DNA of 47,235 nt from Alphaproteobacteria bacterium (GTDB lineage: Bacteria; Pseudomonadota; Alphaproteobacteria; JAJTHO01; CANGXP01). Under the pieces are notes generated by a model. The model worked only from the letters and a program-made list of their open reading frames with translations. It made no database searches and had not been told where the DNA came from. The stretch is from NCBI GenBank assembly GCA_947457935.1, contig CANGXP010000009.1, positions 1 through 47,235 on the forward strand. Reading direction: 5' to 3'. Positions 1-47,235 of the stretch are shown here, one piece after another; within the stretch, counting starts at the first letter, position 1; every line of letters begins with the position of its first letter. The position numbers were made by a program, and so were the translations under genes.

Positions 1-86
1 ACCGTTATACTCAGGCCAATTCTTTATTTTGTACTTTGACTTCGGCTTATTATTATCATTCATGGCACTGATCCGGCTTCTTATTG

Positions 87-2357
87 TTAATTAAGCCTTA
101 TCAGGGATAACACCTCTTGCATAACTCTTATTTGTGCAACAAAGCCATTAAACACACTGAAGATATTAGAGAAGTCATCTGTCCACGGCGTAAAATCAGG
201 GTTAGTTTCAAGTTTTTTCCATGTTTTCCCCTGCTTCATTGCGGCAGGAATGGTTGCATCAAGCGCAACAATACAGAGTATATGGGCGTTATGGAGTGAC
301 GTGTGCTTTGTCGAATCCTTACTATTCCCACAATAGGCACCATAGCCTTCAGGCAAGCGGTAGTTGGCAATTACCTTTGATAAATCAAGATAGCGATTAC
401 TAATGTGTATCGCGACAAACCCTGTTCTTTTCACTTTTTGTAGATACAACTCTATCGCTTCTTGGGTGAGCAAATGCACAGGAATCGCATCACTGGAGAA
501 CGCATCAATAAACAAGGCATCGTATTGCTGATTAGCGGCCTCTTTCAGTTTAAGGCGTGCATCCCCCAACAGAATTGTTTGTGTGGCAGGGGAATTTTTC
601 AGGTACGTAAAATAGGCAGGGTTTTGCGCAATATCAACAACCTTCTGGTCAATTTCATAGATGCTAAGAGTGTCGCCCTGTTGCGCATATGCTGTTAATG
701 CGCCCGTTCCCAGACCAATGAGGGCAAAATGAGTAGGCTCTTCTTTGCCGCGCACATAGCCTTTTATCACTTCTTCAAACAGCCCCCCTTGGTGGTAATA
801 ACTTAAAGGAAGTTTTTGCGCTGCAACAGGTTTCATAATTTGCAAACCATGTATCGCGCTACCATGACCAAAAGAGTGAATTGTTTGGTTATCTTTATCT
901 AGGAAAGTCGTAACTTGCAGCCTGCCATAGAAACTTCTATCCCGAATGAGGGCATCGTGTTCAAATTGCCCTATACCGATACTGACGATAAGCAACAGGG
1001 CACTTGCCATGCCCAGTTCTCGACGCGGCATTTTCTTTGCGATTGTGAGTCCCAGACAAAGCACAAACAACACACCAACACCCGCATAAAACTGCCACAA
1101 CACTGAGTCTGTAACGGGTTTTCTGGATACCCAATCAATAAACCATGTAGCCCCAAGGGCTAGCCCGAGCATGTTAGCCGCACGAACAAGAAAAAATGTG
1201 GAGATGAATTGTTTTTGTGAAATAATGCCTGCAATAAGTCCGATGCTGGCAATCGCCACCATAATATATTCAAAGGCTTGCATGAACAAGAAGGGGGCAA
1301 CAATGGCGTTAAACAGTCCGCCCACCATGCCGCCAAGAGACATCCACAAATAAAACTCGGTTAAACGATCTGTTGTTGGTTTTGTGGCGGCAAGGTGTCC
1401 GTGGAAAAACCATGCAACCAAGAAAAAGAACGCCGTATTACCGAAAATCAATACGAGATGGTTGGCAGTATCCACCATGCCTAGATAAAAACACAACCCT
1501 GATGCCACAATAAAAACACTAAAGCCCACACCTTTTAACGGAATGTGCCGCGCCGCTCCAAACACAATGATGAAGGTGAGTAAATACAGGGCAAGAGGCA
1601 CAATCCAGAATAAGGAAATTGCGGCAATATCCGTTGTAACATAGGAGGTTAAGCCGAGCATAAGGCTGGAAGGAATAGCAGCAAGAATAAGCCAACTAAA
1701 ACGCTCTGCCCATTTATGGGTAGCGGTAGAGGGTGCAACTGTTTCTGGTGTTGCGGGGGCATAGTGTTTTAATGCAACAAGTGCGGCAGAGAGCACACAA
1801 ATACCTAATGTTGCATACCCCCATACCCATGCAAGCTGTTGTTGTTTCAACCCAAATGCGGCTTCAATGCCGAATGGATAACTTAACAGGGCAATCATGC
1901 TGCCAATATTGCTGGCGGCATACAGAAAATACGGATTAGCGCGATGAGGATGTTTGGTAAACGAGAACCAGCGTTGCAACAACGGGGCAGTGGCGGAGAG
2001 GACGAGGAACGGTAGCCCGATTGTTTGCACCGCAAGCAACAGCACCCAACTAACGGGTTGTTGTGATACTTGAAGATTTTCAGGCAGATGAAAGGGAAGC
2101 AAAGAAAAAGCGAGCAGCGTTAAAACTAAATGTACGCCCACTTGTGCGCGAAGCGGCAGATATTTTGTCAACAGATGCGCGTAAAAATATCCTGCCAGCA
2201 AACTAGCTTGGAAAAACAACATACAGGTTGTCCACACAGCAGACGAGCCGCCCAACACGGGCAGAATCATCTTTGCGAACAACGGTTGAATGAGAAATAG
2301 TAAGAATGCCGAAACAAAGATGGCAAGCGTGAAGACGCGTGTTTGCAGACGGGGCAT
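87..2357 (-). CDS. Membrane protein fused to a spermidine-synthase-like methyltransferase-fold domain
   Basis: 756 residues. Roughly the first 450 residues are a series of hydrophobic segments (about 12 or more), starting with a membrane segment near residues 10-30. The C-terminal part from about residue 540 has a Rossmann-type nucleotide-binding fold like spermidine synthase: GLGTG at about 548-552, an acidic EID at about 568-570 where the ligand ribose would bind, GDAR at about 598-601 and DAFSSDAIP at about 618-626. This matches the widespread fused MFS/spermidine synthase proteins. The Asp-rich motif could support aminopropyl transfer, but the true substrate of these fusions is not established. 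The gene is downstream of tolA on the same strand, separated by a palindromic repeat, so co-transcription is uncertain. Starts at ATG with MPRLQTR. Confidence 0.85.
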   Translation of the reverse strand: MPRLQTRVFTLAIFVSAFLLFLIQPLFAKMILPVLGGSSAVWTTCMLFFQASLLAGYFYAHLLTKYLPLRAQVGVHLVLTLLAFSLLPFHLPENLQVSQQPVSWVLLLAVQTIGLPFLVLSATAPLLQRWFSFTKHPHRANPYFLYAASNIGSMIALLSYPFGIEAAFGLKQQQLAWVWGYATLGICVLSAALVALKHYAPATPETVAPSTATHKWAERFSWLILAAIPSSLMLGLTSYVTTDIAAISLFWIVPLALYLLTFIIVFGAARHIPLKGVGFSVFIVASGLCFYLGMVDTANHLVLIFGNTAFFFLVAWFFHGHLAATKPTTDRLTEFYLWMSLGGMVGGLFNAIVAPFLFMQAFEYIMVAIASIGLIAGIISQKQFISTFFLVRAANMLGLALGATWFIDWVSRKPVTDSVLWQFYAGVGVLFVLCLGLTIAKKMPRRELGMASALLLIVSIGIGQFEHDALIRDRSFYGRLQVTTFLDKDNQTIHSFGHGSAIHGLQIMKPVAAQKLPLSYYHQGGLFEEVIKGYVRGKEEPTHFALIGLGTGALTAYAQQGDTLSIYEIDQKVVDIAQNPAYFTYLKNSPATQTILLGDARLKLKEAANQQYDALFIDAFSSDAIPVHLLTQEAIELYLQKVKRTGFVAIHISNRYLDLSKVIANYRLPEGYGAYCGNSKDSTKHTSLHNAHILCIVALDATIPAAMKQGKTWKKLETNPDFTPWTDDFSNIFSVFNGFVAQIRVMQEVLSLIRLN

Positions 2358-2433
2358 TGGTTGACCTCTTCGTTAATACAAGTTTTTGTACACGCTTAAA
2401 TATCTAGAAAAGGTTAACAAAATCTCTTTCTTT

Positions 2434-2594
2434 GGACTTACGCGAAACGTCTGAAATATGCTCTGTCTGTCATTCCCCTGCAAAGGGGAATCCACTCTTA
2501 CATTAAGAAATGTGGATTCCCGCGTCCCGCTACGCAAGCGCCTGCGCGGCGAGTCGCGGGAATGACGCTAGGAGTCATTATTTCCCGTAAGTCC
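2434..2594. repeat. Palindromic repeat, family B copy 1
   Basis: Outer arms GGACTTACGCGAAA (2434-2447) and TTTCCCGTAAGTCC (2581-2594) pair at 13 of 14 positions. Inside lies the core GTCATTCCC...GGGAATCCACTCTTA, then TGTGGATTCCCG...CGGGAATGAC, which can fold back on itself. A GC-rich block at about 2527-2556 (reading CGCAAGCGCCTGCGCGG in its middle) is also found inverted in the repeat near 30730. It fills the space between tolA and the downstream membrane gene and may act as a transcription or RNA-stability boundary. Confidence 0.85.
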
Positions 2595-2600
2595 TATTTC

Positions 2601-3590
2601 TTAAAACCCTACCATCTGCCGTGGATCAAACCGAATGGTAAACGTTTTCCATTCATGGAACTTATTAGCAGGGAGCGCGAGCGGGTTACATTGCGGGCTG
2701 TAGATGGCGCGTAACGCACTTTCCGCTGCCACGTCGCCATAGCGTCCTGCCACTTGTTTTATCACTTCAGCATCCCGCACGGTGCGGTCTGCATTCATGG
2801 TGAGGCGAAGGGTGACAATCAGACTTTCAGGGTCTGGCGCACCTGCGGGGACGTTCCAGCATTGCGCGATTTGCTGCCGCAACAAATCCATTTCGCTGGC
2901 GGAAATTTTATCACTAATACTCTCGCTGTTGCTGGAAGGCGAGGGGGGCGCATCAAAAATATCAGGGGATTCTTCTGCTTGTTCAGAAGGCTTAATGCTT
3001 TTGAGGATGCTATCCGCAAAATCATCCTTACTCTCCTTTTTAGGGCTCTCTTTTACAGGCGTTTTGGTGGGTCTAGGAGAGGGTTTTGGCGTTTCTTTTT
3101 TCGGTTCAGTCTTTGGTTTTTCTACCTTTTTTTCTTCTACTTTAGGAGCAGGCTTAGACTCAATCTTCTTAGGCTCAGGTTTTGGTTCTTCTTTCTTGGG
3201 TTCTGGCTTCTTCGGCTCAGGCTTAGGCTCAACCTTTTTAGGTTCTGGCTTGGGCTCAGGTTTGGGTTCTTCTTTTTTAGGTTCAGGTTTCTTCTGCTCT
3301 GGCTTCGGTTCTTCCTTAGGCGGCTCAGGCTTTTCAAAAGGTTTCGGTGGTGCTGCTGCCTCTGTTTGTGGTTTTGGGGCAGTTTTGGGCGGCGTGGGTT
3401 TTTCAACAACGGGCTTGCGCTGCACTTTTTGTTTGGGCGCACTGCTCATATCGCTGATATTGGCGATGGAAACAACCAACGGCTGTTCCAGTAACGGCGG
3501 TTTGGGCTTGCTTATAAAAGGCAAGCCAAAAATCACGAGGAGAATAATAACCCCATGCAAAACCAACGAAATGAGAAACGACTTTTGCAT
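2601..3590 (-). CDS. tolA: TolA, periplasm-spanning protein of the Tol system
   Basis: 329 residues. An N-terminal membrane segment (about residues 5-25, SFLISLVLHGVIILLVIFG) is followed by a long, highly charged Pro/Lys/Glu region (about 55-185) with tandem KPEPKKEEPKPEPK-like units that should span the periplasm. A folded C-terminal domain (about 235-329) contains LRQQIAQCWNVPAG, the usual start of TolA domain III. TolA links the TolQR inner-membrane motor to the outer membrane during constriction. It follows tolR by 13 bp. tolB and pal, which normally come next, are absent; a repeat and an unrelated gene follow. Confidence 0.93.
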   Translation of the reverse strand: MQKSFLISLVLHGVIILLVIFGLPFISKPKPPLLEQPLVVSIANISDMSSAPKQKVQRKPVVEKPTPPKTAPKPQTEAAAPPKPFEKPEPPKEEPKPEQKKPEPKKEEPKPEPKPEPKKVEPKPEPKKPEPKKEEPKPEPKKIESKPAPKVEEKKVEKPKTEPKKETPKPSPRPTKTPVKESPKKESKDDFADSILKSIKPSEQAEESPDIFDAPPSPSSNSESISDKISASEMDLLRQQIAQCWNVPAGAPDPESLIVTLRLTMNADRTVRDAEVIKQVAGRYGDVAAESALRAIYSPQCNPLALPANKFHEWKTFTIRFDPRQMVGF

Positions 3591-3603
3591 ACAGTCTGCA
3601 AGC

Positions 3604-4035
3604 CTATAAATTAGGGTTCTGGCTTACCAAGGAAACTTTACTAAAACCCGCTTGATTGATAAGTCCCATCACCCGCATCATGTCACCGTACGTTACAGCT
3701 TTATCGCCGCGAATATAAATCACCGTGTCTTTTTTCTCGCCAATAATGGCTGCAAGACGCGCCCCAAGGTCATTGCCTTCAACCTTTGTTTCTTGCAAGT
3801 AAACCTCGCCCTTGCTGTTCACAGAAACAACCAACGGCTCTTCATTGTTGGTCACGGTTTTTGCGGCGGAATCGGGCAACTCCACAGGCACACCCGCTGT
3901 CATCATGGGGGCTGCCACCATGAACACGATGAGTAATACCAGCATCACGTCCACAAACGGCGTGACGTTAATTTCACTCATCGCTGTATGACGTTTCCTG
4001 CGCCGTCCGCCTTTTTTTGATACACCTGCACCCAT
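3604..4035 (-). CDS. tolR: TolR, proton-channel subunit of the Tol motor
   Basis: 143 residues, normal for the ExbD/TolR family. A basic cytoplasmic N-terminus (GGRRRKRH) leads into one membrane helix carrying EINVTPFVDVMLVLLIVFMV. The Asp in FVDVMLV (residue 29) is the conserved proton-carrying residue. The periplasmic domain follows and includes IYIRGDKAVTYGDMMRVM, typical of the family. It forms the ion-driven stator with TolQ and acts on TolA. Spacing is 15 bp to tolQ and 13 bp to tolA, so one operon is likely. Confidence 0.95.
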   Translation of the reverse strand: MGAGVSKKGGRRRKRHTAMSEINVTPFVDVMLVLLIVFMVAAPMMTAGVPVELPDSAAKTVTNNEEPLVVSVNSKGEVYLQETKVEGNDLGARLAAIIGEKKDTVIYIRGDKAVTYGDMMRVMGLINQAGFSKVSLVSQNPNL

Positions 4036-4050
4036 GGTCTGAACTCCTTA

Positions 4051-4782
4051 TTATTTGTGAGTTTCAAGACGACGGGCAAGAATAGCCGATAATTCATCAG
4101 AGAATGTCTCAAGCTGTCCTGCAAAACGGTCAATATCATTCGAGAGTTTGTTGTAGGCAAGAACGGCGGGAATAGCGGCAACCAGCCCGAGTGCGGTTGC
4201 AAACAGAGCCTCTGCAATCCCCGGAGCCACCACGGCAAGCGAGGTGTTTTTGGAAGCGGCAATCCCTGCAAAGCTGTTCATAATCCCCCACACTGTACCA
4301 AACAGCCCCACAAACGGAGAGATAGAACCAACAGAAGCAAGGTAGGGGATAGAGCGTTCAATAAATTCCAGCTCGCGTGTCATCGTCACGCGCATCACGC
4401 GGTCAATGCGTTGGTGCAGGTTGTCTTTGATGCTATCGTCGCCGTCTTTAAGGAGGTGAGAGGAATGCTCCCATTCGCGCATAGCGGCGCAGAAAATAGC
4501 GGCTTTAGGGTCTTTAGGTTGTTGTCCAATCTTGGTGTAGAGGTCATCCACGGAACTTGTTGACCAAAACGCATCTTCGAATTTTTCTGAGCGTTTGAAA
4601 ATACCGCGTAACAGCGATACCTTGTTGAACATAATCGCCCAACTCCACACAGACGCGCCCACCAGCATTAACATCACAGATTTAACGACAATATCTGCTT
4701 GTAAAAATAGCCCTACAATCGATAAGTGCCCTGCATGTGCGGCGACAGATCCTGCAATTTCGACAGCTTGAACGGGTTCCAT
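4051..4782 (-). CDS. tolQ: TolQ, channel subunit of the Tol motor
   Basis: 243 residues, usual for TolQ/ExbB. Three membrane segments are visible: near residues 25-50 (IVVKSVMLMLVGASVWSWAIM), around 145-170 (YLASVGSISPFVGLFGTVWGIM) and around 185-210 (ALGLVAAIPAVLAYN). SPFVGLFGTVWGIMNSF is the diagnostic MotA/TolQ/ExbB signature. The protein surrounds the TolR helices and converts proton flow into movement of TolA. The position between ybgC and tolR favours Tol over the related ExbBD iron-uptake system. Confidence 0.95.
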   Translation of the reverse strand: MEPVQAVEIAGSVAAHAGHLSIVGLFLQADIVVKSVMLMLVGASVWSWAIMFNKVSLLRGIFKRSEKFEDAFWSTSSVDDLYTKIGQQPKDPKAAIFCAAMREWEHSSHLLKDGDDSIKDNLHQRIDRVMRVTMTRELEFIERSIPYLASVGSISPFVGLFGTVWGIMNSFAGIAASKNTSLAVVAPGIAEALFATALGLVAAIPAVLAYNKLSNDIDRFAGQLETFSDELSAILARRLETHK

Positions 4783-4811
4783 AGTAACGAGTGCTCCTAA
4801 TATTCTTATTT

Positions 4812-5219
4812 TTATTGCGTCCTGTATTCAGCAAATGCCTCTAACACATTTCGCGGGATGCGTATAGGCTTTCCTTTGTCATTAAGGCACGCCAGTGTCA
4901 AGTGCAGGGTTGCTAAAAGCGTGTCTTCGCGCCAGATTTTTTGGGTGAGGGTGAATCGTGCGCCTTTAATCTCTTGTGGGAGTGTTTCAATAGACAAAAC
5001 ATCATCTAAGCGGGCGGGTTTATGATAATGGATGTGGCAGTCTTGCACCGCAAACACAATGCCCTGTTGGCTTAATACAGTATTGCTAAGTCCTTGGGTG
5101 CGTAACATGGCAGCGCGCGCCCGTTCGGCAAATTCTAAATACCGACTGTGATAAACAACGCCGCCGCTATCGGTATCCGCAAAACAAACGTAAAACGGGA
5201 ATAAAAATGAAATTGACAT
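4812..5219 (-). CDS. ybgC: YbgC-type acyl-CoA thioesterase
   Basis: 135 residues, a single hot-dog domain. The N-terminal motif DTDSGGVVYHSRYLEFAERAR carries the catalytic Asp and the conserved YHSRYLEF helix of the 4-hydroxybenzoyl-CoA thioesterase family. YbgC is typically the first gene of the tol-pal cluster, as here, 29 bp before tolQ. It hydrolyses acyl-CoA thioesters; its link with Tol may concern phospholipid metabolism at the inner membrane (family knowledge). An 89 bp region separates it from the divergent small gene at 5309 and probably holds both promoters. Confidence 0.92.
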   Translation of the reverse strand: MSISFLFPFYVCFADTDSGGVVYHSRYLEFAERARAAMLRTQGLSNTVLSQQGIVFAVQDCHIHYHKPARLDDVLSIETLPQEIKGARFTLTQKIWREDTLLATLHLTLACLNDKGKPIRIPRNVLEAFAEYRTQ

Positions 5220-5308
5220 GCGAATTAACCATTTGTTAATAAATTTTGTGTAGCATGATTGATAATAATACAGCTGTAACGTAAGAGTACAGTGAACATG
5301 AGGTAGTT

Positions 5309-5509
5309 ATGTTTGATATGAATCCTGCGGCGATGCAACAGCCCACGCCGATTGCCTATTCTCCGCGTGCGCTTGATGCCCGCCCTGTTGCAAAATCGTC
5401 TATACCTGAGGCGGTGAAAGCCGCTCCTGCTGTTGAAAAACCGCAACAACAAGCGGCAAGAGAGGATAGCAAGGGCACGCGAGGCGAATTAGTGGATGTT
5501 TTAGCTTAG
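5309..5509 (+). CDS. Small unknown protein, Ala/Pro-rich
   Basis: 66 residues, [20 protein letters not shown]..., ending [10 protein letters not shown] do not recognise a family. No membrane segment or signal peptide is seen; the composition (Ala, Pro, Gln, charged) suggests a disordered peptide. An AGGTAG ribosome-binding site lies five bases before the ATG, and codon use resembles the neighbouring core genes, which supports a real gene. It diverges from ybgC, and its stop codon overlaps the stop codon of convergent rph. Confidence 0.5.
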
Positions 5510-6219
5510 AAATGCGCCTTCTGCAGTTCAATCAACTCTCTAATCCCCGCCTGTCCTAATTCCAGTAACGCGCTGAAATCAGCGGGCGAAATCGCCGTGT
5601 CTTCCGCTGTTGCCTGCACTTCCACCAAACCGCCTGATGCCGTCATCACAAAATTTGCATCGGCAATGGCGGTGCTGTCCTCGCTATAATCTAAATCAAG
5701 CACTGCCCCGATGTCCTTGATAATACCGCAAGAAATTGCGGCAACAGGCTCTAACAACGGATAAGTGGACAGCACGCCCTCCGCCATCAGTTTTTTGCAA
5801 GCATGATGCAGCGCAAGGAAGCCGCCCGTAATAGCCGCCGTGCGGGTGCCGCCGTCTGCTTGCAGCACATCACAATCAATCTTGATTTGCCGCTCGCCTA
5901 GCTTAGGAAAATCTACCACAGCGCGTAAACTTCTGCCAATAAGCCGCTGAATCTCTTGTGTTCTGCCTGATTGCTTGCCTTTGGCGGCTTCCCTGTCCAT
6001 CCGCTCGTTTGTGGAGCGCGGCAACATCCCATATTCCGCTGTTACCCACCCTTTGCCTGTGTTTCGTAAAAACGGTGGCACTTTATTATCGACAGAGGCT
6101 GTGCATAAAACATATGTATCCCCACACTGCACAAGGCAAGACCCTTCGGCATGTTTGGCATACCCAATCGTGAATTTTATGGGGCGCAGTTGGGTTGCAA
6201 GACGATTATTGTGACGCAT
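5506..6219 (-). CDS. rph: Ribonuclease PH
   Basis: 237 residues, full length. The protein opens with [16 protein letters not shown] and contains [28 protein letters not shown] and [16 protein letters not shown], the phosphate- and RNA-binding signatures of RNase PH, and later [18 protein letters not shown]. The enzyme trims 3' ends of tRNA precursors using phosphate. It stands alone here, convergent with the tiny gene at 5309 and downstream of pgk across a short hairpin-containing spacer. Confidence 0.96.
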
Positions 6220-6236
6220 GATTAAGGCTTTCGTTG

Positions 6237-6300
6237 TGAGGGATTAGGGATTAGGGATTTGAAAGTCATACCCCCTAATCCCTAATGCCTATAACCCATA
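6237..6300. repeat. Hairpin of TTAGGGATT-type units
   Basis: GGGATTAGGGATTAGGGATT on the left pairs with CCCCCTAATCCCTAATG on the right around a loop of about 10-15 bases. The run resembles telomere repeats, but it is a short inverted repeat between pgk and rph and most simply acts as an intergenic hairpin. There is no U-tract, so a classic terminator is not evident. Confidence 0.6.
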
Positions 6301-6302
6301 CC

Positions 6303-7505
6303 CTACCCTCTATCCCCCATCAACGCCGCAACCCCCGCCAATTTTTTGCCCTCTAACCACTCAAGGAACGCACCCCCCGCTGTGGAAACGTAGGAGAGTT
6401 TATCAAGGCTCTGTGCTTTCACGAGGGCGGCGATGGTGTCACCCCCACCAGCAACCGACAAAATCTTGCCAGCCTTGGTAAGCGCAACGATTTTAGCGGC
6501 TAATGCCAACGTCCCCTTGTCAAACGGCTCTAATTCAAATGCGCCAACAGGACCATTCCACACCACTGTTTTCGCGGTTTCAAGCGCATTACACCATGCC
6601 GCAATAGACGCATCGCCCATATCCAAAATCATTCGCCCCTCAGGTACGCTCTGTAAATCATATACCTCAGAAGGGCTGTTTGCGGCAAAACCATCTGCCG
6701 CGACAACATCGGTGGGTAACAAAATGGTGCAATTTTGTGCGGCAGCTTCTTGTAAAATGGCGCGTGCCGTTTCTGCGGCATCTTTTTCGCACAGCGATTT
6801 CCCCACGTTCACGCCTTGTGCATACAAAAACGTGTTTGCCATGCCGCCACCAATGGCAAGAATGTCTACTTTGCTTACCAAATTATGCAGCAAATCAAGC
6901 TTGGTAGAGATTTTCGCGCCGCCGACAATCGCCATTACGGGGCGTTCAGGCGTAGTGAGCGCATGTTCAAGCGCCTCTAATTCTGCTTGCATCAACCGCC
7001 CTGCTGCACAGGGTAAGACTTTTGCTAACCCTTCTGTGGAGCTATGCGCCCGATGGGCGGCGGAAAACGCATCATTAACGTATATATCGCCTAAGGCAGC
7101 CAGTTGTGCGGTGAAAGCAGGGTCATTTTTTTCTTCTTGCGGATAAAACCGCACGTTTTCCAGCAATAAAATATCGCCCTGTTGCAGCGCATCCACCGCG
7201 TGTTGTGCTGTCTCACCAATGCAATCAGCGGCGAAAGTTACGCGCTTATCGGCAAGAATTTTCTGAATGCTGTCTGCAATCGGTTTAAGCGACAGGCTTT
7301 CATCCTTGCCGTTAGGTCGTCCCAAATGTGCGAGTAAAATAACTTTCGCGCCTTTATCACTCAGTTCGGTGATGGTCGGCAGCACTTTTTCAATGCGGGT
7401 GCTATCTGCCACCACACCATTTTTCAGCGGCACATTGAGATCAACGCGCACCAGAATTTTTTTATTGCTAACGGTAATATCGTCTAGGGTTTTGAAAGTG
7501 GACAT
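6303..7505 (-). CDS. pgk: Phosphoglycerate kinase
   Basis: 400 residues, normal length. The N-terminal domain has KILVRVDLNVPL and the substrate-binding LLAHLGRPNGK; the hinge and nucleotide-binding domain have VGGAKISTKLDLL and VWNGPVGAFE; the C-terminus has SVAGGGDTIAAL and STAGGAFLEWLEGK. It interconverts 1,3-bisphosphoglycerate and 3-phosphoglycerate with ATP formation, in the cytoplasm. gap and tkt, its frequent neighbours, are absent. The class I aldolase of the same pathway is at 26.8 kb. A family B repeat separates its start from glnD. Confidence 0.97.
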   Translation of the reverse strand: MSTFKTLDDITVSNKKILVRVDLNVPLKNGVVADSTRIEKVLPTITELSDKGAKVILLAHLGRPNGKDESLSLKPIADSIQKILADKRVTFAADCIGETAQHAVDALQQGDILLLENVRFYPQEEKNDPAFTAQLAALGDIYVNDAFSAAHRAHSSTEGLAKVLPCAAGRLMQAELEALEHALTTPERPVMAIVGGAKISTKLDLLHNLVSKVDILAIGGGMANTFLYAQGVNVGKSLCEKDAAETARAILQEAAAQNCTILLPTDVVAADGFAANSPSEVYDLQSVPEGRMILDMGDASIAAWCNALETAKTVVWNGPVGAFELEPFDKGTLALAAKIVALTKAGKILSVAGGGDTIAALVKAQSLDKLSYVSTAGGAFLEWLEGKKLAGVAALMGDRG

Positions 7506-7532
7506 TGATTGGAGACCTGTAGAATTTAAGCG

Positions 7533-7663
7533 AAATTATTAAAGTAAGCCGTGTGTGTCATTCCCGTGCAGACGGGAATCCACTCTTAACCTTAAAATGT
7601 GGATCCCCTTTTTCAAGGGGATGACACGCAGAGCAATCATTAGCGTAATTTCTTACATAATTT
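7533..7663. repeat. Palindromic repeat, family B copy 2
   Basis: Core TGTGTCATTCCCGTGCAGAC-GGGAATCCACTCTTA starts at about 7553; TGTGGATCCCC, then GGGGATGACACGCAG, closes it at about 7632. Outer AT-rich arms (AAATTATTAAAGTAA on the left, TTACATAATTT on the right) pair imperfectly. It lies between pgk and glnD on the same strand. Confidence 0.8.
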
Positions 7664-7708
7664 AAAAAAGCAGTTTCTAATGATTTTTTGGAACTATGGC
7701 AAGGGCTG

Positions 7709-10354
7709 TTATCCGCGCAACGCTTTTTCCAGTGCAATAGTCAGCAACTCCTGCTTTTCCTTGTTAGTGATTTGCATCCCGTACGAGTCCCGCACATAAA
7801 ACGTATCAATCGCGGTTTGCCCAAAGGTGGAGATTTTCGCCCGAACAATCTGCACTTTTTGATCCCACAAACAGGTTGCAAGGGTATATAATAAGCCCGT
7901 TTGGTCGGTGGTGGTGATTTCAATAATCGTGTGGGTGCTGCTGGTTGCATTGTCAAACAGCACTTGGAGGGGAACATTGTCCGTATTCCTGCGCTCAAAA
8001 CTTTGCATCATCGTGCGTTGGGTGGCAAGGGAACTGCCCAGCATGGCACGAATTTTCTCTAATAATCGCCCTGCTTGGTCTTCATATAAAACAGTTCTGT
8101 TTTGCCCTTGAATGTAAAACGTATCCAACACTAAATCGTTGGCGAGCGTTAGAATTTGGGCATCCACAATATTCATTTGGTTGAGCGCAAAATTCCCCGC
8201 CAAAAACGCAAATAACCCCGGTCTATCTTCTGTGCAGACGGTAATTTCTGTCACCGACCGCGCATCGTTATTGCTAAACGCCAACACGGGTTGAGAGAGG
8301 GGGATACGTTTATAGCGAAGCAAGTCAAAATGCCGTTGTTGTTGCTCAAACGTGAAGGTGAGCCAATAGGCATCGGGCATGGCGGCAACCCAATAGCGTT
8401 TGTCTTCATCCCGCCATTCTGCAAGGCTGTTTTGTAGCGCGGTTTTCGCCGATAACAGCCGTTTTTCTCGCCCCACCGTCAACATGCCCGCGCTCAGCAC
8501 ATCTTCTGCGGCAAAATAGAGATCGCGTAACAGCGATATTTTCCATGTATTCAACAATTTGGGGTTAGTGGCTTTAATATCTACCACCGTGAGCATCAGT
8601 AACAGACGCAACTTTTCCAAGGATTGCACGGTTTTCGCAAAGGTTTGTACGGTATCAGGGTCATTACAATCGCGTTTGAGCGCAAAGGTGCTCATCAACA
8701 GATGGTTCGCAACCAGCCACCCTGTCATCTCTGTTTCTTGCGGTGTCATCCCCCATTTCGGGCAATATTCCAGCGCGAGTGCCGCCCCTAAGAGGGAGTG
8801 GTCACCCCCCCTGCCTTTGGCAATGTCATGCAAAAACACCGCCGCACATAACGCCCGTTTGAGATGGATTTTGTCGGTCAGAGAAGAGGCAATCGGGAAT
8901 TGATCCTTCAGCCCCCCATGCAACAATTTTTGCAGCAAACCCACCGCAAACAGGGTATGCTCATCGGCTGTATAAACATGATACATATCATATTGCATCA
9001 ATCCGATGAGGGTTTTGAAGGCAGGCACTAATACACTCAACAAATTGCTTTCGCGCATTTGCCTAAGATACGTTTCTGCTTGCGGATGTTGTAATAATTC
9101 TAGGAAATACGCATGGGATTGCTGGAGAACGGCGGGAGACGCTGCCACAAGACGCGCATTTTTCTTAATAAAAGTGAGGATGTGCGGATGGAGCAACAAC
9201 TCTTTATTTGCGGCAACAAGAAAGCTGTTTGCCAAACACGAAAGATTTTCCATTGCCTTTTTGGTGTCACCGATGGTGATGTAATTTCCTGTTTGCTGGA
9301 AGGGTTCAGGCAATTTTGGGGTGCTGGAAAAAGGCGAGAAAGAAAAACTTCTGTGCGGTTTTTCGGGGGCATTTTTGCTTAAAGAAATACGCGCTGTCAC
9401 CGCTTGTGCAATGGCAATCACCCGTTGCGCTTGCAGATGATAGTGTTTCATCAACCGATCAACGGGTTTTTGCGTGCCTTTTTGCAGATAGCCAAAACGG
9501 GCGGCAATATCAGGTTGCAGGGCAAAAACGAGTGTTTCTTGCGGCTTTTTTTGCAAATAATGGAGGGCACAGCGTACGGACAAGAAAAATTTTTCCGCCC
9601 GTTCTAAATCCTGCAATTCTTTGGCGGTGAGATAGCCCAGCAGCACCGCCTCGCTCACGTTGCCACGCGGGGAAACAGCGCGCATCAACCATTGTATGGT
9701 GTGAATATCGCGCAACGCCCCTTTTGCTTCCTTTACTTGGGGTTCAACAAGGGCGGCAGCATCGCCAAATTTGCGATGGCGTTCGGCTTGCTCTGCTGTT
9801 TTCAGCGCAATAAACGCAGGGGGATCATTCGCAATATTCTTCTTAAAAAACGTATGCCAGCTTTTGGCAAAAAATTTCTGATTGCCCCATAAAAAACGCG
9901 CATCAAGCAAGGCTGTTGCAACCGTGCCTTCTTGCGCTGCGATGCTGCGGAGTTCTTGCGGGGTGCGTACGGCGTGCCCCACCTTAAAACCTAAGTCCCA
10001 TAAGGCGGTGAGCATATTTTCGATAAACGGCGCGTGGGGCGTTTTATCTTCCACAAGAAAGAGTAAATCAATATCAGAGTGGGGTGCAAGTAATCCCCGA
10101 CCATATCCCCCCGTTGCTACAATCGCGAGGGTTGCAGCATCGGGCATATGTTCCAGCAACGTATCACCCAACGTGCGGATAAGTTGATCGCTTAGTTTCG
10201 CAATATCCGTTGCGGTGGTATAGCCCTTGCGATGCTGCCAGAAATCTTGCTCAATACGGGATTGTGCTTCTGCAAGCATGGTTTTAAGCAGTTTTTGCGG
10301 CGTTGTATTAGCCAGTGTTGCAAGAGCGTTGCGGCGATTAAAATAAAGAGGCAT
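7709..10354 (-). CDS. glnD: Bifunctional [protein-PII] uridylyltransferase/uridylyl-removing enzyme GlnD
   Basis: 881 residues, close to the usual ~890. The N-terminal nucleotidyltransferase has TGGYGRGLLAPHSDIDLLFLV with GG at 82-83 and the metal-binding Asps at 94 and 96. An HD phosphohydrolase domain has HTLFAVG near 466 and FLHDIAKG with HD at 509-510. Two ACT domains occupy about 685-765 and 800-881 (TVCTEDRPGLFAFLAG and ITTTDQTGLLYTLA). The enzyme modifies PII proteins in response to glutamine, setting nitrogen assimilation. All domains look intact. Family B repeats lie on both sides. Confidence 0.96.
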   Translation of the reverse strand: MPLYFNRRNALATLANTTPQKLLKTMLAEAQSRIEQDFWQHRKGYTTATDIAKLSDQLIRTLGDTLLEHMPDAATLAIVATGGYGRGLLAPHSDIDLLFLVEDKTPHAPFIENMLTALWDLGFKVGHAVRTPQELRSIAAQEGTVATALLDARFLWGNQKFFAKSWHTFFKKNIANDPPAFIALKTAEQAERHRKFGDAAALVEPQVKEAKGALRDIHTIQWLMRAVSPRGNVSEAVLLGYLTAKELQDLERAEKFFLSVRCALHYLQKKPQETLVFALQPDIAARFGYLQKGTQKPVDRLMKHYHLQAQRVIAIAQAVTARISLSKNAPEKPHRSFSFSPFSSTPKLPEPFQQTGNYITIGDTKKAMENLSCLANSFLVAANKELLLHPHILTFIKKNARLVAASPAVLQQSHAYFLELLQHPQAETYLRQMRESNLLSVLVPAFKTLIGLMQYDMYHVYTADEHTLFAVGLLQKLLHGGLKDQFPIASSLTDKIHLKRALCAAVFLHDIAKGRGGDHSLLGAALALEYCPKWGMTPQETEMTGWLVANHLLMSTFALKRDCNDPDTVQTFAKTVQSLEKLRLLLMLTVVDIKATNPKLLNTWKISLLRDLYFAAEDVLSAGMLTVGREKRLLSAKTALQNSLAEWRDEDKRYWVAAMPDAYWLTFTFEQQQRHFDLLRYKRIPLSQPVLAFSNNDARSVTEITVCTEDRPGLFAFLAGNFALNQMNIVDAQILTLANDLVLDTFYIQGQNRTVLYEDQAGRLLEKIRAMLGSSLATQRTMMQSFERRNTDNVPLQVLFDNATSSTHTIIEITTTDQTGLLYTLATCLWDQKVQIVRAKISTFGQTAIDTFYVRDSYGMQITNKEKQELLTIALEKALRG

Positions 10355-10432
10355 AAGGGAGGGGAGTTTTTCCTAAATTCTTAACGTATAGACACTAATG
10401 CCTTTCGCGAAAAGTTTAAAGCTATGTTGTTC

Positions 10433-10530
10433 GTGTCATTCCCGTGAAAACGGGAATCCACTCTTACACTAATCAAAGAGTGGATCCCCTCTGGAGTTTA
10501 CGCTCACGAAAGTGGGCGAGGGGATGACGC
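10433..10530. repeat. Palindromic repeat, family B copy 3
   Basis: GTGTCATTCCCGTGAAAACG-GGAATCCACTCTTA is followed by AGAGTGGATCCCCT, an inner block CTGGAGTTTACGCTCACGAA, and a closing GGGGATGACGC. The inner CTGGAGTTTAC block is shared with copy 4 and with the family C repeat at 30.6 kb. It lies between divergent glnD and dnaQ. Confidence 0.85.
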
Positions 10531-10587
10531 ACTGTGCTAGCACTTCACGGAAATCACATATAAAATTCTATAGGAACACTGCCAAAA

Positions 10588-11289
10588 ATGCTAGCGACGA
10601 TTGAAATTGTTTTAGACACGGAAACAACAGGGCTTGACCCCGCCTTTGGGCATCGGTTGGTGGAAATTGGTTGCCTTGAGCTAAAAAATCACGTTCCTAC
10701 TGGGCGCGTATTTCATCAATATATCAACCCTGAACGGGACGTGCCTGAAGATGCGTTTCGCGTTCACGGGCTGTCAACAGAGTTTCTGCAAAGTCACCCC
10801 ACCTTTGATAAGATAGCAAAAGACTTTTTGGAATTTGTGGGAGAGCATCCGCTCATTATCCATAATGCGCCGTTTGATATGAAATTTATCAACTATCAGT
10901 TGGAATGTCTGGAACTGCCACAAATTCCGATGACACGCACGATTGATACGCTAAAATTAGCACGGCAAAAATACAAAGGCGGGCGATATAGCCTTGATGC
11001 GCTGTGCCAACGCTTAGGCGTGGATAACAGCAATCGTGTTAAACATGGCGCGTTGCTGGATGCAGAATTACTAGCAGATGTGTATCTTGAAATGTGCGGC
11101 GGCAGACAGCCCGATTTTGGCTTGGGCGATAACACAAGCGGCAGCATATGTAACGGGACAGTAATCCAGCAAGGAACACCCGCTAAAATCTACCCTGTAA
11201 GAACGTTTGCCGTGTCTGAGGCAGAAAAGCTGGCACACGCGGCATTTTTGCAGAAAATTAAAGATCCGATGTGGAAGAAGGTGGGGTAG
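10588..11289 (+). CDS. dnaQ: DNA polymerase III epsilon subunit (3'-5' proofreading exonuclease)
   Basis: 233 residues. DEDDh exonuclease motifs are all present: VLDTETTGLD (Asp10, Glu12) for Exo I, LIIHNAPFDMKFIN for Exo II, and HGALLDAELLADVYLEM for Exo III with its His and Asp. The substrate loop RVHGLSTEFL is also typical. It proofreads for the replicative polymerase. The C-terminal tail of about 55 residues is variable in the family. No rnhA neighbour is present; repeats flank it on both sides. Confidence 0.95.
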   Translation: MLATIEIVLDTETTGLDPAFGHRLVEIGCLELKNHVPTGRVFHQYINPERDVPEDAFRVHGLSTEFLQSHPTFDKIAKDFLEFVGEHPLIIHNAPFDMKFINYQLECLELPQIPMTRTIDTLKLARQKYKGGRYSLDALCQRLGVDNSNRVKHGALLDAELLADVYLEMCGGRQPDFGLGDNTSGSICNGTVIQQGTPAKIYPVRTFAVSEAEKLAHAAFLQKIKDPMWKKVG

Positions 11290-11330
11290 TAAATTTAAGA
11301 TTTAGGCGGAACGCCAAAACTGTGCCGTGT

Positions 11331-11444
11331 GTGTCATTCCCGTCCCCACTTTCGTGAGGATAAATTCCAACGGGAATCCACTCTTTTAAAAGACTTGTGG
11401 ATCCCCTCTGGAGTTTACCCTCGCGAAGGCGGGGGATGGGATGA
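11331..11444. repeat. Palindromic repeat, family B copy 4
   Basis: The core GTGTCATTCCCGT is interrupted by a short insertion (CCCCACTTTCGTGAGGATAA) before CGGGAATCCACTCTT. TGTGGATCCCCT, the CTGGAGTTTACCCTCGCGAA block and a degenerate GGGATGGGATGAA end follow. The interruption is an unusual variant. It lies between the convergent ends of dnaQ and the membrane protein at 11479. Confidence 0.8.
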
Positions 11445-11478
11445 AATGCGGAGTAATCTTTTCTCGTAAGCCCTAAAA

Positions 11479-12993
11479 TTATAATTTGCGCATCCGTTTA
11501 TAAACTATATGCTCTTGTGTTTCCTGTAGTAACGAGTAACTGCGCCACATTTCCGCAAAGACAGCATTTTGTTTTAGAAATGCGAGATAATCCACTTTTG
11601 CAGCCTTAACCACAACTACTAAATCAGGCTGATAGTGTTGAAAATCCTCAATTACAGCGGACGTTACATATGCTGTAATTTGTTTTTGAAAAGCAGGTTC
11701 AAGGCGTGCCACGCGTGCGGGCGTGCTTAAACCATCAATCAGGTAAAAACCGGGGAAACGGGAAGCCCAAGTGAGATCGCTTTCAATACGGAACGGAAAT
11801 TGTGGATTTAACCCGCCTACCATCACCGTTGCGCTTTTTGCGGTGGGAGCAAGTTGTTGTAGCTCAAGGCTCACGAGGTTTTTTTCCGCATATGAAGGAT
11901 AGAAAACCGCATACACAATGTTTTGGTAATATGCTATACCAATCAGTATGCCTGAAACGAGGCAGATGCTATGAATTTTGTTTTTGAAACGGGTTAATAC
12001 CATCCCCTGCGCAAAGCAAAGCAGCACCATAACAAAAGCAGGAATCAGGTGATAGGCATAAAAACGGCACTGCATAGCCGCCCCGATATAAAACACACAC
12101 GCGCTGATGAGGCTGATAGAGAGCAAGTTTTTTTGCTGGGGCGTAGCAACGGCAAATAAGGGCTTCGCGCCGCTTATAAATAGGAGCAACAACACGAAAA
12201 TAAGGAGCATGTATCCAAGCTGTGGATTTTCTAAAAACTTCTCAAAGCTGCCAAAACCCGCATATAATTCCGTGAGTGTGCGTGCGTGAAAATTGATATA
12301 GTCAGGATATACAAGTGCTGCAAATGCACCGTATCCGATGATAACAATCGCCATGCTGATTGCCTCGAAACTGAAGAGTTTTGAAAACTGGCGTGTGCGA
12401 TAGGCAAGGAAGCATTCTAAAACAGCAGGAAGCAAAAAAATATGTGGTTTCAGGCAAAAGCCTATTGCTGCAACAATAGAGAAAAGAATACGCTTTAGGG
12501 GAGAAACTTTTATGCCATCAAGGCGTTGCGCCGCTAAGAAGAGATAGGGGAGAGCAAACAAAAAAAGCAAGTGCTCGCGTTGCCCGAATTGGTAGCCACA
12601 AAACACCAGCACGCCATACATCAGTATTCCAAAGACAAAAGCTTTTGCGCGCCCCTGATAGTGCGGTAGCAGAGAATAGGCGATTGTAAGGCTGATGCCT
12701 GCAACAGCGTATACAAATAATAAAAACCCTGTCTTATAGGAAACATCGAGTGTTTGGGATAACAGCACGGGTAATTGCATGAGATGGAAAATAAGCGGCG
12801 GATTTATATCAACACCTGCGGCACCATAGAGCTGCTGACCTTCTATCATGCGCTTTGCAACGGTTAAAATCCAGTTGCAGTCCATATGCAGGGGCATTCG
12901 GGCATTTTGCCACACACTGAGCACCATGATGGCACCAAAGAAAATCCAAGCAAGGCGGGGCTTGGTATTAGTTTGCATTCGCATTAAACGCAT
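11479..12993 (-). CDS. Multi-pass membrane protein, probable GT-C-type glycosyltransferase
   Basis: 504 residues with about 10 hydrophobic segments. After the first membrane segment (about 14-30) comes PLHMDCNWILTVAKRMIEGQ, a loop with an acidic residue placed like the catalytic loop of GT-C enzymes such as ArnT/PMT, then YGAAGVDINPPLIF. A soluble C-terminal region follows from about 375. Lipid-linked sugar transfer to an envelope acceptor is an inference. Three in-frame ATGs lie within the end of phoB (12993, 12984, 12978); the first is listed, but the last would give the shortest overlap. Translational coupling to phoB is likely. Confidence 0.65.
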   Translation of the reverse strand: MRLMRMQTNTKPRLAWIFFGAIMVLSVWQNARMPLHMDCNWILTVAKRMIEGQQLYGAAGVDINPPLIFHLMQLPVLLSQTLDVSYKTGFLLFVYAVAGISLTIAYSLLPHYQGRAKAFVFGILMYGVLVFCGYQFGQREHLLFLFALPYLFLAAQRLDGIKVSPLKRILFSIVAAIGFCLKPHIFLLPAVLECFLAYRTRQFSKLFSFEAISMAIVIIGYGAFAALVYPDYINFHARTLTELYAGFGSFEKFLENPQLGYMLLIFVLLLLFISGAKPLFAVATPQQKNLLSISLISACVFYIGAAMQCRFYAYHLIPAFVMVLLCFAQGMVLTRFKNKIHSICLVSGILIGIAYYQNIVYAVFYPSYAEKNLVSLELQQLAPTAKSATVMVGGLNPQFPFRIESDLTWASRFPGFYLIDGLSTPARVARLEPAFQKQITAYVTSAVIEDFQHYQPDLVVVVKAAKVDYLAFLKQNAVFAEMWRSYSLLQETQEHIVYKRMRKL

Positions 12994-13666
12994 ACCCCGC
13001 AGAGCGCACGGTGCGAATCAAATCATCACTGCCAAACTCGTGGAGAGCAGAGCGCAAGCGGCGGATATGCACATCTACCGTGCGAATTTCCACATAAATA
13101 TTCTCGCCCCACACGGCTTTGAGTAAATCTTCCCGCGCAAAAACTTTTTCAGGGTTTTGCATGAAATGGCGAAGTAATTTAAATTCTGTGGGGCCTAAAT
13201 GGACTTCCGATCCTGCACGAATAACTTTATGGGCGGTTAAATCCATTTCCACATCGCGGAGGGTTATTTTCTCAAGCGAGGCTTCAGGTTGGCTGCGCCG
13301 TAACAAGGCTTTGATGCGGGCAATGAGTTCAGCGGGAGAGAATGGTTTAACGACGTAATCATCTGCCCCTGTGTCTAAACCCCTGATGCGCTCTGCTTCT
13401 TCACCGCGTGCTGTCACCATAATAATCGGCGTGAGGGCAGTGGTGGTTTGGGCGCGAAGCTGTCTGCACACTTCAATGCCTGTCACAATCGGCAACATCC
13501 AATCTAACAACACTAAGTCAGGTTTTTCTTGGGCGGCGAATTTAAGTGCTTGTTGCCCGTCTGTTGCAATAACAACGCGGAAATCTGCTTGTTCGAGATT
13601 GTATTTTAACAATGTCCCGATGGGTTTTTCGTCTTCTGCAACAAGAATAAGGGGTTTGTAGGTCAT
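12968..13666 (-). CDS. phoB: PhoB, phosphate-regulon response regulator
   Basis: 232 residues. The receiver domain has ILVAEDEKPI, the phosphoacceptor Asp55 in LVLLDWMLP, MVTARGEE and the Lys of DYVVKPFSP. The C-terminal OmpR/PhoB winged helix runs from about 130 to 228, with GPTEFKLLRHFMQNPEKVFSRE-like sequence and VDVHIRRLRSAL. DNA binding activates phosphate-starvation genes. It starts 5 bp after phoU ends, so the two form an operon. No phoR or pst genes are in the window. Confidence 0.93.
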   Translation of the reverse strand: MTYKPLILVAEDEKPIGTLLKYNLEQADFRVVIATDGQQALKFAAQEKPDLVLLDWMLPIVTGIEVCRQLRAQTTTALTPIIMVTARGEEAERIRGLDTGADDYVVKPFSPAELIARIKALLRRSQPEASLEKITLRDVEMDLTAHKVIRAGSEVHLGPTEFKLLRHFMQNPEKVFAREDLLKAVWGENIYVEIRTVDVHIRRLRSALHEFGSDDLIRTVRSAGYAFNANAN

Positions 13667-13671
13667 GGCAG

Positions 13672-14367
13672 TTATTTATTTAAATCGGGCAATACTTTTG
13701 GTTTGCGAATAAACGGCATGCTGCCTTTTACAATGAAATGCACCGTTTCTGCAATGTTGGTGGCACGATCGCCAATACGCTCTAAATTTTTTGCCATGAA
13801 CAGCAAATGTGTACACTCTTTAATGCTTTCAGGGTGTTTTTGCATATACTGCATCAATTCCGTGATGAGTTTATGATAGGAATCATCAATAATATCATCT
13901 TGTTCGTAGGCGGCGGTTGCCTTGTCAATGTCACTATTTGTGTAGGCATCAACAATCTGCTTCAAAATAGGGGCAACTTGGTTTGCCATGCGCACCAGCG
14001 TCATGGTGGGGCTTATTTTCTCAACAGCATTCAAGTTGCGTGAGCGTTTTGCAAGGCTTGCCGCATAATCGCCAATACGTTCAAGGTCACGCGCAATTTT
14101 CATGCTACCAATAATCAGCCGCAAGTCACTCGCCATCGGCTGTCTGAGTGCCAATATTCTTAAGGCAAGCTCGTTGAGATCATTTTCTAAGGTATCGATT
14201 GCGGTATCAGAGGCAAAAGTGCGGCCTGCAATTTCATTATCACGGGCATGAATGGCTTGAATGGCGGCGGCAAGTTGTTGTTCTACAAGGCTGCCCATTT
14301 GCGCCGCATAACTCACGAGTTGCGCAAGTTCTTGATCATAAGATTTAACGATGTGGTTTGTTGCCAT
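13672..14367 (-). CDS. phoU: PhoU, phosphate-signalling regulator
   Basis: 231 residues made of two similar three-helix halves, each with metal-binding-type motifs (DLNELALRILALRQPMASDLR and later FMAKNLERIGDRATNIAE). The repeated LERIGDYA/LERIGDRATN signature is characteristic. PhoU connects the Pst phosphate transporter to PhoR and keeps the Pho regulon off in phosphate-rich conditions. It is the first gene of a phoU-phoB-membrane protein transcript; its upstream region contains parS. Confidence 0.95.
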   Translation of the reverse strand: MATNHIVKSYDQELAQLVSYAAQMGSLVEQQLAAAIQAIHARDNEIAGRTFASDTAIDTLENDLNELALRILALRQPMASDLRLIIGSMKIARDLERIGDYAASLAKRSRNLNAVEKISPTMTLVRMANQVAPILKQIVDAYTNSDIDKATAAYEQDDIIDDSYHKLITELMQYMQKHPESIKECTHLLFMAKNLERIGDRATNIAETVHFIVKGSMPFIRKPKVLPDLNK

Positions 14368-14735
14368 TGTTTGTTGTGTCCTTCATCGATACCCAACTAT
14401 AGGCATAACAACAAGATAGTAAATAAATTCTTTACTAGCGGAGATATTAAATGAATTTTTCTAACAATTTGGAGGCTAAGGGAGGTATGAATTAACTATT
14501 TGCTTTGTAAAACAGTCGATTAACCAAAAATTCATTTTCGCCGATTTTGGAAAATTTGGCTCTATTCTGCCGTGAAAACAATGTTTCACGTGAAACATAA
14601 TTACAATATAAGATGTTTTTAGTTGAGTAGGGGTGGGTAAAATTAACGAATAGGGCGTGGCAATAGGGAAATTTCTGGACTTAAAGCCCTGAAAGAGATA
14701 TTAAAAATTATTCATGAATAAGAAAGAATGAGTGA
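14368..14735. other. Divergent intergenic region holding parS
   Basis: 368 bp without a convincing gene between phoU (minus) and the small membrane gene at 14736 (plus). It is AT-rich and must contain promoters in both directions; none matches consensus well enough to mark. GGAGGCTAAGGGAGGT at about 14471-14486 looks like two strong ribosome-binding sites, but the following ATGAATTAA encodes only two residues. The only clear element is the parS palindrome near 14590. Confidence 0.7.
14582..14597. promoter_or_regulatory. parS: parS, ParB-binding centromere-like site
   Basis: TGTTTCACGTGAAACA is a perfect 16 bp palindrome and identical to the consensus bacterial chromosomal parS (TGTTNCACGTGAAACA). 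The symmetry extends to 18 bp with flanking A and T. ParB loads here as a CTP-dependent clamp and spreads, recruiting ParA and SMC. Such sites cluster near the replication origin. It lies in a non-coding divergent region, as expected for a working site. parA and parB are not in the window. Confidence 0.93.
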
Positions 14736-14939
14736 ATGAACGATACCAGTATTCTTGTGATAATATGTACGTTCGTTACAGCTGTTGTATTGTATGTTTT
14801 AAGTGCGCGAAAGGCTAAGAAAAAGGATAATCCTTTAGATTATGGTGATTGTTATGATCATATTAGCCCACATTCTTCTTCTCATTCAAAAACTAATCAT
14901 TCAACTAACGATTCTTTTGATTTCGATTCTACAGATTAA
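14736..14939 (+). CDS. Small single-pass membrane protein of unknown function
   Basis: 67 residues. One membrane helix covers about residues 5-24 (ILVIICTFVTAVVLYVLS), followed by a basic stretch ARKAKKK and a Ser/His/Asp-rich tail (SPHSSSHSKTNHSTNDS). The positive charges after the helix place the tail in the cytoplasm. It is AT-rich and low in complexity, with no family recognised. The ribosome-binding site is weak. It ends 11 bp before mtaB and may be co-transcribed with it. It is the first gene after parS. Confidence 0.5.
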   Translation: MNDTSILVIICTFVTAVVLYVLSARKAKKKDNPLDYGDCYDHISPHSSSHSKTNHSTNDSFDFDSTD

Positions 14940-14950
14940 ATATTTAAGTT

Positions 14951-16171
14951 ATGTCCCTCCTTGTTCACACTTTTGGTTGTCGTCTTAACAGCGCAGAATC
15001 ACAAACAATCAAAAACGTAGCAGAGAATGCGCGTGTTGAAAATACAATCGTGTTCAATACCTGCGCGGTGACAACTGAGGCGGAACGCCAAGCACGCCAA
15101 GCTATTCGCCGCGCACGACGCGAAAATCCGAACGCTAAAATTATTGTGACGGGCTGTGCCGCGCAAATTTCCCCTGAAAAATATGCCGCAATGGCAGAGG
15201 TTGACCGCGTTTTAGGCAATGTGGAGAAGCTGCAACAAGCAAGCTATGAAGACGTTGCCACCGTTAAAGTGAATGACATTATGAGCATCACCGAAACGGC
15301 GGCGCATTTGGTGACGGAATTTCAAGGGCACGCTCGGGCTTTTGTGGAGATTCAACAGGGGTGTGACCATCGCTGCACGTTTTGCATTATCCCGTTTGGG
15401 CGAGGCAACAGCCGCAGTGTGCCGCTCCAGCAAGTGATGACGCAAATTCAAGTATTAGTAGAAAATGGCTATAATGAGGTGGTGCTGACGGGGGTTGATA
15501 TCACGTCCTATAAAACAGCGGAAGCGGAGACATTGGGCGCACTCTGCCAAGCTATTTTGCGGGAGGTGCCAGACTTGCCACGCTTGCGGTTATCTTCCGT
15601 TGATGTTGAAGAAATTGATGTGGATATTCTCGCGCTGTTAGAAAAAAACAGTAGGTTTATGCCGCACTTACACTTAAGTCTTCAAGCAGGAGATGATTTA
15701 ATTTTAAAGCGCATGAAGCGGCGGCATTCCCGCACCCAAGCGATTGAATTTTGCAAAACGGCGCGGTCGTTGCGCCCTGATATTGTGTTTGGCGCGGATT
15801 TTATCACAGGCTTTCCCACCGAAACAGAAGAGATGTTTCAAAACACCTTGCGTTTGGTGGAAGAATGCGGGTTGACGTATTTGCATGTTTTTCCCTATTC
15901 AGAGCGGGAAGGCACGCCCGCTGCCAAGATGCCGAGTGTTGCAAAGCCACTACGCAAAGAACGAGCGGCACGCTTGCGCGATTTGGGCAAGCAACAAGAG
16001 GATATTTTTTTCAGCAAGAGCATTAATAAAAATGCGCAAGTTATTGTTGAGCAAGGTAATATTGGCAGGTCAGAGCATTTTATACCTGTCTATTTAACGG
16101 CAGATTTTCCGCAGGGGTCAGTGCAGACCGTGCAGATTAAGGGGTATGAAGCAGGAAGGGTGTTTGCGTGA
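14951..16171 (+). CDS. mtaB: tRNA t6A37 methylthiotransferase MtaB
   Basis: 406 residues. The N-terminal UPF0004 domain holds one iron-sulfur cluster through Cys10 (HTFGCRLN), Cys38 (NTCAVT) and Cys69 (VTGCAAQ). The radical SAM domain has Cys138, Cys142 and Cys145 in GCDHRCTFCIIPFGRG. FGCRLNSAES separates MtaB from MiaB and RimO. It adds a methylthio group to t6A37 of tRNAs reading ANN codons; Sua5, which helps make t6A, is at 19.9 kb. Its TGA stop shares its last base with the palindromic repeat that separates it from ftsY. Confidence 0.94.
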   Translation: MSLLVHTFGCRLNSAESQTIKNVAENARVENTIVFNTCAVTTEAERQARQAIRRARRENPNAKIIVTGCAAQISPEKYAAMAEVDRVLGNVEKLQQASYEDVATVKVNDIMSITETAAHLVTEFQGHARAFVEIQQGCDHRCTFCIIPFGRGNSRSVPLQQVMTQIQVLVENGYNEVVLTGVDITSYKTAEAETLGALCQAILREVPDLPRLRLSSVDVEEIDVDILALLEKNSRFMPHLHLSLQAGDDLILKRMKRRHSRTQAIEFCKTARSLRPDIVFGADFITGFPTETEEMFQNTLRLVEECGLTYLHVFPYSEREGTPAAKMPSVAKPLRKERAARLRDLGKQQEDIFFSKSINKNAQVIVEQGNIGRSEHFIPVYLTADFPQGSVQTVQIKGYEAGRVFA

Positions 16172-16297
16172 TACCATCATCATTAACTTCCCGAAATTTA
16201 GCTGCGCCACGCCATTGGCTTCAGTCATTGGCTTTAGCCAACTCCGTTCAGCCTCGGCTCGCTCGCAAAAATTTCAGAAACTTTCTGGTGACGGTAT
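16171..16297. repeat. Palindromic repeat, family A copy 1, between mtaB stop and ftsY start
   Basis: Left end ATACCATCATCATTAA and right end (reverse complement) ATACCGTCACCAGAAA form the arms. The core contains TTTAGCTGCGCCACGCCA and AACTCCGTTCAGCCTCGGCT-CGCTCGCAAAAA. The first base is the last base of the mtaB TGA, and the last two bases are the first two of the ftsY ATG. The region is open in the ftsY frame, so automated calls may wrongly extend ftsY into it. Confidence 0.88.
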
Positions 16298-17219
16298 GAG
16301 CTGGCTCACAAAACTAAAGCAAGGGTTGCAAAAGTCGTCCTCTAAACTCTCAGAAGGGTTGGTGGGGATTTTCACCAAGCGCAAGCTGGATGATGCAGCG
16401 CTTGAAGAACTGGAAGACACGTTGTTACTGGCGGATTTTGGGTCGGCAACAGCGGCGAATCTCACGAAAGAATTGGCGCGGGTGCGGTTTGGCAAGGAAG
16501 TATCGCCTGAAGAGGTGAAAGAATTTTTAGCCGAGCACATCACCCCAATTCTTGAACCCCTCGTATTGCCATTAAACATTAACAAAGCCAAACAACCCCA
16601 TGTTATTTTGATGATTGGCGTGAATGGTAGCGGTAAAACCACCACCATCGGCAAGCTGGCGGCACAATTCAAAGAACAGGGAAAATCGGTGTTGCTGGTG
16701 GCGGGTGACACATTCCGTGCCGCTGCCGTGGAACAGTTGAAAATCTGGGGCACACGGGCGAACGTGCCTGTGCTTGCAAGAGAAACGGGCAGTGATGCGG
16801 CGGCTCTTGTGTTTGATGCACTTGAGCAAGCCAAGCGCGACAACATTGACGTGGTGTTGATGGACACGGCAGGACGCTTGCAGAATAAAGATAATCTGAT
16901 GGCAGAACTCAGCAAAATCAGGCGTGTATTGCAAAAGGCGGATGCCACCGCGCCGCATGATGTGGTGCTGGTGTTGGATGCCACAACTGGGCAGGCAGCG
17001 ATCAATCAGGTGGAGGTGTTTGGCAAGGCAGCGGGGGTTACGGGGCTGATTGTCACGAAATTAGACGGCACGGCGCGGGGCGGCATTGTGGTAGCACTCG
17101 CGCAAAAGTTTGGGCTGCCGATTCATGCCCTCGGTGTGGGTGAGCAGATTGATGACCTGAAACCGTTTCTGGCGGCGGATTTTGCGCGGCATTTGGTGGG
17201 CGTGGCGGCGGATGCTTAA
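16296..17219 (+). CDS. ftsY: FtsY, signal recognition particle receptor GTPase
   Basis: 307 residues from the ATG giving MSWLTKLKQGLQKSSSKLSE. The helical N domain covers about 1-90. The G domain has the P-loop GVNGSGKTT (108-116), DTFRAAAVEQL, DTAGRLQNKDNLMAEL and TKLDGTARGG, ending GVGEQIDDLKPF. It docks SRP-ribosome complexes at the inner membrane. The frame stays open 50 codons upstream, but that part translates the family A repeat and is not typical FtsY, so I chose the internal ATG. The acidic A domain is short. The ribosome-binding site is weak (GGTGACGGT just before the ATG). Confidence 0.94.
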   Translation: MSWLTKLKQGLQKSSSKLSEGLVGIFTKRKLDDAALEELEDTLLLADFGSATAANLTKELARVRFGKEVSPEEVKEFLAEHITPILEPLVLPLNINKAKQPHVILMIGVNGSGKTTTIGKLAAQFKEQGKSVLLVAGDTFRAAAVEQLKIWGTRANVPVLARETGSDAAALVFDALEQAKRDNIDVVLMDTAGRLQNKDNLMAELSKIRRVLQKADATAPHDVVLVLDATTGQAAINQVEVFGKAAGVTGLIVTKLDGTARGGIVVALAQKFGLPIHALGVGEQIDDLKPFLAADFARHLVGVAADA

Positions 17220-17439
17220 TACCGACTACACTAAACACCCGCAGTTTAGCTGCGCCACGCCATCCAGTTTGCCTAAACTTTCCGCCGTGCCCTTCGGGCT
17301 TGCAGAAAGCAAGGCTTCACTGGCTTGCGGGTCAAAAAGCATTTGCTTTTTGTCTCCTCGCTCAGTCATTGGCATTGAGCCAACTCCGTTCAGCCTCGGC
17401 TCGCTCGCAAAAACTTCGGATGCTTATTGTGGTCGGTAT
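17219..17439. repeat. Palindromic repeat, family A copy 2, between ftsY stop and a glycosyltransferase start
   Basis: Ends ATACCGACTACA and (reverse complement) ATACCGACCACA match at 11 of 12 positions. The core carries TTTAGCTGCGCCACGCCA and AACTCCGTTCAGCCTCGGCT as in copy 1, plus about 90 bp of extra sequence (TTTCCGCCGTGCCCTTCGGG and following). The first A completes the ftsY TAA stop. The terminal GGTAT provides the first two bases of the next gene's ATG. Confidence 0.88.
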
Positions 17440-18712
17440 GTATAACATCCTGCAAGTATTACCTTCCCTAAACCTTGGCGGAGTGGAGCGCGGCACGCTG
17501 CAAATCGCGGCTTTCCTTGCTGCACGGGGCGATGGCGCGTTTGTTGCCTCAAATGGTGGCAGATTAGTGGCAGAATTAGAGCAGAGCGGTGCAACGCATC
17601 TGACGCTGCCCTTAAAGGGCAAAAATCCTGTTATAATTTATAATAATATCAGTGCGCTAGAAAAAATTATTAAACAATACTCTATTGATATTGTCCATGC
17701 GCGGAGTCGTGCGCCTGCATGGAGTGCCTATTTTGCCGCAAAACGGGCAAATGTGCCGTTTATCACCACTTATCACGGGGCGTACGGGCAGGGGGCATCT
17801 CTAAAAACCTCTTTTCTAGGGCGATTGGCCGCGTCAGCAGGTTGCTCTGAATCCGCACGTACGGAAGAGTACGCTTGCGTTTCAGCTCAACCTCCTTTCT
17901 CGCCACTCATCCCGATAAAAGGGTTTTTAGAAGTGCCCCAAGGCAACGCGCTGAAACGCTGGTATAACAGCATTATGACACGGGGCGCGGTGGTGATTGC
18001 GCCGTCGCACTTCATCAAACAGTATATTTTGCAGCATCACCCACACGTAAACCCCGATAAAATCCACGTTATTTATCGCGGCGCAGATGTCACACAGTTT
18101 GACCCCGCAACGGTTTCACCTGAAGATATTTCCGCTTTGAAAGCCTCATGGAACATAGCGGAGGGGCAGAAAATTCTGCTGTTTCCCGCACGGATCAGCC
18201 GTTGGAAGGGGCATAAGGAGGCGATTACGGCACTCAAGAATGTGTCAAACAGCGTGTTGGTCTTCCTTGGCGAGACAACAGGGCAGGAGTCTTACCAACA
18301 AGAACTGCTGGACTATGCAAAATCGCTACACTGTGCAGAAAACATCCGCTTTGTCGGGCGGTGTGATGTCATGCCAGCCGCCTATAGTGCTGCAGATGTG
18401 GTGCTATGTCCCTCTTTAAAGCCTGAAGCGTTCGGACGCACGGTGACAGAGGCGCAAGCTATGGGCGCGGTGGTGATTGCCACTAATCATGGCGGGGCAG
18501 CAGAAACCATTGAGGATGGCGTGACAGGTTTTCATATTCCGCTGGAAAACATGGAAAATGCGCTTGCTGCTAAAATTCAGGAGATTTTAGCAATGTCCCC
18601 TGAACAGCTTGTGACACTGAAGAATACTGCTATAGAAAGGGTGCGGGCGCAATTTTCCCTCGCACAGATGACGGCACAAACGGGGCTTCTCTATGACAGT
18701 TTTCAACGATAA
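17438..18712 (+). CDS. Group 1 (GT4-type) glycosyltransferase with an in-frame palindromic insertion
   Basis: 424 residues from MYNILQVLPSLNLGGVERGT, the usual GT4 start. The donor-binding half has LLFPARISRWKGHKEAI, FVGRCDVMPAAYSAADVVLCPSLKPEAFGR and EAQAMGAVVIATNHGG with the conserved Glu residues. Residues about 121-165 (between YHGAYG and LKRWYN, normally nearly adjacent) are encoded by an inverted repeat kept in frame. The upstream 46 open codons belong to the family A repeat, so the internal ATG is preferred; ATG at 17420 is an alternative. It overlaps lspA by 20 bp. A role in surface polysaccharide synthesis is inferred. Confidence 0.85.
   Translation: MYNILQVLPSLNLGGVERGTLQIAAFLAARGDGAFVASNGGRLVAELEQSGATHLTLPLKGKNPVIIYNNISALEKIIKQYSIDIVHARSRAPAWSAYFAAKRANVPFITTYHGAYGQGASLKTSFLGRLAASAGCSESARTEEYACVSAQPPFSPLIPIKGFLEVPQGNALKRWYNSIMTRGAVVIAPSHFIKQYILQHHPHVNPDKIHVIYRGADVTQFDPATVSPEDISALKASWNIAEGQKILLFPARISRWKGHKEAITALKNVSNSVLVFLGETTGQESYQQELLDYAKSLHCAENIRFVGRCDVMPAAYSAADVVLCPSLKPEAFGRTVTEAQAMGAVVIATNHGGAAETIEDGVTGFHIPLENMENALAAKIQEILAMSPEQLVTLKNTAIERVRAQFSLAQMTAQTGLLYDSFQR
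17800..17931. repeat. In-frame palindromic element inside the glycosyltransferase gene
   Basis: The left arm TCTAAAAACCTCTTTTCTAG (17800-17819) pairs with the right arm ATAAAAGGGTTTTTAGA (about 17915-17931): ten perfect pairs at the tip, then a one-base slip and further pairing. About 132 bp, 44 codons, with no stop in the gene's frame. Layout and size resemble the Rickettsia palindromic elements, which insert in frame into conserved proteins; sequence identity to those is not claimed. Confidence 0.75.
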
Positions 18713-19220
18713 TAAAACGCTGGTATTACGCGGTATTCTTGTATTGCTGATAATATTAATCAGTGATCAATTAAGTAAAGAATACATGATGGGGCTGTTG
18801 CTTGAGCCGCAACGCTCCATAGAAATCACGTCGTTTTTTGCGTTCACCCCTGTGTGGAACTATGGCGTGAGTTTTGGCATGTTTAAGGCAGGGGACGCGA
18901 AAGGCGTTTATTTGTTGGTGGCAGTGTCCACCCTCATTACAAGCGTGGTTGGGTATTGGTTGTGGCGGGCGACAACCACGCTCCAAGCGGTGATGTATGG
19001 GCTGATTATCGGCGGGGCAATCGGCAACGTGATTGATCGCTTGCGGTTTGGTGCGGTGTTCGATTTCCTCGATTTCCACTATAAAAGTTTTTATTATCCT
19101 GTATTTAACATTGCAGATAGTGCAATTTGCGTGGGCGTGTTTCTAATTCTGCTTGAACAACTACGGGGAAAAAAGCATAGTACAGCGGATATTGTTGAAA
19201 ACGGAAAAAATAATGCGTAA
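18693..19220 (+). CDS. lspA: Lipoprotein signal peptidase LspA
   Basis: 175 residues with four membrane helices. The catalytic aspartates are Asp124 in AVFDFLDFH and Asp142 in FNIADS, with GNVIDR at 111-116. WNYGVSFGMF is the conserved N-terminal motif. It removes the signal peptide of diacylglyceryl-prolipoproteins in the inner membrane. It begins inside the end of the glycosyltransferase gene and its stop overlaps the start of the next gene, which itself encodes a lipoprotein, so translation is coupled. Confidence 0.96.
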   Translation: MTVFNDNKTLVLRGILVLLIILISDQLSKEYMMGLLLEPQRSIEITSFFAFTPVWNYGVSFGMFKAGDAKGVYLLVAVSTLITSVVGYWLWRATTTLQAVMYGLIIGGAIGNVIDRLRFGAVFDFLDFHYKSFYYPVFNIADSAICVGVFLILLEQLRGKKHSTADIVENGKNNA

Positions 19221-19803
19221 TTCTCATCGTTTCCTCTCCCTTTTAAGCGTTGTGATGTTAAGCGGCTGCACGGATATTCGCGCTAATTTAGGCTTGGAAC
19301 GCTCTTCCCCCGATGAATTTGCGGTAGTGACACGCGCCCCCTTAAGTTTGCCGCCGAGCTATGATTTGCGTCCGCCGCGTGCAGGTGCGCCGCGTCCGCA
19401 AGAACAGACAACCACAGAGCAAGCAGAGCAAACTCTTTTTGGGCGGCCTAATACAGGGGGTAGCACGGTGCAAACAGGGCAGGGGAATGTCCCTGTTAAA
19501 ATCACGCGTTCTGCCAGCATTGCTGAACAAGGATTCCTTACCAAAGCAGGCGTAACAGCAGCAAATCCTAATATTCGTGCAGTGCTTGATAAAGAAACAG
19601 CCAAAAAACCTGCAAGCGATAAAGGTGTTATTGAAACACTGGAAGATTTTAGTGCGGTGAAAAAGCAAGATCCGTTGGTAGAGCCTGCGGCAGAAGCAAA
19701 ACGCATTCGCGATAATCAGAAGGCAGGTGCGCCTGTAACCAAGGGCGACGTGAAACAAGCTGAACCGAAGCAGAAAACGCTGTGGGATACGTTAGGGTTC
19801 TAA
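19213..19803 (+). CDS. DUF3035 outer-membrane lipoprotein, BamF-like
   Basis: 196 residues starting MRNSHRFLSLLSVVMLSGCTD. The hydrophobic segment ends in the lipobox LSGC, so it should be lipidated and then cut by LspA, the gene just upstream. The block SPDEFAVVTRAPLSLPPSYDLRPPR is the DUF3035 signature, conserved in alphaproteobacteria next to lspA and resembling the N-terminal motif of BamC. Related proteins in Caulobacter were called BamF, part of the beta-barrel assembly complex (family knowledge). The rest is Gln/Glu/Lys-rich and probably flexible. The start overlaps the lspA stop. Confidence 0.82.
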   Translation: MRNSHRFLSLLSVVMLSGCTDIRANLGLERSSPDEFAVVTRAPLSLPPSYDLRPPRAGAPRPQEQTTTEQAEQTLFGRPNTGGSTVQTGQGNVPVKITRSASIAEQGFLTKAGVTAANPNIRAVLDKETAKKPASDKGVIETLEDFSAVKKQDPLVEPAAEAKRIRDNQKAGAPVTKGDVKQAEPKQKTLWDTLGF

Positions 19804-19931
19804 AATACACAAAAAGTAGCATGGTAACCGTTTTTTAGAAACTATAGAGTATATTATTTATTGTTTTTCGTTCTTGCAAAAACTATACTCTTTGTATAAA
19901 TACACACGCTCATTCTAGTTAAAAGTGTATT

Positions 19932-20885
19932 ATGATTGAAGACGCTCTTGTTGCTTTAAAAAATGGAGGGCTTGTTGCCTTCCCGACTGAAACGGTTTAT
20001 GGTCTCGGTGCTGATGCAGCCAATAAACACGCGGTGATGAAGCTCTATGCCGCGAAAAACCGCCCTGCGTTTAATCCGCTGATTGTGCATTGTGCTAGTG
20101 TTGAACAAATGCGCGAGTATTGCGCGTGGGATGACCGTGCAGAAGCCTTGGCAAACGCTTTTATGCCTGGCCCGTTGACCATTATTGTGCAGCGGTGGCC
20201 GTGGGGAAAATTTCCTGAACCTGATGCACCGAGTGTTTCAGAAGAAGCCTGTGCAAAACTGCCGACGATTGCTTTAAGAATGCCTGATCATCCTGTTGCG
20301 CTAGAACTAATTCAGAAGTATGGCAAACCGATTGCAGCCCCGAGTGCAAACCCGTCTGGTATGCTTAGCCCCACACGGGCAGAGCACGTTCGCCAACATT
20401 TAGGGGATGTGGTGGATGTTATTTTAGAAGCCCCTAATCCGTGCCGTATCGGGCTGGAATCAACGATAGTTGACATTAGTATGCGTGGCTCAGGGTGGGA
20501 ATTGCTGCGTCAAGGCGCAATTTCACAAGAAGGCATTGAGGCAGTTTTAAAAATGCCACCCTTCCCAAAGGATGAAAAAATCCGCTCTCCGGGGCAGTTA
20601 TTGCGCCATTACACAACACATAAGGATCTTGTGCTGGATGTGACAGAGCCGTTACCAGAAGATGCCTTGTTGGTTTTTGGTGTTGCGCCGCACCCTGCGC
20701 CACGCCACACCTTAAATTTAAGTCCTGAAAGTAATCTAGAGGAAGCGGCTTCGCGGCTGTTTGCCTATTTGCATCTTTTAGATAAAACAGACGCAAAGAG
20801 AATTGCGGTGATGCCGATACCTGAGCAGGGTATTGGTGTCGCGATTAATGAGCGGCTAAGGCGTGGTGCGTTTAGACCTTACTAA
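19932..20885 (+). CDS. sua5: L-threonylcarbamoyladenylate synthase (Sua5 type)
   Basis: 317 residues. The YrdC domain has PTETVYGLGADA, KNRPAFNPLIVH, FMPGPLTII and APSANPSGMLSPT, covering nucleotide and threonine binding. A linker with SPGQLLRHYTTH and a smaller C-terminal Sua5 domain (about 225-317) follow; this longer form differs from the short TsaC. It makes threonylcarbamoyl-AMP for t6A37 of tRNA. MtaB, acting later at the same position, is 3.8 kb upstream. The 128 bp spacer from the BamF-like gene is AT-rich and probably holds its promoter. Confidence 0.95.
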   Translation: MIEDALVALKNGGLVAFPTETVYGLGADAANKHAVMKLYAAKNRPAFNPLIVHCASVEQMREYCAWDDRAEALANAFMPGPLTIIVQRWPWGKFPEPDAPSVSEEACAKLPTIALRMPDHPVALELIQKYGKPIAAPSANPSGMLSPTRAEHVRQHLGDVVDVILEAPNPCRIGLESTIVDISMRGSGWELLRQGAISQEGIEAVLKMPPFPKDEKIRSPGQLLRHYTTHKDLVLDVTEPLPEDALLVFGVAPHPAPRHTLNLSPESNLEEAASRLFAYLHLLDKTDAKRIAVMPIPEQGIGVAINERLRRGAFRPY

Positions 20886-20921
20886 GCACTAAGTCGCGAA
20901 AGTTTATTAAATGTGCCTTGT

Positions 20922-21069
20922 AAGAACCTGTTCACGATCTCGCTAGACCGCGAGCGAAAATGCGTGTTGTTGAGAACCAGCGCGCAGTGTATTTTTCATA
21001 CATGAGCACTGGAAGCGCAGAAAACACGCATTTGCAGCAAGGTATAGTAGAGAACGTGAACAGGTTCTA
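20922..21069. repeat. 148 bp nested palindrome, MITE-like
   Basis: Outer arms AAGAACCTGTTCACGATCTC (20922-20941) and GAGAACGTGAACAGGTTCTA (21050-21069) pair at 18 of 20 positions. A second pair, AAAATGCGTGTT (20957-20968) and AACACGCATTT (21023-21033), nests inside. It fills the gap between the convergent ends of sua5 and a glycosyltransferase and carries no gene. It could be a non-autonomous mobile element or a large hairpin terminator for both genes. It is unlike the A, B and C families. Confidence 0.8.
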
Positions 21070-21072
21070 AGG

Positions 21073-22164
21073 CTACTTCCCAAACAGCGACTTCACCTTA
21101 TCTAAGAAACTAGCAGAAACACTTTTGTTTGCAACCTGTCCTTTTTGCAGCACCTCTGCATAAAATTGCTTATATTGGTTTACGGTTGATTGCAGAGTGT
21201 AATCCTGAAGATAGTGGGTGTAGCCTTGTTGGATAAGGCGTTGACGGAGTTCACCATCGGTTAGAAGGCGTTTAATGTTAGAGGCAAGACCATCGACATC
21301 ATCAATAGCAACCAACAATGCGTCAACTTCATGTTGCGCCGTGGCGCGAGGGCCTGCTGCTTTCGTTGCAACGAGTGGTTTTTTATGCGCCCATGCTTCT
21401 GGCATGACAAGTCCAAACGGTTCATAGCGTGAGGGAAGCACAATAACATCCGCAGCGGCATAAAGCCGCGCATTATCCTCTTGCCAGCCCAGAAAGCGAA
21501 CCCGATCAATCACATTAATTTCCGTAGCAAATTTTTGCAAATCCGCCAAAATCTCTCCATCGCCAGCAATCCATAAATAGGCATTGGGGATAAGCGCCAG
21601 TGCCATCAACAGCGTGTCATACCCCTTGTGCCAATGCAGCCGCCCCAAGGCTACTAATAGGGGCACTCCTTCAGGCGTGCCGAACTCTGCACGAGGGGCG
21701 GGGGAGGCGGTGCGGATGTCTGCAAACGGGCGAATATGGTAAATGCGTTCAGCAGGCCAGCGTTGCTCTGTTACGGAGCTTACAATCCCCGTTGTCATCC
21801 CAACAAGATAATCACAACGGCGATACTCTTTCAGGTTCTGATACCCCCGCAACCAGCCAACATGGACAAAATCACCGCTCGGCATCGCACGGGTTGCTTG
21901 ATACATCCACGTTTGAACAATATCGGGTTTAAAATTTTCCAGTTCTTTGCGTAAGATTGCAGTAGCGGTGCTGCTTGATACGTCTGCCTTGCTCAGTTCA
22001 ATAGTGGGGATGCCAGCATCGCGCAACAGACTAATGCGCGCTTGATTATCGCGCACAACAACGCGCTGCTCTATGCCGCCGTGTTGCAGTCCCTCAACCA
22101 CATTAATGAAATGCGTTTCAGCACCACCGTGTTCGTCGCCAAGCATAACCTGTAAAACGCGCAT
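21073..22164 (-). CDS. Group 1 (GT4-type) glycosyltransferase
   Basis: 363 residues. MRVLQVMLGDEHGGAETHFIN is a typical acceptor-side start with a glycine-rich loop. The donor side has LVALGRLHWHKGYDTLLMAL, WIAGDGEILADLQK, VRFLGWQEDNARLYAAADVIVLPSRYEPFGLVMPEAWAHKKPLVAT, including the EPFGLVMPE motif that binds the nucleotide sugar. It is probably cytoplasmic, acting on lipopolysaccharide or another envelope glycan. It reads away from infC and could share a transcript with it, since the 152 bp between them has only an AT-rich hairpin. Confidence 0.9.
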   Translation of the reverse strand: MRVLQVMLGDEHGGAETHFINVVEGLQHGGIEQRVVVRDNQARISLLRDAGIPTIELSKADVSSSTATAILRKELENFKPDIVQTWMYQATRAMPSGDFVHVGWLRGYQNLKEYRRCDYLVGMTTGIVSSVTEQRWPAERIYHIRPFADIRTASPAPRAEFGTPEGVPLLVALGRLHWHKGYDTLLMALALIPNAYLWIAGDGEILADLQKFATEINVIDRVRFLGWQEDNARLYAAADVIVLPSRYEPFGLVMPEAWAHKKPLVATKAAGPRATAQHEVDALLVAIDDVDGLASNIKRLLTDGELRQRLIQQGYTHYLQDYTLQSTVNQYKQFYAEVLQKGQVANKSVSASFLDKVKSLFGK

Positions 22165-22258
22165 GAATTACTCCTCGAAAATTTCGAGTCCTTTTATACT
22201 AGAAAAAGGTGAATATATTTTAAATAGGGCGAATGCAAGCCATAAACAGGTGTGATTT

Positions 22259-22299
22259 TTATAAAGTTACTTTTTGATGCAGAAAATAGTAATTTTATA
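22259..22299. terminator. AT-rich hairpin downstream of infC
   Basis: TATAAAGTTACT and AGTAATTTTATA can pair around a loop of about 16 bases. It lies just downstream of the infC stop on the minus strand and could be a weak terminator or an RNA-processing hairpin. The stem is AT-rich and there is no clean U-run, so support is modest. Confidence 0.35.
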
Positions 22300-22316
22300 A
22301 TGATTTAGGAGCGATT

Positions 22317-22847
22317 TTATTTCGGCGCAACAATCATAATAACCTGTCTGCCTTCCATGCGGGGTTCATATTCCACGCGGCAAAATTCAGCAATCTCTGC
22401 CTTGGCACGCTCAAGAACCTTCATACCATATTCTTGGTGGCTCATTTCGCGCCCGCGAAACATCAGGGTGATTTTAACCTTGTCACCCTCCTTGAGGAAG
22501 CGTTTGACGTTATTCATTTTAATGAGGAAGTCATTATCGCCAATCCCTGGGCGGAGCTTAATTTCTTTCACTTCAACAGTGCGTTGCTTTTTGCGTGCAT
22601 CCGCTTTTTTGCGTTGTTCTTCATAGCGGAATTTGCCGTAGTCAAGGATTTTGCATACAGGTGGTGTGGCGGCGGGAACAATTTCCACCAAGTCTAAGCC
22701 CACAGACAGTGCTTTGGCGCGGGCTTCTTCAAGAGACACAATACCGAGTGGTTCGCCACCAACATCAACAAGGCGGACGGGATCAGCAAAAATAGCATCG
22801 TTAAGACGGGTATCTTTACCAGAAGAATGAAGAGGCGGACGAATAAT
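22317..22847 (-). CDS. infC: Translation initiation factor IF-3, with an AUU start codon
   Basis: 176 residues if started at ATT (22845-22847). The N-terminal domain reads TRLNDAIFADPVRLVDVGGEPLG and then IVSLEEARAKA, and the C-terminal domain has KEIKLRPGIGDNDF and GREMSHQEYGMKVL. Reading from the first in-frame GTG/ATG would remove about 36 conserved residues. A strong AGGAG lies six bases before the ATT; a second ATT follows at once and is an alternative. IF-3 discriminates against non-standard starts, so AUU allows it to repress its own translation, as in E. coli. rpmI and rplT, the usual followers, are absent. Confidence 0.92.
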   Translation of the reverse strand: MIRPPLHSSGKDTRLNDAIFADPVRLVDVGGEPLGIVSLEEARAKALSVGLDLVEIVPAATPPVCKILDYGKFRYEEQRKKADARKKQRTVEVKEIKLRPGIGDNDFLIKMNNVKRFLKEGDKVKITLMFRGREMSHQEYGMKVLERAKAEIAEFCRVEYEPRMEGRQVIMIVAPK

Positions 22848-22933
22848 GTGGTTCTCCTAATGAATTTTTTTAAAGATTACAAATGACAGATTAAATTTTT
22901 CTTAACAACACTTTAGTGCAGAAAAAATAAATC

Positions 22934-23512
22934 TTACGACAGTGTTTCAATGATTCCTTCTTGTTCTTCAACGATTGCAGCAGAAGGCGGCAATTTGCTT
23001 TGTGCTTTTTTGACAATCTGATCTAACTCGAAAGAGCTGCATAGCCCCAGTTCCACAGGGTGACGGGGCTTAATGTTTTGGATATTCCAGTGTGACTTAT
23101 CGCGGATTTTGCCGATGGTCGGCTTCGTCGTTCCAATAACCTTAGAAATTTGTGCATCGGAAACTTCAGGATGATTTTTAACAATCCATGCAATCGCATC
23201 GGGTTTTTCACTGCGTTTGTTGAGTGGCGTATAGCGAGGGCCTTTAGTGCGAGACTTTGGCTTAGGCAGGTTGGTTGTTAATAGCTTAAGGGTGGAAGCG
23301 GGATCTGTCTCGCAACGCTTTATTTCCGCCTCGGTGAGTTGATGATTGGCAATAGGGTCAAGCGGACGCATGGAGGTGAGCGTCTCTGCATCTGCCAGTG
23401 TTTGAATTTCTAGTTCATGCAAGCCACAAAACGCACCGATTTGCTTAAAAGTAAGGGTCGTATTTTCAAGCAGCCACATGGCGGTTGCTTTTGGCAGAAG
23501 GGGAGTGGCCAT
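22934..23512 (-). CDS. trcR: DUF1013 cell-cycle transcription factor (TrcR family)
   Basis: 192 residues starting MATPLLPKATAMWLLENTTL. The sequence includes FKQIGAFCGLHELEIQTLAD, PLDPIANHQLTEAEI and ISKVIGTTKPTIGKIRDKSHWN, helix-turn-helix-like segments characteristic of DUF1013. This family is restricted to alphaproteobacteria. In Caulobacter the member TrcR travels with RNA polymerase and affects the cell cycle (family knowledge). A longer in-frame start at 23551 adds 13 residues without a good ribosome-binding site. GAGGAA upstream supports the start chosen. It lies directly before infC on the same strand. Confidence 0.85.
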   Translation of the reverse strand: MATPLLPKATAMWLLENTTLTFKQIGAFCGLHELEIQTLADAETLTSMRPLDPIANHQLTEAEIKRCETDPASTLKLLTTNLPKPKSRTKGPRYTPLNKRSEKPDAIAWIVKNHPEVSDAQISKVIGTTKPTIGKIRDKSHWNIQNIKPRHPVELGLCSSFELDQIVKKAQSKLPPSAAIVEEQEGIIETLS

Positions 23513-23658
23513 AATGTTTTTATTCCTCGTAACAAGCACAAAAAGCGGCAAAATGAATGCCGCTGTGTCATTCTTCTATAAGAAATTTTGCTAGGATGCA
23601 AGTAAGAAGTCTTTTACAGTCAGATCACTTTCAAATCGCAAAGATGGAAGCATGATAG

Positions 23659-24651
23659 ATGGCAAGCATTCAAATTGTTCGCGCAGGTAAATTAGTTTTT
23701 TCGCCCCAGCAGCTAGGCAATCCTGAAATTCGCGGCATTGAAACCGCGATGATACAACTCTCTAGGGCATTGCAGCAGCGTAGGCATCAAGTGACGGTCT
23801 ATAATGCCCATAGTGTGCCCGAAAATGATACGGGCGTAGAATGGCAACCCTTTGACACCAAGACAATATTGCCACCAGCCGATGTGAGTATTGTCATTAA
23901 TGATCATGTATTATTAAGGCAAACTAATGCCACGCAACGGATTATGTGGCTGCATAATATGCTGCCGTTTGAAAAATTTGTCCGCAAAGGATTTATCGCG
24001 CCCTGTTATCGGTTTAAGCCCCTAACAATAGTGAGCAGCGAGTATCACGCAGCAAAAAAATCTCGTTTGGTCGCCCCGTTCGGTAAACAGACTATTCCTC
24101 TTGGCATTCCAGAAGTATTTTTAAAAAATACCATTGTGCATACTGTTCCTCCCCCACCGCATGCAGCATTTCTAACGCAACGCTATCGGGGTTTTGAACG
24201 GCTTGAGAATATGTGGGATGCTTTTGCGCCCAAGGCAAGACTCACCGCCCTGTTTGGTGTAGATGCAGATGCGGAAAGATTAGCAGCGAAGAAAATAGAG
24301 GTGTGTGAGTCTTTGCCGTGGACGCGGCTTGCAGATTTTTTGAAAACATTGCGCGTTGCCGTTTTTCCGTGGGATAAGCCTGAGACGTTTTGTCTGGCCG
24401 CCGCCGAAGCACAGGCAATGGGCGTTCCAATTTTAACAATGAACACAGGGGCGATTGCTGAGCGCGTACAACACGGCACCAATGGTATGGTGGCGAACAC
24501 GCCGCAACAATTTAAAGATTTTCTTGAGCAAGTATTGTTTGATGACGTGCTATGGAGGCGTCTGCATCTAGGGGCGATTGCTAGCAGGACTCGGTATTGT
24601 CCTTGGGACGTGGTGGCAAGTAAGTGGGAGTCGCTTTTTAGGCTCTGTTGA
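23659..24651 (+). CDS. Glycosyltransferase, group 1-like
   Basis: 330 residues. The N-terminal half has GNPEIRGIETAMIQLSRALQ, equivalent to the glycine-rich acceptor loop. The C-terminal half has LKTLRVAVFPWDKPETFCLAAAEAQAMGVPILTMNTGAIAERV, containing the conserved Glu pattern of GT4 enzymes. It is shorter and more divergent than the other glycosyltransferases here. The last codons (RLC and the TGA stop) are encoded by the end of the MITE-like element at 24638, so the native C-terminus has been replaced or trimmed. Confidence 0.8.
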   Translation: MASIQIVRAGKLVFSPQQLGNPEIRGIETAMIQLSRALQQRRHQVTVYNAHSVPENDTGVEWQPFDTKTILPPADVSIVINDHVLLRQTNATQRIMWLHNMLPFEKFVRKGFIAPCYRFKPLTIVSSEYHAAKKSRLVAPFGKQTIPLGIPEVFLKNTIVHTVPPPPHAAFLTQRYRGFERLENMWDAFAPKARLTALFGVDADAERLAAKKIEVCESLPWTRLADFLKTLRVAVFPWDKPETFCLAAAEAQAMGVPILTMNTGAIAERVQHGTNGMVANTPQQFKDFLEQVLFDDVLWRRLHLGAIASRTRYCPWDVVASKWESLFRLC

Positions 24652-24941
24652 CAATTAAACTGGCGATGATTTTTTGGATGAAACAGTTTCTGCAAGGCAA
24701 AGACCGCCGTCAATATCGAGATATTGGCCGAAAAATTTTTAGGGGCTTTAACGCTGCAAAAACTGTTTCAGGCAGAAAAGCACGCAACTCAAATCGCCGC
24801 ACGAGACCTTATGCTGTCTTTATTGCGTTTTGACTGTGTTAAAAGTCTTGTCGCTATTGACATAGCGACATGCGCCTTTTTCCTTGCCAAAACACAAAAA
24901 TCCTAGCAAATCTTTCGTGTTTAATTGTCAACAGAGCCTAA
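24638..24941. mobile_element. 304 bp MITE-like element with 23 bp perfect terminal inverted repeats
   Basis: The ends read GGCTCTGTTGACAATTAAAC (24641-24660) and its exact complement at 24919-24938; including the TTA/TAA edges the perfect repeat is 23 bp. TA flanks both sides if the element proper is 24641-24939, suggesting a TA duplication. The inside holds shorter inverted parts (GAAACAGTTT/AAACTGTTTC) and no transposase-sized gene. The GGCTCTGTTG tip resembles ends of IS6-type elements, but the family is not settled. It sits between two convergent genes and supplies both stop codons. Confidence 0.88.
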
Positions 24942-25948
24942 TACACCGTCGTTGGCCACGCATAGCTAAAGCTGTGTTTTTGTTCCAACGCACAATCCAC
25001 CATATATTGCCCCACCTTTTCGCTGGCAAAAATATCATGGATGCGCTGCCATCCTTGATAAGCAATGGCTTTGCGTGCAGTATCGTTTGCTGTGTAAAAG
25101 CGGATTTTTTCGGCGAGTTCTTCAGGGGTGTTGTAAAATCCTACTTGCTCTTCGGTGAAGAGTTCGGGAAAGCCTGTTGCGCGATCAATAAAGGTGAGTA
25201 GCCCATTACCCATATATTGCGCCATGCGGTCGGAAGAGTACAAATATACGTTGTTCTCGCGGCTATAATTTAAGCCCATTTTGGCTTGGGATAGCGTTGC
25301 ATAATACCCAACACCAAAAACGTTTGGTTTGCCTAGCATACCACGAATATCAAAGCGTGTTTCAGGGCAAGCGTTGCGAATGTTTTCCATGAAAGCGGGG
25401 CGAGGGTCATCTTTATACACACCCCCGATGCCATAAAAAACATCGTGTGGCTGGTTGCTGTGTTCAAAGTTTTTGCCTGCATCAATTATGCGATCGGTGG
25501 GGTTGGGAACATGCGTAATTTTCGCGCGTTGCCCTGCAAATTGTTGCAGATCTTTGCCTGCGGTGGTGATGAAAATCCAGTCCACACTTTTCGCCCGATT
25601 ATGAATATCTTTCACATTTTGTGTATGCATCAGGGGATCATCATTGCGATAGACAATGCGTAAGTTGGGAACGGCTTTGCGAATCAGATCCAGCGTGATG
25701 TTTTGAATCATCTCACAGTGCCCCAACACCAACAGTTCAGGTTGGAATTGCGCACAGGCTTCATAAAGCCGTTTGTTGGCACTGCCGATGCCCCATTTGC
25801 GGGAGTTAAAAATGGTAGCAGCACGGGCAACCCGCCTGTCATCAAACAGCATGACGTTATGCCCTTGGCGGGTGAGGCCATGCACCAATTTATGCATAAT
25901 ACCGTAGTGCATGTTGTATTTAAAGTGGCAGGCAAACAGAATACGCAT
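24938..25948 (-). CDS. CgeB-like glycosyltransferase family protein
   Basis: 336 residues. MRILFACHFKYNMHYGIMHKLVHGL opens a Rossmann-type domain. The second half has KMGLNYSRENNVYLYSSDRMAQYMGNGLLTFIDRATGFPELF and EEQVGFYNTPEELAEKIRFY, the pattern of CgeB/Glyco_trans_1_2 proteins that recognise nucleotide sugars (family knowledge). The final residues TTVY are followed by a TAG contributed by the MITE-like element's right end. It is probably part of surface glycan synthesis. It reads toward the MITE, away from the carD region. Confidence 0.75.
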   Translation of the reverse strand: MRILFACHFKYNMHYGIMHKLVHGLTRQGHNVMLFDDRRVARAATIFNSRKWGIGSANKRLYEACAQFQPELLVLGHCEMIQNITLDLIRKAVPNLRIVYRNDDPLMHTQNVKDIHNRAKSVDWIFITTAGKDLQQFAGQRAKITHVPNPTDRIIDAGKNFEHSNQPHDVFYGIGGVYKDDPRPAFMENIRNACPETRFDIRGMLGKPNVFGVGYYATLSQAKMGLNYSRENNVYLYSSDRMAQYMGNGLLTFIDRATGFPELFTEEQVGFYNTPEELAEKIRFYTANDTARKAIAYQGWQRIHDIFASEKVGQYMVDCALEQKHSFSYAWPTTVY

Positions 25949-25984
25949 AAGGGTTGAGTTTTAAGGGTTAGGGGGTAAGGGCAC

Positions 25985-26023
25985 AAAAAAAGAGCATACC
26001 AATCGTGATCAGCATGCTCTTTT
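25985..26023 (-). terminator. Rho-independent terminator after carD
   Basis: AAAAGAGCAT (25988-25997) and ATGCTCTTTT (26014-26023) form a perfect 10 bp stem with a 16-base loop. On the minus strand the stem is followed by seven U residues. It sits 31 bp after the carD stop and would prevent read-through into the glycosyltransferase gene. Confidence 0.85.
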
Positions 26024-26053
26024 ATACGACGATTTTAACGGGATGAAAGCAGT

Positions 26054-26551
26054 TTACGCTGCCATCATAATTTCTTCTAATTTTTGTTGTGCGCTGGGCG
26101 TGTCAATTTGCTCAATCGCTGCAAATTCCCGTGCTAGTCTGTCTAAAGCAGACTGATAAATCTGCCGCTCGCTGTATGACTGGTCAGGCTGTTGCGCGTT
26201 TTTGTGTAAATCCCGCACCACTTCCGCAATCGCAACAGGATCACCTGAATTGATTTTTGCTTCATATTCTTGCGCGCGGCGGCTCCACATCGTTTTACGC
26301 ACCCGCGATTTTCCTGTGAGCTTTTTCAGCGCCTGTTCCATTTGCGCTTTATTAGAAACAGCACGGAGGCCAGACGCACTGGCTTTGGCAACAGGCAAGC
26401 GCAGCGTCATCCGCTCTTGTTCAAAATTAATCACAATGAGTTTAAGGGAATGTCCTGCTACTTCTTGTGTTTCAATGCCTTTTACACAGCCTACGCCATG
26501 TGTAGGGTACACAACAAAATCGCCTTCTTTGAAGCTTAGTTTATCGCTCAT
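26054..26551 (-). CDS. carD: CarD-family RNA polymerase-binding regulator
   Basis: 165 residues. The N-terminal RNA polymerase interaction domain reads FKEGDFVVYPTHGVGCVKGIE and MTLRLPVAKA; the helical C-terminal part contains KTMWSRRAQEYEAKINSGD, including the Trp that in CarD/CdnL contacts promoter DNA. These proteins stabilise the open promoter complex, often at rRNA promoters (family knowledge). Length is typical of alphaproteobacterial members. It is monocistronic, ending at a strong terminator. Confidence 0.94.
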   Translation of the reverse strand: MSDKLSFKEGDFVVYPTHGVGCVKGIETQEVAGHSLKLIVINFEQERMTLRLPVAKASASGLRAVSNKAQMEQALKKLTGKSRVRKTMWSRRAQEYEAKINSGDPVAIAEVVRDLHKNAQQPDQSYSERQIYQSALDRLAREFAAIEQIDTPSAQQKLEEIMMAA

Positions 26552-26765
26552 GGTTGATCCTTTTATATTTTTATCAATACTCTCAAGACAAAACGCTAGG
26601 GTCTGTCGCGAGAAAATTTTTTTTAAGTTTAAGAATCGCGCTCACCTGCTGCACAAATTTGTGTAACGGTTCTGTTGTTTTACAACAGTCTTCTTCATTA
26701 ATTCCGCGAACCATAGCACAAAAATTGGATATTCTCAACAATAGTTTTGTGCTGTTCGCCGTACT

Positions 26766-26801
26766 TAAAAAAGCAGCCACTCGAACATTCGGTGGCTGCT
26801 T
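26766..26801 (-). terminator. Rho-independent terminator after the aldolase gene
   Basis: AAGCAGCCAC (26771-26780) pairs perfectly with GTGGCTGCTT (26792-26801). On the minus strand the hairpin runs into six U residues. It lies about 30 bp after the aldolase stop. The remaining 26552-26765 region upstream of carD holds no convincing gene. Confidence 0.9.
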
Positions 26802-26833
26802 TACAGAATAAACAATAATATAGGATGTAAATA

Positions 26834-27763
26834 TTACGCCACTTTGCCGAGGAGAATCTTAATCATCTCGTCAAACATCGCCATTGCTTCAGCTTTGGGG
26901 CGTTGGAACGCGTTGCGCCCGATGATAGAGCCATTGCCGCCCCCATCCCGAATGGCGCGTACATCGTCGTATACATCGTTTAAGGATTTTGCTTCCCCAC
27001 CAGAGAACACCACAATACGGCGACCATTGAAGCAGGATTTAATCACGTCAGCGACACGGTCTGCCTTGGTTGCAATAGCAATTTTGTTGGCTTCGTACGA
27101 TTTTTTCGCGGCCGCCAGTTCCAGATGGGCGGTAGGAATTTTTATCTTAATGATATGTGCGCCCATTAAAGTTGCCATATGTGCAGCATAGGCGATAATA
27201 TCTGCCGCTGTTTCGCCGTCTTTGCTCATGCTCCCACGTGCATATGACCACACAACAACCGCCAAGCCACACGCTTTTGCTTCAGCGGCTAAATCGCGGA
27301 TTTCTTCCATCATGTCATAACACTGGTTAGACCCCGGATAGATGGTAAAGCCCACGGCAGAACAGCCAAGACGCAAGGCATCGCTAATGCTTGCGGTAAC
27401 GGCTTGATCAGGTTCAGCGTCACCACGGGTTAGGCTGTTCGCGCTGTTCATCTTGAGGATGAGCGGGATTGAGCCCGCAAAGGTGTCTGCACCCGCTTCA
27501 ATCATCCCTAAGGGAGCCGCATAGGCGGATAATCCCGCATCAATCGCCAGTTGGAAATGATAGTGAGGGTCGTAGGCGGCAGGATTGGGCGCAAAGCTGC
27601 GCGCGGGGCCGTGCTCAAACCCTTGGTCAACAGGAAGAATAATGAGTTTGCCACTGCCCGCTAAACGTCCTTGCATCAAAATGCGGGCAAGATTGGCTTT
27701 TGTGCCAGCGTTATCGCTTTCATAGTTTTGAAGAATTTTGCGAACGCGTTGGGTGACTTTCAT
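26834..27763 (-). CDS. fbaB: Class I fructose-bisphosphate aldolase (DhnA/FbaB type)
   Basis: 309 residues. ILPVDQGFEHGPARSF near residues 42-57 is the DhnA signature; the Schiff-base lysine lies in AHIIKIKIPT (Lys206 or Lys208); VFSGGEAKSL and NGSIIGRNAFQRP form the phosphate-binding end of the TIM barrel. It cleaves fructose-1,6-bisphosphate without a metal ion. With pgk at 6.3 kb and the glyoxylate-bypass genes nearby, it likely works mainly in gluconeogenesis (inference). It has its own terminator. Confidence 0.92.
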   Translation of the reverse strand: MKVTQRVRKILQNYESDNAGTKANLARILMQGRLAGSGKLIILPVDQGFEHGPARSFAPNPAAYDPHYHFQLAIDAGLSAYAAPLGMIEAGADTFAGSIPLILKMNSANSLTRGDAEPDQAVTASISDALRLGCSAVGFTIYPGSNQCYDMMEEIRDLAAEAKACGLAVVVWSYARGSMSKDGETAADIIAYAAHMATLMGAHIIKIKIPTAHLELAAAKKSYEANKIAIATKADRVADVIKSCFNGRRIVVFSGGEAKSLNDVYDDVRAIRDGGGNGSIIGRNAFQRPKAEAMAMFDEMIKILLGKVA

Positions 27764-27857
27764 TTGAGAACTCCTAAAATTTTTAAATACGGGGTGTATC
27801 TACTCCAAAAGTGTAGCGTTGGCAAGGCAGGACTTAAAAGAGAGGGGGGAGGAATGC

Positions 27858-29147
27858 CTACCGTCTATTGATAATTTCCTGAATAAGCCTGCAAATGCCA
27901 TACACGATCAGGAGCAAAAACCCTAATGGCAGGAGGGAAATTTTTAATACCACGCCGTAGACGCGCCCACAGTATCTCCAGCCTTTATACCACGCGAGAA
28001 TTGCCCCCAGTAGCCAAAAAACGGCTGCGCCTAATAGCGTGAGAACATAAATCCACGGTACTTTAGAGGTAGTATAAAGAATATTCAACGCGTTCCAATA
28101 CCGTGCATCAAACGCATCAAAATTAATAATAGCGAGAAACCCGAGGTTGCAGGGAATGGCAAACAGGATTGTCCAAGTGAGTACGGCAAGGGTGTTTTGC
28201 GTGAATTTTATGAGGCTTTTCAAGAAGCGACCGAGGGCAGTGCGCTTGAGTTTGTCAAATTGAGCAATAACCCCTGCAAACGGATTGGCGTTGCGTTTTT
28301 GTAAGGGATCTTGATAGACAAAATTAGGCATCGCCTCAGGCGGGGGCGGCATAAATACTTGGGGTGTTGGCACGGTGAGCGGGGCTTTTTCTAAGGATAT
28401 TTTGGGCGGGGCGGGTTGCACAACGTCAGGTGCGGGAGACGAGGGGGTTTTTTCGAGAGAAATCGGTGGGGTGTTTTGACGCGCAAGCCGTTTTTCTTCC
28501 ATTTGTTTGCGTAACGCATCAACAGGAGACGCAGCAGGCTCTTCTTTTTTTTCTGGCTTTTTTTCTGGTTCTTTGGGGGCAGCGGAAGCAGGCGGCGTGG
28601 GTGCTTTTTCCGACGGTTTTTCAGAATCCTGCGATGCCTTTTGCCGATGGCTATCAAGTAAGCGTTTCAAGCGATCAGCAGGAGATTCTTCCTCTGCCTC
28701 AGACTTTGGCGCGGGTTGAGATGGGGGTGTTTGTTGCTGTGGCTGTTGTTTGCGTTGTTGATCTTGCTGCTGCGGGGGACGTGGCGGATTTTTACGCTGT
28801 TCTTGTTGGTGCGGCTGTTTTTTCTTTTGTTGTTGCTGCTGATGTTGTGGTTTCGGCGGCGTTGGCTCCCAATTGTCTTTGGGAGGGCGCGGGTTTTGTT
28901 GCGCGGGAGTGGGCTGTTGTTCTGGCTTCGCAGGAACAGGTGTTTCCACCATTTTCGGGGCTTGTGCTGGTGGCGCTGCTGCTACAGGTGTTTCTGGAAG
29001 CGGTGTTTTCGCTTGTTCTGGTTCTGCCGTTGGTGGTGCGCTCTTTTCCGCTTGCTGCCCCCCATCCTGCCGACGGTTCTTCAGTGCCGCACGCAGGCTT
29101 GCCAGTGTTTCAGCTTCAGAGGAGGGCGGGGGTGGTGTTTCAGACAT
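27858..29147 (-). CDS. Proline/glutamine-rich protein with a C-terminal three-helix membrane domain
   Basis: 429 residues, family not recognised. Residues 1 to about 290 are low-complexity, rich in Pro, Gln, Lys and Glu (for example KPQHQQQQQKKKQPHQQEQR), without a signal peptide. Three hydrophobic segments follow: LAVLTWTILFAIPCNLGFLAI, VPWIYVLTLLGAAVFWLLGA and ISLLPLGFLLLIVYGI. It looks like a tail-anchored membrane protein with a long disordered cytoplasmic arm, possibly a scaffold. A conserved-looking segment DALRKQMEEKRLARQ is repeated in spirit near the start (LASLRAALKNRRQ). No clear ribosome-binding site is seen. Confidence 0.6.
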   Translation of the reverse strand: MSETPPPPSSEAETLASLRAALKNRRQDGGQQAEKSAPPTAEPEQAKTPLPETPVAAAPPAQAPKMVETPVPAKPEQQPTPAQQNPRPPKDNWEPTPPKPQHQQQQQKKKQPHQQEQRKNPPRPPQQQDQQRKQQPQQQTPPSQPAPKSEAEEESPADRLKRLLDSHRQKASQDSEKPSEKAPTPPASAAPKEPEKKPEKKEEPAASPVDALRKQMEEKRLARQNTPPISLEKTPSSPAPDVVQPAPPKISLEKAPLTVPTPQVFMPPPPEAMPNFVYQDPLQKRNANPFAGVIAQFDKLKRTALGRFLKSLIKFTQNTLAVLTWTILFAIPCNLGFLAIINFDAFDARYWNALNILYTTSKVPWIYVLTLLGAAVFWLLGAILAWYKGWRYCGRVYGVVLKISLLPLGFLLLIVYGICRLIQEIINRR

Positions 29148-29223
29148 GTATACAGGTGGAGTTTATGGAAAAGTCTGCATACTTTATAATATATTTCACA
29201 AAATAGCTAGTTCTATTGGTAGA

Positions 29224-29308
29224 GCGGGTATCGGGTGACGCGTAACGGGTTTCGGATAGAAGATACTAACGAAACCCCATACCCGAAACCCGATATTAAC
29301 GATACCCG
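29224..29308. repeat. Hairpin with GGGTATCGGGT/ACCCGATACCC-type arms
   Basis: GCGGGTATCGGGTGACGCG followed by TAACGGGTTTCGG on the left pairs imperfectly with ACCCGAAACCCGATATTAAC and GATACCCG on the right. It sits just after the aceA stop on the minus strand and may end its transcript, although there is no U-run. Its tandem GGGTNNCGG character recalls the hairpin at 6237. Confidence 0.65.
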
Positions 29309-29316
29309 AACACCGT

Positions 29317-30588
29317 CTAGTGACCAAACTGTGCTTTTTCTGTAGACTCGCCATATGCCGTGGTAGACGACTGCCCACCAGAGATAGCAACCGCCACCGC
29401 GTCAAAGTAGCTTGTTCCCACTTCGCGTTGGTGTTTTGTGGCAGTGTAGCCGTTTTTCTCGGCGGCAAATTCGGCTTGTTGTAATTCTGAGTAAGCCGCC
29501 ATGCCACGGTCTTTATAGCCGCGTGCCAACTCAAACATGCCGTAGTTAAGCGAGTGGAAGCCCGCCAAGGTGACGAACTGGAATTTATAGCCCATCGCGC
29601 CGAGTTCACGCTGGTATTTAGCGATGGTGGCATCATCCAAGTTGGCTTTCCAGTTAAAGGATGGCGAACAGTTGTACGCCAGTAATTTTCCGGGGTATTG
29701 TTTGTGAACCGCTTCAGCAAACTCGCGCGCTTCATCAAGGTTGGGTTTCGATGTTTCCCACCACAATAAATCTGCATATGGTGCGTAAGACAAGCCACGC
29801 TTGATGCAATGCTGCAAGCCCATGTTTGGCTTTAAGCGGAAGAAGCCTTCAGGGGTGCGGTCTTTGCTGATGAACTCGTGGTCGCGTTCGTCAATGTCAG
29901 AGGTGATGAGGGTTGCGCTTTCCGCATCGGTACGGGCAACAATGAGGGTTGGCACGCCCATAATGTCTGCCGCAAAACGGGCGGCATTGAGATTGCGAAT
30001 ATGCGCTTGGGTGGGGATAAGAACCTTGCCGCCCAAGTGTCCACATTTTTTCTCAGAAGCCAATTGGTCTTCAAAGTGAACGCCTGCTGCACCTGCCTCA
30101 ATAAACGCTTTCATAATTTCAAAGCTGTTGAGAGGCCCCCCGAAACCTGCTTCTGCATCCGCAACGATGGGCGCATACCAGAAGATATCCCCTTTGCCTT
30201 CCATGGTTTGAATTTGGTCAGCACGTTGCAGCGTGCGGTAGATTTTTTTCACCAATTCAGGGGCACTGTTGGCAGGGTAGAGTGATTGGTCAGGATACAT
30301 CGCGCCTGCGGTGTTATTGTCGGCGGCAACTTGCCAGCCAGACAGATAAATGGCTTTCAATCCTGCTTTCACCATCTGCATCGCTTGGTTCCCTGTGATA
30401 GAGCCAAGGGCGTTGATATAAGGGTCTGTGTGCAACAGTTCCCACAGGCGATTCGCCGTGGTTTTTGCCAGCGTGTATTCGATAGGCAGCGAGCCACGCA
30501 ACTTTTTTACGTCCTCTACAGTATAGTTACGCTCAATGCCCTTAAAGCGACCTGTCGGGGCGGGGACGAGCTGTTCAAAAGTTGTCAT
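29317..30588 (-). CDS. aceA: Isocitrate lyase
   Basis: 423 residues, usual bacterial length. The active-site loop KKCGH is at 180-184 with the catalytic Cys; [10 protein letters not shown] carries metal-binding Asps; [11 protein letters not shown] and [12 protein letters not shown] are further signatures. It splits isocitrate to succinate and glyoxylate, bypassing the CO2-releasing steps of the TCA cycle. An AGGAGA ribosome-binding site precedes the ATG by seven bases. Malate synthase, its partner, lies upstream on the same strand, separated by a nuclease gene and repeats. Confidence 0.97.
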
Positions 30589-30636
30589 GGTGTTCTCCTT
30601 GGGTTTTTATTGGTTGTTGTAGGATTTTGAAAAAGT

Positions 30637-30770
30637 CTGGATACCAGCTGGAGTTTACCCCGTACTTGATACGGGGCTGGCAAACGCACCACAGGCTGGC
30701 ATCTGCGTGAGTAGCGAATCACCAGCGACTCGCCGCGCAGGCGCTTGCGCAGCGGGAAGCTGGTGTCCAG
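30637..30770. repeat. Palindromic repeat, family C copy 1
   Basis: Outer arms CTGGATACCAGCT (30637-30649) and AGCTGGTGTCCAG (30758-30770) pair at 12 of 13 positions. The inside has CTGGAGTTTACCC, also present in family B copies 3 and 4, and the GC-rich GCGCAGGCGCTTGCGC region that appears inverted in family B copy 1. It lies between the GIY-YIG gene and aceA. Confidence 0.82.
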
Positions 30771-30771
30771 T

Positions 30772-31056
30772 CTAAACAATATCATCGTATAGGTCTCTCC
30801 AAGTGGGGTTATCTTTCTCTATTAATTCTAATTTCCAGTTTCGTTGCCAGTCTTTAAGGTTCTTTTCTCGTTGTAGTGCCTCTTCAAGAGAGGGAAATAT
30901 TTCGACGTGAACAAGTATCTTAACGTTGTATTTTTGTGTAAATCCTTTTACTGCTTCCGTTTTGTGCTCAAAAATGCGTCGTGCTAAACTTGTCGTGCTG
31001 CCTACATAAAGAGTGCCATTTCGTTTGCTTGCCAAGATATAAACAAAAGCCGTCAT
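30772..31056 (-). CDS. Small GIY-YIG nuclease-family protein
   Basis: 94 residues, a single GIY-YIG domain. The motif is FVYILASKRNGTLYVGSTTSLARRIFEHK, with the paired Tyr residues, the Arg of LARRI and the His; a later Glu in EEALQREKNLKDW fits the catalytic set. These stand-alone domains (UPF0213/COG2827) are widespread and their substrate is unknown. The coding region is tightly bordered by family C repeat arms: the arm at 30758-30770 is next to its stop and another starts ten bases before its ATG. This suggests the gene travels with, or acts on, the repeats. Confidence 0.88.
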   Translation of the reverse strand: MTAFVYILASKRNGTLYVGSTTSLARRIFEHKTEAVKGFTQKYNVKILVHVEIFPSLEEALQREKNLKDWQRNWKLELIEKDNPTWRDLYDDIV

Positions 31057-31065
31057 TTTTTAAGA

Positions 31066-31094
31066 CTGGATACCAGCTTTCGCTGGTAATTCGC
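31066..31094. repeat. Family C copy 2, single arm
   Basis: CTGGATACCAGCTTTCGCTG, continuing GTAATTCGC, is identical to the reverse complement of the right arm of copy 3 about 155 bp away. It starts ten bases upstream of the GIY-YIG start codon. The matching second arm is missing here, so this is a half copy, or half of a larger structure with copy 1 across the gene. Confidence 0.75.
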
Positions 31095-31119
31095 TCCCCC
31101 TGCTGTTCATTGCTAACTT

Positions 31120-31281
31120 ATACCAATCCGCTTAAATTTCTAAAGGAATCCCTTGTAAATCAAGTAACTGGACACCAGCTTTTGCTGGTGATTCGCCACT
31201 CCCGCAACGACTGCCTGCGGTGCGAATTACCAGCGAAAGCTGGTATCCAGAAGTTTTTTAGAAATTTAATGGTCTTGGTAT
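31120..31281. repeat. Palindromic repeat, family A-like outer arms with a family C core
   Basis: Outer arms ATACCAATCCGCTTAAATTT and (reverse complement) ATACCAAGACCATTAAATTT continue into TCTAAA on both sides. The core 31168-31250 is a full family C palindrome, with CTGGACACCAGCTTTTGCTG on the left and its near-complement on the right. The last base overlaps the aceB TAA stop, as in the A copies beside mtaB and ftsY. This copy is therefore a chimera. Confidence 0.85.
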
Positions 31282-32864
31282 TAGTTTTCATCCTTCACCA
31301 ACACCCTATACGCAGGTAATGTTAAAAATTCGGTAAACGTTTCTCGGGTGCACAAATCTTCAAATATCACGCAGGCTTCTTTGAAATGCTTGGAATCCTT
31401 GTAGTTTCCCTGCAAGCCCGCCACTTCTTCTGCAAAAAACACCCCAAATAATTTTTTATCAATGGTGCGCCCGTCATCCAATTTGGCGTTATGCTTCACC
31501 CATTGCCACACTTGCGCCCGGGAAATTTCTGCCGTTGCGGCATCTTCCATGAGGTTATAGAGCGGCACACAGCCATTGCCGCCCAGCCATGCGGTCAAAT
31601 AGCCTAAGCCCACACGGATATTCATCCGCAAGCCCTGTTCGGTAATCGTGCCTTGTGAAGCAGTTAACAAATCCGTCGCCACCACATGCACATCATCGCG
31701 TTGTTTAAAAACTTGGTTAGGCGTGGGCATATGTTTATCGAAAATCGCTTTGGCAATCGGCACCAGCGCAGGGTGGGCAACCCATGTTCCATCGTGTCCG
31801 TCGGTCACTTCCCGTTCCTTATCCGCACGCACTCGCGCCATTGCTGCCTCGTTCGCCGCCTCGTCATTTTTAATGGGTATTTGTGCCGCCATCCCGCCCA
31901 TGGCAAACGCGCCGCGCTTATGGCATATCTTAATAATATGTTGCGTGTAATTCCGCATAAACGGCACGGTCATCGTCACTTGCGCTCTATCAGGCAATAA
32001 GCGTGTGGGGTCATTAGCGAATTTTTTGATATAGCTGAAAATATAATCCCACCGCCCACAGTTCAGCGCAACAATATGCTCTTTAAGCTCAAATAAAATT
32101 TCTTCCGCTTCAAATGGCGCAAGAATCGTCTCAATCAGCACCGTTGCTTTCACTGTGCCTTGCGGCAGCCCGAGTTGTTGCTGTGCATACACAATCACCT
32201 CATTCCACAGACGGGCTTCAAGGTGATTTTCTAACTTAGGCAGGTAGAAATAGGGGGCTGTGCCACGCTGTAAAAGTTCCTTGGCATTATGAAACAGATA
32301 CAGCCCAAAATCAAACAGACTGCCGCTCATCGGCTTGCCATCAACAAGGAAATGCGCCTCCTCCAAGTGCCAGCCACGGGGGCGGACAATCAGCACGGCG
32401 GTTTGTGGATTTAAAGCATACTGCTTGCCGCTTGTAGGGTCAGTGTAGCTGATGGTTTTACGCACGGCATCGCGCAAGTTGCGTTGCCCCTCGAGCATAT
32501 TCTCAAACGTGGGGCTGCTGGAGTCTTCAAAATCAGCCATAAAGCAGTTCGCGCCAGAATTAAGCGCGTTGATAATCATCTTGCGTTCCACAGGGCCAGT
32601 AATTTCCACGCGGCGATTTTGCAAGTCTGTTGGAATCGGCGCAACTTGCCACACACCTTCTCGGATGTGCTGTGTTTCAGGCAGAAAGTCAGGCAACCAG
32701 CCAGTATTAATTTTTTGCTGCACCTCGATACGCCGCGCAAGCAAGCTCTGCCGTGTTGCGCCAAATTTTTGCTGTAACGCATGAAGGAAGGCGATTGCTT
32801 CGGGGGTTAGAATATCGCTGTAAGCGGCAGTAGAGGGGGCAGTATTGGTGGCGGTGGCGTGCAT
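31281..32864 (-). CDS. aceB: Malate synthase A
   Basis: 527 residues from the ATG giving MHATATNTAP, preceded by GGAGAA at good spacing; an in-frame ATG 30 bases upstream is less likely. Signature segments: NCFMADFEDSSSPTFENMLEGQ, VLIVRPRGWHLEE, the catalytic-Arg region, ETILAPFEAEEILFEL, LNCGRWDYIFSYIKKF and a DGTWVAHPALVPIA block. It condenses glyoxylate with acetyl-CoA to malate. It completes the glyoxylate bypass with aceA downstream. Its TAA stop is part of the repeat boundary at 31281. Confidence 0.96.
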   Translation of the reverse strand: MHATATNTAPSTAAYSDILTPEAIAFLHALQQKFGATRQSLLARRIEVQQKINTGWLPDFLPETQHIREGVWQVAPIPTDLQNRRVEITGPVERKMIINALNSGANCFMADFEDSSSPTFENMLEGQRNLRDAVRKTISYTDPTSGKQYALNPQTAVLIVRPRGWHLEEAHFLVDGKPMSGSLFDFGLYLFHNAKELLQRGTAPYFYLPKLENHLEARLWNEVIVYAQQQLGLPQGTVKATVLIETILAPFEAEEILFELKEHIVALNCGRWDYIFSYIKKFANDPTRLLPDRAQVTMTVPFMRNYTQHIIKICHKRGAFAMGGMAAQIPIKNDEAANEAAMARVRADKEREVTDGHDGTWVAHPALVPIAKAIFDKHMPTPNQVFKQRDDVHVVATDLLTASQGTITEQGLRMNIRVGLGYLTAWLGGNGCVPLYNLMEDAATAEISRAQVWQWVKHNAKLDDGRTIDKKLFGVFFAEEVAGLQGNYKDSKHFKEACVIFEDLCTRETFTEFLTLPAYRVLVKDEN

Positions 32865-33056
32865 GCAAAGTTCTCCGATGCTGCATTGCAGCATAGAAAG
32901 GGTTAACAGTCTATTACAAAACGGAAAAAAATGCCTATTTTTATGAAATAGTGCAGCGGGAAAGCACCACTCTTAAATAATATAAAAAGCATTATTTTAT
33001 TATTGTAAATTTATTTTTTTGTGATAAATTTATTTAATTAAAATGAGAACCCCATT

Positions 33057-34055
33057 ATGTCTTTATTGCACACACTTAAAAATTACGAACCTGATTTTTT
33101 TCAGAAAAATATTCGGAGTATACTAGAGCTAACGTCTTCATCTTCTTACCCTCCTTTGGCTTTAGTGCAAGGGCTTATTGATGGTCTAGAAAGCGAAAAA
33201 ACAAGACAACGTTTTGGTTTTGGAAGAAAAAAGCAGGGCTTGGTAAGTAAAAGGCAGTCAGGTAATTTATTAAATCTTTATGATAGGCAGTCTTTGGAGG
33301 TGATTTTATTTCATATCGCAATGGGGCATGCAGCAGCAGCAATAACTTTAACAGGGAGCGATAGAAACCCAGTACCAATTTTTGATATAGCAATCTTGAA
33401 GCTTTTTTTAGAACATCAACGCCCACAAGACACTGATAAAGCACTTGCCATGATTTACGGCACAACGGCGTACAGCGTGGTTGCATTAAGTGCTGTAGAT
33501 TCTCTGACTTCAGAAGAGCTAGAAACAATAAGACAGCGTTCTGCAAAAACTCTTGCCAAATCAAAAAGACCGGAATTCGCAGATGGCACCATAGAAGAAC
33601 AGCGAAAGAATGTAGAAATTGCCTTGCGACACAAAATACAAATGCTTTTATTTTTGACTGCCCAGATGTCTTCAGGAGAGTTAAAAAAGATTGCTGCGAA
33701 ATACATTCCGCGAATACAAGAAATAGCTTCATTACCATCTGACACAGATCTAAGCATGTATGCTAGAGATGGGGATGTTGCGAAAGGCGATGTTATAGAA
33801 TCTGTGGTAGGCGATCGAGTTGTAAGACATGTAGATCGGCGTACAGACTATCAACTACAAGCCTTCGATGTTTTTCCTAGTCGAAAAGGTGTGAAAACAA
33901 AGATTTCTCCTCAATTAGAACAAGGCGAGATAATTATTACCGAGAGCGACCTGCTAGGCAATGTATATGGCAATGCTGATCCTCTTGATTTGAGAAAGAT
34001 CCCTATGTTACAAACAGTCCTTAATGTTATTGGTGCTAGTGAACGTCGATGGTAA
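33057..34055 (+). CDS. Unknown protein, AT-rich orphan
   Basis: 332 residues starting MSLLHTLKNYEPDFFQKN. No family recognised; no signal peptide. One moderately hydrophobic stretch around residues 85-105 (VILFHIAMGHAAAAITL) is not clearly a membrane helix. It looks mainly helical, with a basic region GFGRKKQGLVSKRQ near 55-70. The gene is more AT-rich than the neighbouring metabolic genes, with an AT-rich promoter-like upstream region, which points to later acquisition. A GAGAA ribosome-binding site precedes the ATG. It converges on ruvX. Confidence 0.6.
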   Translation: MSLLHTLKNYEPDFFQKNIRSILELTSSSSYPPLALVQGLIDGLESEKTRQRFGFGRKKQGLVSKRQSGNLLNLYDRQSLEVILFHIAMGHAAAAITLTGSDRNPVPIFDIAILKLFLEHQRPQDTDKALAMIYGTTAYSVVALSAVDSLTSEELETIRQRSAKTLAKSKRPEFADGTIEEQRKNVEIALRHKIQMLLFLTAQMSSGELKKIAAKYIPRIQEIASLPSDTDLSMYARDGDVAKGDVIESVVGDRVVRHVDRRTDYQLQAFDVFPSRKGVKTKISPQLEQGEIIITESDLLGNVYGNADPLDLRKIPMLQTVLNVIGASERRW

Positions 34056-34071
34056 TAGCGCTGAAAAAGCA

Positions 34072-34542
34072 TCATTGTTGCTGAGGGAGACTGTCTAGGC
34101 ACCCCTGCAAAATATAACTCGCCGCCAGCTTATCCACCAGTAGACCTTGCCGTTTGCGCGATAAATCCATCTCGTCAATCATCATGCGGGAAACCGCCAT
34201 GGTGGAGAGTCGCTCATCCCAAAACGCCACGGGCATATCTTGGAGGCGCAACAGATTCTTCACAAACTCTTGCACAGATTGGGTGGAGGAGCTTTTGCCC
34301 CCCGCCATGCTCACAGGCAACCCTACCACCAACCCCCCCACATTTTCTTGGGCAATCAGTCGAAAAAGCTCTGCTGCATCAACGCTAAACTTTTTACGCG
34401 CAAGGGTTTTATAAGGAGAAGCAATGCGCCAGCCGATGTCACTTAACGCTAAGCCTAACGTTTTGCTGCCCACATCCACGCCAAACAGGCGTTTGCCTAT
34501 GGGGATAGCGGCGCGAAGTTCAGCGGGAAGGACAACAGGCAT
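34072..34542 (-). CDS. ruvX: RuvX/YqgF, RNase H-fold nuclease
   Basis: 156 residues. RLFGVDVGSKTLGLALSD includes the catalytic Asp23 of the RNase H fold; GGLVVGLPVSMAGGKSSSTQ and PVAFWDERLST carry the other conserved acidic residues, and the C-terminal DKLAASYILQGCLD the last. It is called a putative Holliday junction resolvase, and YqgF proteins also take part in 16S rRNA 5'-end processing. It diverges from gatC across 67 bp, which should hold both promoters. Confidence 0.93.
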   Translation of the reverse strand: MPVVLPAELRAAIPIGKRLFGVDVGSKTLGLALSDIGWRIASPYKTLARKKFSVDAAELFRLIAQENVGGLVVGLPVSMAGGKSSSTQSVQEFVKNLLRLQDMPVAFWDERLSTMAVSRMMIDEMDLSRKRQGLLVDKLAASYILQGCLDSLPQQQ

Positions 34543-34609
34543 CTTGCAACAACCGTTTAAGTGGGGTAAGCAGGGAAATACCCATAAACACTAAACCCTA
34601 GAACAATCT

Positions 34610-34897
34610 ATGTCCATCGATACCACCACTGTAAAGAAAATTGCGCGGCTTGCCCGTCTTGATATTGAAGAGGCACGCGCCGAAGCCATGAGTGCCGAGT
34701 TGTCCACCATCATGGGCTTTGTCGAGCAACTCCAAGCGGTCGATGTAACGGGCGTTGAGCCACTGTTAAGCGTTAGTCAAGCAACCTTGCCGCGCCGTGC
34801 CGATGTGGTGACAGATGGTAACTATGTGGATGCAATTTTAAAGAACGCACCAGACAAAAAACAAGGCTTTTTTGTTGTGCCGAAAGTGGTGGGATAG
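34610..34897 (+). CDS. gatC: Asp/Glu-tRNA amidotransferase subunit C
   Basis: 95 residues, standard for Gat[16 protein letters not shown] and [23 protein letters not shown] are the family motifs, and the C-terminus reads [16 protein letters not shown]. It wraps around GatA and GatB in the complex that converts Glu-tRNA(Gln) or Asp-tRNA(Asn) to the amide forms. It ends 10 bp before the chosen gatA start. Confidence 0.95.
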
Positions 34898-34907
34898 GAC
34901 GCTGATT

Positions 34908-36353
34908 ATGACTAATTTAACAACCCTCACCCTCACCGAAGCCGCAGCAGGCATCGCTACCAAAAAATTCTCTAGTGTGGAGATAACACAGGCGCATCTT
35001 GATGCGATTGAACAGCATAATCCTGCCCTTAATGCCTACATCACGGTTGCAGCAGAGCAGGCACTTTCTGCTGCCGCTGAGGCAGATAAAACCTCAAGCG
35101 AGGGACGCTTGCTGCACGGCTTGCCACTCGGCATTAAAGACCTGTTCTGCACCAAAGACATCCGCACCACGGCTGCCTCAAAAATCTTAGAAAACTACGT
35201 GCCCCAATACGAATCAACCGTCACGCAAAACCTGTTGAACCACGGGGCGATTTTCCTTGGCAAACTCAATCTCGATGAATTTGCGATGGGGTCGGCGAAT
35301 ATCACGAGTGCTTACGGCGTGGTGAAAAGCCCCCTTAAAGCAACAGGCGATACAGAACTCTGCCGCGTTCCGGGTGGTTCTTCGGGCGGCTCTGCTGCGG
35401 CACTTGCCGCTAACCTTTGCCTTGCTGCCACAGGCACAGACACAGGCGGTTCTATCCGTCAACCCGCTGCGTTTTGTGGTATTGTGGGGATTAAGCCCAC
35501 ATATGGGCGGTGCTCGCGGTGGGGGATTGTCGCGTTTGCGTCTTCGCTTGACCAAGCAGGACCCATGACGAAAACGGTAGCAGACGCGGCGTTAATGCTA
35601 GAAGCCATGGCAGGGTTTGATGCGAAGGATTCCACCTCTGCCCGTCATGCTGTGCCCAATTTCCGCGCCGCTGTGGGGCAAAGCGTGAAGGGCTTAAAAA
35701 TTGGCATTCCGAAAGAGTATCGCCCAGACGGACTCTCCCCTGAAATTGCCGCAACATGGGACAAAGGCATTCAACAACTCAAAGACGCAGGCGCGGAAAT
35801 CGTCAATATTTCTCTGCCGCATACACAATATGCCCTTGCCTGTTATTACATCATTGCCCCTGCGGAAGCCTCCAGCAATTTGGCGCGGTATGATGGCGTG
35901 CGCTATGGTGTGCGGGTGGATAACGGCGGCACGTTAGACGACATGTATTGCGCCACCCGCGCCCAAGGCTTCGGCGCAGAAGTGCAACGCCGCATTCTGA
36001 TTGGCACCTATGTTCTCTCCGCTGGATACTACGATGCGTATTACCTCCGCGCCCAAAAAGTTCGTGCGCTGATTGCGCGGGATTTTGCCGAGGCGTTCCA
36101 AAAAGTTGATGCGATTCTCACCCCCACCGCCCCCTCGGATGCCTTCAAATTGGGCGAAAAACAAGATGACCCCATCACCATGTATTTGAACGATGTGTTC
36201 ACCGTGCCTGCCAGCCTTGCAGGTGTTCCCGCTATGTCCGTCCCCGCAGGGTTATCGGCGCAAGGCTTGCCGCTGGGGCTACAAGTAATTGGCAGAATGT
36301 TTGACGAAGAAACCGTGCTGAAGGTTGGCGCGGTGTTGGAGGGGAAAATTTAG
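34908..36353 (+). CDS. gatA: Asp/Glu-tRNA amidotransferase subunit A
   Basis: 481 residues from ATG at 34908 ([15 protein letters not shown]). The Ser-cis-Ser-Lys triad is visible: Lys77 in [10 protein letters not shown], Ser158 in [13 protein letters not shown] and Ser182 in [15 protein letters not shown]. It releases ammonia from glutamine and passes it to GatB. An in-frame ATG at 34872 would overlap gatC and add atypical residues, so I rejected it. gatB does not follow directly; three unrelated small genes are inserted. Confidence 0.96.
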
Positions 36354-36444
36354 TAATTGTTAAGATCTTTGCCTTATTACTATTTACCGTACAGTGACTG
36401 AAAACGCCGCTTGTCTTTGGCGTTACAGATGTTAGGATGAGAGC

Positions 36445-37152
36445 ATGGAGATTAATAAAAACACAGATGCCGTCAGGAAAGTTGAACACCCTCCTATTAT
36501 CGAGGCAAGCGTTCTCATTGCAGTAGAAAAAGATTTTTCAGCAACGTATACGCAAACTCTCCAAGAGAAACTCTCTCCCCATTTTGTGATTGAAGAAAAT
36601 AATCCCCTCAAAAAAATATCCGATGGGTATATTATTGCTGTGTTTAATAATGCTCAAACACGGCAAGAAGTCATCCTTGCTAAGGACTATATCATTTATC
36701 GGGAAGGCAAACGATATAAAGACCTTCCAACGCTTGTAACTAATTTAAAAGCACTATGGGATACAATAGGTTTTGGTGAGTATCTCAACGAGATTGAGAT
36801 GCTCAGATTTCGCGTTATCAACAAATTTACGATTCTCATTTCTGACTTAGGGCGGAACTTCACGTTTTATCCCGTCATTAGGGAGCGAGAGCCTCAAGAG
36901 TGTGTTTTTGGGTACTCTGCTATTGAGACGAGATTACGGTCTGAATTTCGTGCTGCCTACGCTGATGTTCGCGCACGAATCTTGCCTATAGAAGGAGAAA
37001 TTTTAGAAATAACCTTTGATATAGATACCTTTGTTGAAAAAGAAAAGTTTTTCGATTTTAATTCTGTAGAGCAATACTTAAAGCGATTGAGTGAACTCAA
37101 AAACGACATCTTTTTTGCAAATATTCCTGATGCACAGGAGCGTTTTAAATAA
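36445..37152 (+). CDS. TIGR04255-like protein, gene 1 of a three-gene module
   Basis: 235 residues. PPIIEASVLIAVEKDFS at the N-terminus and the C-terminal pattern EITFDIDTFVEKEK-x-FDFNSVEQYLKRLSELKNDIFFANIPD, together with RFRVINKFTI near the middle, resemble the sporadically distributed TIGR04255 proteins of unknown function. No membrane segment. It starts with an AGGATGAGAGC ribosome-binding region, 91 bp after gatA, and ends in TAATG, overlapping the next start by one base. Base composition is more AT-rich than gatA and gatB. Confidence 0.6.
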   Translation: MEINKNTDAVRKVEHPPIIEASVLIAVEKDFSATYTQTLQEKLSPHFVIEENNPLKKISDGYIIAVFNNAQTRQEVILAKDYIIYREGKRYKDLPTLVTNLKALWDTIGFGEYLNEIEMLRFRVINKFTILISDLGRNFTFYPVIREREPQECVFGYSAIETRLRSEFRAAYADVRARILPIEGEILEITFDIDTFVEKEKFFDFNSVEQYLKRLSELKNDIFFANIPDAQERFK

Positions 37153-37628
37153 TGTATAGTATCGCAACACAGGATTTTCTTGGAACTCCAATGTCTTCAC
37201 GTTGGGGAAGTACTCCAGATAATTTAGTCTTTAAGCGGGTTGAGACACCGCGCCAAACAAAAATTAATGTTCAGCAGTATGTATCAGCTCGTTATACAGA
37301 CCTCAAGAACAGCATAGAAGAAGTAATGCGTGAATGTGCTGAAGATGATTGGGATGAAGAAGGGAGTCTGGCTGTAAATAAAGACTCTGTTGAGTTTGCC
37401 CTGCAGTATTTTTCGACATTTATAGAGGGCTCGCTCCCTCATATCTCTTGCGACCCTTTCGGCTGTGTTATGGCAGAATGGTATGGCAACGCCGCGTTAG
37501 CTGCAATAGCGTTTCAGACCGACAAAGTTTATCATGTGCTCGGCTATAATAAAAAAATACGCCATTTTTCGAAGAAAACAGATGATTCCCGAATGGCGCA
37601 TAAGTTCATAGCAGAGTTAGGTTTCTAA
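37152..37628 (+). CDS. Unknown protein, gene 2 of the three-gene module
   Basis: 158 residues. No named family is assigned. The middle part has DDWDEEGSLAVNKDSVEFALQYF, then PHISCDPFGCVMAEWYGNAALAAIAF, a pattern I have seen in short proteins with a W-D-x-x-G-S motif and a DP-G-x-x-x-EW strand. It is likely soluble. Its start shares the A of the previous gene's TAA, and its own stop overlaps the next ATG the same way, which implies coupled translation and equal amounts of the three proteins. Confidence 0.55.
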   Translation: MYSIATQDFLGTPMSSRWGSTPDNLVFKRVETPRQTKINVQQYVSARYTDLKNSIEEVMRECAEDDWDEEGSLAVNKDSVEFALQYFSTFIEGSLPHISCDPFGCVMAEWYGNAALAAIAFQTDKVYHVLGYNKKIRHFSKKTDDSRMAHKFIAELGF

Positions 37629-38113
37629 TGCTTGCTGGTACTGGAAGTGCATTGCGTAAACTTTTACACCATGATGAGGGTGTTTGCGAGAGTAGCGAAA
37701 TTGTTATCAGGGCTATTGCCGATAATAGGACTTATTCATATAATCCCTTAACACTAAAAAACACAAGTGCATCGATAAAAAGTTTCATCCCTAGAAGAAA
37801 AGAAGGTATTTTTGAAAATGGGCTATCTGTTATTCATGAAGATAAAAGAGAAAAAAGCATAATCTCTGAAATTGCACGCGAAAAAATTAATCCGAAAACA
37901 GTCTTATTAGCTAAGGCAGATATTCAATCAATAGCTAATTTGCGACATGAAATTCCCGATGATATTTTTAGGCTTGATGTAATACGCGATGATGATGGAT
38001 TTGAAGGACATACATTGATACAACCGATGCCTAATGATGAAGCGCAATGCCGTGAAATTGGCATACAATTACGGCGTGTATTTAGTAAATATAATCAATT
38101 AGTAGAGATTTGA
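37628..38113 (+). CDS. Unknown protein, gene 3 of the three-gene module
   Basis: 161 residues, [21 protein letters not shown]... Not recognised. The features are soluble: an N-terminal basic stretch, [20 protein letters not shown], a central [20 protein letters not shown], and an end [26 protein letters not shown]. The start overlaps the stop of gene 2 by one base. It ends six bases before the gatB ATG, so gatB is likely expressed from read-through of this module or from gatC. Confidence 0.55.
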
Positions 38114-38118
38114 GTATT

Positions 38119-39582
38119 ATGACTACCCCCTACACAATCCAAGGCAAAACAGGCACATGGGAAATTGTGCTGGGCTTAGAAATCCACGCGCAAGTAACCT
38201 CCAACGCCAAACTTTTTTCAGGCTCTGATGCAACCTTCGGGGCAGACCCAAACACGCAAGTGTCGTTTGTGGATGCTGCCTTTCCAGGGATGCTCCCCGT
38301 CATCAACGAAAAATGCATTGAGCAAGCTGTGCGCACAGGGTTTGGGTTGAATGCGGAAATAAACCACTTTTCTATTTTTGACCGCAAGAATTATTTTTAT
38401 GCAGACTTGCCGCAGGGCTATCAAATCTCCCAATACAAGCAACCGATTGTGGGCGAGGGGGCTGTTACCATTGACCTCAGCGATGGGACAACCCGCACCA
38501 TTGGCATTGAACGCCTGCATCTTGAGCAAGACGCAGGCAAAAGCCTCCATGACCAACACCCCACCAAGAGCTTTGTAGACCTCAATCGTTCGGGCGTTGC
38601 GCTCATGGAAATTGTCTCGAAGCCCGATATGCGTACGCCTGAAGAAGCAGGGGCGTATGTGAAGAAAATCCGCGCCATTGTTCGCACGCTCGGCACCTGC
38701 GATGGCAACATGGAAGAAGGATCACTCCGCTGTGATGTCAACGTGTCGGTGCGCCGCACCAGCAACGACCCGTTCGGCACACGTTGTGAGATTAAAAACG
38801 TCAACTCCGTGCGTTTTGTGATGCAAGCGATTGAGTATGAAGCCCGCCGCCAAATTGAAGTGATAGAGGAGGGCGGCGTGATTCGCCAAGAAACGCGTTT
38901 GTTTGATTCGGCAAAAGGCGTGACGCGCTCCATGCGCGATAAGGAAGATGCCCACGATTACCGCTATTTTCCCGACCCTGATTTGCTGCCCTTAGTGCTG
39001 GATACCGCATGGGTGGAAAACATTAAGGCAAGCCTGCCCGAATTGCCCGATGCCAAGAAAAACCGTTTCAAAAATGACTATGGTCTTAATGAGTTTGAAG
39101 CCAATTTGCTGTCAGAAGAAAAAGAAAATGCCACGTTCTATGAGGCGGTGCTGAATGGCAAACGGAACCCTAAGTTGGTGGCAAGTTGGGTGGTAGGTGA
39201 GCTTTTCGCCAGCCTCAATAAAAATGGACAAAGCATTGAGAATTCCCCAATCGGCGCGGATGCCTTGGGCGAATTGATTGACCTTATCGAGGACAACACG
39301 CTGTCAGGACGGCTGGCGAAGGAAGTGTTCGCCGCGATGTTAGAAACAGGCAAAGCCGCCGCCGTGATTGTGGATGAGCAAGGCCTCCGCCAAGTGACAG
39401 ACACAGGCGCGATTGAGACCGCCATTGCCCAAGTGCTTGAGGAAAATCCTGATAAGGTGGCGGAATACCGTTCGGGTAAAGATAAGCTGTTTGGCTTTTT
39501 TGTTGGGCAGGTGATGAAACTCACAGGCGGCAAAGCTAACCCTGCGCTGGTGAATGAGGTTCTCAAGAATAAGCTAGGTTAG
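38119..39582 (+). CDS. gatB: Asp/Glu-tRNA amidotransferase subunit B
   Basis: 487 residues from ATG 38119. [56 protein letters not shown] and [17 protein letters not shown] are GatB signatures covering the catalytic core; a helical YqeY-like tail ends [18 protein letters not shown]. It phosphorylates the glutamyl or aspartyl residue on the tRNA and amidates it with ammonia from GatA. A TTG nine bases upstream could also start it. It completes the GatCAB set despite the interrupting module. Confidence 0.96.
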
Positions 39583-39588
39583 GTGGTT

Positions 39589-39716
39589 ATACCAACCCCA
39601 GAAAATTTCTGAAATTTTTGTGAGCGAATCGAGGCTGAACGGAGTTGGCTCAACGCCAATGACTGAAGCCGAAGATGTGGCGCAACAAAATTGCAGAGAT
39701 TTAATGGGGTTGGTAT
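39589..39716. repeat. Palindromic repeat, family A copy 3, at the end of gshA
   Basis: Ends ATACCAACCCCA on both sides are exact inverted copies; the pairing continues imperfectly for more than 30 bases (AAATTTCTGAAATTTTTGTG versus the complement of the right arm). The core contains AACGGAGTTGGCTCAACGCC and ATGTGGCGCAAC, the reverse complement of the core in copies 1 and 2. The gshA reading frame runs into its right end and stops there. Confidence 0.87.
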
Positions 39717-40993
39717 TGGGCGACCCGTTCCCACAACGGCTGTAGATACATCGTCTCATCCGCGCCACTCTCATTCAGATAACCCCGCGCCTTTAGTCCA
39801 GCCTCTGCAATTTGCAACAGGTGCTTTGCCCATTCGCGCACAGATTGCCCTGCAACAACGGCCTCAAACCCTTGCTTAGGGGCATATTCCCGTAAATAAA
39901 CGTGATCCGCTTGCGTCCAGTTTTTCACTAAATCTGTTGCGGCATCTAGCGCGGTTTGATCATACAAAACCCCCGCCCACAAGGCTGGCAGCGCATTGAT
40001 AAAAGGCGGCAAACCGCCATCTGCGCCACGCATTTCCAAAAACTTCTTGAGGCGTACTTCAGGAAAAGCGGTGGAAAGGTGGTCTGTCCAGTCGCTTAAA
40101 CTAGGGGTTTGATTAGGATAAGCGGGCAATTTCCCCGCCATAAAATCACGGAACGATTGCCCCGCTGCATTGATATAATGCCCGTTTCGATAGACAAAAT
40201 ACATCGGCACATCAAGCATATAGTCCACATATCGCTCAAAGCCCATGCCATCCTCAAACACAAAAGGCAGAATGCCGCAACGGTCATTGTCTGTATCCGT
40301 CCAGATATGCGAGCGATAGCTCTTAAACCCTGTGTCCTTGCCTTCCTTCATAGAAGAATTCGCAAACAGCGCGGTGACAATCGGTTGCAACGCCAGCGAT
40401 ACACGGAATTTCTGCACCATGTCTGCTTCGGAAGAAAAATCAAGATTCACCTGAATGGTGCAGGTACGTAGCATCATGTCTAGCCCAAGGTTCCCCTTCT
40501 TTGGCATGTAATCCCGCATGATTTGATAGCGGGCTTTTGGCATCCACGGCATTTGTTCGCGTGCCCAAAAGGGGTGAAACCCTAGGGGCAAAAACCCCAG
40601 TCCTAAATCTTTACCAATCGCCTCGACTTCTTTAAAATGTTGCGCTGTTTCAGCGGCTGTCTGATGCACCGTTTCCAGCGGTGCGCCTGATAACTCAAAC
40701 TGTCCCCCCGGTTCAAGGGAGATAGCCGCCTTGTCCTTGCTCAGCGCGATGGTAATACCGTCTTCAATAACGGGCTGCCAGCCATAGCGTTTCTCAAGCT
40801 GTTGCAGCAATGTGCCAATGCCGTTTTCTCCCTCGTAGGGGATGGGTTGTTGCGTTGTTAGATTATAGGTGAATTTTTCATGCTCTGTGCCCAGCCGCCA
40901 TTGGCTTTTAGACTTGCACCCTGCCGCTAGATAGTCAATCAACTGCGTGCGATTTTCAATAAGCCCAAGGTCTGTGCTGTGTGAGGCGGTCAT
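39701..40993 (-). CDS. gshA: Glutamate-cysteine ligase, plant/alphaproteobacterial type, C-terminus replaced
   Basis: 430 residues. WRLGTEHEKFTY, DGITIALSKDKAAISLEPGGQFELSG, ATIQVNLDFSSE-like CTIQVNLDFSSEADM and GMGFERYVDYMLDVPMYFVYR identify the GCS2-type enzyme that makes gamma-glutamylcysteine for glutathione. Relatives are about 455 residues and end with a segment like GxTPAExLLxxYxGxW; here it stops after PLWERVAQYQPH, the last codons being part of a palindromic repeat. About 25 residues appear lost. The catalytic part is intact, so activity is likely but unproven. Confidence 0.88.
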   Translation of the reverse strand: MTASHSTDLGLIENRTQLIDYLAAGCKSKSQWRLGTEHEKFTYNLTTQQPIPYEGENGIGTLLQQLEKRYGWQPVIEDGITIALSKDKAAISLEPGGQFELSGAPLETVHQTAAETAQHFKEVEAIGKDLGLGFLPLGFHPFWAREQMPWMPKARYQIMRDYMPKKGNLGLDMMLRTCTIQVNLDFSSEADMVQKFRVSLALQPIVTALFANSSMKEGKDTGFKSYRSHIWTDTDNDRCGILPFVFEDGMGFERYVDYMLDVPMYFVYRNGHYINAAGQSFRDFMAGKLPAYPNQTPSLSDWTDHLSTAFPEVRLKKFLEMRGADGGLPPFINALPALWAGVLYDQTALDAATDLVKNWTQADHVYLREYAPKQGFEAVVAGQSVREWAKHLLQIAEAGLKARGYLNESGADETMYLQPLWERVAQYQPH

Positions 40994-41086
40994 ACTATAT
41001 CCCTAGAGCCTGTTTTGCCCTCTATATAGGCATTATGCATAAAAGAACAAGCAGGAAGATACCAGTACATTTAGGTTGTGGTATTA

Positions 41087-41107
41087 TATATAGTATGATA
41101 CTATATA
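41087..41107. promoter_or_regulatory. Palindromic operator at the toxin-antitoxin start
   Basis: TATATAGTAT, a central G, and ATACTATATA form a perfect 21 bp palindrome ending three bases before the PIN gene ATG. It would overlap the likely -10 region or the leader. The adjacent antitoxin has a ribbon-helix-helix fold, which binds such inverted sites, so autoregulation is probable. Confidence 0.75.
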
Positions 41108-41110
41108 CGC

Positions 41111-41539
41111 ATGAGAGTAGTGTTGGATACGGATGTTGTTGTTGCGGGGTTGCGGAGTCCAACAGGGGCTTCAGCAGAACTATTACGGCGTGTTTTAAAG
41201 GGTGAAATAACACCTCTTATCAGTGTCGCGTTGGCATTGGAATACGAAGCAATCTGCCAATTAGCAGAGCATCGTTTAGCATCGGGAGCTACAGCAGAAG
41301 ATATTACAAACCTGTTGGATGCGTTGATGGTAAAGGCGATTCCTGTGGATATTCACTATCAATGGCGACCGCAACTGAGAGACGCAGGGGATGAAATGGT
41401 TTTGGAAACGGCGGTTAATGGACAAGCAGAAGCAATCGTCACATTTAACCTGAAAGATTATGGCATTGCGCCAAGCCGTTTCGGAATTTCTGTTCTCACG
41501 CCTGCTGATATTTTACGAAAGGGACGAACCCATGACTAA
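41111..41539 (+). CDS. PIN-domain toxin, COG1569 type
   Basis: 142 residues. MRVVLDTDVVVAGLRSPTGAS carries the first acidic residue (Asp6) of the PIN fold; SVALALEYEAI provides the next, and DEMVLETAVNGQAEAIVTFNLKDY the last acidic residues. PIN toxins are metal-dependent ribonucleases. The antitoxin gene starts within its final codons (8 bp overlap). Toxin-first order is the less usual arrangement but common for COG1569. A palindromic operator immediately precedes its ATG. Confidence 0.85.
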   Translation: MRVVLDTDVVVAGLRSPTGASAELLRRVLKGEITPLISVALALEYEAICQLAEHRLASGATAEDITNLLDALMVKAIPVDIHYQWRPQLRDAGDEMVLETAVNGQAEAIVTFNLKDYGIAPSRFGISVLTPADILRKGRTHD

Positions 41540-41786
41540 ATCTGCAACGATGTCTTTACGTCTGCCGCTTTCTCTTAAAGCCGCTTTGGAAAAAATAGCG
41601 GCGGCTGATGGGAGCAGCATGAATCAGTTTTTGGTAATGGCGGCTGCCGAAAAACTCGCCTCCATCCAAACAGCCGAAAAATTTTTCGCGGAACGTCGCG
41701 CACGGGGCGATGTTGAGCAAGCACTGGCTTTTTTAAGTCGTAAAGGAGGAGAAGCACCGCGTGCAGGGGATGCGTTAGCGGAGTAA
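41532..41786 (+). CDS. Ribbon-helix-helix antitoxin
   Basis: 84 residues from MTKSATMSLRLPLSLKAALEK. The N-terminal SATMSLRLPLSLKAALEKIA is the beta-strand and first helix of a CopG/RHH DNA-binding domain, and DGSSMNQFLVMAAAEKLA the second helix. The tail AEKFFAERRARGDVEQA would bind the PIN toxin. Longer in-frame starts are rejected because they would overlap the toxin gene extensively. Confidence 0.82.
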   Translation: MTKSATMSLRLPLSLKAALEKIAAADGSSMNQFLVMAAAEKLASIQTAEKFFAERRARGDVEQALAFLSRKGGEAPRAGDALAE

Positions 41787-42932
41787 TTATAGCCCCGCCA
41801 AACTCTGCTCCAAATCCGCAATCAAATCCGCACTGTCCTCAATCCCCACAGACACCCGCAACAGGTTTTTCGGAATCGGCGCATCTTCCCCTTCAATGGA
41901 AACGCGGTGCTCAATGAGGCTGATTGTCCCCCCAATGGAGGTGGCAACTTTAAACAGCTTCACCCGTTGGCACACGGTCAACGCAGCGGCTCTGCCGCCT
42001 TTCACTTGAAACGAGAACATGCCGCCAAAGCCGCCCGTCATCTGCTTTTTCGCAATGGCGTGTCCTTTGTCAGATGGCAATCCCACATATTGCACGGCTT
42101 CCACAGCGGGGTGTTTCTCTAAGAATTCTGCTAATGCTAAAGCATTTGCCGAGGCAGCCCGCACCCGCAAGTGCAACGTCTGCATCCCGCGTAACAACAG
42201 CCACACATCAAACGGGCTAGGCACTGCGCCAATATCCTTGCGTAAGCGTCTTACCAGCGTCCATTCGTCGTTTTTTGCAGCGGTGGTAATCGCGCCCATC
42301 ACCACATCATGATGCCCGTTGAGGTATTTTGTGGCAGATTGCATCACATAATCCGCGCCCAACGTCAGCGGTTTAGTAAGGGCAGGGGAGGGGACGGTAT
42401 TATCCACAATCACCTTTGCGCCAATGGGTTTAGCAATTGCCACCACAGCGGCAATATCGGTGACAGGCCACAGTGGATTCCCGGGGGTTTCAATCCAAAT
42501 CGCTTGCGGGGTTTGGGCAGTGATTTTTGCCTGTAAATCCTCAAGGCTATCGTTTTCGTAAAAATCAGCGGTATAGCCCCACCGTGGCGCAAGTTCCCGC
42601 AGCCACCGTCCAAATGTGAGGAACGCCGTTTTCGGCGCAAGGATATGACTGCCTTTCGGCATCATCAACAACAGTAAAGAATATGCCGCCATGCCTGAAG
42701 AGACAACAATACTGTCTGCTCCCCGTTCTAATTGGGTGAGCAGTGCTTCTGCTTGATGGAACGAGGGGTTTTCATCGCGGGCATAGAGTAACCCTGCTTG
42801 ATAACCGTCATCCGTCACGGTGCGTTGATAGGTTACAGCAGGGTGAATACCCGCCACAATGCCGCCTGTTGTGGGGTCACCCAGCCCAAGGCTTTGCGCG
42901 GCAAGTGTTTCGTCAGAAAAAGAATGTGTCAT
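41787..42932 (-). CDS. Cys/Met-metabolism PLP-dependent lyase (cystathionine gamma-synthase/beta-lyase family)
   Basis: 381 residues from MTHSFSDETLAAQSLG. PLP forms a Schiff base with Lys202 in SATKYLNGHHDVVMG; VVSSGMAAYSLLLLM, IETPGNPLWPVTDI and VIVDNTVPSPALTKPL are the cofactor-binding motifs. The C-terminal domain has SIGGTISLIEHRVSI and LLRVSVGIEDSADLIADLEQSL. It moves sulfur between cysteine, homocysteine and methionine; the exact reaction cannot be fixed from sequence. An in-frame ATG 111 bases upstream overlaps yggS and adds atypical residues, so it is rejected. Confidence 0.9.
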   Translation of the reverse strand: MTHSFSDETLAAQSLGLGDPTTGGIVAGIHPAVTYQRTVTDDGYQAGLLYARDENPSFHQAEALLTQLERGADSIVVSSGMAAYSLLLLMMPKGSHILAPKTAFLTFGRWLRELAPRWGYTADFYENDSLEDLQAKITAQTPQAIWIETPGNPLWPVTDIAAVVAIAKPIGAKVIVDNTVPSPALTKPLTLGADYVMQSATKYLNGHHDVVMGAITTAAKNDEWTLVRRLRKDIGAVPSPFDVWLLLRGMQTLHLRVRAASANALALAEFLEKHPAVEAVQYVGLPSDKGHAIAKKQMTGGFGGMFSFQVKGGRAAALTVCQRVKLFKVATSIGGTISLIEHRVSIEGEDAPIPKNLLRVSVGIEDSADLIADLEQSLAGL

Positions 42933-42973
42933 GGTATGAAAATAGGGGGGAATGCCCGTTGTAACAAGGGTTT

Positions 42974-43615
42974 TTATCGACTGCCAAAAATCGCCGTTCC
43001 CACCCGTATGTGTGTTGCGCCGAATTTGATGGCGTCTTGCCAATCGTTGCTCATACCCATGCTTAAGTATGGCAAGTTGTGCGCGGCGGCTAAGTCCTTT
43101 AAATAAGTAAAATGCGGGGCAGGAGGCTCATCCACAGGCGGAATGCACATCAATCCAACAACGGGCAGGTGCAGGGTATCTTTGCAATATATAATAAATT
43201 CATTCGCTTCTTGTGGCAAAATCCCCGCCTTTTGCGGCTCATTGCCTGTGTTCACTTGAATATAAAGCTTAGGCAATACCGTGCCCCGTGCTTGTTCTTT
43301 AGCAAAGGCATCCGCTAGTTTTTTTCTGTCTAAAGTCTCAATAACATCAAAGTGTTCTATTGCTTCTTTAATCTTATTTGTTTGCAGGGCACCAAGGAGA
43401 TGCAACTCTATATCGGGGTAGTGCTCCTTCAAGGCGGGAAACTTCAGCATCGCTTCCTGCACCCGATTTTCCCCAAACACCCGTTGCCCCAACGCTATCG
43501 CCTGTTCAATCGTCGCAACAGGGTGGGTTTTGGACACCGCCACAAGTTGCGTCATGGGGGAATGCTGTTGCAACAGGGTTGTAATCTGTGCAAGATTTTG
43601 CGCGATGCTGTTCAT
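42974..43615 (-). CDS. yggS: YggS-type PLP homeostasis protein
   Basis: 213 residues from MNSIAQNLAQITTLLQ. Lys29 in LVAVSKTHP binds PLP; FGENRVQEAMLKFPAL, HLLGALQTNKIKEAIEHFDVIETLD, VNTGNEPQKAGI, GLMCIPP and LSMGMSNDWQDAIKFGATHIRVGTAIFG follow in the family order. It binds PLP without a known catalytic role and maintains vitamin B6 and amino-acid balance. It sits just upstream of another PLP enzyme and diverges from thiE with overlapping 5' ends. Confidence 0.95.
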   Translation of the reverse strand: MNSIAQNLAQITTLLQQHSPMTQLVAVSKTHPVATIEQAIALGQRVFGENRVQEAMLKFPALKEHYPDIELHLLGALQTNKIKEAIEHFDVIETLDRKKLADAFAKEQARGTVLPKLYIQVNTGNEPQKAGILPQEANEFIIYCKDTLHLPVVGLMCIPPVDEPPAPHFTYLKDLAAAHNLPYLSMGMSNDWQDAIKFGATHIRVGTAIFGSR

Positions 43616-44189
43616 AGACTCCATTTTAGGGCGTAAATCCCCGCTGCCAAGGGCAATTCTTCTCACCGATGCTGAGCGCGATGTTGACTATGCAAAAATT
43701 CTGCACCGTTGGCGGCGGCAACCGCTCCTTATTATTGTGCGGCATTGGCACGCAACGGGACAAGAAGCCCTGTTCAAGCAATTAAAGCCCCACGCTAGCA
43801 CCCCGCATCATTTCTCCTTCACCAACCCTGCTCTTGCGGCAAAACACCGCTTAAAACATCTCCATGTACCAGAAAAAACGCTTAAACAGCGCGGCACGCT
43901 CAATCTCCCACCTTTAAAAAAACGTTTTATCCTCACAACAGCAGTACACTCCTTGCCCGCCCTGAAGCGAGCCGAGCGGGCAGGGGTGCACGCTGTGTTG
44001 CTCAGTCCCGTTTTTCCTACCCAAAGCCATCCTCATGGAAAAACGTTGGGTGCACACCAATACCGCCTTATTGCACGCCAAACACGGCTGCCCGTCTATC
44101 CTCTTGGGGGGGTAACACCGAAAAATATTGCCCGTCTTTATCACACACGTTTGAGAAAACGTATCGCAGGGCTTGTTTTTTACTTGTAA
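43605..44189 (+). CDS. thiE: Thiamine phosphate synthase, short alphaproteobacterial form
   Basis: 194 residues from MLFIDSILGRKSPLPR. PRAILLTDAERD, KHLHVPEKTL, ILTTAVHSLPALKRAERAGVHAVLLSPVFPTQSHP and YPLGGVTPKNIARL follow the ThiE/TenI barrel, including the GGV phosphate loop. It joins the pyrimidine and thiazole phosphates of thiamine. No thiD or thiG is adjacent, and TenI-like specificity cannot be excluded. The start is uncertain; the one chosen overlaps the yggS 5' end by 11 bp on the other strand and lacks a good ribosome-binding site. Confidence 0.75.
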   Translation: MLFIDSILGRKSPLPRAILLTDAERDVDYAKILHRWRRQPLLIIVRHWHATGQEALFKQLKPHASTPHHFSFTNPALAAKHRLKHLHVPEKTLKQRGTLNLPPLKKRFILTTAVHSLPALKRAERAGVHAVLLSPVFPTQSHPHGKTLGAHQYRLIARQTRLPVYPLGGVTPKNIARLYHTRLRKRIAGLVFYL

Positions 44190-44375
44190 ATTTAATCAAA
44201 ATACTGTTTTACAACGTCCTGTCTCTAGGAATATTTGTGGCGTAAAAATCACACACTCTATATTCTCTCTTGAGAGGGCATGTAAAAGTATTGCTTTAGG
44301 CAGGTATTTCTTGATTATGGGCGTTACAAAATGGCTCTATTGAGTTTTTTTTCACTAAGGATGGAGAAACAAAGA

Positions 44376-45551
44376 ATGAAAAAGATTTTACTCAGCACCA
44401 CAGCAATGGTTGGCGCGTTTGCGTTATCCCAAGCTGCTGCTGCTCAAACGGCAACAACTGCCCCTCTCACCATTTACTTGGGCGGTCAAATTGACTTCCT
44501 CGCAGGTATTGTGCGTGAAAAAGACAACTTCCAGAAGCGTGACTACACAGCAAAAACAGACACAAGCGTGATGTTGACTGTAAAAAGCAACAACAGCGAT
44601 GTTGTTGATTACGGTGCGCGCATTCAGTTGCTCCCAAGCCAAAACGATTCAGATGATACAGATGAGTATGTAATCTTCGTTGAAGGTCAGTACGGTACAT
44701 TAGAAGCAGGTGCAACTGATGGTCCTGCTGAGCGTTTGGCAGTAACCGCTCCTGATGATTTCGGAACAGGTGGCGTGAATGGTAAAGCAACACAATTCAC
44801 AACAAACACAGGTCTTAATGATGGTCTGTTGTCTGTTGCTGGTATCGACAACGCTTTTTACGCTTTCGATGACAACGGTGCGACAAAAATTGCGTACTTC
44901 TCTCCTCGTTATGAAGGCTTCCAATTCGGTGCAAGTTTTGCGCCAGATGGTTCAGCTACAAAAAACAACCGTACAAAAAACAACCGTACAGGTGCATTCA
45001 CTGCTCCAACTGGTACAACAAACGGTTTGTTGAATGTTGAGTCTTTTGACAGCTACAGAGAACTTGTGTTGAACTACGAAGGTGAATTCGAAGGCGTTGG
45101 CGTTGCAGCGTCTTTGGGCTACGTTGGTGCAGATGCTAAAGAAGACACAACAGGCAATAAATACCAAGACTTGAACGCCATTCAAGCTGGTTTGCAGTTG
45201 GGTTATGAAGGCTTCACCTTCGGGGGTGGTTATGTAACACAGGGTGAGTCTGGTTACCAACAAAGCTCGCCTAGAAACGACGAAATGGAAGCATATAACG
45301 TTGGTCTGCAATACGAAACAGGCCCCTTCATCGTTGGAACAAATGCTTTGTTCTCTCGTAACGAAGGCGATCAAGCGGTTGCAGGCGACGACAAGTACAA
45401 TGCGTACAGCGTTGGTGTAACATACAAAGTTGCTCCGGGCTTAAGCACCTACGTTGAAGGGACAAACTTCAACAGCAAAGGTACAAGCAGCAGTGTACAG
45501 TCTAACAACGATGCAACTGTTGTTATTCTTGGGACATCACTCGCGTTCTAG
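44376..45551 (+). CDS. Outer-membrane porin
   Basis: 391 residues from MKKILLSTTAMVGAFALSQAAAAQ, a signal peptide probably cut after AAAA. TAPLTIYLGGQIDFLAGIV starts a series of alternating beta strands, and the chain ends in a terminal Phe (VVILGTSLAF), the usual outer-membrane insertion signal. It fits trimeric gram-negative porins of alphaproteobacteria. Codon choice is strongly biased (many GTT, GGT, CGT, GCA), which suggests very high expression. A loop near residue 205-215 has a tandem duplication (KNNRTKNNRT). A GGAG ribosome-binding site and a strong terminator frame the gene. Confidence 0.9.
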   Translation: MKKILLSTTAMVGAFALSQAAAAQTATTAPLTIYLGGQIDFLAGIVREKDNFQKRDYTAKTDTSVMLTVKSNNSDVVDYGARIQLLPSQNDSDDTDEYVIFVEGQYGTLEAGATDGPAERLAVTAPDDFGTGGVNGKATQFTTNTGLNDGLLSVAGIDNAFYAFDDNGATKIAYFSPRYEGFQFGASFAPDGSATKNNRTKNNRTGAFTAPTGTTNGLLNVESFDSYRELVLNYEGEFEGVGVAASLGYVGADAKEDTTGNKYQDLNAIQAGLQLGYEGFTFGGGYVTQGESGYQQSSPRNDEMEAYNVGLQYETGPFIVGTNALFSRNEGDQAVAGDDKYNAYSVGVTYKVAPGLSTYVEGTNFNSKGTSSSVQSNNDATVVILGTSLAF

Positions 45552-45582
45552 TCTGAACAGAGTTTTGCTATAATTAAAGAGG

Positions 45583-45610
45583 AGGGGTGGCGTAAGCTGC
45601 CCCTTTTTTT
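45583..45610 (+). terminator. Rho-independent terminator after the porin gene
   Basis: AGGGGTGGC and GCTGCCCCT form a stem with one or two wobble or mismatched pairs and a GTAA loop, followed by a run of seven or more T residues. It starts about 30 bp after the stop codon. Confidence 0.88.
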
Positions 45611-45674
45611 GTCTTGTATGTATTGGCTGTGCTATAGTCAACGCGATGAGAGGGTATAGAGAAAGGCGTGTATA

Positions 45675-45806
45675 ATGGTGTTGCACAATAAATTGCAGAT
45701 ATTGCCTATTGCAGACAGTTTTGACCATGCAGGCGAGACTAACGAACGGCGAGGAGTTGACGTAAAGTCAATGAGCACCGAGAGAGACGGCGCAGCCCAT
45801 GGATAA
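45675..45806 (+). CDS. Possible short upstream reading frame before fic
   Basis: 43 codons, MVLHNKLQILPIADSFDH...DGAAHG, ending six bases before the Fic gene ATG. I recognise no family, and there is no antitoxin motif of the S/TxxxEG type. It could be a leader peptide or a chance open frame; only its tight position before fic argues for it. Confidence 0.2.
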   Translation: MVLHNKLQILPIADSFDHAGETNERRGVDVKSMSTERDGAAHG

Positions 45807-45812
45807 AGCTTT

Positions 45813-46406
45813 ATGCGACAGGCAATAATAAACCAGCTTGAATTGAACAGAGCAGAAGAAAAAATCAGCAAACAAAAAGCCAAGCAGTTTTTTGAGGGTG
45901 GGGCGATCAATCACGTGGAGGTTGGCACGTTTCAAGGGCTTGCACAGATTCATGCGTATTTATTTGGCGACATATACGAGTTTGCGGGAAAAATGCGGGA
46001 TGTGAATATTGCAAAAGGCACCTTCCGCTTTGCGCCCTTAATGTATCTCGAAAAATCTTTGGAAAATATTACCAACATGCCACACGGTAATTTTAACGAG
46101 ATTGTGGAAAAATATGTGGAGATGAATATCGCGCACCCTTTCCGCGAGGGGAATGGGCGTGCTACAAGGATATGGCTAGATTTAATTCTCAAAAAAGAAA
46201 TACGGCAGGTGATTGATTGGAACGCCGTTGATAAAGCAGAGTATTTTTCCGCCATGGAGCGCAGTGTGATTAAAGATATTGAAATCAAGCATCTTTTTCA
46301 CCAAGCGTTAACCAGCAAGATAGATGACCGCGCAACTTTTATGAAGGGTATTGATATAAGCTATTACTACGAAGGGTATAGTGAATTCAGGATTGAGGAT
46401 TTGTAG
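45813..46406 (+). CDS. Class III Fic-domain AMP-transferase with built-in inhibitory helix
   Basis: 197 residues. The active-site loop HPFREGNGRATR (108-119) has the catalytic His and the anion- and metal-binding residues. FQGLAQIHAYLFGDIYEFAGKMR and FRFAPLMYLEKSL form the helical core. The C-terminal helix SYYYEG (183-188) matches the [S/T]xxxE[G/N] inhibitory motif in the position seen in class III Fic proteins such as Neisseria NmFic, where oligomer state controls AMPylation of target and self. I infer the same control here. The gene appears to stand alone after the porin terminator. Confidence 0.9.
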   Translation: MRQAIINQLELNRAEEKISKQKAKQFFEGGAINHVEVGTFQGLAQIHAYLFGDIYEFAGKMRDVNIAKGTFRFAPLMYLEKSLENITNMPHGNFNEIVEKYVEMNIAHPFREGNGRATRIWLDLILKKEIRQVIDWNAVDKAEYFSAMERSVIKDIEIKHLFHQALTSKIDDRATFMKGIDISYYYEGYSEFRIEDL

Positions 46407-47235
46407 TTCTTTTTGTTCACACGCATTGTCACGGGGCTGGTAAATCATCACGCCTGTCACCCAAAAACCACATGTCAAGCAAAATCACCCGCCCCACCTT
46501 GACTTTTTTACAAAAATCGTGCTACATCTACACCTGATAGACGTATCACCGCTCTTGAAAGCAAAGAGAGCACCACGAAGGCGGCACAGAAAACATGGCT
46601 TGGCTTGCTTACAGTCCATGGTATCTGTGAACTACCCCCCTTTCCTTGCCGTGTCCCCACGATTCGCTCTAGGATGCAGACACGCGCTAATGCCAAAACA
46701 TGATGGCTGAAGAAGGTCGCACTGTATAGCAGTGCTTGTCTGGCAGATGATAACAACGGGTTTGATGGTTGTTTGGCAATGCCTCGACAGTGTTAAAACG
46801 TGGCGCAAGCTTTGTGATAACGCTAAAGAGACAAAACCCAAATTTCTATTCATCCCCCGCGCATCGGCGATCAAAAATGCGTGATCGTTATGGGAACCAA
46901 GGAGAGCCATCATTATATGCGTCTCACCTCCCTCGGCAACAAGCACACACTCTTTAACAAGAGTGTCAGGCGATCATCATGTCGGATACAATTCTGTGCC
47001 GCCTACTTTTTTTAAGAACTCTCCCCCTGAGCGGAAAACCGCATCGGGGTTTTTGGTGTGGGCGGGGTTTGATGTTTGGAAAATACCCATACCATCTTGG
47101 CGTGATGTACAGCAAAACGCTTTTGCGCTCCCGCATTATCGCCGCGCGCTCTTCACCGTTTAATTGATTGTATCTTTGTTCCATAACAACACCTCTGTCC
47201 TTCTTTTAACAGATCAGTGTTGCACTTGCTTCTTG
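46407..47235. other. Gene-poor region, probably with decayed mobile DNA
   Basis: 829 bp with no convincing complete gene on either strand. Several short open frames exist but none matches a known family and codon use is irregular. Only the right edge holds a recognisable signal, an IS30-like transposase start. The area may be old insertion-sequence debris or non-coding RNA-free spacer. Confidence 0.5.
46966..47184 (-). pseudogene. IS30-family-like transposase N-terminus, decayed
   Basis: The frame starts MEQRYNQLNGEERAAIMRER, which looks like the start of IS30-family transposases (a short polar N-terminus before the helix-turn-helix). After about 20 residues the translation loses any resemblance in all three frames, so the gene seems truncated or rearranged. 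Upstream of its start, at the window's right edge, lies AGTGTTGCACTTGCTTCTTG on the plus strand, which could be the terminal repeat. No matching second end is visible in the window. Confidence 0.35.

Follow-up and report, generated by a model that had tools for sequence, protein, structure and literature searches.

Within the window – by which we mean the whole stretch of 47,235 nucleotides analysed here – three genes lie inside a gatCAB operon, all of them on the + strand. Upstream of the trio is gatC (34610-34897), followed by gatA (34908-36353), the host operon gene 5′ of the insertion. After a 91-nt spacer (36354-36444), the presumed site of a promoter, come gene 1 (36445-37152; 235 aa), a divergent TIGR04255-type protein; gene 2 (37152-37628; 158 aa), a WDG-domain protein; and gene 3 (37628-38113; 161 aa), of a family that we refer to as ‘HAxI’. 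The host operon resumes directly 3′ of the insertion with gatB (38119-39582). An earlier note on this DNA had described three genes joined by TAATG between gatA and gatB, and the coordinates and junction sequences confirm it: at both junctions (37150-37154 between genes 1 and 2, 37626-37630 between genes 2 and 3) stop and start codons overlap by 1 nt in the sequence TAATG. Gene 3 stops with TGA, and the ATG of gatB (38119) begins 5 nt later.

The trio was also said to be AT-rich. Its G+C content, 0.385, is the lowest of all 1,669-nt stretches in the window, as against 0.475 for the window as a whole, 0.544 for gatA and 0.514 for gatB; at third positions the values are 0.35, 0.38 and 0.22 for genes 1, 2 and 3, compared with 0.56 and 0.58 for gatA and gatB. 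Elsewhere in the window, just upstream of a ruvX-like gene, lies a further AT-rich gene (33057-34055, +; 332 aa; G+C 0.395, third-position 0.29), whose product matches nothing in Pfam and resembles FliH only weakly and in part; it may be a second piece of foreign DNA inserted close to the gat operon.

That the gat order is normally contiguous is borne out by comparison with relatives. Of 12 other alphaproteobacterial genomes, 10 have gatA directly next to gatB, among them G001, from the same order as the window, and G005, from another alphaproteobacterial family, which has the trio at another place; in G002 and G003 gatA is absent within 1.5 kb upstream of gatB. Because gatA and gatB are uninterrupted in relatives, the trio is most simply explained as an insertion in the window's lineage, and the same contiguity rules out the alternative that the three are core genes of the lineage at the gat position. 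A search around the trio for insertion footprints – target duplications and flanking inverted repeats – gave none that was convincing, and the 91-nt spacer between gatA and gene 1 held no promoter candidate above chance. Given its position inside gatCAB, the trio is probably co-transcribed with gatB.

Several other features of the window deserve mention. A dispersed repeat (16171-16298, 17362-17440 and 39589-39716; 82-86% identical) has one inverted copy, which lies directly after gatB, and two of its copies form part of the 5′ ends of frames in the list; a second group (2437-2521, 7526-7609, 10402-10532 and 11329-11444) is about 76-81% identical. Inspection by eye points to a probable toxin-antitoxin pair, in which the gene for a PIN-domain protein (41111-41539, +) overlaps the next one, whose small product is ribbon-helix-helix-like (41460-41786, +), and to a Fic/DOC-family protein with the motif HPFREGNGRATR (45813-46406, +).

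The resemblance of gene 1 to TIGR04255 (NCBIfam sporadTIGR04255), which the earlier note had proposed, is weak and full-length: E=0.0025 and 17.7 bits, short of the curated cut-off of 30 bits. It is upheld by alignment with some 80 members of the family, in which P17, E20, Y91, R123, N126, D192, D194, K219, N220 and F223 are all kept, and other family residues are lost (W94L, R119M, P131L). Close relatives of gene 1 were found in none of the plasmids, phages or species-genome collection searched. On the gene 1 tree (84 sequences) the window's protein falls beside that of G005 within a group whose partners are of the window's kind (type A, below), on a branch so long that the position is unsure. 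The long branch and the lost residues speak for the view that the trio is chance cargo without function, or cargo in decay. Set against this, all three genes are intact, coupled reading frames, and at less than 31% identity to their relatives the trio's proteins keep the core residues of every gene; we regard such decay as highly improbable.

A model of gene 1 (AF2, 80 sequences; pLDDT 86, pTM 0.84) shows the succession beta-alpha-beta-beta-beta-alpha two times over, pointing to an internal duplication. A Foldseek search of the PDB placed YwmB first by probability (prob 0.92, TMq only 0.29), and matches in a viral library include TBP-type proteins of giant viruses. With caution, the predicted fold may be described as a TBP-like or helix-grip arrangement. 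Two other candidates were set aside: a triphosphate tunnel enzyme, an idea that came from alternating charged residues, was not among the top 50 PDB structure matches, and a SecB-like chaperone is unsupported, the protein being TIGR04255-type with a duplicated beta-alpha-beta3-alpha unit instead. A sequence search of solved structures with profiles of genes 1, 2 and 3 returned no significant match, and in the literature searched we found no mention of TIGR04255, which is named in NCBIfam.

Gene 2 carries the W-D-x-x-G-S / EW pattern reported earlier, in the form W67-D-E-E-G-S with a later E-W110, together with P96 and G104. Neither gene 2 nor gene 3 has a convincing family match in Pfam, NCBIfam, PADLOC or PHROGs. 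A profile of the gene 2 family, whose build included the window's own sequence, recovers window gene 2 with E 4.5e-19, and a comparison of profiles shows two sequence variants of the family to be homologous (E 4.5e-8). There is a link to PADLOC's phage-defence candidate PDC-M32A: weak for window gene 2 itself (0.0089), and better for the family, 18 of whose 37 members match it (best E 6.7e-8), the WDG domain aligning with the C-terminal part of the PDC-M32A profile (about positions 257-332 of 375).

On an Acetobacter persici plasmid (L172, 3896-5201) a protein with a doubled WDG domain, which matches the gene 2 profile with E 4.2e-20, is encoded by a gene that overlaps one for an SspB-type ClpXP adaptor, the product of which matches solved SspB (E 1.9e-5). 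This arrangement would suit a module for protein turnover, in which WDG proteins work with ClpXP adaptors, gene 1 is a chaperone that handles substrates and gene 3 modifies the client; but the association was seen at a single locus, and the trios are without SspB, so that we consider it quite improbable that turnover is the trio's business.

The earlier note called gene 3 unrecognised. This holds in so far as no named family matches it, and no longer holds in that gene 3 now belongs to a family (31 sequences) with an invariant S67 and near-invariant R28 and H128, all three of which are present in the window's protein, and with a tentative fold. A family representative of 134 aa, modelled from 29 sequences, is predicted to be compact (pLDDT 94.1). 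Its best Foldseek match in the PDB is KptA with 2′,3′,5′-phosphoadenosine (pA) (prob 0.96, E 0.12, TMq 0.46); other ADP-ribosyltransferase folds, AvrPphF ORF2 and NarE, rank lower and match more weakly. From the model we tentatively assign gene 3 an ADP-ribosyltransferase/KptA-like fold. A catalytic H-Y-E or R-S-E triad is absent from the family, in which an invariant Glu was not found, and the KptA residues are not evident in gene 3. Kinship in sequence with KptA/Tpt1 (PF01885) was tried and rejected: there is no Pfam match, and hhalign gives a probability of 0.1%.

The match to KptA with a phosphorylated adenosine raises the question of whether the trio is a non-toxic complex for RNA processing, or for RNA repair under stress. 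Gene 3 would then be a KptA-like 2′-phosphotransferase, or an RNA ADP-ribosyltransferase, acting on damaged RNA; gene 1 would bind nucleic acid through TBP-like sheets, for which its two beta-alpha-beta3-alpha repeats and the structural matches to YwmB and viral TBP-type proteins provide some grounds; and gene 2 would be an adaptor. That ordinary genes flank most loci of the window's type also sits well with such a role. A sporadic distribution on prophages and plasmids and a readiness to swap partners are, however, unlike repair enzymes, and gene 3 lacks sequence kinship to KptA. On balance we think this account unlikely.

A central question is whether the three genes travel together. A search of 59 relatives found a match for each of them in one other genome, that of G005, where the three homologs are neighbours, their order is kept and their stop and start codons overlap. 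Across 385 alphaproteobacterial genomes TIGR04255 proper occurs in 19, against 0 of 14 control genomes, in keeping with the sporadic distribution claimed for the family; its modules span Proteobacteria, Nitrospirota, Planctomycetota, Cyanobacteria, Omnitrophota and others. Downstream of the TIGR04255 genes in these genomes there is often a gene with W-D-G and a later W, and then one of about 150 aa with H-x-x-I. Run over these 385 genomes, the gene 2 profile has 14 matches, all with a gene-1-type neighbour. In 12 cases this neighbour is a TIGR04255 gene over the cut-off; the other two are in the window's genome and in G107 (L008), which looks by eye like a trio but has a first gene that failed the TIGR04255 search and was recognised by position and length alone. 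The gene 3 profile has 11 matches, nine of them beside gene 1. The trio thus recurs as a unit, as had been predicted, in G005 and in many other genomes, with order and coupling kept. We call a trio of gene 1, WDG gene 2 and HAxI gene 3, coupled and in this order, a type A module.

The other two gene 3 matches fall outside this definition. In G003, of the window's order, a gene 3-like frame stands at the start of a contig, away from gatB (L144, 165-590). In G312 (L145, 1498-2893, -) homologs of type A gene 2 and gene 3 (E 1.3e-5 and 1.3e-9) follow a first gene of another kind (134 aa), and the gene 2/3 pair can therefore have another core partner.

The converse, one core with several partners, emerged when 85,000 species genomes, together with viral contigs, were scanned; 90 loci were obtained. 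Behind gene 1 there are at least three kinds of two-gene cassette, with spacings mostly of -4 or -1. Type A, as in the window, accounts for 36 of the 90, most with gene 3 next; type B, an HPAYQ gene followed by one for DUF7689 (Pfam PF24738), for 32; and type C, a small gene of about 100 aa with an ‘SQTCD’ gene, for 11, while at the remaining 11 loci the cassette is unassigned or cut off. Partner type is strongly clustered on the 84-sequence gene 1 tree (8 changes, compared with 32 in shuffles), on which there are also apparent exchanges of partner – L044 (type A) beside L066 (type B), for example – on branches that are not strongly supported. What stays the same in this widespread operon family is gene 1; the pair formed by genes 2 and 3 is one of three or more that can replace each other behind it. 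A three-gene system that swaps partners in this way is apparently undescribed: we found no description of one in the literature searched.

Two plasmid loci stand apart. On a Crinalium plasmid (L010) gene 1 matches, but the next two genes score only E 0.08 and 2.1 against the gene 2 and gene 3 profiles, and we do not count this trio as type A. On a 12-kb Vibrio plasmid (L173, 158-2105) the TIGR04255 gene has behind it a hypothetical gene, overlapped by the gene of an annotated zeta toxin; this pair is a possible fourth cassette, though one that lies 107 nt from the TIGR04255 gene and could be independent of it.

Evidence that the unit is horizontally mobile, as had been suspected, comes from copies on prophage and plasmid contigs and from the lineage-specific insertion into gat. 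Terminases, portal and head proteins, an integrase and endolysins flank the loci on viral contigs, from which it follows that the module rides on prophages. The best explanation of the trio is that it is a type A TIGR04255 module, a translationally coupled operon that has moved horizontally.

The earlier note had wondered about defence, and here the neighbourhood is equivocal. The core gene on the Crinalium plasmid is near type I restriction genes, and one on a Thermus plasmid is near genes for Argonaute, Cas6 and VapC. Yet most type A loci are surrounded by ordinary genes: in 147 neighbours of 17 such loci, the PADLOC matches listed were mainly type I specificity subunits, in 2 proteins, and the Pfam matches listed include 4 integrases. 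Two type I S subunits in 147 neighbours, among the matches listed, amount to no clear enrichment for defence islands at type A loci. A role in defence is nevertheless suggested by carriage on prophages, by the occurrence of the gene 2 domain in PDC-M32A, and by those neighbours that are restriction-modification, CRISPR or toxin genes.

Were the trio defensive, it might act on phage directly: gene 1 would recognise a phage molecule, and genes 2 and 3 would modify or block it, with no antitoxin step. A constant core with variable effectors, prophage carriage and the domain shared with PDC-M32A are all compatible with this; no nuclease or nucleotide-signalling domain was found in the trio, which counts against it, and we rate direct action as rather unlikely.

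The reading that we favour, and hold only tentatively, is that the trio is a type A module acting as a defence complex similar to toxin-antitoxin-chaperone (TAC) systems. We infer that the three products form one complex, perhaps in the fixed proportions that the earlier note proposed. Gene 1 would supply its constant, sensor- or chaperone-like subunit; gene 2 would be an antitoxin or adaptor that keeps the effector silent; and gene 3 the effector, probably an NAD+-using ADP-ribosyltransferase or a 2′-phosphotransferase-like enzyme, with RNA or protein as its target. When gene 1 sensed an infection or some other stress, the complex would be upset, gene 3 would be released and growth would stop. 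A plan of sensor, antitoxin and toxin fits because gene 1 is constant, genes 2 and 3 can be swapped, gene 3 is predicted to be compact and has conserved residues, the module is carried on prophages, and in one case a possible partner pair includes a zeta toxin. One core with several effectors is a plan typical of immune and toxin systems. Whether this can be extended to all TIGR04255 modules – as an undescribed class of bacterial immunity spread over many phyla, phages and plasmids, with a shared sensor of TBP-like fold and interchangeable effector pairs (ADP-ribosyltransferase-like, DUF7689, SQTCD) – is more doubtful.

Whatever the function, a family that had only a number to its name supplies the unchanging part of a modular system of three genes, in which the partners are swapped as pairs. 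The modules constitute a directly testable set of candidates, among them a possible enzyme of ADP-ribosyltransferase fold with an unusual R-S-H signature. If they are a defence system, a new sensor fold is added; if they are not, they still represent an uncharacterised and widespread complex.

It remains to place the trio among known systems. With the TIGR04255 family gene 1 shares a full-length alignment, conserved residues and a sporadic distribution, and it differs in scoring below the family's cut-off. KptA/Tpt1 is the best structural match of the gene 3 family; the two are unlike in that HMM-HMM comparison finds no kinship, in length (134 aa for the gene 3 representative, about 180 for KptA) and in their conserved residues, which are R, S and H in gene 3. 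The conserved tetrad of KptA is R-H-R-R. DUF7689, which takes the gene 3 position in type B modules, with the same core ahead of it, is absent from the window and unrelated to the window's gene 3. PDC-M32, a phage-defence candidate of PADLOC with components A and B, has been reported in a Sinorhizobium prophage (PMC12429752). Its A component and gene 2 have the WDG domain in common, but gene 2 of the window (158 aa) has the domain only and matches some 70 positions near the C-terminus of the PDC-M32A profile; neither gene 1 nor gene 3 matches PDC-M32B, the partners of gene 2 being TIGR04255 and HAxI genes, and no PDC-M32A gene was found among 140 alphaproteobacterial genomes. There are parallels in organisation with CmdTAC, in which the toxin is an ADP-ribosyltransferase and the chaperone senses a capsid protein (PMC11618068). 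Like such TAC systems, the trio comprises three coupled genes, includes a putative effector whose fold may be that of an ADP-ribosyltransferase, and combines a constant partner with variable pairs resembling toxin and antitoxin; unlike them, it has a core of TIGR04255 type and not a SecB-like one, and its gene 3 is without the H-Y-E triad. Missing these features, the trio is not a member of the CmdTAC family, but it may still work like one.
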